IMG/VR virus record: IMGVR_UViG_3300046530_000105
Location: 1 to 41,904 of that record
Strand: one strand, 5' to 3'
DNA length: 41,904 nt
Source: a virus
Each line of letters begins with the position of its first letter. Positions within the stretch are counted from its first letter, which is position 1. The notes under the pieces were generated by a model. It was not told the origin of the DNA. It did no database searches and saw only the letters and a program-made list of their open reading frames with translations. Positions 1-41,904 of the stretch are shown in pieces. Position numbers and translations under genes: made by a program.

Positions 1-48
1 ACCTTGACATGGTGGGGGTCGTTGGTTCGAGTCCAATCGCGCCTACCA
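1..48 (+). tRNA. tRNA-Val(GAC), 3' part (5' half outside the window)
   Basis: The window opens inside the anticodon stem. The loop TTGACAT (4-10) has anticodon GAC at 6-8, followed by stem GGTGG, a short variable loop, a T-arm with TTCGAGT, and the acceptor strand CGCGCCT, discriminator A and encoded CCA ending at 48. The layout matches bacterial tRNA-Val(GAC). The intact gene should begin roughly 30 bases left of the window. The phage used this gene as its attachment site. Confidence 0.9.
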
Positions 49-79
49 AACAAAATCCGCTCTGCTGGGCGGTCTAGAA

Positions 80-107
80 GGGCTCACCGAAAGGTGGGCC
101 CTTTTTT
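80..107 (+). terminator. Rho-independent terminator of the tRNA-Val gene
   Basis: GGGCTCACC and GGTGGGCCC form a 9-bp stem (one G-U pair) around a GAAA loop, followed by six T. The terminator lies inside the attachment repeat, so tRNA termination is preserved on both sides after integration. Confidence 0.88.
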
Positions 108-118
108 GTTGTCTGCGA

Positions 119-150
119 TTTGCAAAACTTTTGCAAAACTTTTGCAAAAC
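119..150. repeat. Three tandem 11-bp repeats beside attL (candidate integrase arm sites)
   Basis: The unit TTTGCAAAACT occurs at 119-129 and 130-140, with a third copy at 141-150 lacking the last base. The block fills the gap between attL and the integrase stop codon. Evenly spaced short repeats beside a core site are the arrangement expected of arm-type sites bound by a tyrosine recombinase N-terminal domain. This role is inferred from position only. Confidence 0.6.
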
Positions 151-157
151 CCCCACC

Positions 158-1294
158 TCACAATGCCAATTCGGCGCCCACCTCGACGTACTCAATTGTC
201 TTGCTGCCGTGCCCCTCCTGGTAGTGCCTGGTCATTTTCTCGTCCGCATGCCCCAGCAGCGCCTGGATATACTCCTGCGGGAAATTCTGCTGCTCATACA
301 GCCATGCGCCCAAAGCGCGGATCTCATGAAAAGTGGGGCGCTCGCCGGCCGGCACATGGTCGTAGGCGTGTGCCGCGTCCCGGGCCTTGCTGAACTCCTT
401 GGTCAGGTAGTCAGGCGTTACTGAGGTCCAATGGTCCTTCGCGTCGATCTGCTCGCGCCGGCGCGCCTTCGGCTTGTAGTGGATCAGGTAAGGCGAAGCC
501 AGAGGCGAACGCAGACACTCGCCAACCACCTCCCGGAGCGCGGCGCCCATCTTGATTTTCAGGTGGACGGGGTTGTCATAACCCTGGGTTTTGCCCGGCG
601 ATACCGTCAGAGTGTTTTTCTCCATGTCGGCAGCTGATTTCAGCCATGTCACGATATCTTCGCGCCGCTGTAGACTGGTCAGCGCCAGGCGAATTGCTCG
701 CTTCAGCCAGGGTGGCGTGGTCGCTGCATCGATGATCGACTTCAACCCCTCCAGCGTGTGCCGCTGCCGCTTCTTCTCCGCCTCCTTCTTCACCAGAGTC
801 AGCTCGGCGTTATTTCGCTCGGCCAGGCCCTTGGCCACGGCAAACGCGAATATCTGAACCCAGAGCCCCCGGTGCTTGGTGTAGGCGTTGTTGCTGAACT
901 GGTCCAGATACTCGGCCATAGCCAGCACGTCCATCTGCCCAATAAGCCTATCTCCAAGGTCCTGCCGGTACCGCTCGATCTTGAATTTAATCTCTTCCAG
1001 GGTGCGAGCGGCGTAGCCCTTATCCACCAGCCATTCATCGTGGAAGCGCTGGAGCAGGTTGCTGACAGTCGGCAAGCGATCACCCGTCAGCAGGGTGAGC
1101 AGCGCGCCATCGTCGACAACGAGCGCCGCCAGTTTCAGATTCGCCGCCCTCGCCAGTTTTATTGCCTCCTCCAGGGGGCGGTTGATGCTCGTCATCAGGC
1201 CGGTGATTGGGTTGCGGTACCGCCAATATTTCCCGTTGGGGTAGAGGTTCGGCGGTAACTTCCTGTTTTTCAGCGTGCGCGGCCGTGCAGCCAT
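158..1294 (-). CDS. int: Phage integrase (tyrosine recombinase)
   Basis: This 378-residue protein catalyses integration at tRNA-Val and, with Xis, excision. The N-terminal ~70 residues are an arm-binding region (motif YPNGKYWRYR near 18-27). Residues ~75-175 are the SAM-like core-binding domain. The catalytic domain shows R210 in the QRREDI box, HEIR at 323-326, LLGH with H349 and the nucleophile Y358 in RHYQ, so the active site is complete. The ATG overlaps the stop of the upstream small gene as ATGA, so the two are translationally coupled. Its 3' end points at attL, with the tandem repeats in between. This is one of two tyrosine recombinases in the prophage and the one placed for attachment-site recombination. 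Confidence 0.95.
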   Translation of the reverse strand: MAARPRTLKNRKLPPNLYPNGKYWRYRNPITGLMTSINRPLEEAIKLARAANLKLAALVVDDGALLTLLTGDRLPTVSNLLQRFHDEWLVDKGYAARTLEEIKFKIERYRQDLGDRLIGQMDVLAMAEYLDQFSNNAYTKHRGLWVQIFAFAVAKGLAERNNAELTLVKKEAEKKRQRHTLEGLKSIIDAATTPPWLKRAIRLALTSLQRREDIVTWLKSAADMEKNTLTVSPGKTQGYDNPVHLKIKMGAALREVVGECLRSPLASPYLIHYKPKARRREQIDAKDHWTSVTPDYLTKEFSKARDAAHAYDHVPAGERPTFHEIRALGAWLYEQQNFPQEYIQALLGHADEKMTRHYQEGHGSKTIEYVEVGAELAL

Positions 1295-1527
1295 CAGCCG
1301 ATCTCCATCATTTGGGCCAGCAGCGGGTCAGTAGAGCCCATCACCGCGGCCTGGACGTCCACAAAATACATCCCGCCCTTCACCTCTCCTGCCACCTCGC
1401 CTTCCTCAATCCATTTCTTCAGCTGCTGCACGCTCGGCTTTCCCCCAACGTAGCGCAGCTTCCTGTATTCGCTCACCTCCATAAGCCGGGGGAGCTTTAT
1501 CGTCATTTGTGCAATGACCTTTGCCAT
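1294..1527 (-). CDS. xis: Probable excisionase / recombination directionality factor
   Basis: A 77-residue protein directly upstream of and coupled to int. The segment KPSVQQLKKWIEEGEVAGE followed by GGMYFVD (about residues 30-55) resembles the winged-helix fold of small Xis proteins, in which a helix pair binds DNA and a YFVD-type strand forms the wing. The chosen ATG at 1527 has GGAG 7 nt upstream; an internal ATG (MTIKLPRL) is possible but lacks a comparable site. Family membership is inferred from size, fold pattern and position. Confidence 0.75.
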   Translation of the reverse strand: MAKVIAQMTIKLPRLMEVSEYRKLRYVGGKPSVQQLKKWIEEGEVAGEVKGGMYFVDVQAAVMGSTDPLLAQMMEIG

Positions 1528-1571
1528 GGTGATGCTCCGTGCCGCGCCTGGCGGCAGAAGGTGGTGACTGG

Positions 1572-2069
1572 TTATGTGCTGGCCTTGGCCAGAGCTGCGT
1601 CGGCCACCGCCATTGCGGCCTGGGCGTCGTCGACGTAGGCAGGATCGAACCCGCCGGCCAAGTGGATGGTTCCTTGGCAGGCTCGAAGGTTCTCGCGGGT
1701 GAGCTTCAGCGCGGCGACCAGCTCTTCGTGCAGTCCGCGCTCCTCGCGGCCGATATCCCAGAAGCGCTGGCCCCAGTGTTCGGCCGGCGGCGGGTTGGAG
1801 TTCTGCGCGCCCATTGCCAGGGCACCGACGATCATGTCGCACAGGTCGCGTTTGTAGGCGTTGTCCCCGTCAATGCTCAGACCCTGGCGGCGCAGCGCGT
1901 CGAGCGCGTTATTTAGGTTCGCCTCGGGAGATGGCAGGACCAGGTCGAAGTCGGCCTTGCCAGGGCGGCACACCACCAGAAACATCTGGCAGTCGAGCGG
2001 CAGGTGCTGGGCGATATCGGAGATCGCATCGATCGCCACTTCGCGCATTAAAGATTTTTGATCAGGCAT
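1572..2069 (-). CDS. Hypothetical early protein
   Basis: 165 residues from the ATG at 2069, preferred over an ATG 8 codons upstream because GAGGA lies 7 nt before it. The protein is soluble, with an acidic N-terminal region, a segment reading DFDLVLPSPEANLNNALDAL and an alanine-rich helical C-terminus. I recognise no catalytic motif. It belongs to the leftward early operon, upstream of xis/int. Confidence 0.7.
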   Translation of the reverse strand: MPDQKSLMREVAIDAISDIAQHLPLDCQMFLVVCRPGKADFDLVLPSPEANLNNALDALRRQGLSIDGDNAYKRDLCDMIVGALAMGAQNSNPPPAEHWGQRFWDIGREERGLHEELVAALKLTRENLRACQGTIHLAGGFDPAYVDDAQAAMAVADAALAKAST

Positions 2070-2117
2070 ACGAATTCCTCGCCCGTCGTTCACCGGCAGG
2101 CTGTAGGTGGATTGGGG

Positions 2118-2441
2118 TTAGGGGGTGGGGCAGATTTTCGCTGCAACGACGGTAATTGCTCGACGTAGCGCGCCGCTGCGGCACTCAGCATTGAGCCACG
2201 CGATGGTTTCACCGACGCCGCGCCGCCCGACGGCCACGCACTGCATGTTGGAGAACCATTCGATATCGAGCTGCAGGACTACGGCCAAAGCCAATGCATC
2301 GCCGTCGTCATCGAGCGGGCGCCACAGTCGATAGTGTTTTCGGTCGCCGATGCGAAGACAGTTGCGGGCTGTTTCGTAGCAAAGAACCGGGCCAATGCCA
2401 GCAGCCCGCGCGGCTCGCTCCAGGAGCTGCTGATTATTCAT
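2118..2441 (-). CDS. Hypothetical early protein
   Basis: 107 residues. The start MNNQQLLERAARAAGI is followed by a compact alpha/beta pattern (YRLWRPLDDDGDALALAVVLQLDIEW). The ATG overlaps the stop of the 18-residue ORF upstream as ATGA, so it is probably translated by coupling; its own upstream sequence is only G-rich. The end GALRRAITVVAAKI looks helical. I do not recognise the family. Confidence 0.7.
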   Translation of the reverse strand: MNNQQLLERAARAAGIGPVLCYETARNCLRIGDRKHYRLWRPLDDDGDALALAVVLQLDIEWFSNMQCVAVGRRGVGETIAWLNAECRSGALRRAITVVAAKICPTP

Positions 2442-2494
2442 GGCCTCGGCCCCCTGTAGATGAGCCAGGTCATGTAGAGCAGGGGGAGGATCAT
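2438..2494 (-). CDS. 18-residue hydrophobic peptide
   Basis: ATG at 2494 encodes MILPLLYMTWLIYRGPRP and a stop. AAGGAG lies 8 nt before the ATG. The start overlaps the stop of the upstream gene as ATGA, and the stop overlaps the start of the downstream gene in the same way, so the ORF fits exactly between its neighbours. Residues 2-12 could insert in a membrane, followed by a positive tail. It may be a small membrane peptide or only a coupling device that carries ribosomes to the next gene. Confidence 0.55.
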   Translation of the reverse strand: MILPLLYMTWLIYRGPRP

Positions 2495-2919
2495 GGCTGT
2501 GGCTCCTTCATCGCTGCCGCTGCAATCGATTCGATCTGATCGCAGTAGCCGTAGATGCCCTGGACGTTGTCCTGCCCGTTCACGCAGTCACGGACGGTGG
2601 GGCGGATGTTGCCGTCGACCTGGGCGGTGATTTCCCGAAGCGCCTGGCGCAGCGCCTCGTTCTCGGTATTGAGCTGGTCGGCCAGGTGCCATGGCGTCCA
2701 ATAGCCGTCCTCCATTGGCACTGCCAGCGGCTGCTGCGGGCCATTCCAGCGTACGCCGTAGCGGGGCAAGCCTTCACCCCTCGGCGGGCGCGGCGGCCAT
2801 TCAGGGATCAAACCCTTGAGCCGCTCATTCTCGGTGAGTAGGGCCTGAACGGCTGCTGGGTCACGTATGAGCTTCTGCAGTTCCGCGGTTTTGCGAAGCT
2901 GCTTCTTGTCGAGGATCAT
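2491..2919 (-). CDS. Hypothetical early protein with heptad helices
   Basis: 142 residues from the ATG at 2919, which has GAGGTG 6 nt upstream and overlaps the previous stop as ATGA; an upstream in-frame start would run into the neighbour. Residues 1-40 (DKKQLRKTAELQKLIRDP, then LLTENERLKGLIPEW) and a later segment (LNTENEALRQALREI) look like short coiled coils around a proline/tryptophan-rich middle (PEWPPRPPRGEG). No enzymatic motif is visible. Confidence 0.7.
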   Translation of the reverse strand: MILDKKQLRKTAELQKLIRDPAAVQALLTENERLKGLIPEWPPRPPRGEGLPRYGVRWNGPQQPLAVPMEDGYWTPWHLADQLNTENEALRQALREITAQVDGNIRPTVRDCVNGQDNVQGIYGYCDQIESIAAAAMKEPQP

Positions 2920-3152
2920 GGTGTCACCTCGGCTGGCTGCTCGATCAGCTTCCACTTGGTGTTGTTGCTCTGGCTGTGGTCCGACTCAAGCAGGCCGTCC
3001 CGCTCCATCCGTTCCAGCTCCCGGCGAACCTGCTTGGTGGTGAACGGCTCGACGTGAAAGCGGAACCACCAGGTGCAGAACCAGCCGCCGCGCGATCCTC
3101 CTGGACCGCTCATGTATGCGGTGATTCGTTGGCGTAGGGTTTTTTCAGGCAT
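2916..3152 (-). CDS. Small winged-helix-like early protein
   Basis: 78 residues. The pattern FTTKQVRRELERMERDGLLES followed by a strand-like TKWKLIE resembles a small winged helix, so DNA binding is possible. AAGGA lies about 8 nt before the ATG. It is the first gene of this leftward block; the 89 bp between it and the divergent gene at 3242 must hold the start signals of the rightward gene. Confidence 0.65.
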   Translation of the reverse strand: MPEKTLRQRITAYMSGPGGSRGGWFCTWWFRFHVEPFTTKQVRRELERMERDGLLESDHSQSNNTKWKLIEQPAEVTP

Positions 3153-3241
3153 AGCGATTCCTTGCCGCTACAGCGGCCCACGTTGAGGTTGATATTTAAT
3201 GAGCTAATCTAAAGCTGCTATCACTTTGCGGATGATTCGAA

Positions 3242-3874
3242 ATGGACAAGCACGTATTAGATGTTTATTTGATTGAACTTGAAACGCAATGTTTAATGGC
3301 CATAAATGCCACTGGTGTCTTGAATAAAATCGGGGCAATCAGTTCGGAAGATTTAGATGCGATGAGTGCAGAAAATAAGTCTGGAATCGATAGGGAGCAC
3401 TTTCGTACCATTCACAGCTTCCTAACGCACCTCAGTAATATTTCAAGATTGATTTGGCCACCTGCATTAACTTCAGATCGGAAATGCTATTGTGATAAAC
3501 CGCGCGCCAACGGCCTTACTTGTAGCATATGTGTATCTAGGGCTAGGTCCGCGCAGATACTCGCTGCTTTAGATATTCAGGATGACGCACACGTTATTAG
3601 AAATCGAACATTGCGTGATCATCTGGAGCATTTTGACGAGCGAATAGATCATTGGATGCAAACCAGCGAGAACAAAAATTACATTCAAGATTATATTGGT
3701 CCAAAGGGTGGGATCGCTGGTTTCGATGAGAGCGACATGATGAGGCAGTACGATCTTGTTTCGGGAGAATTTACTTTTCGTGGAGAAACTTATAGTTTGG
3801 TTAGTCTTTTTGCTGGCTTGAAAGACATATTATCTCGCACTAGGGCTGCCTTATTAAAGTCTCGTGGATTTTAG
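3242..3874 (+). CDS. AT-rich moron: zinc-cluster protein with a HEPN-like RN-x5-H motif
   Basis: 210 residues, read against the surrounding operon and visibly richer in A+T than it. Four cysteines (C82, C84, C94, C97; CYC then CSIC) could bind zinc. Residues 120-127 read RNRTLRDH, which fits the R-N/D/H-x4-6-H motif of HEPN RNases, within a helical stretch continuing EHFDERIDHW. A long N-terminal helical segment (ETQCLMAINATGVLNKI) also suits an all-helical fold. HEPN proteins often act in anti-phage defence, so a prophage-borne immunity role is possible, but the assignment rests on a short motif. Its last 35 bp overlap the convergent gene at 3840. The start has only a weak GGAT upstream. Confidence 0.7.
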   Translation: MDKHVLDVYLIELETQCLMAINATGVLNKIGAISSEDLDAMSAENKSGIDREHFRTIHSFLTHLSNISRLIWPPALTSDRKCYCDKPRANGLTCSICVSRARSAQILAALDIQDDAHVIRNRTLRDHLEHFDERIDHWMQTSENKNYIQDYIGPKGGIAGFDESDMMRQYDLVSGEFTFRGETYSLVSLFAGLKDILSRTRAALLKSRGF

Positions 3875-4181
3875 CTATTTTAGGTGCGATTAAATCATCG
3901 GCATGCACAATCGCCATGCCGAGGCGTTCGGCGATGTGCGCTTCAAGGCGGGCGCCTTTCGAGGTGTGCCAGCCGGGGAGCAGGGCTACGGTGTCGCACT
4001 CCATCAGGGCGGCAATGTCGCGGCGCATGCATTCGTGCCAGCTTCCGCCGTCAGGGTTCAGCTCGGCGGGGTTGATGACGACGTGGCCGGCTGCGCGCAG
4101 TTGAGCGGTCATCGCGTGGAAGGTCGGGAAGTTCAGTTCGGGCATGCCGGTCATTGGTCCACTGAGGTAGATGTGCTTCAT
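3840..4181 (-). CDS. DUF4406-type protein (nucleoside deoxyribosyltransferase-like fold)
   Basis: 113 residues. The opening MKHIYLSGPMTGMPELNFP, then INPAELNPDG, the middle CMRRDIAALMECDTVALLPGW and SKGARLEAHIAERLGM are typical of the DUF4406 / nucleoside 2-deoxyribosyltransferase-like group found in many phages. The SGPMTG loop and the WxxSxGAxxE segment are the family's nucleotide-binding elements. AGGAGG lies 5 nt before the ATG, which overlaps the upstream stop as ATGA. The substrate is unknown. The 3' end overlaps the moron at 3242-3874 tail to tail. Confidence 0.85.
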   Translation of the reverse strand: MKHIYLSGPMTGMPELNFPTFHAMTAQLRAAGHVVINPAELNPDGGSWHECMRRDIAALMECDTVALLPGWHTSKGARLEAHIAERLGMAIVHADDLIAPKIAKIHETLIRQP

Positions 4182-4819
4182 GCGGCCTCCTGCTGCTGTT
4201 CCTGGCACAGCGCTTGTTGCACCGCTTCGACAACCCGGCGCAGGTAATTGAATTTGTGGTTTTCCTCGACGGCATTGCCGTCCAGCGGGTAATGCCATTC
4301 TTCGCCGAAAAGGTCGGTTAGCAGTTCGCTTTGATGCCAGCATTCGCTGGAGCTCTCGATGTTGCGCAGAACATCGATGTCACACCAAAGCGAGCGAGCA
4401 TCCTCCTTGCTCAGTTCGCCCAGCTCCCAGTCGTGGCGGCCGGTCTGCTGTCGGCGCCGCTGGACGATGCACTTCTTGGCGAAGTTATGGAGAGCTGCAC
4501 CGCTGAACACGGTGGGGCTGATGCCACGATCCAAGCAGTTCAGAATGTAGTGCCAATCGCATTGGGCGAAGAACTCAGCGACGGTGCGGGGCCCCATGCC
4601 GCCCCAATATGCGTTCCAGCTGCTATCCCAGCAGTTGATGGTGATCTTGCCTTGGGCGGTCTGGTAATTCGGGTTCGATTCGGTCGGGCAGTCGCGCCGG
4701 CCAAAGTCCTCAAGAAACACAGTAATGGGGTCAAGCCGGGGTGCGCCGGTGATGACCAGCTTCGTGACCGTCGACCGTTCAACCTTCAGCGGTACGGCCT
4801 GTTTGTTTTCTGCGGGCAT
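4178..4819 (-). CDS. Hypothetical early protein
   Basis: 213 residues with AAGGAC before the ATG. Features include a strand-rich N-terminus (TVTKLVITGAPRLDPITVFLEDF), a conserved-looking tryptophan-rich block (INCWDSSWNAYWGGMG), a cysteine-containing middle (DWHYILNCLD) and a polar glutamine-rich C-terminus. It is probably a phage-specific family; I cannot name a function. It is coupled to the DUF4406 gene by ATGA overlap, which suggests joint expression. Confidence 0.7.
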   Translation of the reverse strand: MPAENKQAVPLKVERSTVTKLVITGAPRLDPITVFLEDFGRRDCPTESNPNYQTAQGKITINCWDSSWNAYWGGMGPRTVAEFFAQCDWHYILNCLDRGISPTVFSGAALHNFAKKCIVQRRRQQTGRHDWELGELSKEDARSLWCDIDVLRNIESSSECWHQSELLTDLFGEEWHYPLDGNAVEENHKFNYLRRVVEAVQQALCQEQQQEAA

Positions 4820-4964
4820 GGCTATGTCCTTGCCGGGGCATGCCCGGGCGGTGGAGTGGGGGAGTTTGGAAAACCCACAAGAGGGAATCAGGAGCGAGAA
4901 GTCGCAACCTCACAATAGGAGGAGGCAGCGAAGTGCTGTCGCCGCACTGACCTACTTGAGGCTG

Positions 4965-5039
4965 TTAACTGTGAAACGACTGACTGTTTGGATAAACCTC
5001 ATCGCCGCTCTGATTCATCTGGTCGATGTGATCAGCCAT
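4965..5039 (-). CDS. Possible 24-residue ORF in a gene-poor gap
   Basis: ATG at 5039 encodes a 24-residue peptide starting MADHIDQMNQSGDE and overlaps the end of the cytosine methyltransferase by 8 bp. The start weakly resembles TraR/DksA zinc-finger proteins (MADxID), but no cysteines follow, so it would be a remnant at best. The upstream GAG is a poor ribosome site. The rest of the gap (4820-4964) shows no other gene. Confidence 0.25.
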   Translation of the reverse strand: MADHIDQMNQSGDEVYPNSQSFHS

Positions 5040-6651
5040 ACGGGCTCGGCTGGATTTGTTTGAGGATGCGCTGGCCGATCCAGCGAACGACCGGAACCGC
5101 CTTGCTGTTGCCGATGGCCTTGTAGCGCGGGCCGTCCGGGCACTCCTCGGCAGGCTTGCCGCGCCAGGCGATAAGCGTGTAGTCGTCGAGCATGCCCTGG
5201 AGGCGTTCGCATTCCCGGGGCGTCAGACGTCTGACGCTGCTTGATGAAACCAAAGCCTCGCTACCTCCTCCGGCGTCACCGGAACTTGCCCGGAGGCATG
5301 GCAGCCCCTGTCTGTAGTCGCCGATCCCACGCAGGACCGAGACAATCGGCTGCCCACGCCCGGTTCCATCCTCGCTTCCGTCGAAACCGTCGGCTTTCAA
5401 CGTGTGAGTGATGTCGCCCGTAACGCATACCGCCTGAACCTCTGCCCTCGCTTCAAGCGTGTATGCATGGTCTTTTTGAACACCTACACCATCAGGCCCT
5501 GCAAGCGGATTGGTTCGCAATGCACCAGCCTGAATAGCGAAAACGGCGTTCTCCTTTCCGTAGCTTACGCAGGGGTCTTGAATGCCGTGCACCACCAGGT
5601 GGCTGTGTCCGTGGTTAGCATCTTGGCCCGAGCAACCCTGAAGGCGTCCGTAACTTGCGTCGAGTGTCGCAGCAACACACGGCACGTCGTCGTAGCTGTA
5701 ACCGCCGTTCTTTCGAGCGCCGCCGGCGAGTGTTGGTGCGACGAAGAACGTCTCGCTTTCGATGTCCAGCCGGCTGTCCTTCGCGGTTAGCGTGGCGGCC
5801 CGCTCGATCGATCCGTCCAGGCTGTGGCCGCCGAACGCCGGTATCCCGCCGAACATGCTCACCGCCGGCCCTTCGTCGCCCTCGCAGTTCGGGCAGCCGT
5901 ATTGGCCTAGGGATTCAGGGAAGACGTAGCCGCATCCGCACTGGAGCGCAGGGCCGAAAGGAGCTGTTCCGGTAACGTCTTGCCCCTGGCCTCGGCCCGG
6001 CGCAGTATCCCGGCGCACGCCTTCTCGCTCAAAAAGTACCTCGGTGGGATCGAATCCGTCTCGAGCACTTGCGACAACGAACACACGACGGCGTCGTTGG
6101 GCCAGTCCGAAATATTGGGCGTCCAGGACCCGCCACGCGATTGTTCTTTTGGGTCCATACACACAACCAGCGTTCGGCCATTTCTTCCCTGAAGGCTGCA
6201 GTTCGCAGTCTTCCCCAGCAAGCGCGCCAAGAAAGCATCCGAAGGCGTTGCCTTTGTCACTGAGGACGCCGGGGACGTTCTCCCAGACGATGACGCTGGC
6301 GGGCTTTCGCTGGCCGGCGCGAACATAGTCAACTGCATCTGCAAGCTCCACGTATTTGATGGTGAGGGCGCCGCGCGGGTCGGTGAGGCCTTCGCGCATC
6401 CCGGCCACGCTGAAGGCCTGGCATGGGGTGCCGCCGACCAGCGCGTCGGGCGCCGGGATCTTGCCGGCCAGGACCAGGGCCCCGAGCTTTGTCATGTCGC
6501 CCAAGTTCGGCGTGGTGGGGTAGTGGTGGGCTAGGACTGCCGAAGGGAATGCCTCAATCTCGGCGAACCAGGCAGCCCGCATGCCGAGCGGCTTCCATGC
6601 AAGCGTTGCCGCCTCGATGCCGGAGCAGACCGAGCCGTAGGTAATTTCCAT
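5032..6651 (-). CDS. C5-cytosine DNA methyltransferase with a zinc-ribbon-like insert
   Basis: 539 residues. Motif I is YGSVCSGIEAA (5-15), motif IV GGTPCQAFS with nucleophile C77, motif VI ENV (124-126) and motif VIII QRRRRVFVVA (185-194). Motifs IX-X lie at the C-terminus (RRLTPRECERLQG and YKAIGNSKAVPVV). The protein adds methyl to cytosine C5, probably protecting phage DNA from restriction. The region between motifs VIII and IX is long (about residues 200-460) and carries CxC at 238-240 and CPNC at 253-256, a possible zinc ribbon. No restriction enzyme lies nearby, so this is an orphan enzyme. GAGG precedes the ATG. It sits 9 bp after the PP-loop gene. Confidence 0.92.
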   Translation of the reverse strand: MEITYGSVCSGIEAATLAWKPLGMRAAWFAEIEAFPSAVLAHHYPTTPNLGDMTKLGALVLAGKIPAPDALVGGTPCQAFSVAGMREGLTDPRGALTIKYVELADAVDYVRAGQRKPASVIVWENVPGVLSDKGNAFGCFLGALAGEDCELQPSGKKWPNAGCVYGPKRTIAWRVLDAQYFGLAQRRRRVFVVASARDGFDPTEVLFEREGVRRDTAPGRGQGQDVTGTAPFGPALQCGCGYVFPESLGQYGCPNCEGDEGPAVSMFGGIPAFGGHSLDGSIERAATLTAKDSRLDIESETFFVAPTLAGGARKNGGYSYDDVPCVAATLDASYGRLQGCSGQDANHGHSHLVVHGIQDPCVSYGKENAVFAIQAGALRTNPLAGPDGVGVQKDHAYTLEARAEVQAVCVTGDITHTLKADGFDGSEDGTGRGQPIVSVLRGIGDYRQGLPCLRASSGDAGGGSEALVSSSSVRRLTPRECERLQGMLDDYTLIAWRGKPAEECPDGPRYKAIGNSKAVPVVRWIGQRILKQIQPSPYG

Positions 6652-6660
6652 AGGGGAGCC

Positions 6661-7530
6661 TCAGTCGCCACAGAAGCAGGCGATGGCCTCGTCCTGATCG
6701 GCGAACATGTCGAATTGGGTGTCTGAGTAGTCGAGCATTTGTTGGTAGCTGGGCCGGTCGCTGCGGAAGCGGGCGCCGTCACCGGTGAATTTGCCGCCGG
6801 ACACCACGGAGCTTTCCATGCGCGCCCACCAATGGCCCTTGCGAACAGGCTCGTTGCGGTCGGTCGCAATGATCGAATAAACCTGATGAGCGCCCTTCAG
6901 GAAGCAGAGGTCACAGTTGCCTTCCAGTGTCCTGCCGTTGATTGTTGGCAGCATCAGGTCGAACGGCTGGTCGGCCCAGAATTCCGTCACGTCCTGCACA
7001 CCGACACCGGCATCGGACAGCGGCATCACCATCGTGGCCCACTTGCTTTCGCTGGTGCTCTTCCGGTGACGGATCTTCACGACTCGGCGGGGCTCGTCGG
7101 CGCGGATGCCAGTCATCATGTCCACCGGCGTTTCTTCGGTAGAAAGGCCCTGGCTGCGCAGGTACTTGTGGATGATGCGGATCTTCAGGTCGATGGTGCA
7201 GAACCTGGTCACAGGGTTGGGCAGATACTTGCGCTTGCGGATCAGAGCCTCGAATGGTTCGCCCTGACGGCTGGCTGACGCGAAGTCCACCACCTCAAAA
7301 CCCGCCTCGTTGTCGCGAAACTCCAACCAAACAATCGGCACCGCCCAGCGCTCGGCGCATTCTCGGACGAACTCCAGGGTGGCCGGGTGTTCCTTGCCGG
7401 TATTGGCGAAGGTGACGACCAGATCGCTCAAGTCATCGTTGTTGTCCAGCACCTGGCGCAGCATGTAGGCGCTGGTCCGCCCGCCGGAGAAGCTCACGAC
7501 GGTTGTCCCTGAGATTTTATAAGGCGACAT
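6661..7530 (-). CDS. PP-loop ATPase of the PAPS-reductase-like family
   Basis: 289 residues from the ATG at 7530 (GAGG upstream). The N-terminus reads VVSFSGGRTSAYM; SGGRTS (15-20) is the PP-loop that binds ATP pyrophosphate, followed by LVVTFANTGKEHPATLEFV as in PAPS-reductase-like proteins. Cysteines in RFCTIDLKIR, NCDLCFLKG and near the C-terminus (ACFCGD) could hold a metal or Fe-S cluster. The family includes sulphur-transfer enzymes such as DndC, but no other Dnd gene is present. The close pairing with a DNA methyltransferase suggests nucleic-acid modification; the real substrate is unknown. Confidence 0.85.
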   Translation of the reverse strand: MSPYKISGTTVVSFSGGRTSAYMLRQVLDNNDDLSDLVVTFANTGKEHPATLEFVRECAERWAVPIVWLEFRDNEAGFEVVDFASASRQGEPFEALIRKRKYLPNPVTRFCTIDLKIRIIHKYLRSQGLSTEETPVDMMTGIRADEPRRVVKIRHRKSTSESKWATMVMPLSDAGVGVQDVTEFWADQPFDLMLPTINGRTLEGNCDLCFLKGAHQVYSIIATDRNEPVRKGHWWARMESSVVSGGKFTGDGARFRSDRPSYQQMLDYSDTQFDMFADQDEAIACFCGD

Positions 7531-7613
7531 GGGGGCCTCGCCGGTTGGCGTGATTCGAGTTTGTGGGCTATTGGTTGATGGCCCGGCATGAGGCCGGATC
7601 AAGGAGAAGTTAG

Positions 7614-7862
7614 ATGTCGTTACTTGTTGATAGGCCGCGCCCAGTTGAATATCTGACCAAAAAAGGAATTACAGTCTTGATCGATTTCAAGTGGCGCGGT
7701 GCTAGCGACATACCGGTTGGGGCGATGTTGACGATTCCTGGTCAGGAGGCTGCTAAGACCCCTGTAGACGCGGTAGATGGTTCGCATTGGACAAGCGAAG
7801 ATCAGGCTCTTCGCGAATCGCAGGAAGCAGCAGATCGATGGATTGATTACTCGCTGCGTTAG
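7614..7862 (+). CDS. Small hypothetical protein, read rightward
   Basis: 82 residues with AAGGAG 8 nt before the ATG. It is inserted between two leftward modification genes and converges on the DNA methylase, whose stop is only 6 bp beyond. The composition is mixed, with a strand-rich first half (YLTKKGITVLIDFKW) and a helical end (DQALRESQEAADRWIDYSL). No recognised domain. The opposite orientation and good ribosome site suggest an independently expressed accessory gene. Confidence 0.65.
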   Translation: MSLLVDRPRPVEYLTKKGITVLIDFKWRGASDIPVGAMLTIPGQEAAKTPVDAVDGSHWTSEDQALRESQEAADRWIDYSLR

Positions 7863-7868
7863 GCTTTG

Positions 7869-9113
7869 TCAGGCCGCTGGGGCCGAGTCGTGGAATACGT
7901 CCATCTGTGCGGCACCGTCGAGCCAGGCCGACGCGATCCGGCGTTCAGCCATGGCGGCATACTCCGGATTGAGTTCACAGAGAATCGATTTGCGACCCTC
8001 CTGCATGGCGACCACCGCCGTGGTACCGGCGCCGCCGAATGGATCAAGAACGATTCCGCCGCGCGGAGCCCCGGCCAGAATGCAGGGCCGGATCAGGTCC
8101 GGCGGGAAGGTGGCGAAGTGGGCCTCCTTGAACGCATGTGTCGCTACAGTCCACACGCTGCGCTTGTTCCGCGTCTCGATGTCCCATGAGCTTTCCTCGC
8201 GGTCCGGCCGATGCGTACCTTTGGCCTGGCCCGGAATCGTCTGCTCTCGCTTCGAGTCATCGCGCTTGAAGCTGTCACGCCTGGAGCGCTCGGCGCCGTC
8301 CTTGTGAAAAGCGCCGTGGCCACCGTCGCCGGTTGAGGTGTCCCAGCCGGTCGGTACCGTGACTCTTGGCCGGTTGCGGGCGTTTGCATCGGTGCCATGA
8401 CCCCAGCCGACACCGTTGTTCGGCGGCACCGTGTTTCCCGTCGAGGTACGCTTTCCGCCCTCTGCATTGTCGAAGGTAGCGCCGTTGACATAGGCGCCCC
8501 CCCTGAACCCATTCGCACTGCCTTTTCCGGTCAGACTGGCGGGCTCTCGAATCGCGTCGCTGTCGTAGTAGTACCGCCGCGACTTGCTGAGCAAGAACAG
8601 ATACTCATGGGCCTTGGTGCACCGGTCCCGGGTCGACTCAGGCATCGGGTTTGGCTTGTGCCAGATGATGTCCTGCCGCAGATACCAGCCGTCATCCTGG
8701 AGAGCAAAGGCCAATCGCCACGGCATGCCCATCAGGTCCTTTGGCTTGTACCCGGCGTGAGTGGCGGCTTTCGACTTCCGCTGCGAGGCCATCACCTGGC
8801 GCTGGCTGATCGTTGAGACGCCGACGCCCATGTCATCGCGCCCATGCGCTCCCCAGCTTCCGGCGTAGCTATCACCCATGTTCACCCAGGCGGTACCGTC
8901 GTCGCGGAGTACCCGGCGAACTTCGCGGAACACCTCGACCAAGCGGGCGATGAACTCGGCCGGTGTTTCTTCCAGGCCAATCTGTCCATCGACACCGTAA
9001 TCCCGCAACCCATAGTAGGGCGGGCTGGTTACACAGCACTGCATTGACTGGTCGGGCAAGGTCTGCATCATGTCGATGCAGTCGCCGACCAGTATCTGGT
9101 GGGATGGAGTCAT
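7869..9113 (-). CDS. DNA methylase, beta class (SPPY; N4-cytosine or N6-adenine)
   Basis: 414 residues from the ATG at 9113 (GGAAA upstream). Motif IV, SPPY (30-33), precedes motif I, VLDPFGGAGTT near the C-terminus, which defines the beta class of amino-methyltransferases. SPPY is most common in N4-cytosine enzymes, though N6-adenine enzymes with it exist. The middle (about residues 200-320) is a glycine/arginine-rich, low-complexity insert that probably contains the target-recognition part. No cognate nuclease is nearby. With the C5 enzyme it would give the phage two kinds of base methylation. Confidence 0.9.
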   Translation of the reverse strand: MTPSHQILVGDCIDMMQTLPDQSMQCCVTSPPYYGLRDYGVDGQIGLEETPAEFIARLVEVFREVRRVLRDDGTAWVNMGDSYAGSWGAHGRDDMGVGVSTISQRQVMASQRKSKAATHAGYKPKDLMGMPWRLAFALQDDGWYLRQDIIWHKPNPMPESTRDRCTKAHEYLFLLSKSRRYYYDSDAIREPASLTGKGSANGFRGGAYVNGATFDNAEGGKRTSTGNTVPPNNGVGWGHGTDANARNRPRVTVPTGWDTSTGDGGHGAFHKDGAERSRRDSFKRDDSKREQTIPGQAKGTHRPDREESSWDIETRNKRSVWTVATHAFKEAHFATFPPDLIRPCILAGAPRGGIVLDPFGGAGTTAVVAMQEGRKSILCELNPEYAAMAERRIASAWLDGAAQMDVFHDSAPAA

Positions 9114-9218
9114 AGTTGATTTCCAGTCAGGCGCCGCCCTCCGTGACCGGTGGTGGCAATTTGGTTTGGTTTGGGGTATTACGGATAACAGATATCTGGC
9201 CGGGTTAAGGAGTATCAA

Positions 9219-9902
9219 GTGGAGAATAGAAGGGTATTTTGTGGCGCTCTAATTACGACGGGTTATCTTTTGATCATGATATCCGTCGTGGCATTTAAAT
9301 TTGATGACTTTCTCTCGCTTCCGCTTAATTCCCTCGGAGATTTTCTTGCCGGGGTATTCAGTCCGATCGCCTTTCTTTGGTTAGTTCTAGGTTTCCTCCA
9401 ACAAGGGGATGAACTTAAGCAGGGTACTGATGCACTTCGTTTGCAGGCCAGCGAACTAAATGCATCTGTCTCCCAACAGGCTGCAATGGTCGAAGTTGCT
9501 CGGCAGCAACTTAATGCGGCGGTTCTTACAGCAGAACATGAGCGCCTGCGTTATGAAGTGTCTCTAGAGCCTGACATTAGTATTTCTAGTGGCGGAGTTA
9601 GTTCTCGGGATTTAAAGGATGGTTTTATTCTTGTCTTCTCAAATAAGGCCACGCCATGCACAAGGCTGGTCATTACTCTAAATCATCGTACTCAGGGTGA
9701 AATGGAACTTGGCAGATTTGACTATCTTGGAAGCGAGGCGCTAGAGGTTTTTATTCCGCTACGCGCCTTCCAAGATAGTTCATTTGAACCATTAATATGT
9801 TCGTACACTACGGCCGCGAATGTCGTTAGTTGGCAATTTTTTTCACTCGCTTTATATGGAGAAGAGGGGTCCCGTTTTCTATCTATCTCCAAGAAGGTTT
9901 AG
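9219..9902 (+). CDS. AT-rich moron: two-helix membrane protein with coiled coil
   Basis: 227 residues starting at GTG (9219) with AAGGAG 6 nt upstream. Transmembrane helices lie near residues 8-28 and 40-60. A coiled coil follows (about 62-105, LKQGTDALRLQASELNASVSQQ), then a strand-rich C-terminal domain that should be cytoplasmic. The gene is read against its neighbours and is richer in A+T, typical of cargo acquired separately. Membrane morons of this build often serve superinfection exclusion or host-surface functions; nothing here proves that. I do not recognise the C-terminal domain. Confidence 0.75.
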   Translation: MENRRVFCGALITTGYLLIMISVVAFKFDDFLSLPLNSLGDFLAGVFSPIAFLWLVLGFLQQGDELKQGTDALRLQASELNASVSQQAAMVEVARQQLNAAVLTAEHERLRYEVSLEPDISISSGGVSSRDLKDGFILVFSNKATPCTRLVITLNHRTQGEMELGRFDYLGSEALEVFIPLRAFQDSSFEPLICSYTTAANVVSWQFFSLALYGEEGSRFLSISKKV

Positions 9903-9924
9903 TATTTCTGGCCTGCTCATAGCT

Positions 9925-10239
9925 TCATGAGGGGTCGGCGAATGTGAAGCCATTTTCTCGGGCGATGAGCTGGACGCGTTTGATGTGCATCTTCAATGCG
10001 ACAGCCGCGGCGCTGGCGGTCTGGCCGGCCTCGGCCTGGGCTCGTACCGCTGGCGCCAACTTGTCACGGTCGGCCCGGAGCTTTGCGTGGTGGGCAGTGG
10101 TGCCGAAGAATGGCGCCTCTGCGCTCACGCCACTGTCGATCTGCTGGATGGTCTTCCCGCTACCGAAGAACTGCTCCAGCTTCTGGTTCAGGTCCTGGAT
10201 GATTGCGTCACGCGGGTTGGGCATTGGCTCGCCGATCAT
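9925..10239 (-). CDS. Small protein with a C-terminal helix-turn-helix-like region
   Basis: 104 residues from the ATG at 10239 (GGAG 7 nt upstream; overlaps the upstream stop as ATGA). The C-terminus, GQTASAAAVALKMHIKRVQLIARENGF, fits a helix-turn-helix in which the second helix carries KRVQLIAREN. The N-terminus is helical (DAIIQDLNQKLEQFFGSGKTI). It may bind DNA. The same frame is open upstream to a GTG at 10734, described separately, but the ribosome site supports the internal start. Confidence 0.65.
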   Translation of the reverse strand: MIGEPMPNPRDAIIQDLNQKLEQFFGSGKTIQQIDSGVSAEAPFFGTTAHHAKLRADRDKLAPAVRAQAEAGQTASAAAVALKMHIKRVQLIARENGFTFADPS

Positions 10240-10415
10240 TGCCGGTCTCCCGAGAGAGTGACCTTGATGCCGTCGGCGCGTGCTTCGAGCTTCTGCGCGT
10301 AGTTGATCGCTTCCTTGTAGCTGAAGCGAAAGCCCCGCACCTTGTTGGTTGCCAGCTCGACGATGTGATAGGCGCTTTCGCCCTTGACGACGACCTGGTA
10401 GCGAATCTTCTGCAC
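10236..10415 (-). CDS. Small conserved-looking early protein
   Basis: 59 residues from the GTG at 10415, which has GGAG 6 nt upstream. The frame is also open to a TTG at 10436 that overlaps the stop of the preceding 27-residue ORF as TTGA. The protein reads MQKIRYQVVVKGESAYHIVEL, then a helix ending YKEAINYAQKLEARADG. Its beta-strand start and final helix suggest a small folded domain; the function is unknown. It may have begun further upstream in another frame (see the 27-residue ORF). Confidence 0.6.
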   Translation of the reverse strand: MQKIRYQVVVKGESAYHIVELATNKVRGFRFSYKEAINYAQKLEARADGIKVTLSGDRQ

Positions 10416-10432
10416 GGGTGGCTCCTTGCCGA

Positions 10433-10516
10433 TCAAGGCGTAGAACGCGGCGGTGGCGTAGAGCGAGCGTGCAGGGCCGCGACCCCGTCGACTCGCTGTT
10501 GAATGGATGGATGCAT
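10433..10516 (-). CDS. 27-residue ORF, possibly the frameshifted start of the next gene
   Basis: ATG at 10516 has the strong site GAGGAATCGCC before it, so translation should begin here. The peptide starts MHPSIQQRVDGVAALHARS and then turns into a run of Pro/Thr/Ser before a stop at 10433. From about 10460 on, the protein-like sequence (LYATAAFYALIGKEPP) continues in the frame of the 59-residue gene. Either this is a short coupled leader, or one base change has split an originally single gene of about 93 residues. Confidence 0.45.
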   Translation of the reverse strand: MHPSIQQRVDGVAALHARSTPPPRSTP

Positions 10517-10918
10517 GGCGATTCCTCGGTGGGGTTGCGTTTATTCGTCAGCACTCTGCTCACCTGCCGGTTGCCTTGGGGCGCAGGGGAGAGTGCTGGC
10601 GCAATAAAGCCTGTGGGAGCGAAGCGGTGTGTTTCAGGTGGTTTTTCTGATGCCAGGACCCGGAATAGAGCGGTCCGACCTGTGGGAGCGTGAATAAAAA
10701 AGCCCGATCGAGACCGGGCTTTCGTTGGCTTCACACAGACCTCCCTATGTGAGTGCCGAGTGCCTTCGTTGGAAGGGCTTTGGGCTTGTCTATTTCATGG
10801 CTGCCAATCCTCCTTTCCGTGGGTAGTGATTGCAGGTGGCCGGCACTGCCCGGCATGTATCAGGCCTAGCCGTTCGTACCTGAACGGCCCCGCGATTCGC
10901 CTGCAAAGAGTGGTTTTC
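10517..10918 (-). other. Gene-poor leader with a hairpin, REP-like motifs and short ORFs
   Basis: About 400 bp. On the leftward strand, in order: AAGGAGG with a two-codon ORF ATG AAA TAG (near 10790); a second strong site (AGGGAGGT) with GTG at 10734; an intrinsic terminator at 10696-10722 inside the first codons of that GTG frame; then two copies of GCTCCCACAG (the complement CTGTGGGAGC lies near 10611-10620 and 10680-10689), which resembles the start of Pseudomonas REP elements. The GTG frame stays open through 10240 in phase with the 104-residue gene. The arrangement suggests attenuation of leftward transcription, with coding uncertain. Confidence 0.45.
10696..10722 (-). terminator. Intrinsic terminator in the leftward early operon
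   Basis: Read leftward, AAAGCCCG and CGGGCTTT form an 8-bp stem around an 8-base loop, followed by a T-run (TTTTTTA). It lies between the LuxR-like gene and the next leftward genes, where an N-type antiterminator would have to act. Confidence 0.8.
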
Positions 10919-11302
10919 TCACGCGTGGTATTCGTAAGCCTCGGCCCGCTTGACCGTGCGGACCTGTGCAACTCTCCGCTCCGGCACGCGCCGGTCACGT
11001 CTCATTGCATCCCCGTCGAACATCGAGTGCATCGCAATCAACGTGGCGAGCACCAAACACATCGGCGAGATGATCTGCCGGCGCATGGCCTCGGCGATCA
11101 TGGCCGTCTGGCGGTTCACGCCGAGCTTGAACATTGCGTTGGAGAGCCGTTTTACAACTGTCCCCGGCTCGACACCGAAGACCCTGGCGATCTCCTTTGC
11201 AGTCATGCCCTGGGCAGCCGACAGCAGGAACTGAAGTTCTCGCGGCGCAAGACCTCGACCGAGGTGACCCTTCCATGCGCCGCTGACGATTGTTGCTTCC
11301 AT
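10919..11302 (-). CDS. LuxR-type helix-turn-helix regulator
   Basis: 127 residues from the ATG at 11302 (GGGAG 8 nt upstream), preferred over an ATG 16 codons earlier that has no ribosome site. Residues 18-70, LAPRELQFLLSAAQGMTAKEIARVFGVEPGTVVKRLSNAMFKLGV, form a GerE/LuxR DNA-binding domain. No receiver or autoinducer domain is present, so it is a stand-alone HTH protein. A hydrophobic stretch (ISPMCLVLATLIAMHSMF) follows, then a basic tail. As second gene of the leftward operon it may regulate phage or host genes. Confidence 0.8.
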   Translation of the reverse strand: MEATIVSGAWKGHLGRGLAPRELQFLLSAAQGMTAKEIARVFGVEPGTVVKRLSNAMFKLGVNRQTAMIAEAMRRQIISPMCLVLATLIAMHSMFDGDAMRRDRRVPERRVAQVRTVKRAEAYEYHA

Positions 11303-11398
11303 CAAACTGACTCCCGGTTGTTTTCCCAATGCACCCGTCACCAGGTGCATCAGTGAAAAATTCCGCTGTCCCTTCGGCGCTACTGGCGCGGTACGGGC

Positions 11399-11524
11399 TC
11401 ATTCGAATTGTTCTTCCAGCCGCGGGCCTTTCGGCTTGTTCTCCCGCTGGATAACTGTTCTTGGCGCTTTACGCTGCACGCCCGGGTCAGTTGCCAACCC
11501 TCTGAACCGTTGAGGCCGGTTCAT
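11399..11524 (-). CDS. 41-residue basic peptide, first leftward gene (N-like candidate)
   Basis: ATG at 11524 with GGAAGG 6 nt upstream; stop at 11399. The peptide begins MNRPQRFRGLATDPGVQRK. It has about ten Arg/Lys in 41 residues, no hydrophobic core and an acidic end (LEEQFE), so it is probably disordered. It is the first gene after the leftward promoter and operators, and a boxB-like hairpin lies in its leader. Lambda N is likewise a small arginine-rich, disordered protein encoded first on the PL transcript. A role in antitermination is inferred from position and composition; there is no clear sequence similarity that I can see. Confidence 0.55.
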   Translation of the reverse strand: MNRPQRFRGLATDPGVQRKAPRTVIQRENKPKGPRLEEQFE

Positions 11525-11540
11525 CGCTGCCTTCCATCTG

Positions 11541-11557
11541 GCCGGTTGTTATCCGGC
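11541..11557 (-). promoter_or_regulatory. boxB-like hairpin in the leftward leader
   Basis: Read leftward, GCCGG and CCGGC pair around the 7-base loop ATAACAA. The hairpin lies between the leftward promoter and the 41-residue gene, where lambdoid nutL sites lie. I do not see a good boxA (CGCTCTT) just before it and found no identical hairpin on the rightward transcript, so the nut interpretation is tentative. Confidence 0.4.
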
Positions 11558-11569
11558 AATGACTGAAGA

Positions 11570-11610
11570 TTACCTATGGGTAACATTATAGGTCAATACC
11601 TGTAGGTAAT
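11570..11610. promoter_or_regulatory. OL-like pair of repressor operators around a leftward promoter
   Basis: Two 15-bp near-palindromes, TTACCTATGGGTAAC (11570-11584) and ATACCTGTAGGTAAT (11596-11610), match the three sites beside cro. Between them, read leftward, is a perfect -10 TATAAT (11585-11590). No good -35 lies at the ideal spacing. Repressor bound at either site would block RNA polymerase, as at lambda OL. Confidence 0.8.
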
Positions 11611-11626
11611 TATTTTTTGTGTAGGC

Positions 11627-11657
11627 GAAAAAAAGCCCGCTGGCTAAGCGGGCTTTT
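11627..11657 (-). terminator. Terminator of the repressor gene
   Basis: Read leftward, AAAAGCCCGC and GCGGGCTTTT form a 10-bp stem with a 7-base loop, followed by T7. It ends cI transcription just before the OL-like region. The short T-run on the other strand could also slow rightward transcripts. Confidence 0.88.
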
Positions 11658-11678
11658 GGGAGGGGCGGGGGCGTGTCT

Positions 11679-12419
11679 CTATAGGAGAACCGAGTACCAG
11701 AAGACCTTGCCGATCACGATGATGTCTTTCTGCAGCATGTCTTCGGCGCTGTATTCCTCATCTGGATGCTCGTCGCGGTTGTAGCTGCGCATCCTGATAC
11801 CGCCACCTGGTGCTCGATATAGGGTTTTAACCCGGAGCTGGCCTCCGTGGTTTAGGGCATACATTTTTCCATCAGTTATTGCGGTCGAACCTTGATCTAC
11901 GCCAACGGTGCTCCCATGGGGCAGGACTGGTTCCATGCTGTTCCCGCTCACCGTTACACAAACAGCTTCGCTCGGTTGCACGTTTTGGCGTCGAAGCGTC
12001 TGTTTACCAAAGCGCAACTTCTGCTTATGTGATGGCTCTACGACCGTCTTTCCGCTTCCAGCCGACAGTTCTACTTCCTTGAGGAATGGCACGTATACCT
12101 CATCATCATCCAGCGGTGTGTCATCGTCCCAAACCGAAAATTGGCCTAGGTATTCGGCGTTACTCTCGACGTTAACCGGCTCCGGCTGCATGCCTTTACG
12201 GTCGAGCTGATAACGCTCCAGGCCGAGCTTCATCTCGATGTCCCGAGCGAAGTCCTCCCCGATGTTTTTACTACCAGCAGATGATGGTGCAGTCGAGAGA
12301 CAGCGCGATATGTAATTGGCGCTCTTTCCTAAAGCATCGGCCAGCCTGGCCTGCTTTCCATCAAAGCGCTGTTTCATGAGTGCCCGCAAATTTTCGCGGC
12401 GAATATCTGAAATTTCCAT
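11679..12419 (-). CDS. cI: CI-type phage repressor (XRE HTH + S24 peptidase)
   Basis: 246 residues from the ATG at 12419. An XRE-like helix-turn-helix lies at about 8-45 (RFDGKQARLADALGKSANYISRCLS). The C-terminal half is an S24/LexA-type peptidase with a probable self-cleavage site A120-G121 (LSAGSG), S161 in SGNSMEP and K198 in LRVKTL. RecA-stimulated cleavage after DNA damage would therefore induce the prophage. It should bind the five 15-bp operators on both sides of the gene. In-frame GTG starts upstream overlap the operators and lack a ribosome site, so MEISDI is preferred although its own site is weak. Confidence 0.93.
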   Translation of the reverse strand: MEISDIRRENLRALMKQRFDGKQARLADALGKSANYISRCLSTAPSSAGSKNIGEDFARDIEMKLGLERYQLDRKGMQPEPVNVESNAEYLGQFSVWDDDTPLDDDEVYVPFLKEVELSAGSGKTVVEPSHKQKLRFGKQTLRRQNVQPSEAVCVTVSGNSMEPVLPHGSTVGVDQGSTAITDGKMYALNHGGQLRVKTLYRAPGGGIRMRSYNRDEHPDEEYSAEDMLQKDIIVIGKVFWYSVLL

Positions 12420-12439
12420 CCGCGAATCATCCGTCACCG

Positions 12440-12496
12440 TTACCAATAGGTAAATTCCCTGTGGGTATTGCTTTGAGATTACCTGTGGGTAATAAT
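12440..12496. promoter_or_regulatory. OR-like triple operator and rightward promoter
   Basis: Three 15-bp operators lie between cI and the Cro-like gene: TTACCAATAGGTAAA (12440-12454), TTCCCTGTGGGTATT (12455-12469, directly abutting) and TTACCTGTGGGTAAT (12479-12493). A rightward promoter TTGCTT (12468-12473), 17-bp spacer, AATAAT (12491-12496) is overlapped by the second and third operators. The outermost operator towards cI is placed to control the repressor's own promoter. Confidence 0.82.
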
Positions 12497-12522
12497 CCGA
12501 GGTATCTAAAGGGAGGCCCGAC

Positions 12523-12753
12523 ATGCGGACCAAAAATCCTCAACTTCTTGAGTGGCTCAAAACTGCCAGTGATGAAGCCATCCTCAGCACTGGCACCAGC
12601 CGAGCATATCTACGGCTGATCGCGTACGGCCACAAGACTGCTTCCGCCGAAATCGCCGCTCGGACTGAGTCGGCGACTGGCGGGTGTGTGACGCGTAAAG
12701 AGCTTCGCCCAGATGACTGGAAACAAATATGGCCAGAGCTTTCCGTGGCCTGA
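12523..12753 (+). CDS. Cro-like regulator
   Basis: 76 residues with GGGAGG 6 nt before the ATG; first gene on the rightward transcript. The sequence LLEWLKTASDEAILSTGTSRAYLRLIAYGHKTASAEIAARTE contains a helix-turn-helix in which TSRAYLRLIAYGHKTAS is the recognition part. The end, CVTRKELRPDDWKQIWPEL, resembles YdaS-like Cro proteins. It should compete with CI at the OR-like operators and favour lytic growth. Its divergent position from cI supports the call. Confidence 0.87.
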   Translation: MRTKNPQLLEWLKTASDEAILSTGTSRAYLRLIAYGHKTASAEIAARTESATGGCVTRKELRPDDWKQIWPELSVA

Positions 12754-12820
12754 AAGGCTGGCGATTCCGTTAGGCCAATTATCCGCAGTTCGGCAACGGA
12801 TGGGGAGAGCAACGGATTGG

Positions 12821-12836
12821 CTGTGTATTCATACAG
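12821..12836. promoter_or_regulatory. LexA (SOS) box downstream of cro
   Basis: CTGTGTATTCATACAG fits the gamma-proteobacterial LexA consensus CTGT-N8-ACAG, with an AT-rich centre. It lies 68 bp after cro and 86 bp before the next rightward gene. Host LexA could repress an internal promoter of the replication operon. I do not see a convincing -10/-35 pair at the box. Confidence 0.7.
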
Positions 12837-12868
12837 TAGTCGATTCATCAACGCCTGAATCGCAGGCA

Positions 12869-12894
12869 TAAAAAAACCGCCTGGCAGGGCGGTT
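12869..12894 (-). terminator. Leftward-acting terminator between cro and the replication genes
   Basis: Read leftward, AACCGCC and GGCGGTT form a 7-bp stem, followed by seven T (12870-12876). The rightward strand has no T-run after the hairpin. No leftward gene lies upstream, so it must end an antisense or stray leftward transcript, as the oop terminator does in lambda. Confidence 0.7.
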
Positions 12895-12921
12895 CGATAC
12901 AGCTTTAGAACGAGGTGAATA

Positions 12922-13146
12922 ATGACCAATAACGCTCCCGCAGTCAATAGTTCTGGGGATGTCGCGACCATTTGCGACGGTCCTGCAAAGGTGGCTCGAC
13001 ACTTAACATTGAATCAATCCGCTGCGATGAATGCCGCACTCATGATTGTCGGCCAGTACTCGCTCGCGTCCAAATCTAGATTCCGCCGGGAATGCCTCGA
13101 TCACTTGAAGGCCTCCCTGGCTCCTGCCCAGGATGTTTCCGCATGA
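12922..13146 (+). CDS. Small hypothetical protein of the replication operon
   Basis: 74 residues with GAGGTG 5-6 nt before the ATG. The N-terminus is polar (NNAPAVNSSGDVATICDGP). A helical part follows (LNQSAAMNAALMIVGQYSLASKSRFRRECLDHLKASL), with the hydrophobic segment AAMNAALMIVGQY. It lies where lambda has cII, but I see no helix-turn-helix. Its stop overlaps the next start as ATGA. Confidence 0.65.
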   Translation: MTNNAPAVNSSGDVATICDGPAKVARHLTLNQSAAMNAALMIVGQYSLASKSRFRRECLDHLKASLAPAQDVSA

Positions 13147-13853
13147 GCACTATCATTATGAGCCTGTGCTGGCCTTTGCAAGGCATGAGTGGCCCGCAGA
13201 AAGCTGTCCTGATATCCCTGGCAGACAATGCAAACGACGAGGGTGTTTGCTGGCCTTCGGTGGCTCGTATCGCTGAGCGCACATGTCTCGCAGAAAGGAC
13301 TGTTCAGGGCGCTATAAAGTGGCTGGGACAAGCCAGAATTTTGTCTGTCCGTGAACGCATGGGGCGTTCAACGATGTACACCATAACCCCGGCATCCTAC
13401 GCACCCCCGCAAGACATGCACCCCGCATCAGATGCGCTACCACCCCCGCAGCTAACGACACAAACCCCCGCAGCAGATGCACCCAGAACCGTAATAGAAC
13501 CATCAAGTGAACCATCAACCCTCGGTGGTGATGAGTTGCCGCAGAAAATCTCGAAGCCCAGATGCCCATCACAGGAAATCGTCGACCTGTTCAACAAAAC
13601 GCTTCCTGGGCTCCCTCAGGTGGCAATGCTGACCAAGGACCGGGTAACGAAGATATCCGCCCGTTGGAACGACAGCGCGGTTCACCAGGACTTGGGGTTC
13701 TGGGCTGAGTTCTTCGAGCTGGTTGGTTCGAGTTCATTCCTGATGGGGGAAAGTGAAGGCAGGGACGGCGCCAAGCCTTTCCGTGCCACCTTCGATTGGC
13801 TGATCAAACCGAGCAACTTTGTCAAGGTCGTGGAGGGTAATTACCATGCGTGA
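13143..13853 (+). CDS. Phage replication protein with winged-helix domain (O-like)
   Basis: 236 residues. Residues ~10-80, MSGPQKAVLISLADNANDEGVCWPSVARIAERTCLAERTVQGAIKWL, form the HTH_36-type winged helix common in phage replication initiators (motif DEGxCWPSxxxIAxxT). A low-complexity linker rich in Pro, Ser and Thr follows. The C-terminal part, VDLFNKTLPGLPQVAMLTKDR to FRATFDWLIKPSNFVKVVEGNY, matches the usual end of such proteins, which contact the helicase or its loader. The start at 13143 overlaps the preceding stop as ATGA. It should bind the phage origin and recruit the helicase encoded next. Confidence 0.85.
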   Translation: MSTIIMSLCWPLQGMSGPQKAVLISLADNANDEGVCWPSVARIAERTCLAERTVQGAIKWLGQARILSVRERMGRSTMYTITPASYAPPQDMHPASDALPPPQLTTQTPAADAPRTVIEPSSEPSTLGGDELPQKISKPRCPSQEIVDLFNKTLPGLPQVAMLTKDRVTKISARWNDSAVHQDLGFWAEFFELVGSSSFLMGESEGRDGAKPFRATFDWLIKPSNFVKVVEGNYHA

Positions 13854-15231
13854 CCCTTACAGTACTGAGGCGGAACACGCTCTGCTCGGCGCCATGATGC
13901 AGCGCCCTGACCTGATCGAAACCTTGAGCGACGACCTGTCCGCCGAGGCGTTCTATTTCGCTGAGAACGCCGACGTGTTCCGGGCGATTACGGCGCTCCG
14001 TTCGGAAGGGCGGCCAGTGGACTTCCTCACGGTCGGGAATCACATCGGCGATCTAGCTTCAACGGGTACCCCAGCCTTCGCATATTGCGCCGAGATCGTA
14101 AAGAACACCCCGAGTGTGGCCAACGCCGCTGCTTATGCCGTCATCATTCGAGAGCGAGCGATAGACCGGGCCTTGTATGACCTAGGCAGTCGTGCCATGG
14201 AGATTGCGCACGACGATCAGGATGTCCAGGCGAAGATTTCCTCCATCCAAGCTGCTGCCATGGCCATTGATTGCGGTTCCGGCGATGACGACATCGTCAA
14301 AATTGGCGATGTGCTGACCGATCAGTTGGAGGTTTGGCAGGAGCGGCACGATCGGCACGCCAGAGGCGAGACGCTGATCGGGCTTTCGACCGGACTGTCA
14401 GAACTCGACGATAAGATTGGCGGCCTCCAGCCCGACCACCTGTACGTCGTTGCAGGTCGCCCTGGCATGGGCAAGACAACCCTTGGTATGGGCTTCATCC
14501 TTGATGCGGCCGTTCGGCAAAGCAAATCCTCGCTCGTTGTCAGCTTGGAAATGAACAAGGGGCAGTTGCTGGACAGGGCCACGGCCTCCGAAGGCCGAAT
14601 TCCACTGACTATGGTGAAAAATGGAACGGCGTGCCAGAGCCACGGCCCAGAACTCGCCGCTGCGGCGGGGGCCCTGCGGCGTGCTCCACTGTACATCGCG
14701 GACCGGGCTGGCTCGTCGATTGGTCGCATTCGCTCATTGGCTCGCCGCCACAAAATGCGGTACGGCCTAGATCTGCTGATGATCGACTACCTGCAACTGC
14801 TCGACGGTGAGGGCGGAAATCGTACTGAAGAGGTCAGCAGTATCAGTCGGGGGTGCAAGCTGCTCGCCAAAGAACTGGGCATCCCAGTCGTCCTCCTCAG
14901 CCAGCTCTCTCGAAAATGCGAAGAGCGTCCAAACAAGCGCCCAATTCCCTCGGATCTGAGGGAGTCCGGCGCCATCGAGCAGGATGCAGACGTGATCCTG
15001 TTTGTGTACCGCGACGAAGTCTACAACGAAAGCTCCGAGGCCAAGGGCATTGCCGAAATAATCATCGGCAAGGGCCGCGATATCGAAATGGGCACGGTTC
15101 GAGCTGCCTTTCTTGGTCAATACAACCGCTTTGAAAATCTTGCTGCTGGGTGGAAGCCTGAGCCAGTCGATCAGCCGATCGGGAAGGTCACCAGCATGCG
15201 TGATCGCTACAAAGCAAAGGACAAGTTCTGA
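13846..15231 (+). CDS. DnaB-type replicative helicase
   Basis: 461 residues from the ATG at 13846 (GGAGGG upstream; overlaps the replication gene by 8 bp). The N-terminus EAEHALLGAMMQRPDLIE is the DnaB interaction domain. The RecA-like core has Walker A GRPGMGKTT near 204-212, Walker B LLMIDYLQLL near 309-318, and an arginine-finger region (SDLRESGAIEQDADVILFVYR). It is as long as chromosomal DnaB, so the phage brings its own hexameric helicase and needs no host helicase, although host primase is presumably used. Confidence 0.94.
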   Translation: MRDPYSTEAEHALLGAMMQRPDLIETLSDDLSAEAFYFAENADVFRAITALRSEGRPVDFLTVGNHIGDLASTGTPAFAYCAEIVKNTPSVANAAAYAVIIRERAIDRALYDLGSRAMEIAHDDQDVQAKISSIQAAAMAIDCGSGDDDIVKIGDVLTDQLEVWQERHDRHARGETLIGLSTGLSELDDKIGGLQPDHLYVVAGRPGMGKTTLGMGFILDAAVRQSKSSLVVSLEMNKGQLLDRATASEGRIPLTMVKNGTACQSHGPELAAAAGALRRAPLYIADRAGSSIGRIRSLARRHKMRYGLDLLMIDYLQLLDGEGGNRTEEVSSISRGCKLLAKELGIPVVLLSQLSRKCEERPNKRPIPSDLRESGAIEQDADVILFVYRDEVYNESSEAKGIAEIIIGKGRDIEMGTVRAAFLGQYNRFENLAAGWKPEPVDQPIGKVTSMRDRYKAKDKF

Positions 15232-15440
15232 TGACGACCAGGCGCCTTGCTGTTCCTGAACCCGCCAGTTACCGCTATGCGGTCTATTGCTGTTCTTTCA
15301 AAGTCGACCTGAGCAGCACCCCTGACCATGCCCTGGCGCTTTTTGCCCATGAGGCGATGGCTAAGCGTTACGGCGCCTGGATGTGGCCTTCAACTTTCGA
15401 GGTCGTTGACCTCCTTGCGCCCAAGGAGGGCAACTCTTGA
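15231..15440 (+). CDS. Small hypothetical protein
   Basis: 69 residues. The ATG overlaps the helicase stop (TGATG), and the stop overlaps the TTG start of the recombinase gene (TTGA), so it is locked between the two. It has a strand-rich start (YRYAVYCCSFKVDL) and a helical middle (HALALFAHEAMAKRYGAW). No motif is recognised; it probably belongs to a phage-specific family tied to replication. Confidence 0.65.
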   Translation: MTTRRLAVPEPASYRYAVYCCSFKVDLSSTPDHALALFAHEAMAKRYGAWMWPSTFEVVDLLAPKEGNS

Positions 15441-16738
15441 ACACCCAAATTAAAACCCTGACGGTGAAGCTGTCGGATGCTGAAATAGCCCGTAACGCCA
15501 AGCTTGAGCATGTGCGTGACCTTCGTGACGCCAGCCACCCGGCGCTGCACTTCCGTTTCGCCAAGAACCGCGCTCGCGGCTCGTGGTACCTGCTCAATAA
15601 ACGTAAATGGCACCGCATCGGTGGCTTCCCCGACCTGAACACCAAACAAGTTATCGCAGCGTTGCCGGCAGTTCGCCTGCGGGTTTCTGCCGACGCCGCA
15701 GCCAGTGTTTCCGGATGGGTGACCGTCGGGGAGCTGCTCGATTGGTTCGGTGATCGCATGGCCAAGTCGCGAGCGCTATCCGACAAACGCCGGGCCGCGG
15801 GCAAGTCCGCCATCAACTGCCAGCTCAAACCACGCTTGGACGATCTGCTGCTCCGCGACGTGAGCGCCCAGACGCTCGACAAGCTGCTGATGTGGCCGGC
15901 CCAGGCCGAACTGTCACTGTCCTACGTGCAGCAGCTTTACCGACTGCTCGCGGTGGCCTTCCGTCAGGCTCGCAAATTGGACCTGATCCCGGTCAATCCG
16001 ATGGCCGAACTCAAGTTCGTCAATTTCACCACGGCGCGGATCCTGCCCAAGCCTGCGCGGTTGCGTGACGTGCAACTGCAGGACCTGGTGAGCCTGCTCG
16101 CCGCGCGCTTCGATAGCGCGCCGGGTGACGCCATGCTGGCCTTGATGATGCTGTGCCACGGCACTCGGATCGGCGAGACCCGCCAGTCCCGCTGGGCCGA
16201 TATCGCGCTGCCAGAGCGTGAGTGGTTCATCCCTGCCGAACACACCAAGACGAAAACCGAATTGCGGGTACCGCTGACCGAGCAGGTGTGTTCACTCCTA
16301 CAGGAATACCGCACCCGCCAAAGCGCCCAAGGCTACGAGGGTCCGCTGCTGTTCCCGTCACGTCGTGGAAAGGCGCTAAGCGATCACCAGGCAAGCGCCG
16401 CATTCACACGGCTAGGGCAGGGCGCATGGACCAGCCACGACCTGCGCAAAGTGGCCAGAACTGCATGGACTGACCTTGGCGTTGATGGGCACATCGGCGA
16501 GATGCTGCTCAACCACTCGCTGGGCAAGATCGCCTCCACCTACATCAACACCCAGGCCAAGGAGCAGCGTCGGCTGGCTTTGGTGAAGTGGCACAACTGG
16601 TTAGATGAGCGCGGTTTCAAGGCGATTCACGCGCAGACAGGCGTTAGATATGAAGATTCGCAAAACCTCGTAGACGCCTTGAACGGCGGGGTCTGCGAGC
16701 CAGAACCGCAATTTGTTAAGGGCGAGGTTTCAAAATGA
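15437..16738 (+). CDS. Second tyrosine recombinase, in the replication operon
   Basis: 433 residues, starting at TTG (15437) with AAGGAGG 7-8 nt upstream. An arm-binding-like N-terminal region (HFRFAKNRARGSWYLLNKRKWHRIGGFPDLNTKQ, shown here only as its span 38-70) precedes a core-binding domain. The catalytic residues are complete: R244 (GTRIGE), K271/K273, H334 and R337 (HDLRK), H360 and Y369. It is not adjacent to an attachment site. It may resolve replicating multimers, circularise DNA or act on a second site; the function is unknown. Its stop overlaps the next start as ATGA. Confidence 0.9.
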   Translation: MNTQIKTLTVKLSDAEIARNAKLEHVRDLRDASHPALHFRFAKNRARGSWYLLNKRKWHRIGGFPDLNTKQVIAALPAVRLRVSADAAASVSGWVTVGELLDWFGDRMAKSRALSDKRRAAGKSAINCQLKPRLDDLLLRDVSAQTLDKLLMWPAQAELSLSYVQQLYRLLAVAFRQARKLDLIPVNPMAELKFVNFTTARILPKPARLRDVQLQDLVSLLAARFDSAPGDAMLALMMLCHGTRIGETRQSRWADIALPEREWFIPAEHTKTKTELRVPLTEQVCSLLQEYRTRQSAQGYEGPLLFPSRRGKALSDHQASAAFTRLGQGAWTSHDLRKVARTAWTDLGVDGHIGEMLLNHSLGKIASTYINTQAKEQRRLALVKWHNWLDERGFKAIHAQTGVRYEDSQNLVDALNGGVCEPEPQFVKGEVSK

Positions 16739-17049
16739 TCAAAAAGACCCATGGCCCCGCCTTGCAGCGTTGGCCAATCCCTCTCACCAACTGCCCGTCA
16801 TGTGCTGGGCAGGGCTATATCCAGGGCGTGTTTCATACGCTTGCTTGCATCGGTTGCCACTCATCGGGGCAGGTTCACGCCATTACCCTGGAGGCGCTGC
16901 CTATTGAAGAACTCGTGGTGCAGTTGGGCATGGCGCTACGCCGGGAGCGCCGACAGCTCGCGGGCAACAACCCGGCTCGTTGCATCGTTGACGAATACCA
17001 GCAGAACAACAGCCGCGGCCCAGGCGGCTCATCGTTCAAGGGGGATTGA
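16735..17049 (+). CDS. Small zinc-finger-like protein
   Basis: 104 residues. CPSCAGQGY near 20-28 and CIGCHSSGQ near 38-46 form two CxxC pairs, typical of a DnaJ-type or treble-clef zinc binder. A helix follows (IEELVVQLGMALRRERRQL), then a polar glycine-rich end. It is coupled to the recombinase gene. In lambdoid phages small zinc proteins in this nin-like position often serve recombination or transcription; the exact role here is unknown. Confidence 0.7.
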   Translation: MIKKTHGPALQRWPIPLTNCPSCAGQGYIQGVFHTLACIGCHSSGQVHAITLEALPIEELVVQLGMALRRERRQLAGNNPARCIVDEYQQNNSRGPGGSSFKGD

Positions 17050-17052
17050 GCC

Positions 17053-17616
17053 ATGGCTATGTATAAAGACGTGATGGGCACCCTGGTACGGGTGCTGGCA
17101 GCGGACAACATCGACAACAGCACAAAGCAGTCCTGGCAGAAGCTGATCGACGCAGACCTTCGTCAGGGTGGCACCGACAGTACGTTGTCGGTGAGGGACA
17201 AGTTCGATTATGACTGCTGCCTGTACGCACTCCTGCATCGCCAGCTGGACCCGGCGCAGTGGGACGTGCTGGTGGCCAAGTACTCGACGCATAAGGCCAA
17301 CAAGGTCAGTGCCATTGGCAGGCTGGTGGCCCGCATGGTTTCGCCTGCACCTCAGTTGTTCATCTACAAGGCGCTGACGGCCTGGGCCATACCGAAGCTA
17401 AGGGGCGTGCAGGTTGGGAAGCGATCCACTGACATGATCGTGCTGCCTGCTGAGTTCTACGACATGAACACCTGGGATCTGGCGGGCTCCCCAGAGCGCA
17501 CGCGCCGCAACTGGCGAGGCGGAATCCACAAGCGTTTGGAGTCGCTCGAAGAGCAGGCTGTGATCCATGCGACCGAGATATTCGACCGCGAACAAATCTT
17601 TGTAGATGCCGCTTGA
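17053..17616 (+). CDS. Hypothetical protein in the late-antiterminator (Q) position
   Basis: 187 residues. It is the last gene of the rightward early operon, followed by a strong terminator and then the late genes, exactly where lambdoid phages encode Q. The protein is helical and basic, with segments VSAIGRLVARMVSPAPQLFIYKAL and SPERTRRNWRGGIHKRLESLEEQAV that would suit nucleic-acid binding. I find no zinc motif or other signature of a named antiterminator family, so the role is inferred from position. Confidence 0.6.
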   Translation: MAMYKDVMGTLVRVLAADNIDNSTKQSWQKLIDADLRQGGTDSTLSVRDKFDYDCCLYALLHRQLDPAQWDVLVAKYSTHKANKVSAIGRLVARMVSPAPQLFIYKALTAWAIPKLRGVQVGKRSTDMIVLPAEFYDMNTWDLAGSPERTRRNWRGGIHKRLESLEEQAVIHATEIFDREQIFVDAA

Positions 17617-17700
17617 CCTGTTTGCCGGCTGGCCGTAAATTAATCCCATCATGTCGATCTTGCGTGTCGTGATACATAAGCGAACGCAACGACATACATA

Positions 17701-17728
17701 AAGCCCCGCCAACGAGCGGGGCTTTTTC
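17701..17728 (+). terminator. Strong terminator before the late operon
   Basis: AGCCCCGC and GCGGGGCT form an 8-bp stem around CAACGA, followed by five T. It lies 85 bp after the Q-position gene and 88 bp before the holin, like lambda tR'. Late transcription would need antitermination here or a promoter downstream. The rest of 17617-17815 shows no gene. Confidence 0.87.
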
Positions 17729-17815
17729 GTTTTCGGCTCCTGCACACCCATCGTTCCGAACTGGGAGTGAGCCAGGAGCCGGATCTATTCGCTCCCCGAA
17801 AGGGAGGAAGCCGAG

Positions 17816-18148
17816 ATGCCGAACATGCCAGACAAACCAGACACCTGGGTTCTTGTACTCGCGTGGCTGAGTCAGCACGCCCCGGCTTTTTACGCCGCAG
17901 GCTTTGCGATATCGATCTCCGCACTGCGGATCATCTACGGCGGCGGCACACGCAAGGCTGCGTTCTTCGAAAGCCTGCTGTGTGGCTGCATCACGCTATC
18001 GATGTTGTCCGGCCTGGAGCTGATCGGCATCCCGCAATCAGCAGCCAGCTTGATTGGTGGCATGGTCGGGTTGCTGGGTGTTGATAAGGTCCGCGCATTT
18101 GCCGACCGTGTCACTGGTTTCAAGTTGCCGGGCCGGAACGCTGACTGA
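17816..18148 (+). CDS. Holin (lambda S-like family)
   Basis: 110 residues with GAGG 8 nt upstream. Hydrophobic segments lie at about 12-32, 44-62 and 68-88, separated by the short basic loop YGGGTRKAAFFES. The size and three-helix pattern match lambda-family holins, which form holes in the inner membrane to release the endolysin. It is the first late gene, far from the endolysin at 39127. Its stop overlaps the HNH gene start (TGATG). Confidence 0.85.
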   Translation: MPNMPDKPDTWVLVLAWLSQHAPAFYAAGFAISISALRIIYGGGTRKAAFFESLLCGCITLSMLSGLELIGIPQSAASLIGGMVGLLGVDKVRAFADRVTGFKLPGRNAD

Positions 18149-18462
18149 TGGCTAGCACCTCGCCGTGGCACCACCTCTACAAGACCAAACGCTGGTATCG
18201 GTTGCGCTGGCATCAGCTACAGGCTGAACCAACATGCCGCCTGTGCCGTGCCCTTGGTACGGTTGAAGCGGCCAACACCGTTGACCATGTCAAACCACAC
18301 AAGGGCGACGAGGATCTGTTCTTCGACGCGGCGAACCTGCAAAGCCTATGCAAGCCCTGTCACGACGGAGCCAAGCAGCGGCAGGAACGGACCGGCATCC
18401 TGCCAGGGCACGACGTGTCAGGCATCCCGGTTGACCCTAACCACCATTGGAACCGCGATTGA
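18148..18462 (+). CDS. HNH endonuclease of the packaging module
   Basis: 104 residues. Zinc cysteines C30/C33 and C68/C71 frame the HNH core with D46-H47, N63 and H72. Such proteins beside terminase genes are a known part of the packaging machinery of cos phages such as HK97 (gp74), where they stimulate terminase-dependent cos cleavage. The gene position between holin and terminase supports that role. Confidence 0.92.
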   Translation: MASTSPWHHLYKTKRWYRLRWHQLQAEPTCRLCRALGTVEAANTVDHVKPHKGDEDLFFDAANLQSLCKPCHDGAKQRQERTGILPGHDVSGIPVDPNHHWNRD

Positions 18463-18641
18463 GCGAACCCGTCGTCGGAGCCTTTGAAGCACGTCAGTGG
18501 CCCGATTGAAGCACGCCAGTGCCCCCAGGGGGCGGTCAAATGATAGCGATTCTCGCCTGATAGGACCGCCCTCGACCTGTTCCTTCATCGCTAACCCGGA
18601 AAAAGCCGCCAAAACACAGGGCGGCAGCATTGAGAGAATCT
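18463..18641. other. Non-coding stretch before terminase; candidate cos region
   Basis: No gene is visible. Two copies of TTGAAGCACG(T/C)CAGTG, 23 bp apart, start near 18484 and 18507 and are followed by the palindrome GCCCCCAGGGGGC (18521-18533) and GC-rich inverted segments. An HNH gene and a small terminase flank the stretch, so it is the most likely place for cos and terminase binding. The exact nick positions cannot be read. Confidence 0.45.
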
Positions 18642-19118
18642 ATGACAGCCAAGCGCACCCGCTCCGATAGCGCGACATCGGCGGTTGCTGCTATGCAGGC
18701 CGCTGCCGCTGGTCCGATCAAGGCGCCAAGTTTCGTCAACATCCGCAAAGCCGACAAGCCATTTTGGAATTCCATTGTGCGCGCGCGCACGCGTGATAGT
18801 TGGACAGACTCCGACCTGGTACTGGCCGGCAACCTCGCTCGATGCCTTTCCGACATCGAACGGCTTCAGAAAGAGATCGATATCGAGGGCGACATCGTCC
18901 TGAATGCTCGCGACACCCAGGTGATCAACCCGAAGCACAGTCTGTTGGAGACCCTGAGTCGGCGTGCCGTGGCATTGAGCCGGACTTTGCAAGTGCATGC
19001 CCAGGCCACCCAAGGCGAATCCCGCGACCAGGGGAAGAAGGCGACCAAGCAGCGTGCCGCCGAAAAGGTCCTGGCAAACCAGGATGACGATGATCTGATC
19101 CCCCGAGCGATGCACTGA
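18642..19118 (+). CDS. Terminase small subunit (P27 family)
   Basis: 158 residues from the ATG at 18642; a TTG four codons earlier is possible. The protein has a basic start, a KAPSFVNIRKADKPFWNSIVRARTRDSWTDSDLVLAGNLARCL core and the ending helix, all typical of the P27 group. It recognises the packaging site and brings the large subunit to the DNA. The upstream ribosome site is weak (GAGA). Its stop overlaps the large-subunit start. Confidence 0.88.
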   Translation: MTAKRTRSDSATSAVAAMQAAAAGPIKAPSFVNIRKADKPFWNSIVRARTRDSWTDSDLVLAGNLARCLSDIERLQKEIDIEGDIVLNARDTQVINPKHSLLETLSRRAVALSRTLQVHAQATQGESRDQGKKATKQRAAEKVLANQDDDDLIPRAMH

Positions 19119-20659
19119 TGGCCGCCCGCCGCAGAACGCGCGGTGAAAAAGTCATCGCGTTTATCGAGAAATATTGCCGCGTACCGGAGGGGCAGCACGT
19201 CGGCAAGCCTCTGGTGCTGGACCAGTTCCAAAAAGATTTCATCCTGGCGGTCTACGACAACCCCCACGGGACCAGCACCGCCTACCTCAGCATCGCCCGA
19301 AAGAACGGCAAGACCGGTTTGATCGCTGGGATATTGCTGGCCCACATCGTTGGCCCGGAGGCGGTCCAAAACTCACAGATCGTTTCTGGCGCGATGAGTC
19401 GGGAGCAGGCCGGGCTTGTGTTCAAGCTGGCAGTGAAAATGATCCAGCTCAACCCTGAGTTGCAGTCATTGATCCACATTGTGCCGAGCGGCAAGACGCT
19501 GATCGGCACGCCGCTGAACGTTGAGTACCGCGCACTTTCTGCTGAAGGTAAAACTGCACACGGCCTGTCGCCGATCCTGGCCATCCTCGACGAGATTGGC
19601 CAGGTTCGCGGGCCCCAAAGCGATTTCATTGACGCGATCACCACAGCGCAGGGCGCACACGCGGCGCCGCTGCTGATCGCGATCAGTACCCAGGCAGCGC
19701 AGGACAGCGACCTGTTCAGCATCTGGCTCGACGATGCGGAGAAGTCTCAAGACCCGCACATCGTCAGCCACGTTTACCAGGCTCCGAAGGACTGCAAGGT
19801 CACCGACCCAGAAGGTTGGAAGGCGGCCAACCCGGCTCTCGGCTCATTCCGGTCGCTGGCCGACCTGGAGAAACAAGCCGAGCGCGCCAACCGGATGCCA
19901 GCTTCGGAGAACACGTTCCGCAACCTTTGCCTGAATCAGCGTGTATCCACTGTCTCGGTCTTCGTCTCCAAAGGGGTTTGGGTTGGCTGCGGTGATGATC
20001 CAGACAGCCCAGACGGCATGGACCTGTACGGCGGCCTTGACCTTTCGTTCAGGACTGACCTCACGGCCTTCGTCGTCATCGGTAAGCGCGATGGAAACTG
20101 GAATGTGTGGCCGTTTTTCTGGACGCCAGAACAGGGTCTAGCTGAACGCGCCAAGCGCGACCGAGAGGCATATGAGGTCTGGGCCCGGGAAGGTCTGTTG
20201 CTGACCACACCTGGAGCCACTGTGGACTATGCGTACGTTGCCGCTGACATTGCCCGGATTCTTGCCGAGCTTGGCGGGGACATCCAGGCCATTGCCTTCG
20301 ACCGGTACCGGATTGACCTCTTTAAGCGTGATGCCGAGGCCCAGGGTGTGACTTTGCCTCTGGTCGAGTATGGCCAGGGCTACAAGGACATGACTCCGGC
20401 TATCGACGCCCTGGAGTCCGAACTGCTCAACGGGAGGCTCAGCCACGGCATGCATCCAGTGCTGACGATGTGCGCCTCCAACGCCGTGATCCAGAAAGAC
20501 CCGGCGGGCAACCGCAAGTTTGCAAAGGACAAAGCGACCGGCCGCATCGACGGAATGTCGGCTCTCGCAATGGCGTTCGGCGCGACCCTTGGCGCTCCAG
20601 AAGAGATCAAGGGTGACATCGACGACTATCTCAAAAACGGATATTCCGGACTTCTATAG
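19118..20659 (+). CDS. Terminase large subunit
   Basis: 513 residues. An ATPase domain with Walker A-like ARKNGKTG near 60-67 and Walker B LAILDEIG near 154-161 is followed by a nuclease domain that begins with YGGLDLSFRTDLTAFVV near 300. This is the Terminase_1/YmfN-like group of HK97-type phages. It cuts concatemers and pumps DNA into the prohead through the portal. The start overlaps the small-subunit stop by one base (TGATG). Confidence 0.95.
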   Translation: MAARRRTRGEKVIAFIEKYCRVPEGQHVGKPLVLDQFQKDFILAVYDNPHGTSTAYLSIARKNGKTGLIAGILLAHIVGPEAVQNSQIVSGAMSREQAGLVFKLAVKMIQLNPELQSLIHIVPSGKTLIGTPLNVEYRALSAEGKTAHGLSPILAILDEIGQVRGPQSDFIDAITTAQGAHAAPLLIAISTQAAQDSDLFSIWLDDAEKSQDPHIVSHVYQAPKDCKVTDPEGWKAANPALGSFRSLADLEKQAERANRMPASENTFRNLCLNQRVSTVSVFVSKGVWVGCGDDPDSPDGMDLYGGLDLSFRTDLTAFVVIGKRDGNWNVWPFFWTPEQGLAERAKRDREAYEVWAREGLLLTTPGATVDYAYVAADIARILAELGGDIQAIAFDRYRIDLFKRDAEAQGVTLPLVEYGQGYKDMTPAIDALESELLNGRLSHGMHPVLTMCASNAVIQKDPAGNRKFAKDKATGRIDGMSALAMAFGATLGAPEEIKGDIDDYLKNGYSGLL

Positions 20660-20666
20660 GCTCAAT

Positions 20667-21878
20667 ATGGCGTCTCGCTGGTACAACCCAATGAGCTGGA
20701 GTTTCTTTGGCTTCAACAATCCCCAGACGGGTGAGTACATTGAAGTCCAAACAGACATCGGCGGCCAGACGCGCTCCGGCGCGGTCATCACCCCCAAGAA
20801 GGCTCTGGCGATTCCCATCGTCTGGTCCTGCATCAAGATCCTGAGCGAAACGGTGTCAGGGTTGCCGCTGAAGCTGTACGAGGACCAACCCTCTGGGCGG
20901 GTTCTGGTGAAGGACAACAAACGGGCGTTGCGGATTCTGGCAAAGCCCAACCCATACATGACGATGTTGAACTTCATCAAGGCCGCAGTGGTGAACATGG
21001 CCCTGCGCGGTAACGGCTTTGCCCTGATCGAACGTGCAGAAAATGGCGACTTCATTGGGTTGATACCGGTCGGTGCCGATGCGGTAGAAATAGATGCGGA
21101 AGATGACCTGCTGTACTGGGTGACCCTTCAGGGCAAACGCTTCCCTGTTTCGCCAGAGAACATGCTGCACTTCAAGCTTTTCAGCGCCGACGGAATCTGC
21201 GGGCTTTCACCTGTGGAGTTTCACAAGGAGGCCATGGGCCTGGCTAAGGCCGCGCAGGACTGGTCGGCTCGCTTCATGCGCAAGGGCGGCTTCACTGGCG
21301 GGTACGTCATTTACGAAAACTTCCTCACGAAAGAGCAGCGCGACCAGGTGCTGGACAAGTTCCCGAAGATCCGCGACGGCGACGTTGAGGACATCGGGAA
21401 GATGGGACTGCTCGAAGGCGGGCCAACGATCGTACCCGCAGGTATGACGCAGAAGGACAGCCAGTTCATCGAGTCCCAACAGTTCCAGGAAGAAGCGCTC
21501 GCCGGCATCTGGGGCGTGCCGCTGTACCTGGCCAACCGCGCCGGCAAGACCTCAATCATGGGTTCGAACCTGGAGCAGCAAACCAGCGGCTTCATCACGT
21601 TCGGCTTGAGTCCTTACATCAAGGCAATCGAGGACGAGATCAACGACAAGCTGTTCGCAGGAACGGCGTTGTTCGTCGAGTTCGTTGTCGAGGGGTTACT
21701 TCGCGCCGATAGCGCTGGGCGCGCCACCTACTACAAGGGCGCCCTGGGCGGCTCCGGCGGTTCGGGCTGGATGACCATCAACGAGGTCCGCCGCAAAGAA
21801 AACCTTCCTCCGCTGGCTGGCGAAGAATACGACCGGGTCACCCGGTGGGAGATGCAGACCAATGTTCAGCAAGATTGA
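20667..21878 (+). CDS. Portal protein (HK97 family)
   Basis: 403 residues from the ATG at 20667, 7 bp after the terminase stop; the frame is open further upstream but only within the terminase gene. Typical segments are AIPIVWSCIKILSETVSGLPLKL, the wing region with NPYMTMLNFIKAAV, the stem/crown QQFQEEALAGIWGVPLYLAN, and LEQQTSGFITFGLSPYI. Twelve copies form the DNA channel at one capsid vertex. The gene overlaps the protease gene by 17 bp. Confidence 0.93.
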   Translation: MASRWYNPMSWSFFGFNNPQTGEYIEVQTDIGGQTRSGAVITPKKALAIPIVWSCIKILSETVSGLPLKLYEDQPSGRVLVKDNKRALRILAKPNPYMTMLNFIKAAVVNMALRGNGFALIERAENGDFIGLIPVGADAVEIDAEDDLLYWVTLQGKRFPVSPENMLHFKLFSADGICGLSPVEFHKEAMGLAKAAQDWSARFMRKGGFTGGYVIYENFLTKEQRDQVLDKFPKIRDGDVEDIGKMGLLEGGPTIVPAGMTQKDSQFIESQQFQEEALAGIWGVPLYLANRAGKTSIMGSNLEQQTSGFITFGLSPYIKAIEDEINDKLFAGTALFVEFVVEGLLRADSAGRATYYKGALGGSGGSGWMTINEVRRKENLPPLAGEEYDRVTRWEMQTNVQQD

Positions 21879-22506
21879 AGTGCCCTTTGAAGTAAAGGCT
21901 AGTGATGACGCCGGTAACTTCGAGGGCTACGCCGCGGTATTCAACAATGTTGACCTGGGCGATGACGTGATCCTCCCTGGCGCATTCATCAAGGTAAAGA
22001 CCACACGCGCTGGGCGCTTGAAGTTGGCGCTATTCCATGACCTCACCCGATTGGTCGGCTCCGCAGACTTCACCCAAGACAGCCACGGCCTCTACATCAA
22101 AGGCAAGGTCAACCTGGCGGTGAGCTATGCCCGAGACGCCTACGAGCTGATGAAAGAGGGCACGCTCGACAGCATGTCCATCGGCTTCAACACGATCCTT
22201 GCGGCCTACGAAGAGCGCGAGGGCCGAACCATCCGGATCATCAAACAGGCAGAGCTCTGGGAGGCATCACTGGTGCCGTTCGGGATGAACCCAGAGGCGC
22301 AAGTCACCGACGTGAAGTCGGACATCAGAATTTTTGAGAAGGCCCTGCGCGATCGCATGGGGCTATCCCAGAAGGAGGCGGCGGCTGTCGCTTCGCTCGG
22401 CTACTCCGCAGTGCACCGTGATGGTGGAACTGAGGCCACGGCGATCGTGGAAGGGCTGAAATCACTCTCCACCACTTTTGACCATTTTTTTAAGGTGTCG
22501 CCATGA
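21862..22506 (+). CDS. Prohead protease (S78 family)
   Basis: 214 residues. Motifs of the HK97 maturation protease are GNFEGYAAVFNNVDLGDD, FHD with H59, LDSMSIGF with S106 as likely nucleophile, and LWEASLVPFGMN with E134. It cleaves the delta domain of the capsid protein and itself during maturation. The C-terminal ~60 residues (QKEAAAVASLGYS to TFDHFFKV) may be the removable tail. Its stop overlaps the capsid start as ATGA. Confidence 0.93.
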   Translation: MFSKIEVPFEVKASDDAGNFEGYAAVFNNVDLGDDVILPGAFIKVKTTRAGRLKLALFHDLTRLVGSADFTQDSHGLYIKGKVNLAVSYARDAYELMKEGTLDSMSIGFNTILAAYEEREGRTIRIIKQAELWEASLVPFGMNPEAQVTDVKSDIRIFEKALRDRMGLSQKEAAAVASLGYSAVHRDGGTEATAIVEGLKSLSTTFDHFFKVSP

Positions 22507-23708
22507 CCGATCCAATCCAAGAAGTAAAAGCCACGCTCGAAACCCAGCTGAAGGAAGGTTTCACTGGCTTGCAGAAAAAGTACGACGCTGTCGCCGATGA
22601 GCTGCAAAAAGGCAACACCGTCACCGGCGAGATGAAATCGCAGATCGAAAAGCAGAAAGGCGAGATCGAGCGTGTCATCGAGCAGGTCCAGAAGCTGGAA
22701 GAGAAGGGCATCAAGCTTCGCAGCCAGCCGGGCGAAGCCAAAAGCTTCATCGACCTGGTGAAAAATGACGAGGCCTACAAATCGTTGCAGGCGAAGAGCG
22801 TTTCCCTGGCCGATATCGAAGTGACCAAATCCGACATGGCCAGCATGAAGGAAATGAAGGTCACCAGCGCTGGCATCGTTGCCCCGAACTATGACCCGGT
22901 CATTCAGCCAGGCATTCGCCAGGAGCTGCGGATCCGCGACCTGCTCACCACCATTCCGGTGACCGGGCAGAACTACACCTACTTCAAAGAAAACCTACAC
23001 ACTCGCGGCGCGGCGCCGGTGGCTGAGGGAGCTCTGAAGCCCACCAGCAACGTGACATTCACCAACGCAACTGATCGCGTGAAGAAAATCGCGGTATGGA
23101 TGCCGGTGACGGATGAGGCTTTGGATGACGTGCCCCAACTGCTGGCATATCTCCAAGAGTTGCTGCGCTACGACCTCAAGCTCGAGGAAGAGCGGCAGAT
23201 CCTGAAGGGCGATGGCACCGGCGAAAACCTGAACGGACTGATGACCCAAGCCACGGTCTATGACACCACCCTGACCAAAGCGGGTGACACCGCTATCGAC
23301 CTTGTTCGTCGAGCGATCTACCAGGTTCGCAAGCAGTCGATGCTGTCGGCTGACGGCATCGTGATGACTGAGCTCGATTGGATGAACATCGAGCTGGAGA
23401 AGGATGGCGAGAATCGCTACCTCTTCGCGAACCTGCAAGGCCTGGTCACACCAGTCCTCTGGGGGCGCCCGGTCGTCACCTCCGACAGTGTCGATGAGGG
23501 CGATGCCGTCACGGGTGGCGAGTTCCTGGTCGCGAACTTTGCCCGCTCGTCCGTGCTGTTCGATCGCATGTCGTTCCTGTTCAAGATGGGCCTGATCAAT
23601 GATCAGTTCATTAAGAACGAGCGCGCGCTGCTGGTTGAAGAGCGCCTTGGCCTTGGCGTGCGTCGCCGCGAAGGTCTGGTCAAGGGCAACTTCCCGGTCG
23701 CTCCGTAA
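22503..23708 (+). CDS. Major capsid protein (HK97 fold)
   Basis: 401 residues. The first ~105 form a coiled-coil delta domain (LQKGNTVTGEMKSQIEKQKGEIERVIEQVQKLEEKG, roughly 35-70) that acts as scaffold and should be removed by the protease. The remaining ~295 residues are the HK97 shell fold, with the TRGAAPVAEG E-loop region and WMPVTDEALDDVPQL. No chain-mail cross-linking was assessed. It follows the protease without a gap. Confidence 0.95.
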   Translation: MTDPIQEVKATLETQLKEGFTGLQKKYDAVADELQKGNTVTGEMKSQIEKQKGEIERVIEQVQKLEEKGIKLRSQPGEAKSFIDLVKNDEAYKSLQAKSVSLADIEVTKSDMASMKEMKVTSAGIVAPNYDPVIQPGIRQELRIRDLLTTIPVTGQNYTYFKENLHTRGAAPVAEGALKPTSNVTFTNATDRVKKIAVWMPVTDEALDDVPQLLAYLQELLRYDLKLEEERQILKGDGTGENLNGLMTQATVYDTTLTKAGDTAIDLVRRAIYQVRKQSMLSADGIVMTELDWMNIELEKDGENRYLFANLQGLVTPVLWGRPVVTSDSVDEGDAVTGGEFLVANFARSSVLFDRMSFLFKMGLINDQFIKNERALLVEERLGLGVRRREGLVKGNFPVAP

Positions 23709-23722
23709 CCACCCCACCCCTA

Positions 23723-23745
23723 GAGGCCGGCACATCGCCGGCCTC
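23723..23745 (+). repeat. Hairpin after the capsid gene
   Basis: GAGGCCGGC and GCCGGCCTC form a perfect 9-bp stem with loop ACATC, followed by GTTGTT and the ribosome site CAGGAGG of the next gene. The T-run is short, so termination would be partial. It may stabilise the abundant capsid mRNA or lower expression downstream. Confidence 0.65.
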
Positions 23746-23763
23746 GTTGTTCCAGGAGGCAAT

Positions 23764-23982
23764 ATGAAGATCAAAGCTCTGTGGGGTTTCGTTGGCAATG
23801 CCGAGTTACTGGGCGCCGAGTCATCCCATGTGAAACGCGGCCAGGAGTTCGAGAAGGCCGACGATGAATATGCTCATACGCTGCTCGGTAAAGGCCTGGT
23901 GGTGGAAATCGGCGCGGATGGCAAGCCGAAGGTGGTGAAGCCCAAGGAAGCCAAGCCAGCGGCGGCAAAAGAGGCCAAATAG
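23764..23982 (+). CDS. Small structural-region protein
   Basis: 72 residues with AGGAGG 4-5 nt before the ATG. The N-terminal 50 residues (MKIKALWGFVGNAELLGAE, then RGQEFEKADDEYAHTLLGKGLVVEI) form a small strand-helix unit. The tail is Lys/Ala/Pro-rich (KVVKPKEAKPAAAKEAK). The gene at 24624 encodes a protein of the same design. Such small proteins are common between capsid and connector genes; their role is not known to me. Confidence 0.7.
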   Translation: MKIKALWGFVGNAELLGAESSHVKRGQEFEKADDEYAHTLLGKGLVVEIGADGKPKVVKPKEAKPAAAKEAK

Positions 23983-24282
23983 ATGATCGACCTGGCACGC
24001 GTGAAGCTTCACCTGCGGGTGGACGGCGACGAGGAGGACGCGCTCATTGCCGGTTACTTCGAGGCTGCCAAGTCCCACGTGGCAATGCACTGTGACCGGG
24101 AGCTGGTGGAAACAACGCCGATCGGCCCCGAACAGATGGGGTTCACTCCTGACATTGAGCAGGCAGTGCTGCTGCTGGTTGGGCACTGGTACGCCAACCG
24201 CGAGGCCGTAGTCACTGGCACCATCTCAACAGCCATTCCACTGGCTGTTGACCGACTTCTCTGGCCCAGGAAGCGCTTCTGA
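23983..24282 (+). CDS. Head-tail connector (gp6-like)
   Basis: 99 residues, starting right after the preceding stop. VKLHLRVDGDEEDALIAGYFEAAKSHV and IEQAVLLLVGHWYANREAV are characteristic of the HK97 gp6-like adaptor, an all-helical ring that docks under the portal. The last base overlaps the next start. Confidence 0.9.
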   Translation: MIDLARVKLHLRVDGDEEDALIAGYFEAAKSHVAMHCDRELVETTPIGPEQMGFTPDIEQAVLLLVGHWYANREAVVTGTISTAIPLAVDRLLWPRKRF

Positions 24283-24614
24283 TGAGAGCAGGCCCAATGG
24301 ATCACCGGTGTGCAATGCAAAAACCGGTGAGAGTGAAAAATCCCACCGGCGGCTTCAGCGTTACCTGGGTTGAGATCGGCAGGCTGTGGGCGGAGATAAC
24401 GCTGCCCACAGGGCGAACGGCTCCGGTCGCTGAACAGTTGACCGCTGTTGTCACGGCTGAGATCCGAATCCGCCCCCGAGCGGACGCCGTAGCAGGCAAC
24501 CGGTTGGTGGAGACCTTCAAAGGCATTTCCACCACCTACCTGATCGAGGCTGCCTTGCTCAACAACGAGCGCGACATGCTTCGACTGTTGTGTTCGAACG
24601 TTCCCAATCCGTAG
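24282..24614 (+). CDS. Head closure / head-tail adaptor
   Basis: 110 residues. The pattern MDHRCAMQKPVRVKNPTGGFSVTWVEIGRLWAEI, then strand-rich IRIRPRADAVAGNRLVETFKGISTTYLIEA, matches SPP1 gp16-like head closure proteins, beta-barrels that stop DNA leaking and form the tail docking site. Its position after the gp6-like connector agrees. Confidence 0.88.
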   Translation: MRAGPMDHRCAMQKPVRVKNPTGGFSVTWVEIGRLWAEITLPTGRTAPVAEQLTAVVTAEIRIRPRADAVAGNRLVETFKGISTTYLIEAALLNNERDMLRLLCSNVPNP

Positions 24615-24623
24615 AGGTGATTT

Positions 24624-24794
24624 ATGAAAGTGATTGCCCTGGGCAATTTGTCTGGTGCCGTTGGCGATCGAGCCAAAGGCGAAGAGTTCAGCGTTGACGT
24701 AAAAACCGGTAACGACCTGATCGCGCGCGGGCTTGCCCGTCAGGTCGAGACATCGCTGCCAGTCGCCGAAAAACCGGCCAAGGCCAAGGAGTAA
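24624..24794 (+). CDS. 56-residue protein, apparent paralogue of the gene at 23764
   Basis: ATG at 24624 has GAGGTG 4-5 nt upstream. The protein begins MKVIALGNLSGAVGDRAKG and contains EEFSVDVKTGNDLIARGLARQVE before a Lys/Ala-rich end. Start, the G-x-F segment, the L-x-x-x-GL-x-x-x-VE segment and the KAKE tail correspond to the 72-residue protein. The two probably arose by duplication or share a fold. It fills the space between the adaptor and the gp10-like gene. Confidence 0.75.
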   Translation: MKVIALGNLSGAVGDRAKGEEFSVDVKTGNDLIARGLARQVETSLPVAEKPAKAKE

Positions 24795-24797
24795 GCC

Positions 24798-25376
24798 ATG
24801 GCTGCCCGCCGGTCGCGCATGTCTGGCGACTTCAAGTTGCGCAGGACGTTGCGCAACATCCACGCCACGATGGATAACGAACTGGTCGGGGTAATGCGCG
24901 AAGGTGCCGACCGAATTCTAGCGACGATGAGGCAACTCATCCCGAAGGACACGGGCGCCGCAGCTTCTGCGTTGAGGGTGTTCGTTTCCAAGAGCGGCTT
25001 GAACGCCGAGATTGGAATCCGGGGTAAGCGCGACACTCAGCGGTTCTTCTACCTCCGCTTCCTGGAGTACGGGACGAAGGGATACAGCGGCACGCTCTAC
25101 CGGCGCGCAGACCGAAACGCGGTGGGCGGTGAACACACCGTCAATCGTGACAAGTCCAAGCTGTCCGGCCGCCGTAACGCGCTGCGCGCCAGAGACACGA
25201 AAAACAAGTCCGACGGGGCCACGTTCTACGGGAAGTACCCGGATATTCCAGCCCGCCCGGCTCATCCCTGGTTGCGCCCGGCCAAAGATGTCAATCGTGA
25301 GTTCGTGCTGGCCAACATCCGCGCCGCGGTGGCCCGGACGCTGCGTAAAGCCAGCATGGGGGCAAGCGATGAGTGA
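24798..25376 (+). CDS. HK97 gp10-like tail-completion protein
   Basis: 192 residues. GVMREGADRILATMRQLIPKDTGAAASALRV near the start and LRFLEYGTKG near 87-96 are the hallmarks of the HK97 gp10 group (a helix, then a DTG loop, then LEYGT). The C-terminal PARPAHPWLRPAKD is equally typical. It acts at the junction of tail and head. The protein is a little longer than usual, with a basic middle insert. It overlaps the next gene by 8 bp. Confidence 0.9.
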   Translation: MAARRSRMSGDFKLRRTLRNIHATMDNELVGVMREGADRILATMRQLIPKDTGAAASALRVFVSKSGLNAEIGIRGKRDTQRFFYLRFLEYGTKGYSGTLYRRADRNAVGGEHTVNRDKSKLSGRRNALRARDTKNKSDGATFYGKYPDIPARPAHPWLRPAKDVNREFVLANIRAAVARTLRKASMGASDE

Positions 25377-25755
25377 TCCGTCTGTTGCGCTTCAGGAAGC
25401 GCTTTTCGCGAGGCTCGAAGCCGAGGTTTCGTGTCCAGTCTATGACGGTGCGCCCATGGACACGGAAATGCCATATGTCTCGATCGATCGAGAAATTTCA
25501 ACCAACACTTCCCCGATTGCTGGCCGCAAGCGCGAGCAGCGGCTGATTTATCTGTCGGTCTGGTCCGATGCTCATGGCCAGGCAGAGGTGAAGCGGATCC
25601 TCGGCGAGGTCATCGTAGCCCTGGACGAGCGCCCCCTGCCTCTGGCTATCGGCCGGGCGGTGTCGGTCCGGGTCGAGCAAGCGGAAGCACAGCGCGATGC
25701 CGACGGAGTCACGTATCAAGGGTCGATCACCGTCCGCGTCATAACCACACACTAA
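25369..25755 (+). CDS. Tail terminator (DUF3168, gp17-like)
   Basis: 128 residues from the ATG at 25369. VALQEALFARLEAEVSCPVYDGAPMDTEMPYVSID, then YLSVWSDAHGQAEVKRILGEVIVAL, define the DUF3168 tail-completion family, which caps the tail tube and joins it to the head. The order gp10-like, DUF3168, tube protein is the usual one. Confidence 0.9.
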   Translation: MSDPSVALQEALFARLEAEVSCPVYDGAPMDTEMPYVSIDREISTNTSPIAGRKREQRLIYLSVWSDAHGQAEVKRILGEVIVALDERPLPLAIGRAVSVRVEQAEAQRDADGVTYQGSITVRVITTH

Positions 25756-25809
25756 CCCCAACCCCGGCCGCCCCGCGGCTTTATCCAATGTGCCTTTGGA
25801 GGAACCCCC

Positions 25810-26310
25810 ATGGCCGAAGACAACCTCAACACAGCCGCCGGCTGCCGATTCTCGCTGGGCACCAAGTCCGGCGCAGACACGGAAACCGAGTACAAGGCTG
25901 ACACCTATGTCGAAGTGGGCGAGATCGAAGACCTCGGCGAGTTCGGTGACACCTTCAGTTCGGTGACCTTCACCTCCTTGGCCGATGGCCGGGTGCGTAA
26001 GTACAAGGGCACCGCGGACGCCGGCGACATGACCCTGACTGTCGGCCTGGACAACGGCGACGCGGGCCAGGCCTCGCTCAAGGTCGCGCACAAAGACCGT
26101 AGCAAAGGTGACTACAACATCAAGATCACGCTGAACGATGGTGATCCTGATGCAACGCCTGCCATTTTGCCGACCACCTTCTACATGCGCGGCAAGGTCA
26201 TGAACAACACCGTGGCCGCCGGCGCCGCTGACAACGTGGTTCGCCGCAACGTCACGATCGGCATCAACTCCGACATCCTGGAAATCCTCCCGGCCGCCGT
26301 AGCGCCGTAA
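25810..26310 (+). CDS. Major tail tube protein
   Basis: 166 residues with GGAGG 7 nt before the ATG. It is strand-rich (YVEVGEIEDLGEFGDTFSSVTFTSL, then KYKGTADAGDMTLTVGLDNG), the composition of siphovirus tube proteins that stack as hexamers. Its place between the terminator and the chaperones supports this. It has its own leader with a weak hairpin, suiting a highly expressed protein. A UUCG-looped hairpin follows at 26316-26329. Confidence 0.88.
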   Translation: MAEDNLNTAAGCRFSLGTKSGADTETEYKADTYVEVGEIEDLGEFGDTFSSVTFTSLADGRVRKYKGTADAGDMTLTVGLDNGDAGQASLKVAHKDRSKGDYNIKITLNDGDPDATPAILPTTFYMRGKVMNNTVAAGAADNVVRRNVTIGINSDILEILPAAVAP

Positions 26311-26349
26311 CCTGAGGGGCTTCGGCCCCGATTAACAAGGATCTGATGA

Positions 26350-26679
26350 ATGAGCAAGACACTGTTCGGTACCGTCGAAGTCGTTCTGATGGACGAAACC
26401 TATACTCTCCAGCCGACACTCGCCGCGGTGCGCGCGATCGAGGCGCATTTTGGCGGACTGCGCGGGGCTTCCCAGGCCATCAACGCCCTCAGCGTCGACG
26501 GCTGCGCGGTGATCATCGCCGCGGGCGCAGGCCTGAAAGGGAAGACTGCCGAGGCTGTGGCTGAGCAGGTCTGGCAGCAGGGCGTGCTGGAAGTATCTGT
26601 TGCCCTGAACGCTTACTTGGTGGCGCTGTACAACCCGCGAGGCCCAGATTCGGGAAAGGCGAAGCCGGCGGCGGCGTAA
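26350..26679 (+). CDS. Tail assembly chaperone (G-like; Phage_TAC_11 type)
   Basis: 109 residues. MSKTLFGTVEVVLMDETYTLQPTLAAVRAIEAHFGGL is typical of the GTA-gp10/Phage_TAC_11 chaperones that coat the tape measure protein during tail assembly. At codons 102-103, G GGA AAG (26652-26658) is the same slippery heptamer as in lambda G/GT. Most ribosomes would end at the TAA at 26677; a fraction would shift by -1 and make a 192-residue fusion. Confidence 0.9.
   Translation: MSKTLFGTVEVVLMDETYTLQPTLAAVRAIEAHFGGLRGASQAINALSVDGCAVIIAAGAGLKGKTAEAVAEQVWQQGVLEVSVALNAYLVALYNPRGPDSGKAKPAAA
26652..26658 (+). other. Programmed -1 frameshift site GGGAAAG
   Basis: The heptamer G-GGA-AAG lies in the zero frame of the chaperone gene, 18 bases before its stop. 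The -1 frame is open from here to 26927 and encodes a plausible protein. Lambda uses an identical heptamer for its gpG/gpGT pair, and the ratio of both products matters for tail assembly. Confidence 0.85.
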
Positions 26680-26927
26680 GTGCTGTCGAGGACGGCAGCT
26701 ACGTCGACCGGCTCTTTGCGGTAGCCACTGGCTGGCTGGGTTGGTCGCCCGACCTGGCCTGGGCTACACCGATGCCCGAGTTATTTCTGGCCATGGACGC
26801 CAGGCTCGAATGGACTCAGATGACCAATCCCTTCGGCGGAAAAGCTGGCCCGGGCAAGGAAAAGCCGAAGCCATCCACTGTTGCTGCGAAGCTTCGCCAG
26901 GCGCTTACAGGGCGGAAGGCTGCGTGA
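26658..26927 (+). CDS. Chaperone extension (T-like), read only by -1 frameshift
   Basis: This is the -1 frame after the slippery site, 89 codons and a stop. The product continues GEAGGGVSAVEDGSYVDRLF, then VATGWLGWSPDLAWATPMPELFLAMDAR and a basic Lys/Pro-rich end. WLGWSP...WATPMPELFLAMDAR strongly resembles the second parts of siphovirus chaperones. The frame has no well-placed start of its own (first ATG is halfway in, without a ribosome site), so expression by fusion is expected. The T part should bind the tape measure. Confidence 0.82.
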   Translation, partial: GEAGGGVSAVEDGSYVDRLFAVATGWLGWSPDLAWATPMPELFLAMDARLEWTQMTNPFGGKAGPGKEKPKPSTVAAKLRQALTGRKAA

Positions 26928-26988
26928 TCGTTGGTTCGTTGGTAGCTACCTTGCTACCCTCTCTGACTTAAGTCATGGGAGGGCAACA

Positions 26989-27399
26989 ATGAGAAAATTA
27001 CTTGTAACGGCCGTAACGATATTGATGCTGGCCAGTCAAGCTCAAGCTGCAGAGGACAAAGCTGGGCCACTTGAGTCTGAAATGGGCGGACAGGTTTATC
27101 TATGCGGGCTCAATGCTCAGTTGGCCGATGGCGCTACGGGGACAACCAAAAAGGCTTATCTCGAGAAATCGCGTAAGTGCGCCACCGATAGTCGCGAAAA
27201 AATCAAAGCCATGGTCAAGGCCGAGTATTTGAAGTATCCCGAAGGGGACGCCGTAAGGGCCAGGATTAAAGCGCTTTACTCTGCTTACCTAACGTACATG
27301 GATGCCGCGTTGTGGGGTAAAGACTTGATCGACAGCAAGGAAGCCTTGGCTTTCAAGGATAGAGTTAGCGAGTATCGCGCAGAAATAGAACTCCGATAA
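26989..27399 (+). CDS. Exported moron between chaperones and tape measure
   Basis: 136 residues with GGGAGG 6-7 nt before the ATG. A signal peptide MRKLLVTAVTILMLASQAQA with an AQA cleavage site is followed by a soluble helical domain with two cysteines (YLCGLNAQ and SRKCATDS) that could form a disulphide. It interrupts the chaperone-tape measure pair and is followed by its own terminator, the layout of a moron expressed in the lysogen. Exported morons at this place in HK97-like phages include superinfection-exclusion proteins. I see no clear promoter in 26928-26988, only the inverted repeat GGTAGC-N6-GCTACC. Confidence 0.75.
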   Translation: MRKLLVTAVTILMLASQAQAAEDKAGPLESEMGGQVYLCGLNAQLADGATGTTKKAYLEKSRKCATDSREKIKAMVKAEYLKYPEGDAVRARIKALYSAYLTYMDAALWGKDLIDSKEALAFKDRVSEYRAEIELR

Positions 27400-27418
27400 G
27401 CGCGAAAAAATTCACGAG

Positions 27419-27446
27419 CCCGCCATGAAGCATGAGCGGGTTTTTT
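27419..27446 (+). terminator. Terminator after the exported moron
   Basis: CCCGC and GCGGG pair around a 12-base loop that contains two CATG copies, followed by TTTTTT. The ribosome site of the tape measure gene (GGAGAAAAGC) follows within 15 bp. The same layout recurs before the endolysin gene. Confidence 0.78.
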
Positions 27447-27463
27447 ATTGACTGGAGAAAAGC

Positions 27464-30400
27464 ATGGCCGATACCGACGTTCAGGGGATGCTGGTTCGCA
27501 TTGAGGCGACCACTGCGCAACTGCGGCAGGAAATGGCCCGCGCAGACTCCAGCGTTGCCCAGGCGTCAGGGAAAATCGACAAGAGCCTCGGGCGTGTCGA
27601 TGAGGCGTTTGATCGGGCAGGTGACCGTGCCGGTGACGCTGCCGGCCTCATCAAAAGCGCTCTAGCTGGAGCCATAGGCGCCGCATCTATCGGGAAAATC
27701 ATCGAGACCGCCGACACCTATGGACAGATGTCAGAACGGATTGGGATGGCAACCAAGAGCGTGGCCGAGTACGACCTGGTCCAGCAGCGGCTACTGGAAA
27801 CGGCCCAGCGGACTTATCGGCCGCTGAATGAGGCTCAAGAACTGTACATCCGTACTTCTGCAAGTTTGAAGTCAATGGGGTACAACACCGGCCAAGCGCT
27901 GGATGTTATGGACAGCTTCAGCTTTTTGCTGGTGACAAACGCGGCGTCAGCAGAAAAGGCCAAGTCGGCAATTGATGCGTATTCGAAGTCGCTACAAATT
28001 GGAAAGGTCGAAGCCGGTGAATGGCAATCGATCCTTGCTGCAATGCCTAGCGTCGTGGACACCATCGCCAAGGCTACAGGCAAGACCGCAGAGGAGATTC
28101 GAAGTCTTGGCGCGCAAGGAAAGCTGAGCCTGGAAGTTCTGACCGATGGCTTGCAGAAGACAGCCGCGGCAAACGGTTTGCTGGCCGACGGCATGACCAC
28201 GGCCGTGCGGGACGCGATACAAGGTTTGTCGAACTCATTCTCCGTTTACATTGGCCGTCTGAATGAAACCACCGACTTTACCGGGACATTGGTAACGGGG
28301 ATCAAGTCGCTCAGCGACAATTTCGGCACGCTCGTCGAAATTGTTGGCGTGGCAGTGGTTGGTGCCTTGGCCGCTTACGCCCGGGGTCTGGTCGCCTCGA
28401 CTGCCGCGTCAGTTCTGGCCACCAAGGCTGCTATTGAGGACGCTCTGGCCCGCCGCGCCCAGGCAGCTTCCGTTCTGCTAGCCGCCCAGGCTGATCAGAG
28501 GAAGGCTCAGACCGCTGTATTCTTGGCAGAGAAGGAGGCACAAGCAGCGCGCGGCACAGCTGTTCAAACTCAGATGTCGCTCCAGCTTGCTGAGGCACGG
28601 ATGGTGGAGGCTCGCGCCACGAATGCCGTGTCTGCGGCTCAGGCCGCTATTGTGAGTCCGGCCAGGACAATCCTAGGGATTCTGGGTGGGCCGACCGGCA
28701 TCGCAATGCTGGCGGTTGGCGCCGCTACAGCTTTTTTGACACTTCGGGATAACACCGGCTTCCTTGAAAAGAAGCTGGGCGATTTGAACGATCCTCTGGA
28801 AAAACTGATTGAGCGCTTCAGCAAGCTGAATCGCGCCGCGCAATCTGTAACCCTTCGTGAGTTGAGAGGGGAAATAGAGGACGCCGAGAAGGAGCTTTCA
28901 ACTGCCGCTGGGTCGATAGCTTTCGAGTTCCAGGCCGCCCTTACCAACGCCGGCCTGGCGGGATCATCTGGTTTCATGGCCGGCCTGGCACCGCTACCAG
29001 CTGAATTTCAGGCCGCGGTGGATTTGGTTTCAAAAGCATCTGCCGACCAGTCGAAAGGAATGGTCGTTGACTGGAAAGATGTTGTAGATCAAATCAGGAA
29101 GGTCCCTGGTATCACATCGGAGGTAGCTGACTCCTTAGAGAAAAGCGGCGCTTCAGCCTCTGATAATGCAACGATCCTAGCGAAGCTGAGAGATACCCTC
29201 TCCGAGTTGACAGGCGAGACAGATGCCAACACCGCCGCAAGGGGTAGGAACAACGCTGCAATTGCTGCCGCTACAGAGGTCGGTCAAAAGTATCTTGACC
29301 AACTCCTGAAGGATCTTGGTAGCGCCAAAGACAAAACCGCGCTGGAGGCGGCGAATCGATTTATTGCTGAGAACACCAAGCTCACGGAAGGGATGATCGT
29401 TGCGATCCGGTCGGCCGCTGCTGCCAAGGACTCCCAAAAAGAAGTCGATGATGCCGCAGCCAAGGCGGCAAAAAAGAACACCAGCGAAGCGGAGTCGGCG
29501 GCCAAGCAGCAGCTCAAAGCGTTTGAGTCGGCGGAGGAGAGCTACAGGCGACAGATCGAACTGATCAACACCACCGGCGACAAGCAGAAGGACGCGACCG
29601 AGGTTCAAAAGCTGTCGTTCGAGCTGCAGGAAGGAAAGCTCGGGAAGTTGTCCGAAGCCCAAAAGAAACGGCTGGCGGCCATGGCCGCCGAGCTGGACGC
29701 GCTGAACAAGATCAAAAAGGCCAACGAAGACGACCTGAAGCTGGCGGCATTCAAGGAGGCCCAGGCCACTAGCACTCGGACCACTCGGGACGGATTCGAC
29801 CAGGAGCTGGCCGGCATCGGCATGGGCGATAAGGCCCGAGACCGCATGCGGGCGGACCTGGCCCTGCGCCAGAAGTATGCCGCTGACCTGGCGAGCCTGA
29901 ACGAGCAGCGCAACACTGGGCAGATCGAGCCTGAGCTGTACGCCAAAGAGACGACCGTCCTACAGGACGAATTGGCGAAACGCCTTTACGCCCAGCAGGA
30001 TTACTACACCCGGCTCGACGAGTACGAGTCGAACTGGATGAATGGTGTCAACGAAGCCTGGGCCAACTTCGCCGACGCGGCCCAAAACTATTCGCAGATG
30101 GCTGCGGACATGACGTCGACGGCGCTGGGAAGCGCTAGCAGCAGTGTTGGTGGGTTCTTTTCCGACATCGTCACCGGCGCCGAGGATGCGGATGATGCCC
30201 TGGGCAACATGGTATCCGGCTTCGCGAAGTCCATGGTCAATGCGCTGTCCGATATGGCGGCGCAGTGGCTGGTTTATCAAGCCGTGCAGATGCTGGTGGG
30301 CAAGACCACCCAGACCACGGCCGGTCTTGGGATGATTGCGAACGCCCAGGCCACGTCGGCCCAGGCCGCTCTTGCGGCTTACGCCTCGACTGCTGCCATC

Positions 30401-30868
30401 CCCATCGTCGGGCCAGCGCTGGCGCCAGGTGCTGCATTGACAGCCGCCTCAGCCACGGCACCGATGGTCGCCACGGTGGCCAGTGCTGCAATGGCGGGCG
30501 TCGGCTTCATGGATGGCGGGTATACCGGTCACGGGCGCCGCGACGAGATCGCCGGCCCGGTTCACCGTGGTGAGTACGTTTTCGATGCGGAGGCCACGGC
30601 CAGGATCGGCGTCGGCACGCTTGAAGCGTTGAGCAACGGCAAGGCGGCCATGGTCGGCCAGTCCAGTTCGGGCAGCGCAAGCAGCGCACCGGCCGCCGGC
30701 CCGGCGCCGATCATCTTCAACGCACCGGTTACCGTTCAGGCTCAGCCAGGCATGAGCAATCAGGAGGCGCAGTCACAGGGAGACTCAATTGGCGCTGCGC
30801 TTGAGGCTCGAATGGGCCAATTTCTTGATCGCGAGATGCGCCAGGGTGGGCGACTTTGGAAAAGGTGA
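27464..30868 (+). CDS. Tape measure protein
   Basis: 1134 residues, the largest protein of the prophage. It starts with a short strand segment (VQGMLVRIEATTAQLRQEM), then SLGRVDEAFDRAGDRAGDAAGLIKSA and the tape-measure domain (MSERIGMATKSVAEYDLVQQ, LGAQGKLSLEVLTDGLQKTA). Hydrophobic helices lie near 295-320 and 400-425, long charged coiled coils near 640-860, and a hydrophobic Ala/Gly-rich part near 960-1040 (IPIVGPALAPGAALTAASATAPM). It sets the tail length and may pass through the inner membrane during DNA entry. The size predicts a tail of roughly 150-170 nm at the usual 1.5 A per residue. Confidence 0.95.
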   Translation: MADTDVQGMLVRIEATTAQLRQEMARADSSVAQASGKIDKSLGRVDEAFDRAGDRAGDAAGLIKSALAGAIGAASIGKIIETADTYGQMSERIGMATKSVAEYDLVQQRLLETAQRTYRPLNEAQELYIRTSASLKSMGYNTGQALDVMDSFSFLLVTNAASAEKAKSAIDAYSKSLQIGKVEAGEWQSILAAMPSVVDTIAKATGKTAEEIRSLGAQGKLSLEVLTDGLQKTAAANGLLADGMTTAVRDAIQGLSNSFSVYIGRLNETTDFTGTLVTGIKSLSDNFGTLVEIVGVAVVGALAAYARGLVASTAASVLATKAAIEDALARRAQAASVLLAAQADQRKAQTAVFLAEKEAQAARGTAVQTQMSLQLAEARMVEARATNAVSAAQAAIVSPARTILGILGGPTGIAMLAVGAATAFLTLRDNTGFLEKKLGDLNDPLEKLIERFSKLNRAAQSVTLRELRGEIEDAEKELSTAAGSIAFEFQAALTNAGLAGSSGFMAGLAPLPAEFQAAVDLVSKASADQSKGMVVDWKDVVDQIRKVPGITSEVADSLEKSGASASDNATILAKLRDTLSELTGETDANTAARGRNNAAIAAATEVGQKYLDQLLKDLGSAKDKTALEAANRFIAENTKLTEGMIVAIRSAAAAKDSQKEVDDAAAKAAKKNTSEAESAAKQQLKAFESAEESYRRQIELINTTGDKQKDATEVQKLSFELQEGKLGKLSEAQKKRLAAMAAELDALNKIKKANEDDLKLAAFKEAQATSTRTTRDGFDQELAGIGMGDKARDRMRADLALRQKYAADLASLNEQRNTGQIEPELYAKETTVLQDELAKRLYAQQDYYTRLDEYESNWMNGVNEAWANFADAAQNYSQMAADMTSTALGSASSSVGGFFSDIVTGAEDADDALGNMVSGFAKSMVNALSDMAAQWLVYQAVQMLVGKTTQTTAGLGMIANAQATSAQAALAAYASTAAIPIVGPALAPGAALTAASATAPMVATVASAAMAGVGFMDGGYTGHGRRDEIAGPVHRGEYVFDAEATARIGVGTLEALSNGKAAMVGQSSSGSASSAPAAGPAPIIFNAPVTVQAQPGMSNQEAQSQGDSIGAALEARMGQFLDREMRQGGRLWKR

Positions 30869-30871
30869 CCA

Positions 30872-31213
30872 ATGGAAACGTTTAACTACGATGTCGAGCT
30901 GGGCGCAGATGGCGACGTTACCCAGGCCACATGGGAAAACGAGTTCGGGGATGGCTATGTCCAGGCCGGCGGAATAGGCATCAACACCAAGCGCCAGGTC
31001 TGGAACCTCACGAAGTCTGGCGCGCTTGAAGAGGGGGATGAGCTTGCGTTGGTGTGGTCGTTCCTTGATCGCCATGAAGGCTACAAATCGTTTCTCTGGA
31101 CGCCGCCAGGTGGAGTGATGGGGCGCTACCGTTGCACCGGGTATAAGCCCAGAACGGTCGGCGTGAACCTCTTCACGCTGTCTTTCATCTTCAAACAGGT
31201 TTACACACCCTGA
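30872..31213 (+). CDS. Minor tail protein M
   Basis: 113 residues, 3 bp after the tape measure stop. METFNYDVELGADGDVTQATWENEFGDGY and YKSFLWTPPGG, then the ending VGVNLFTLSFIFKQVY, match the gpM-type tail tip proteins of lambda-like phages. It helps start assembly of the tail tip together with gpL, gpK and gpI. Confidence 0.87.
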   Translation: METFNYDVELGADGDVTQATWENEFGDGYVQAGGIGINTKRQVWNLTKSGALEEGDELALVWSFLDRHEGYKSFLWTPPGGVMGRYRCTGYKPRTVGVNLFTLSFIFKQVYTP

Positions 31214-31230
31214 TTGCTGTCCACCACCAA

Positions 31231-31255
31231 CCCCGCCCAGTGCGGGGCTTGTTGT
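31231..31255 (+). repeat. Terminator-like hairpin between tail genes M and L
   Basis: CCCCGC and GCGGGG form a 6-bp stem around CCAGT, followed by CTTGTTGTTT. The ribosome site CTGGAG of the next gene follows. It is a weak terminator at most. Confidence 0.6.
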
Positions 31256-31267
31256 TTCTGGAGCCCC

Positions 31268-31969
31268 ATGAATTACAACGCTGATATTCAAAAGCTCGAG
31301 CCGGGAAACCAAATCCGGCTGTTCGAGCTCGATGCCACGCGACTGGGCGCCAACTTGTGGCGATTCCACGGCCACGCCCAGGAGGGCGACATCATCTGGC
31401 AGGGCCAGCTGTATTCCCCACTCCAGATCACTGCGAAGGGATTCGACATCCGCGGCGATGGCCGGCCGGCCTCCCCAACCCTGCAAATCGCCAACGAGCT
31501 GGGCGGTGTGCGCGGCGCGCTCACGGCGCTTTGCTTGCAGTTCCGCGACCTGGCGGGCGCCAAGGTCACCGTGATTGAAACGTTCCGGCACTACCTGGAC
31601 GCGGCGAACTTCCCTGACGGTAACCCCACGGCCAGCAACCAGAGCCGGCGAAACCTCTGGTACATCGAGCAGAAGACGGAAGAGTCGTTCGACTCGCTGA
31701 CCTTCTCGATGTCCAGCCCCACGGACATGGAAGGGCAGATGCTGCCCAGCCAGCAGATCACCAAGCTGTGCCGCTGGGCGTGTCGTGGCGGTTATCGCGG
31801 CGAGGCATGTGCCTACACCGGCACCACCATGTTCACCAAAAAGAATGAGCCCACCGACAACCCAGCCCTGGACCAGTGCGGCGGGTGGTGGAGTAGCTGC
31901 AAGTTGCGCGGCAACACGCGCCGGTTCGGCGGCTCCATGGGCGCAAGCCTGATCGCAAGTTCGAGGTAA
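31268..31969 (+). CDS. Minor tail protein L with Fe-S-type cysteines
   Basis: 233 residues from the ATG at 31268. The N-terminal part (IQKLEPGNQIRLFELDATRLG, then YSPLQITAKGFDI) and the C-terminal cysteine cluster C168, C172, C181, C204, C211 are typical of gpL. Lambda gpL binds an iron-sulphur cluster through its C-terminal cysteines. The protein belongs to the tail tip, between gpM and the gpJ hub. Confidence 0.92.
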   Translation: MNYNADIQKLEPGNQIRLFELDATRLGANLWRFHGHAQEGDIIWQGQLYSPLQITAKGFDIRGDGRPASPTLQIANELGGVRGALTALCLQFRDLAGAKVTVIETFRHYLDAANFPDGNPTASNQSRRNLWYIEQKTEESFDSLTFSMSSPTDMEGQMLPSQQITKLCRWACRGGYRGEACAYTGTTMFTKKNEPTDNPALDQCGGWWSSCKLRGNTRRFGGSMGASLIASSR

Positions 31970-31972
31970 CCC

Positions 31973-32755
31973 ATGCGCATCAACCAGAAATTGCAGGACG
32001 AGATCCGCGCCCACGCCGCGCGAGCCTATCCGGCCGAGGCGTGCGGCCTGCTGGTGAAGACTGAAGCGGGGCGCCAATACGTGCCGTGCGCCAACCGGGC
32101 GAAGTCGGAGCGGGAGAACTTCCAGATCGACGAGCGCAACCAGGCGGCGGCCGAGGACCTGGGCGAAGTGCTGGCGATCATCCACAGCCACCCAGACAAA
32201 GCGCCGACGCCGAGCATGGCCGACCGCGTGAGCTGTGAGCTGCACGAGTTGCCCTGGGGGATTGTGGGTTGGCCGGGCGGCGAGTTTGCTTGGTTCAAGC
32301 CAACGGGCTTCCAGGCGCCTCTGCTGGGCCGGGATTTCTCCCATGGTCTGCTGGACTGTTGGGGCGCCTGTCGTGACTGGTACGCCCGCGAGGCCGCCTT
32401 GCTGCTGCCGAACTTCGAACGCCAGGACCTGTGGTGGGAAGACGAGACCGGCCCGAGCCTGTACGAGGACAACTTCAAAGCCACCGGCTTCTACCAGGTC
32501 GAGACAGCGCAGCGCGGCGATATGTTGGTGCTCCAGGTGCCGACCCCGGGGCGGCCGTGCTTCCATCCGAACCACGCGGCGATCTACCTAGGCGATGACC
32601 CATCGCTGCGCAGCGAGCCAGCTCCAGCCCTGGGCGGCTCCGGTCCATTCATCTACCACCACATGCCCGGGCGCCTGGCCAGTCGCGAGGTATACGGCTG
32701 GTCCATGGCCAACCGGGTGAAGTTGATCCTGCGCCACAAGGACTACCATCCATGA
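31973..32755 (+). CDS. Tail tip protein K: JAB domain plus NlpC/P60 domain
   Basis: 260 residues. The N-terminal JAB/MPN metallopeptidase-like domain has E22 and HSHPDKAPTPSMAD with H71, H73 and D84. The C-terminal NlpC/P60 domain has C129 in LLDCWGACRDWY and H201 in HPNHAAIYLG. Lambda gpK has the same two-domain plan. The second domain may cut peptidoglycan peptides during DNA entry or assembly. All key residues are present. Confidence 0.93.
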   Translation: MRINQKLQDEIRAHAARAYPAEACGLLVKTEAGRQYVPCANRAKSERENFQIDERNQAAAEDLGEVLAIIHSHPDKAPTPSMADRVSCELHELPWGIVGWPGGEFAWFKPTGFQAPLLGRDFSHGLLDCWGACRDWYAREAALLLPNFERQDLWWEDETGPSLYEDNFKATGFYQVETAQRGDMLVLQVPTPGRPCFHPNHAAIYLGDDPSLRSEPAPALGGSGPFIYHHMPGRLASREVYGWSMANRVKLILRHKDYHP

Positions 32756-33339
32756 CGATGACGACCATCAAGCTTGGCGGCGTGCTGGGCAAGCGCTTCG
32801 GCCGCCAGTACCGGTTGGACCTGCACGGTTTCCGGGATGCGATGAACGCCCTGTGTGTGATGAAGCCTGGCTTCGAGAAGTTTCTGCGCACCGCCGAGGA
32901 GCGGGGCCTGGTGTTCGCCGTGTTTATCGACGAACGCAACATCGGCGAGCAAGAGCTGGACCTTAGAGGTGCTGGTGCCGAAGTCATCCGGATCATGCCC
33001 ATCATCCAGGGCAGCAAGTCGGCGGGCATCTTCCAGACGATTCTGGGCGTGGCGCTGATCGTAGCCGGCCTTTTCACTGGCGGCACGACCACCGGCCTTG
33101 GCATGGGCTTGCTCGTGGCCGGCGCCGGCGTCGCGCTGGGCGGCGTGGTGCAGATGCTGTCACCAACCACGAAGGCCAACACGGCCGACAAGAACGAAGA
33201 CGGCAACAACCCCAGCTACGGCTTTGGCTCGGCGGTGACCACCATTGCCCAGGGCAACCCCTACCCGCTGCTCTATGGGGAGCGGGAGATCGGCGGCGCC
33301 GTGGAGTCAGGGGGGATCAACACCCAGGACAACATCTGA
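32752..33339 (+). CDS. Tail assembly protein I
   Basis: 195 residues, overlapping gpK by ATGA. The first 80 residues form a ubiquitin-like fold (MTTIKLGGVLGKRFGRQYRLDL). A hydrophobic Gly-rich double segment follows (ILGVALIVAGLFTGGTTTGLGMGLLVAGAGVALGGV). The C-terminus NPYPLLYGEREIGGAVESGGI is typical of gpI proteins. It is needed for tail tip assembly with gpJ. Confidence 0.92.
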   Translation: MTMTTIKLGGVLGKRFGRQYRLDLHGFRDAMNALCVMKPGFEKFLRTAEERGLVFAVFIDERNIGEQELDLRGAGAEVIRIMPIIQGSKSAGIFQTILGVALIVAGLFTGGTTTGLGMGLLVAGAGVALGGVVQMLSPTTKANTADKNEDGNNPSYGFGSAVTTIAQGNPYPLLYGEREIGGAVESGGINTQDNI

Positions 33340-33355
33340 TTTTTTGGAAACACCC

Positions 33356-33376
33356 AACCCGCTTCGGCGGGTTTTT
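33356..33376 (+). terminator. Terminator-like hairpin before gene J
   Basis: AACCCGC and GCGGGTT pair around the stable TTCG loop, followed by TTTTT in all. GGAGG of gene J comes 10 bp later. Late transcripts must read through it, so the late RNA polymerase is probably antitermination-modified. Confidence 0.75.
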
Positions 33377-33394
33377 GCATTTTTGGAGGAGCGC

Positions 33395-36300
33395 ATGGGC
33401 GCAGTTGCGAGAAAGACCGGGGCTGTCAAAGGGGCAAAGGGCGGCCAGTCAAAACCGAAGCAGCCGAGCATTGCGTCGAACAGCGTTCCGTCCCTGGCCA
33501 CGGCCAGGTTGGTGTACATCTGGAGCTGGGGTCCCATCGTTGGCCCGGTTGATGGTCTGCGCTCAGTGCGGCTCGACGGCACGCCGATTCAGGCCCAGGA
33601 CGGCACGATCAACTATCCAGGCGTGAAATGGCAGTTCCGTTCCGGCGAGCTGAATCAGGAGCGCCTGGCGGGCGTCACCGAGTCGAGCAACGAAATTGCC
33701 GTTGGCCAGGAGTTGCGCACCACCACCCCGTGGCTGCACAGCATCAACAACGCCATGATCGATGCGGCGCGGGTGCGCCTCAGTTGGCCCACGCTGCAAA
33801 GCCAGGACGCCAGCGGCAATATCAACGGCGTCCGGATTGAATACGCCGTGGATGTCTCGACTGATAACGGTCCCTACGTCACGGTGCTGACGTCGTTTGT
33901 CGACCGCAAGAACGTCACCAAGTACGAGCGATCCCACCGGATCGAGCTGCCCGACGGGGGCCAATGGACTTTGCGCGCCCGGCGCCTGACGCCGGAGGCC
34001 AACAGCTCTCTGGTGCAGGACAGCATGTTCGTCGAGGCGGTGGCCGAGTTGGTCGACAGCGATCAGGAGTACCCACTGACGTCGGTTGGCTGCATCGAGT
34101 ACGACGCCCAGCAGTTCGGGGGCGATATCGCCAAGATCGCGGTGCTGATGCGCGGCCGCATCGTGCGTGTGCCGACCAACTACAACCCGGAGACCCGGAC
34201 CTACGCCACAGCTGGCGCTGGTACCAGTGGTGGGATCTGGGACGGCACCTTCAAGGAGGCCTACACCAATAACCCTGCCTGGGTTTTCTATGACCTCGTG
34301 CTGCACCCGTACTACGGTTTAGGCGAGCGCATCGACGCGACCATGGTGGACCGGTGGTCCCTATATCGGATCGCGCAGTATTGCGACCAGATGGTGCCGG
34401 ACGGCAAGGGCGGCCAGGAGCCGCGTTTCACCTGCAACCTGTATTTCCAGAAGCAGGCTGAGGCCTATGCCGTGCTCCAGGACCTGGCCTCGATCTTCCA
34501 CGGGATGGCCTACTGGGACGGTAGCCAGATCGTCGTCAATGCCGATATGCCTGGCGACCCGGCGTTCAGCTACAGCCCCTCGCAGATCCTCAACAATGGC
34601 GCCATCAAGTACGACGGCACCCGCTGGCGCGACCGTCACACCGCCGCGATGGTGGCCTGGGACAACCCGGCCCAGGGCTACGAGACCGACAAGGAGCCGG
34701 TGTTCGATAATGAGGCGCTGAGCGAGCTTGGCTCCGTGCGTGAGCTGAGCGTCGAGGCGTTCGGCTGCACCTCCCTGGGCCAGGCCCAGCGCGCCGGCCA
34801 GTGGGCGCTGGTGACTGAGCAGTTGCAAACCCGGGGCGCTACGTTCCGGGTTGGCCTGGACGGCGGCATTCCAAAGCCCGGCCAGATCATTGCCGTGGGC
34901 GATCCAATGCTTGCCGGCCGGGCGAATGGTGGGCGAGTCTCGTCGGTCGCTGGCAAGGTCGTGACGCTCGACCGTGACGTTGTCATCCCGACCGGTGCGC
35001 GCCTCTACCTCAACCTGCCCAGCGGCAAGTCAGAGGCCAGGGTCATCAGCTCGGTGGCAGGCCGGTCCGTCACCGTGGCTGCGAACTACAGCGAGGTGCC
35101 CGAGCCTGAATGTGGCTGGGTAATCGACTTCGACGACCTGAAGGTCATGCAGTTCTACGTGCGCAACGTCACCCGGCCTGAGTGGCACCAGTACCAACTG
35201 GAGGTGATCCAGCACGAGCCGAGCAAATTCGACTTCATCGACAACGGCGCCGTGGTTGATCCTCGGCCGATCAGCGGCATCCCGATCGGCACACAGGACG
35301 CACCGGCCCGGGTGCTGATCAGCCAGCATGTAGTCATAGAGCAGGGCATCGCCGTCACGGCCATGACCATCGCCTGGGATGCGGCGCCTGGCGCCGTGGG
35401 TTATGACGTCGAATGGCGATGGGGCGCCCGGGAATGGATCAAGGTTCCGCGCACGGGCGAATTGTTGGTGGACGTCCGCGGCATTTACTCCGGCCAGTAC
35501 TTGGCCCGGGTGCGCGCGGTCAGTGCCATGAACGTCTCGTCGATCCCAGCCACGTCGGTGCTGACCGACCTGGAGGGGAAGACCGGCCTGCCGCCGGCGG
35601 TTACCCACCTGACAGCCACCAGCCTTGTCTATGGCATCAGGCTTGACTGGGGCTTCCCGCCGGGGGCTGAGGACGCCCAGCGCACGGAGATCTGGTACAG
35701 CCAAACGACGGCCCAGGAGAACGCCACAAAGCTGGGCGACTTTGCCTACCCGCAAGCCAGGACCGAGATGCAGAACATCCTGGCGGGGGCAACGTTCTTT
35801 TTCTGGGCTCGCCTGGTGGATCGCACCGGGAACATAGGCCCGTGGTACCCAGTCGGCAATGGTGTGTTGGGCCAGGCCAGCTCCGACCAGTCTGAATATG
35901 AGGATTACTTTGCCGGGAAAATTGGTGACTCCGCCCTGGGCGAACACCTGGGTGACCGCATTGACCTTATCGACGGTCCTGCCGATCTGCCTGGATCGGT
36001 CAATAACCGCATCCAGGTGGTGTCTGGCGAGGTGGATGCGATTTCAGAAAAGGTAGACGGTGTTTTTGCCATAGTGAGTCCGCCAATGGCGGGAGATACC
36101 GAGGGCTTTGCCGGTACGATCGAGGCGATGGTCGGCGTCTGGTCGCTTCAGTCTGCAATCATCGAAGACGGCATCGCCACCGGTAAACGGATCGATACCG
36201 TGCAAGTTGAGCTGAACGATAACAGCGCGGTCATTCAGCAGGTCAGCCAGGCGCAAGTCGACTTGGACGGCAAGGCTTCGGCTATGTGGTCGGTGAAAAT

Positions 36301-36709
36301 GCAGGTCGACGCCAACGGGCGCTATGTTGCGGCAGGGATCGGCCTCGGCATCGAGAACGGCCCGGCCGGACTGCAAAGCCAGTTCCTGGTGAACGTCGAC
36401 CGGTTTGCCGTGGTGAATGGTTTGGGAGGCTCGGATATCGCTGTCCCTTTCATCGTTCAGAACGGGCAGACCTTTATCAGCTCGGCGTTCATCCAGGACG
36501 GCAGCATCACGATGCTGAAAATCGGGCAGTACCTGCAATCGGACAACTATGTTGCCGGCGTGCAGGGCTGGCGTCTGGATAAGGCCGGAAACTTGGAGTT
36601 TAACAGCCCAGCCCCGGGCGGCGGCAGGCTGAGCATGACGAACCGCGCGATCAAGGTATACGACCAGAACGGTGTGAAACGTGTGCAACTGGGGGATTTG
36701 ACCGCATGA
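33395..36709 (+). CDS. Tail tip host-specificity protein J
   Basis: 1104 residues from the ATG at 33395 (GGAGG upstream). The N-terminal ~600 residues are the hub (IWSWGPIVGPVDGLRSVRLDGTPI, DIAKIAVLMRGRIVRVPTNYNP, IWDGTFKEAYTNNPAWVFYDL), strongly gpJ-like. Fibronectin type III-like segments follow near 650-830 (VTAMTIAWDAAPGAVGYDVEWRWG). The C-terminal DUF1983-like region starts near 880 (INLIDGPADLPGSVNNRIQVV) and ends with a short adaptor to the next small fibre gene. Receptor binding is expected from the C-terminal part. Confidence 0.95.
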   Translation: MGAVARKTGAVKGAKGGQSKPKQPSIASNSVPSLATARLVYIWSWGPIVGPVDGLRSVRLDGTPIQAQDGTINYPGVKWQFRSGELNQERLAGVTESSNEIAVGQELRTTTPWLHSINNAMIDAARVRLSWPTLQSQDASGNINGVRIEYAVDVSTDNGPYVTVLTSFVDRKNVTKYERSHRIELPDGGQWTLRARRLTPEANSSLVQDSMFVEAVAELVDSDQEYPLTSVGCIEYDAQQFGGDIAKIAVLMRGRIVRVPTNYNPETRTYATAGAGTSGGIWDGTFKEAYTNNPAWVFYDLVLHPYYGLGERIDATMVDRWSLYRIAQYCDQMVPDGKGGQEPRFTCNLYFQKQAEAYAVLQDLASIFHGMAYWDGSQIVVNADMPGDPAFSYSPSQILNNGAIKYDGTRWRDRHTAAMVAWDNPAQGYETDKEPVFDNEALSELGSVRELSVEAFGCTSLGQAQRAGQWALVTEQLQTRGATFRVGLDGGIPKPGQIIAVGDPMLAGRANGGRVSSVAGKVVTLDRDVVIPTGARLYLNLPSGKSEARVISSVAGRSVTVAANYSEVPEPECGWVIDFDDLKVMQFYVRNVTRPEWHQYQLEVIQHEPSKFDFIDNGAVVDPRPISGIPIGTQDAPARVLISQHVVIEQGIAVTAMTIAWDAAPGAVGYDVEWRWGAREWIKVPRTGELLVDVRGIYSGQYLARVRAVSAMNVSSIPATSVLTDLEGKTGLPPAVTHLTATSLVYGIRLDWGFPPGAEDAQRTEIWYSQTTAQENATKLGDFAYPQARTEMQNILAGATFFFWARLVDRTGNIGPWYPVGNGVLGQASSDQSEYEDYFAGKIGDSALGEHLGDRIDLIDGPADLPGSVNNRIQVVSGEVDAISEKVDGVFAIVSPPMAGDTEGFAGTIEAMVGVWSLQSAIIEDGIATGKRIDTVQVELNDNSAVIQQVSQAQVDLDGKASAMWSVKMQVDANGRYVAAGIGLGIENGPAGLQSQFLVNVDRFAVVNGLGGSDIAVPFIVQNGQTFISSAFIQDGSITMLKIGQYLQSDNYVAGVQGWRLDKAGNLEFNSPAPGGGRLSMTNRAIKVYDQNGVKRVQLGDLTA

Positions 36710-37083
36710 GTTTCGGGTTAAACGTATGGAATGGAAGTGGAGCGCTCACGTTGGATATGGGCGACTTCACATTGCAAAAACTTGCGGTAATGACCTTGCC
36801 AGCAAAGTCATCGTCTGGAAGTGGAGTTCGTAGTGACTACATTTTAATGGACGTGCCAGGCTACGATCCTTCCACATGTTTCGTTACGATAACCCCTCGA
36901 TACTACAACACGGGCTCGCAATTCGGGAGATCTGTAATTCCAACTTATCGCGATTTGGGTGGGACGCAGATCGCGATAATAACTTATGTTAACTACCGTA
37001 TGCCAAACGGAACGGGAGGTTGGATAGATCAATGGGTAGAAAGCACAGTGGAGTGTGTCATAGAGGTCGTGAGGGTGATTTAA
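36706..37083 (+). CDS. Small AT-rich tail-tip/fibre protein
   Basis: 125 residues, overlapping J as ATGA. The start SFGLNVWNGSGALTLDMGDFTLQKL matches the start of the next gene's product, so both share an N-terminal module. The remainder is strand-rich and aromatic (VTITPRYYNTGSQFGRS). The base composition changes abruptly to AT-rich at this gene. It may decorate the tip or cover the receptor-binding site of J. Confidence 0.75.
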   Translation: MSFGLNVWNGSGALTLDMGDFTLQKLAVMTLPAKSSSGSGVRSDYILMDVPGYDPSTCFVTITPRYYNTGSQFGRSVIPTYRDLGGTQIAIITYVNYRMPNGTGGWIDQWVESTVECVIEVVRVI

Positions 37084-37809
37084 ATGGCTGATTTTGGTTT
37101 GTCTGTTTTAAATGACTCGGGATCAATAATAATTTCTAGCGAGTACAAAATCATGGTGTTCTCCGAAAGGGGCACATTTAAAATCACCTCTCGATATACT
37201 GACAGGGAAGGTGGCGGCTCTGTTACTTTTTCTAAGGTTATTAAAACGCAGGAGCCACCACAGGTTTTTGTTCGATATGTTTCAGGCGTTCATAATACTC
37301 TTGGGTTATTTACGATTTTGCTCGGCGGGCCAGGTAACTGGACTGGTTTCAGCGTTGTCTCCGCTGTTAGGGGGAACCCCAATCTTCAGGATTACAATAT
37401 GGAGTATGTTTCATGTTTGTACTCCAATCTCAAAAGCACTTCATCTTATGGGTTGGAATTGTATGATGCTCAGGGGGATGTTATATACACCTCAAGCGAC
37501 AACGTAGTCAAATATAGCAAATTTAGTAAGACTTGGTCGCTAACGCAAGGTGATAACGTTGATGTATATGATAGCGGTCTGACTATTGATGTGGATGACT
37601 TTGTTTCAATTTCCAGCGTCGATAGGGGGGTGAATTGGTTCACAAATTTCTCCCAATATGCTGGCGTAACACTTATAAGCAGTGGTGTGCGAATGCTGCG
37701 TATTCATAATCAGAAGCGGCCGGGCGACTGGTACTATCAGGGTACTAACAATACTCGGCTTTCCATACCCGTTTGTAAATTCCCTTCATCCAGATACTTC
37801 AATACCTGA
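37084..37809 (+). CDS. AT-rich tail-tip/fibre protein, partial paralogue of its neighbour
   Basis: 241 residues, starting right after the preceding stop. MADFGLSVLNDSGSIIISSEY repeats the N-terminal module of the 125-residue protein. The rest is Ser/Tyr/Val-rich beta structure (WSLTQGDNVDVYDSGLTIDVDDFVSISSV) with no recognised fold. Codon use is unlike the hub genes, which suggests recent exchange of host-range genes. Probably exposed on the tail tip. Confidence 0.72.
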   Translation: MADFGLSVLNDSGSIIISSEYKIMVFSERGTFKITSRYTDREGGGSVTFSKVIKTQEPPQVFVRYVSGVHNTLGLFTILLGGPGNWTGFSVVSAVRGNPNLQDYNMEYVSCLYSNLKSTSSYGLELYDAQGDVIYTSSDNVVKYSKFSKTWSLTQGDNVDVYDSGLTIDVDDFVSISSVDRGVNWFTNFSQYAGVTLISSGVRMLRIHNQKRPGDWYYQGTNNTRLSIPVCKFPSSRYFNT

Positions 37810-37826
37810 AATAGTTAGTAATAACG

Positions 37827-37898
37827 ATGCCCTGGTATAAAACTGGGACGGGCTCCGTCTTCCAAAATTCCAATGCCATGGTCGGCTTAAATAGGTAA
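37827..37898 (+). pseudogene. Remnant of a tail-fibre gene start
   Basis: ATG at 37827 encodes 23 residues starting MPWYKTGTGSVFQNSNAMVG, then a stop. The start resembles the common fibre N-terminus of the MPWYKTGTVSVTNGS type, which normally continues for hundreds of residues. The rest is missing, so the piece marks a recombination junction between fibre modules. No good ribosome site precedes it. Confidence 0.55.
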
Positions 37899-37903
37899 GT
37901 CTC

Positions 37904-38632
37904 ATGTCTAAACAAACAATTAATCTCGGCACGCCTCCAACAGGCGTTGGTGGTGATACACCAAGAAGCGCCTTCACAAAAACTCAGACAAACTTTGATG
38001 AGATTTATGCTTTTCTCGGCGCAGCCGGCTCGCCGGCCGCTCTTCCCCCAGCACTCCCCATTGCGAAAGGCGGGACAGGAAGCACTACTGCGCACGGTCT
38101 GGGCCAAGCAACGTCGATACCCATATCAATTGGTGACCTAGACTCCTCCACCCTGTTGACTGGCATGTACAGTGTAGTTACCGCATCGGGAGGCACAAGA
38201 GGGCTGCCTTATGGCACCTATAATCTTTGGGTTAACCGGTTTAACAGTTCAACTCTCGCGGGGCAAATTGCAATAAATGTGACAACTGGCACTATGTATG
38301 TTCGCCATTCTCAATCTGTTTCTTTCGTAGACACAAGCAGCATAGGCGTGGGCCAGTTGTGGACTGATCTTACGTCCAGCCGTTCGATCGGAACCACTTA
38401 CACCAACACAACCGGGCGTCCGATCCAACTTGCGGGCGTGGCTGGTCCTGCTTCGGGATCAGCTACTACCGTTATCGTGACGGTTGGCTCGATGGCGGTG
38501 TACGGCAACTACTCTGGGGCCGCCGGCAATTATTTGGCGTTCCCTATGGTCATCATTCCCCCCGGATCGACATATAGTGTAGCGGCGGCTAACGGCACTG
38601 CTGTTTTGGTTAATTGGAGAGAACTAAGATGA
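37904..38632 (+). CDS. Tail fibre protein
   Basis: 242 residues. The N-terminus INLGTPPTGVGGDTPRSAFTKTQTNFDEIYAFL is a widespread attachment segment of Pseudomonas phage fibres, followed by the GGTGSTTA motif. The C-terminus is Gly/Ser/Thr-rich beta structure with a final MAVYGNYSGAAGNYLAFPMVIIPPGSTYSV domain, probably the receptor-binding tip. AGGT lies 8 nt before the ATG. It is short compared with many fibres, as expected after a module swap. The stop overlaps the next start as ATGA. Confidence 0.85.
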   Translation: MSKQTINLGTPPTGVGGDTPRSAFTKTQTNFDEIYAFLGAAGSPAALPPALPIAKGGTGSTTAHGLGQATSIPISIGDLDSSTLLTGMYSVVTASGGTRGLPYGTYNLWVNRFNSSTLAGQIAINVTTGTMYVRHSQSVSFVDTSSIGVGQLWTDLTSSRSIGTTYTNTTGRPIQLAGVAGPASGSATTVIVTVGSMAVYGNYSGAAGNYLAFPMVIIPPGSTYSVAAANGTAVLVNWRELR

Positions 38633-39066
38633 TGAAATATTTCAAGAGCCCGGACGGCGAAGTCTATGCTTACGAGGCTGATGGTTCTCAAGACGAGTGG
38701 ATCCTGACGAACCTCGTTCCCATGACAGAATCAGAAGTTGAGGCACATCTAAATCCACCCCGAGACGTACTGGCTGATCAGTCGGCCAAGCTTCGGGGTT
38801 TTGTCCAGCTTGCCGCTGAGCAAAAGTTGGCCCTTACAAGCAGAATTAGCACGCTCAACGATGCTATTGATTTGGAAATGGCAACGCCAGAGGAGCTGGA
38901 AGAGCTTCCAGTCCGTACCGACCAGTTAAAGCAATGGAAAACGTATGCCGTCCTTCTTGGTCGTGTTACCGGGCAACCTGGGTGGCCTCCCGAGGTTGAA
39001 TGGCCGACGCAACCAACGACCGGAATTGACCTGTCCGTTTCTGTCACAAGCCCTGAAGCCGCATAG
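38629..39066 (+). CDS. Tail fibre assembly chaperone (Tfa-like)
   Basis: 145 residues from the ATG at 38629. MKYFKSPDGEVYAYEADGSQDEWI is the usual start of Pseudomonas tail fibre assembly proteins. The helical middle (LRGFVQLAAEQKLALTSRISTLNDAI) and the segment LKQWKTYAVLLGRVTGQPGWPPEVEWPTQP are the C-terminal Tfa signature. It helps the upstream fibre fold and may stay bound to its tip. Confidence 0.9.
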   Translation: MMKYFKSPDGEVYAYEADGSQDEWILTNLVPMTESEVEAHLNPPRDVLADQSAKLRGFVQLAAEQKLALTSRISTLNDAIDLEMATPEELEELPVRTDQLKQWKTYAVLLGRVTGQPGWPPEVEWPTQPTTGIDLSVSVTSPEAA

Positions 39067-39086
39067 CTGAAACTAACTGACGACAG

Positions 39087-39110
39087 CCCGCCATCGAGCG
39101 GGATTTTTTT
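39087..39110 (+). terminator. Terminator-like hairpin before the endolysin
   Basis: CCCGC and GCGGG pair around CATCGA, followed by A and eight T. The sequence CTGGAGAAAAG and the endolysin ATG follow. The layout closely mirrors the terminator before the tape measure gene. Confidence 0.78.
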
Positions 39111-39126
39111 TGCCTGGAGAAAAGTT

Positions 39127-39552
39127 ATGACCGCAACTGAGAAGGATCGCGACATCCTGGCGCGTACGCTGTACGGAGAAGCCAGGGGCGAAGGTTTCGC
39201 CGGCCAAGTAGCCGTGGCCTGCGTCATCCGCAACCGAGTGAACGACGGCAAGGACAAGTCCTGGTGGGGCGAGGGCTACGCCGGCGTCTGCCTGAAGCCA
39301 TACCAGTTCAGCTGCTGGAACAAGAACGACCCCAACTATCCCTACCTGAGCGGGGCCAAGCCGATCCCGCCGAAACAGTTCGCCCAGGCCCAGCGGGCGG
39401 CCGACCTGGTGATCTCCGGCGCTGAGCCCGACATCACCAAGGGCGCCACCCACTACTACGCCACGACCATGCCGAAGGCGCCGGCCTGGGCCAAGGATGC
39501 GACCCAGACCTTCCGCCTCGGCAACCACATCTTCTTCAAGGACGTGCCATGA
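39127..39552 (+). CDS. Endolysin (SleB-type cell wall hydrolase)
   Basis: 141 residues, GGAG upstream. DRDILARTLYGEARGEGFAGQVAVACVIRNRV is the conserved start of the SleB/Hydrolase_2 family, with the catalytic Glu in LYGEARGE (near 18). FSCWNKNDPN and GATHYYATTMPKAPAW are further family motifs. It cleaves peptidoglycan glycan strands. No signal peptide is present, so release depends on the holin encoded 21 kb upstream. The stop overlaps the Rz start. Confidence 0.93.
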   Translation: MTATEKDRDILARTLYGEARGEGFAGQVAVACVIRNRVNDGKDKSWWGEGYAGVCLKPYQFSCWNKNDPNYPYLSGAKPIPPKQFAQAQRAADLVISGAEPDITKGATHYYATTMPKAPAWAKDATQTFRLGNHIFFKDVP

Positions 39553-40064
39553 GCCCCGCCAGTCTGAAGCTGCTGATCGCCGGCATGGCCGTGGCGTTGA
39601 TCCTGGCCATGAGCGCTACGTGGAAGGTGCAGGACTGGCGGTATAGCGGTCAGCTCGCCGATCAGGCCAATGCGCATCTATCCGACCTGGCGAAGATCGG
39701 CAGCGCGGCCGCGGACCAGGTTCAGGCAGAGCAACGCAAGCGTCTGGCCCTGGAACAGCAACTGACCAGCAGTGACCAAACCCACCACCGAGCACTCACC
39801 GATGCCCAACGTAATCAAGATCGCCTGCGCGATCGCCTCGCTACTGCTGATGTCCGGCTGTCAGTCCTCCTCGCCGAGGATCCTGCCAGTTGCAACGCAG
39901 TGCCTCCCGCCGCCGGCGCCGTCGGCGTGGTTCATGGAGCCCGTCGAGCCCAACTTGACCCAGCGCATGCTCAACGAATTATCGCCATCACCGACGAAGG
40001 GGACAGGGGGCTGATCGCGCTGAAGGCGTGCCAGGCGTATGTCAGGGCGCTGAATCAGCGATAG
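39549..40064 (+). CDS. Rz: i-spanin (Rz-like)
   Basis: 171 residues. A single N-terminal membrane anchor (LKLLIAGMAVALILAMSATW, near 6-25) is followed by a long periplasmic coiled coil (YSGQLADQANAHLSDLAKIG, EQRKRLALEQQLTSSDQTHHRALTD). This is the inner-membrane spanin build. The o-spanin gene is embedded in the +1 frame. Together they fuse the inner and outer membranes in the last step of lysis. Confidence 0.9.
   Translation: MSPASLKLLIAGMAVALILAMSATWKVQDWRYSGQLADQANAHLSDLAKIGSAAADQVQAEQRKRLALEQQLTSSDQTHHRALTDAQRNQDRLRDRLATADVRLSVLLAEDPASCNAVPPAAGAVGVVHGARRAQLDPAHAQRIIAITDEGDRGLIALKACQAYVRALNQR
39802..40014 (+). CDS. Rz1: o-spanin lipoprotein (Rz1-like), embedded in Rz
   Basis: 70 residues from the ATG at 39802, entirely inside the Rz gene in another frame. 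The signal MPNVIKIACAIASLLLMSGC ends in lipobox LMSGC with C20, and the mature part is short and proline-rich (CLPPPAPSAWFMEPVEPNLT), as in Rz1. A start ten codons earlier is possible, but this one gives a normal-length signal. Confidence 0.9.
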   Translation: MPNVIKIACAIASLLLMSGCQSSSPRILPVATQCLPPPAPSAWFMEPVEPNLTQRMLNELSPSPTKGTGG

Positions 40065-40734
40065 GGCGGATCAGTTCAGGGCCCTGATTGCGCACGTTGC
40101 CGACGGCGCGGTCCACCTTGAACCACTCGAAGACCTCCGCCGGCTCACCCTGCTGCAGGACTATTTGCTCAGCCCGCTCCTTGGGCGTGGCTGGGTCCAG
40201 CCATTCCCGGGCAAGCTCAGGCGTCAGCACCACGGGCCGTCGGTCGTGGATGTCTATCATGCCGCCCTCGCTGTCGGCGGTGATGATGACGAAGCCGTCG
40301 TGCTGGCCGGGCTCGTGGCCACCGGTTGGGAATTGGCCTATGGCGGCGCAGAATATCGGCGCCTGGTCCCGCCGGCGGATCAGGTAGGGCTGCTTCTTCG
40401 GTCCGGCCTCATCGACCCACTCAAACCAGTTGTTGATCGGAGTGATGGCGCGGTTCGGCCAGATCGACCGGTAGAAGGGGCCGTGGGCGACTTTCTCGAC
40501 CCGGGCATTGATTGGTGCTGCCCGGTCTTTGGCCCAGGCCGGCCGCCAGCCCCAGGACACCATGTCGGCGTGCAGAACGTCGTCCTCCTGGTGAAAGAGG
40601 GCGAGCTGCTGCGACGGCGCACCGTTGTACCTCCCCAGCGGCATGTCTCCGGCGGAATTGACCAAGGCGTTTGGCATGCTCAAGGCCGCCACGAAGTCGT
40701 GAATGCCCGTGTATTGCGAGAGTCGCCCGCACAT
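40042..40734 (-). CDS. SRAP-type protein (YedK/HMCES family)
   Basis: 230 residues from the ATG at 40734 (AGGAG 8 nt upstream). The family residues are complete: catalytic C2 in MCGR, N76 in INARVE, E105 in WFEW and H163 in DIHDRRP. SRAP proteins form a thiazolidine cross-link through Cys2 to abasic sites in single-stranded DNA and so shield them. The gene is the second of a leftward pair behind a LexA box, so it should be induced by DNA damage, as the prophage itself is. The last 23 bp overlap the end of Rz, tail to tail. Confidence 0.93.
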   Translation of the reverse strand: MCGRLSQYTGIHDFVAALSMPNALVNSAGDMPLGRYNGAPSQQLALFHQEDDVLHADMVSWGWRPAWAKDRAAPINARVEKVAHGPFYRSIWPNRAITPINNWFEWVDEAGPKKQPYLIRRRDQAPIFCAAIGQFPTGGHEPGQHDGFVIITADSEGGMIDIHDRRPVVLTPELAREWLDPATPKERAEQIVLQQGEPAEVFEWFKVDRAVGNVRNQGPELIRPIADSAP

Positions 40735-40751
40735 GACGCCTGCTCCTGTAG

Positions 40752-41132
40752 TCACCTTGGCTGGGTGCTCGTGAGTATGCTCTCTGGAAGCCTCTCACCC
40801 TCGCGAACCTTGAGCTGCCGGTACAGCTCGGCGACCAGCTGGTTATGCGCCATTTGATCGCCGTTCGATTTATTCATCAGTTCGACATATCGAAGATGCT
40901 CGGAATTCCACGCCCATTTCGCCTTCTCTAGCTCAGCCCGAAGCCTGGCGCACTCCTTAGCCTCGGTCGCGTGCATTTCCACCAGGCCAAAAATGTCCTG
41001 GCGCGCCTTACGTAACTGGGTGGTCAGTTCCTGCACCTCGTTCTCCAGCATTCGACAGGATTGTCTGTACATCTCCAGCGGTGTGGGGCAGCCAAGCCAA
41101 TCGCTGGTGTCTTCAATTTCAAACGGGTCCAT
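40752..41132 (-). CDS. Coiled-coil protein in an SOS-regulated pair with SRAP
   Basis: 126 residues from the ATG at 41132, which has AAGG 8 nt upstream; another ATG two codons earlier is too close to that site. After a short acidic start (MDPFEIEDTSDWLGCP), most of the protein is heptad helix (LENEVQELTTQLRKARQDIFGLVEMHATEAKECARLRAELEKAKW, span about 28-75). No enzyme motif is visible. A LexA box lies 19 bp upstream of the start, and SRAP follows after 17 bp. The shared control suggests a joint DNA-damage function. Confidence 0.75.
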   Translation of the reverse strand: MDPFEIEDTSDWLGCPTPLEMYRQSCRMLENEVQELTTQLRKARQDIFGLVEMHATEAKECARLRAELEKAKWAWNSEHLRYVELMNKSNGDQMAHNQLVAELYRQLKVREGERLPESILTSTQPR

Positions 41133-41151
41133 GACCATGCCTTGCTTTGTA

Positions 41152-41167
41152 CTGTTTGGATATACAG
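41152..41167. promoter_or_regulatory. LexA (SOS) box upstream of the coiled-coil/SRAP pair
   Basis: CTGTTTGGATATACAG matches CTGT-N8-ACAG, the LexA consensus of gamma-proteobacteria, and lies 19 bp before the first leftward start codon, where LexA would block transcription. The flanking A/T bases (TACTG...CAGTAA) extend the palindrome. Confidence 0.82.
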
Positions 41168-41380
41168 TAATCGAGGCGACTCCATAGGGGCGATGATGAG
41201 ACGACGAGCTGTAGGGTTTTGGGGGATGATCGGTCGGCAGGACGCCGGGGAGGGAGGTACCACTGTAGGAATATACAACGCTAAGTTATTGATTCTTATA
41301 GGATGGAAACGCTGTTTTTTCTAACGCTACGTGCAGGTGTTTTCCTTTAATTTTCATAGAGTTACACTCGATTCACGGTC
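41168..41380. other. Non-coding phage arm beside attR
   Basis: About 210 bp without a credible gene. AACGCT occurs three times in the same orientation (41277-41282, 41308-41313, 41323-41328), and the last 100 bp are AT-rich. Such short repeats beside the core may be integrase or Xis arm sites on the other attP arm; they differ from the TTTGCAAAACT repeats near attL. Confidence 0.45.
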
Positions 41381-41491
41381 ACCTTGACATGGTGGGGGTC
41401 GTTGGTTCGAGTCCAATCGCGCCTACCAAACAAAATCCGCTCTGCTGGGCGGTCTAGAAGGGCTCACCGAAAGGTGGGCCCTTTTTTGTTG
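41381..41491. other. attR: right copy of the attachment repeat with a tRNA remnant
   Basis: Identical to 1-111. It contains the tRNA-Val 3' half (41381-41428), but the sequence before it does not form the D-arm or 5' acceptor strand, so it is no functional tRNA. The crossover therefore lies within the repeat from the anticodon stem onward. Confidence 0.93.
41460..41487 (+). terminator. Second copy of the tRNA terminator
   Basis: Same 9-bp stem, GAAA loop and T6 as at 80-107. In attR it no longer serves the tRNA but could end transcripts leaving the prophage rightward. Confidence 0.85.
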
Positions 41492-41513
41492 GCGTACACA
41501 TAAGGACATGGTC

Positions 41514-41904
41514 ATGCGGGTTGTCACTTCCGTAACTTTTCTTGCTTTAGCACTTGCTGGTTGCTCTGGAATACCTTCAGTTCCATACGAAGAGCCTGCT
41601 CAATCAGAGGGAGTGGCGCGTGTTCGCCTTATCACGAACTCTGATGTGTACGGAGATAGCGTCGTTGGCAGTTGTGCTCCTGCTACCCGGCATAAGATGG
41701 CTGAAGCCGGACGTTTCGGGCAGGACGGTACAGCGAGCATCAACTATCCGCAGTATCCCCTGAAGACGGCGAGCATTGGCATACCGAAAAGAGTTTGGCC
41801 CAGTCTTATCCAGTATGTCCCTGCAATTCGGATGGGAGAAGGGGCTTACAAAGAGGTCGTGACCGAGTATCGCGTCAGGACGGATTTGCCATTCCAGATT
41901 GCAA
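41514..41904 (+). CDS. Chromosomal lipoprotein gene, cut by the window end
   Basis: At least 130 residues, still open at the edge. AAGG lies 8 nt before the ATG at 41514. A lipoprotein signal MRVVTSVTFLALALAGC has lipobox LAGC with C17. The mature part contains SEGVARVRLITNSDVYGDSVVGSCAP and PQYPLKTASIGIPKR, with a further cysteine. It lies outside the attachment repeat, so it is host DNA downstream of tRNA-Val or cargo of a neighbouring element. The function is not recognisable. Confidence 0.75.
   Translation, partial: MRVVTSVTFLALALAGCSGIPSVPYEEPAQSEGVARVRLITNSDVYGDSVVGSCAPATRHKMAEAGRFGQDGTASINYPQYPLKTASIGIPKRVWPSLIQYVPAIRMGEGAYKEVVTEYRVRTDLPFQIA

Follow-up and report, generated by a model that had tools for sequence, protein, structure and literature searches.

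A predicted SOS-controlled unit of a coiled-coil gene and an SRAP gene at the right end of a Pseudomonas prophage

SRAP proteins link covalently to abasic sites in single-stranded DNA and thereby shield them. Why a prophage should carry such a gene just inside its end, behind a LexA-type box and a gene for a small coiled-coil protein, and whether the two proteins belong together, are the questions raised by the locus described here. The unit bears on why prophages so often carry abasic-site protection, and it offers a direct way to ask what role temperate phages have in DNA damage beyond the cutting of their own repressor.

Position and layout of the unit

The window, by which we mean the whole stretch of DNA that was analysed (41,904 bases), contains two exact direct repeats of 111 bp, at 1-111 and 41381-41491, and the segment from 41381 to the end of the window, including a host gene past attR, matches a Pseudomonas genome at 96% identity. 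Because of these att repeats and the host DNA beyond attR, the window holds an apparently whole Pseudomonas prophage with the two-gene unit just inside its right end, which is where an earlier note on this DNA had placed it. The features referred to in the text are the following:

1..111, plus strand: attL repeat, identical to attR
11679..12455, minus strand: CI-type repressor with an S24 self-cleavage domain (Pfam Peptidase_S24, E=5.7e-24; SAGSG and SGNSMEP motifs)
39549..40064, plus strand: Rz-like spanin gene, convergent with SRAP and the usual neighbour of the unit
40042..40734, minus strand: SRAP gene (YedK/HMCES type), 230 aa (Pfam PF02586, E=2e-44; Cys2/Asn76/Glu105/His163)
40752..41132, minus strand: coiled-coil gene, 126 aa, from a family of Pseudomonas phages; an acidic arm at the N-terminus, with DT.DWLG.PT, is followed by a single long helix
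41152..41167, minus strand: LexA-type operator CTGTATATCCAAACAG (extended TACTGTATATCCAAACAGTA), a palindrome conserved ahead of coiled-coil genes
41168..41208, minus strand: conserved upstream promoter block (TCGTCG ... CCTCGATTA), common to two unrelated first-gene families
41381..41491, plus strand: attR repeat, with the same sequence as attL

The minus strand thus reads, in order, upstream block, LexA-type palindrome, coiled-coil gene and SRAP gene, with a 17-bp gap that includes a ribosome-binding site between the two genes. The 3' ends of the SRAP and Rz genes overlap by 23 bp, and lysis genes are located opposite and downstream of the unit in most of the loci compared. The corresponding unit in the genomes of free phages adjoins int, usually on the same strand and with int reading towards the unit, so that after excision transcription from the int side could also reach the unit and lytic expression would be possible as well. 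A search of a plasmid collection for the unit gave no match, and the Rfam matches at the right end, positioned on or beside the att repeat, were all below the gathering scores. A tRNA-Pro called by ARAGORN at 13656-13752, inside the ORF 13092-13853, is probably a false call.

The LexA-type box and the upstream block

The box differs at 3 positions from CTGTATATATATACAG and is separated by 19 bp from the ATG at 41132, in agreement with the near-ideal LexA box that the earlier note had described at this distance from the leftward unit. Two sites with at most 5 mismatches to the palindrome are present in the window, at 41152-41167 and 12821-12836, as compared to an expectation per 41.9 kb of 0.00 sites at no more than 3 mismatches and 0.38 sites at no more than 5 under a first-order Markov model of the window. 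The second palindrome, CTGTGTATTCATACAG, is flanked by a cro-like gene (YdaS-like) and by an ORF of 74 aa, and a hairpin precedes this ORF.

Relatives were drawn from viral contigs, named Pseudomonas genomes and further genomes of the same genus group. In total, 136 distinct coiled-coil genes were collected, of which the 132 with at least 120 bp of upstream sequence entered the box count. The box was present before 131 of these, at -33 to -38 relative to the start; the counts refer to related sequences and not to independent events, but silent sites are nevertheless near saturation among the genes (median dS about 1.5, dN/dS about 0.1). The rate expected from elsewhere in the same loci is about 0.002 per 60 bp, so that conservation of the box is far above chance, and the sole gene counted as boxless keeps a damaged version, CTGTGCATCCAAACCG. 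The host lexA1 promoters contain CTGTATATAATCCCAG/CTGTATAAAAAGACAG, which have the same grammar as the unit's box, and the motif was absent from the host lexA2 loci inspected. The box has the features of a host LexA regulon site, namely CTG-N10-CAG in the promoter region, an occurrence above chance and conservation. The comparative evidence, i.e., the conserved box and the host lexA1 match, supports the earlier suggestion that the unit is under host LexA/SOS control.

Ahead of the box, a block of ~55 bp is shared by the coiled-coil genes and by a second, unrelated family of first genes encoding a 241-aa protein, and reads roughly TCGTCGCC...CCCTCGCC...CGCCTCGATTA, then box. TCGTCG is found in the upstream stretch of 103 of the 128 distinct sequences in the coiled-coil family and in 57 of 57 in the 241-aa family (expected 0.02). 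A simple scan of the unit's strand for a sigma-70 promoter found none.

The two encoded proteins

The earlier note had described the SRAP protein as complete, and this was confirmed by the Pfam match, which scores 152 bits against a cut-off of 27.1 and spans the full profile (1-214 of 214). Among solved structures the closest is YedK, matched over the whole length with an E-value of about 1e-53. As in E. coli YedK and human HMCES, the active-site residues C2, N76, E105 and H163 and both conserved Arg residues are present in the window protein; among 91 phage relatives the active-site residues are conserved, with the His found in 89. The gene most likely starts at the ATG at 40734 and not at the GTG at 40755, which would make the catalytic Cys residue 2. 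Unlike YedK and HMCES, this SRAP protein is phage-borne and encoded by the second gene of an operon with a LexA box. It is predicted to have SRAP activity and, by analogy with the known chemistry of the family, may protect replicating phage DNA.

The SRAP superfamily was named in a 2013 study, in which it was linked to SOS and noted in temperate phages (PMC3765255). YedK has been termed an abasic site sensor, and deletion of host yedK left T4 plaque counts unchanged under a glycosylase defence (PMC11078745), so that any advantage of SRAP for a phage is as yet hypothetical. Three of the collected loci contain a divergent 150-aa SRAP relative after the coiled-coil gene (Pfam E=0.006, below the cut-off), in which Cys2 and IHDR-P are kept and the NAR and WFEW motifs are seemingly lost, and which is possibly catalytically altered. 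In four related loci, the coiled-coil gene and the box are intact and the adjoining SRAP stretch is diverged or broken. Gifsy-2 (NC_010393) has an SRAP gene near its end that is unannotated in that record.

For the coiled-coil protein, the most likely start is at 41132 rather than 41138, since the family start is M-D-P. The protein has no above-cut-off match in Pfam, PHROGs, NCBIfam or PADLOC, including the PADLOC defence models, and a search of solved structures with the family profile recovered generic coiled coils only. The comparison defines a phage protein family that is absent from the four libraries searched and whose control by SOS is predicted with high confidence. Judging from the alignments, the protein is selected for its sequence: dN/dS is about 0.1 across the N-terminal 55 codons, with a more variable tail, and T9, W12, L13, P16, E30 and L36 do not vary among 66 sequences. 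The structure model of the monomer (mean pLDDT 88.8) consists of a short helix at 10-13 and a helix at 18-114, with conserved heptad-spaced hydrophobic residues at positions 33, 36, 40, 43, 47 and 50, and suggests that coiled-coil oligomers may form. The N-terminal arm is strongly acidic, with a charge of -5 to -7. The protein probably serves as an adaptor that acts on a partner in the host; that this would be a replication, repair or division protein is a guess.

Of 299 genomes sampled from one Pseudomonas genus group, 89 gave relatives of the coiled-coil protein; the weakest of these matches may be generic coiled coils. The family is confined to Pseudomonas in the samples searched, and a class-level sample, searched for wider spread, returned nothing beyond the reference genome and weak noise from coiled coils.

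Exchangeable first genes and competing explanations

The earlier note had treated the two genes as a pair. Their linkage in related phages is real: coiled-coil searches recovered 89 viral loci, 31 of them with SRAP next to the coiled-coil gene, and 25 genome loci, 7 of them with this arrangement. We rely on these fractions because the full set, in which the pair occurs in 54 of 136 distinct loci, includes loci that were found through SRAP. Co-occurrence elsewhere thus held up, but the linkage is only partial and the two genes are therefore not an obligate pair. The coiled-coil gene is alone in about half of the loci, in many of which it ends 9-25 bp from Rz, and it therefore presumably works without SRAP.

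When the search was based on SRAP, the box was present in 66 of the 70 loci with enough upstream sequence, but the coiled-coil gene was placed first in only 41. In most of the remaining SRAP loci, the first gene encodes the 241-aa protein, which ends in CxxC-x9-CxxC. This Pseudomonas-phage family with its C-terminal four-cysteine knuckle has no Pfam match, and a fold search with a model of the protein (pLDDT 77) gave nothing significant. A LexA-type box precedes 73 of 74 copies; SRAP is the next gene in 40 of 79 loci, and the 241-aa gene never occurs in the same locus as the coiled-coil gene. Among the named phages, P. aeruginosa F116, Presto and Fyn8 have a segment (p69-p68-SRAP in F116) that, like the unit, consists of a box, a first gene and SRAP and adjoins int; the first gene in these phages resembles the 241-aa family by eye, whereas the unit studied here has the coiled-coil family. 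In Erwinia phage 59, a box precedes SRAP by 653 bp, and neither first-gene family was identified there. SRAP occurs without a nearby box in TC7, pAN, PHB10 and Smp131, and the idea that every phage SRAP gene is under SOS control was rejected since several such genes have no box nearby.

In these comparisons, the constant core is the box plus the coiled-coil gene, with SRAP as an optional second gene. Both first-gene families keep the box and the block, and most of the free-phage SRAP genes checked that are not preceded by such a first gene are boxless, which argues that the first gene brings the SOS promoter with it. The simplest reading is a single promoter cassette with exchangeable genes behind it.

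We consider it fairly probable that the unit as a whole is a LexA-repressed SOS operon, in which SRAP shields DNA and the first protein is an independent effector. Host LexA, which is LexA1 in this genus, would occupy the box immediately ahead of the first gene in the lysogen, and DNA damage would open the unit through LexA cleavage whether or not the phage repressor is cleaved. SRAP would then cap abasic sites in single-stranded DNA, covalently through Cys2, by which replicating phage DNA or prophage and host DNA would be spared from breaking. The first protein, a predicted coiled-coil rod, would dock on a host target with its invariant acidic DT-DWLG-PT arm and act as an independent effector at the time of SOS rather than as a dedicated partner of SRAP. 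A broader proposal is put forward tentatively: Pseudomonas temperate phages may share a portable SOS cassette, composed of the ~55-bp block and the LexA box, that carries swapped unrelated effectors, and the coiled-coil family may represent a new class of phage effectors, timed by SOS and directed at the host damage response or at replication before lysis.

A different purpose for the same regulation is that of a repair moron, with SRAP and the coiled-coil protein aiding host survival under mild damage while the prophage stays repressed. LexA control would uncouple the unit from the phage repressor, and the slot at the att end is moron-like with swappable contents, but the unit adjoins int, which reads towards it in free phages, and expression in the lytic phase is possible as well, so that this role appears somewhat doubtful. 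That the first gene product and SRAP form one complex at abasic sites would fit their adjacency on the same strand, the short gap with its ribosome-binding site and the pairing in the partly SRAP-drawn set of loci, but is improbable given that most loci from the coiled-coil searches have no SRAP alongside and that an unrelated first gene can likewise be paired with SRAP. It is very improbable that the box is an operator for the phage's own repressor instead of host LexA. Operators for CI and LexA can look alike, but the same box is found with different first genes and with repressors that vary in length and score, it matches the boxes of host lexA promoters, and the sole further site in the window is located downstream of the cro-like gene and not in the cI-cro gap.

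The first gene could also be a LexA-controlled antirepressor such as Tum of 186 or GfoA/GftA of Gifsy, which would bind the phage repressor and lead to induction. There is precedent in the Gifsy dinI-antirepressor operon and 186 tum, which likewise have a LexA-type box and a small leading gene, in those cases for an antirepressor protein, outside the immunity region (PMC3121763); the unit carries SRAP where the Gifsy operon has dinI/irsA, and its first gene has no family match in Pfam, PHROGs or NCBIfam. A different prophage gene controlled by LexA1/LexA2, PP_3901 of P. putida KT2440, is required for induction of several P. putida prophages (PMC4595014). However, the Gifsy antirepressors serve uncleaved repressors, whereas an S24-peptidase protein, presumably a self-cleaving CI-type repressor, is encoded in 33 of 34 long coiled-coil records, the window included. 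An antirepressor role is for this reason disfavoured and seems quite improbable, and we retain the LexA-repressed operon with an independent effector as the preferred explanation.

PP_3901 was itself considered as a candidate for the coiled-coil gene, being a Pseudomonas prophage gene with a LexA-type box, and was rejected: the locus, fetched via a published promoter primer, encodes a DUF1654 protein that is unrelated to the coiled-coil protein, and the gene is located elsewhere. PF07867 (DUF1654) had no match in the coiled-coil protein or in the window. Of 34 phage records with the coiled-coil gene, 19 also contain DUF1654.
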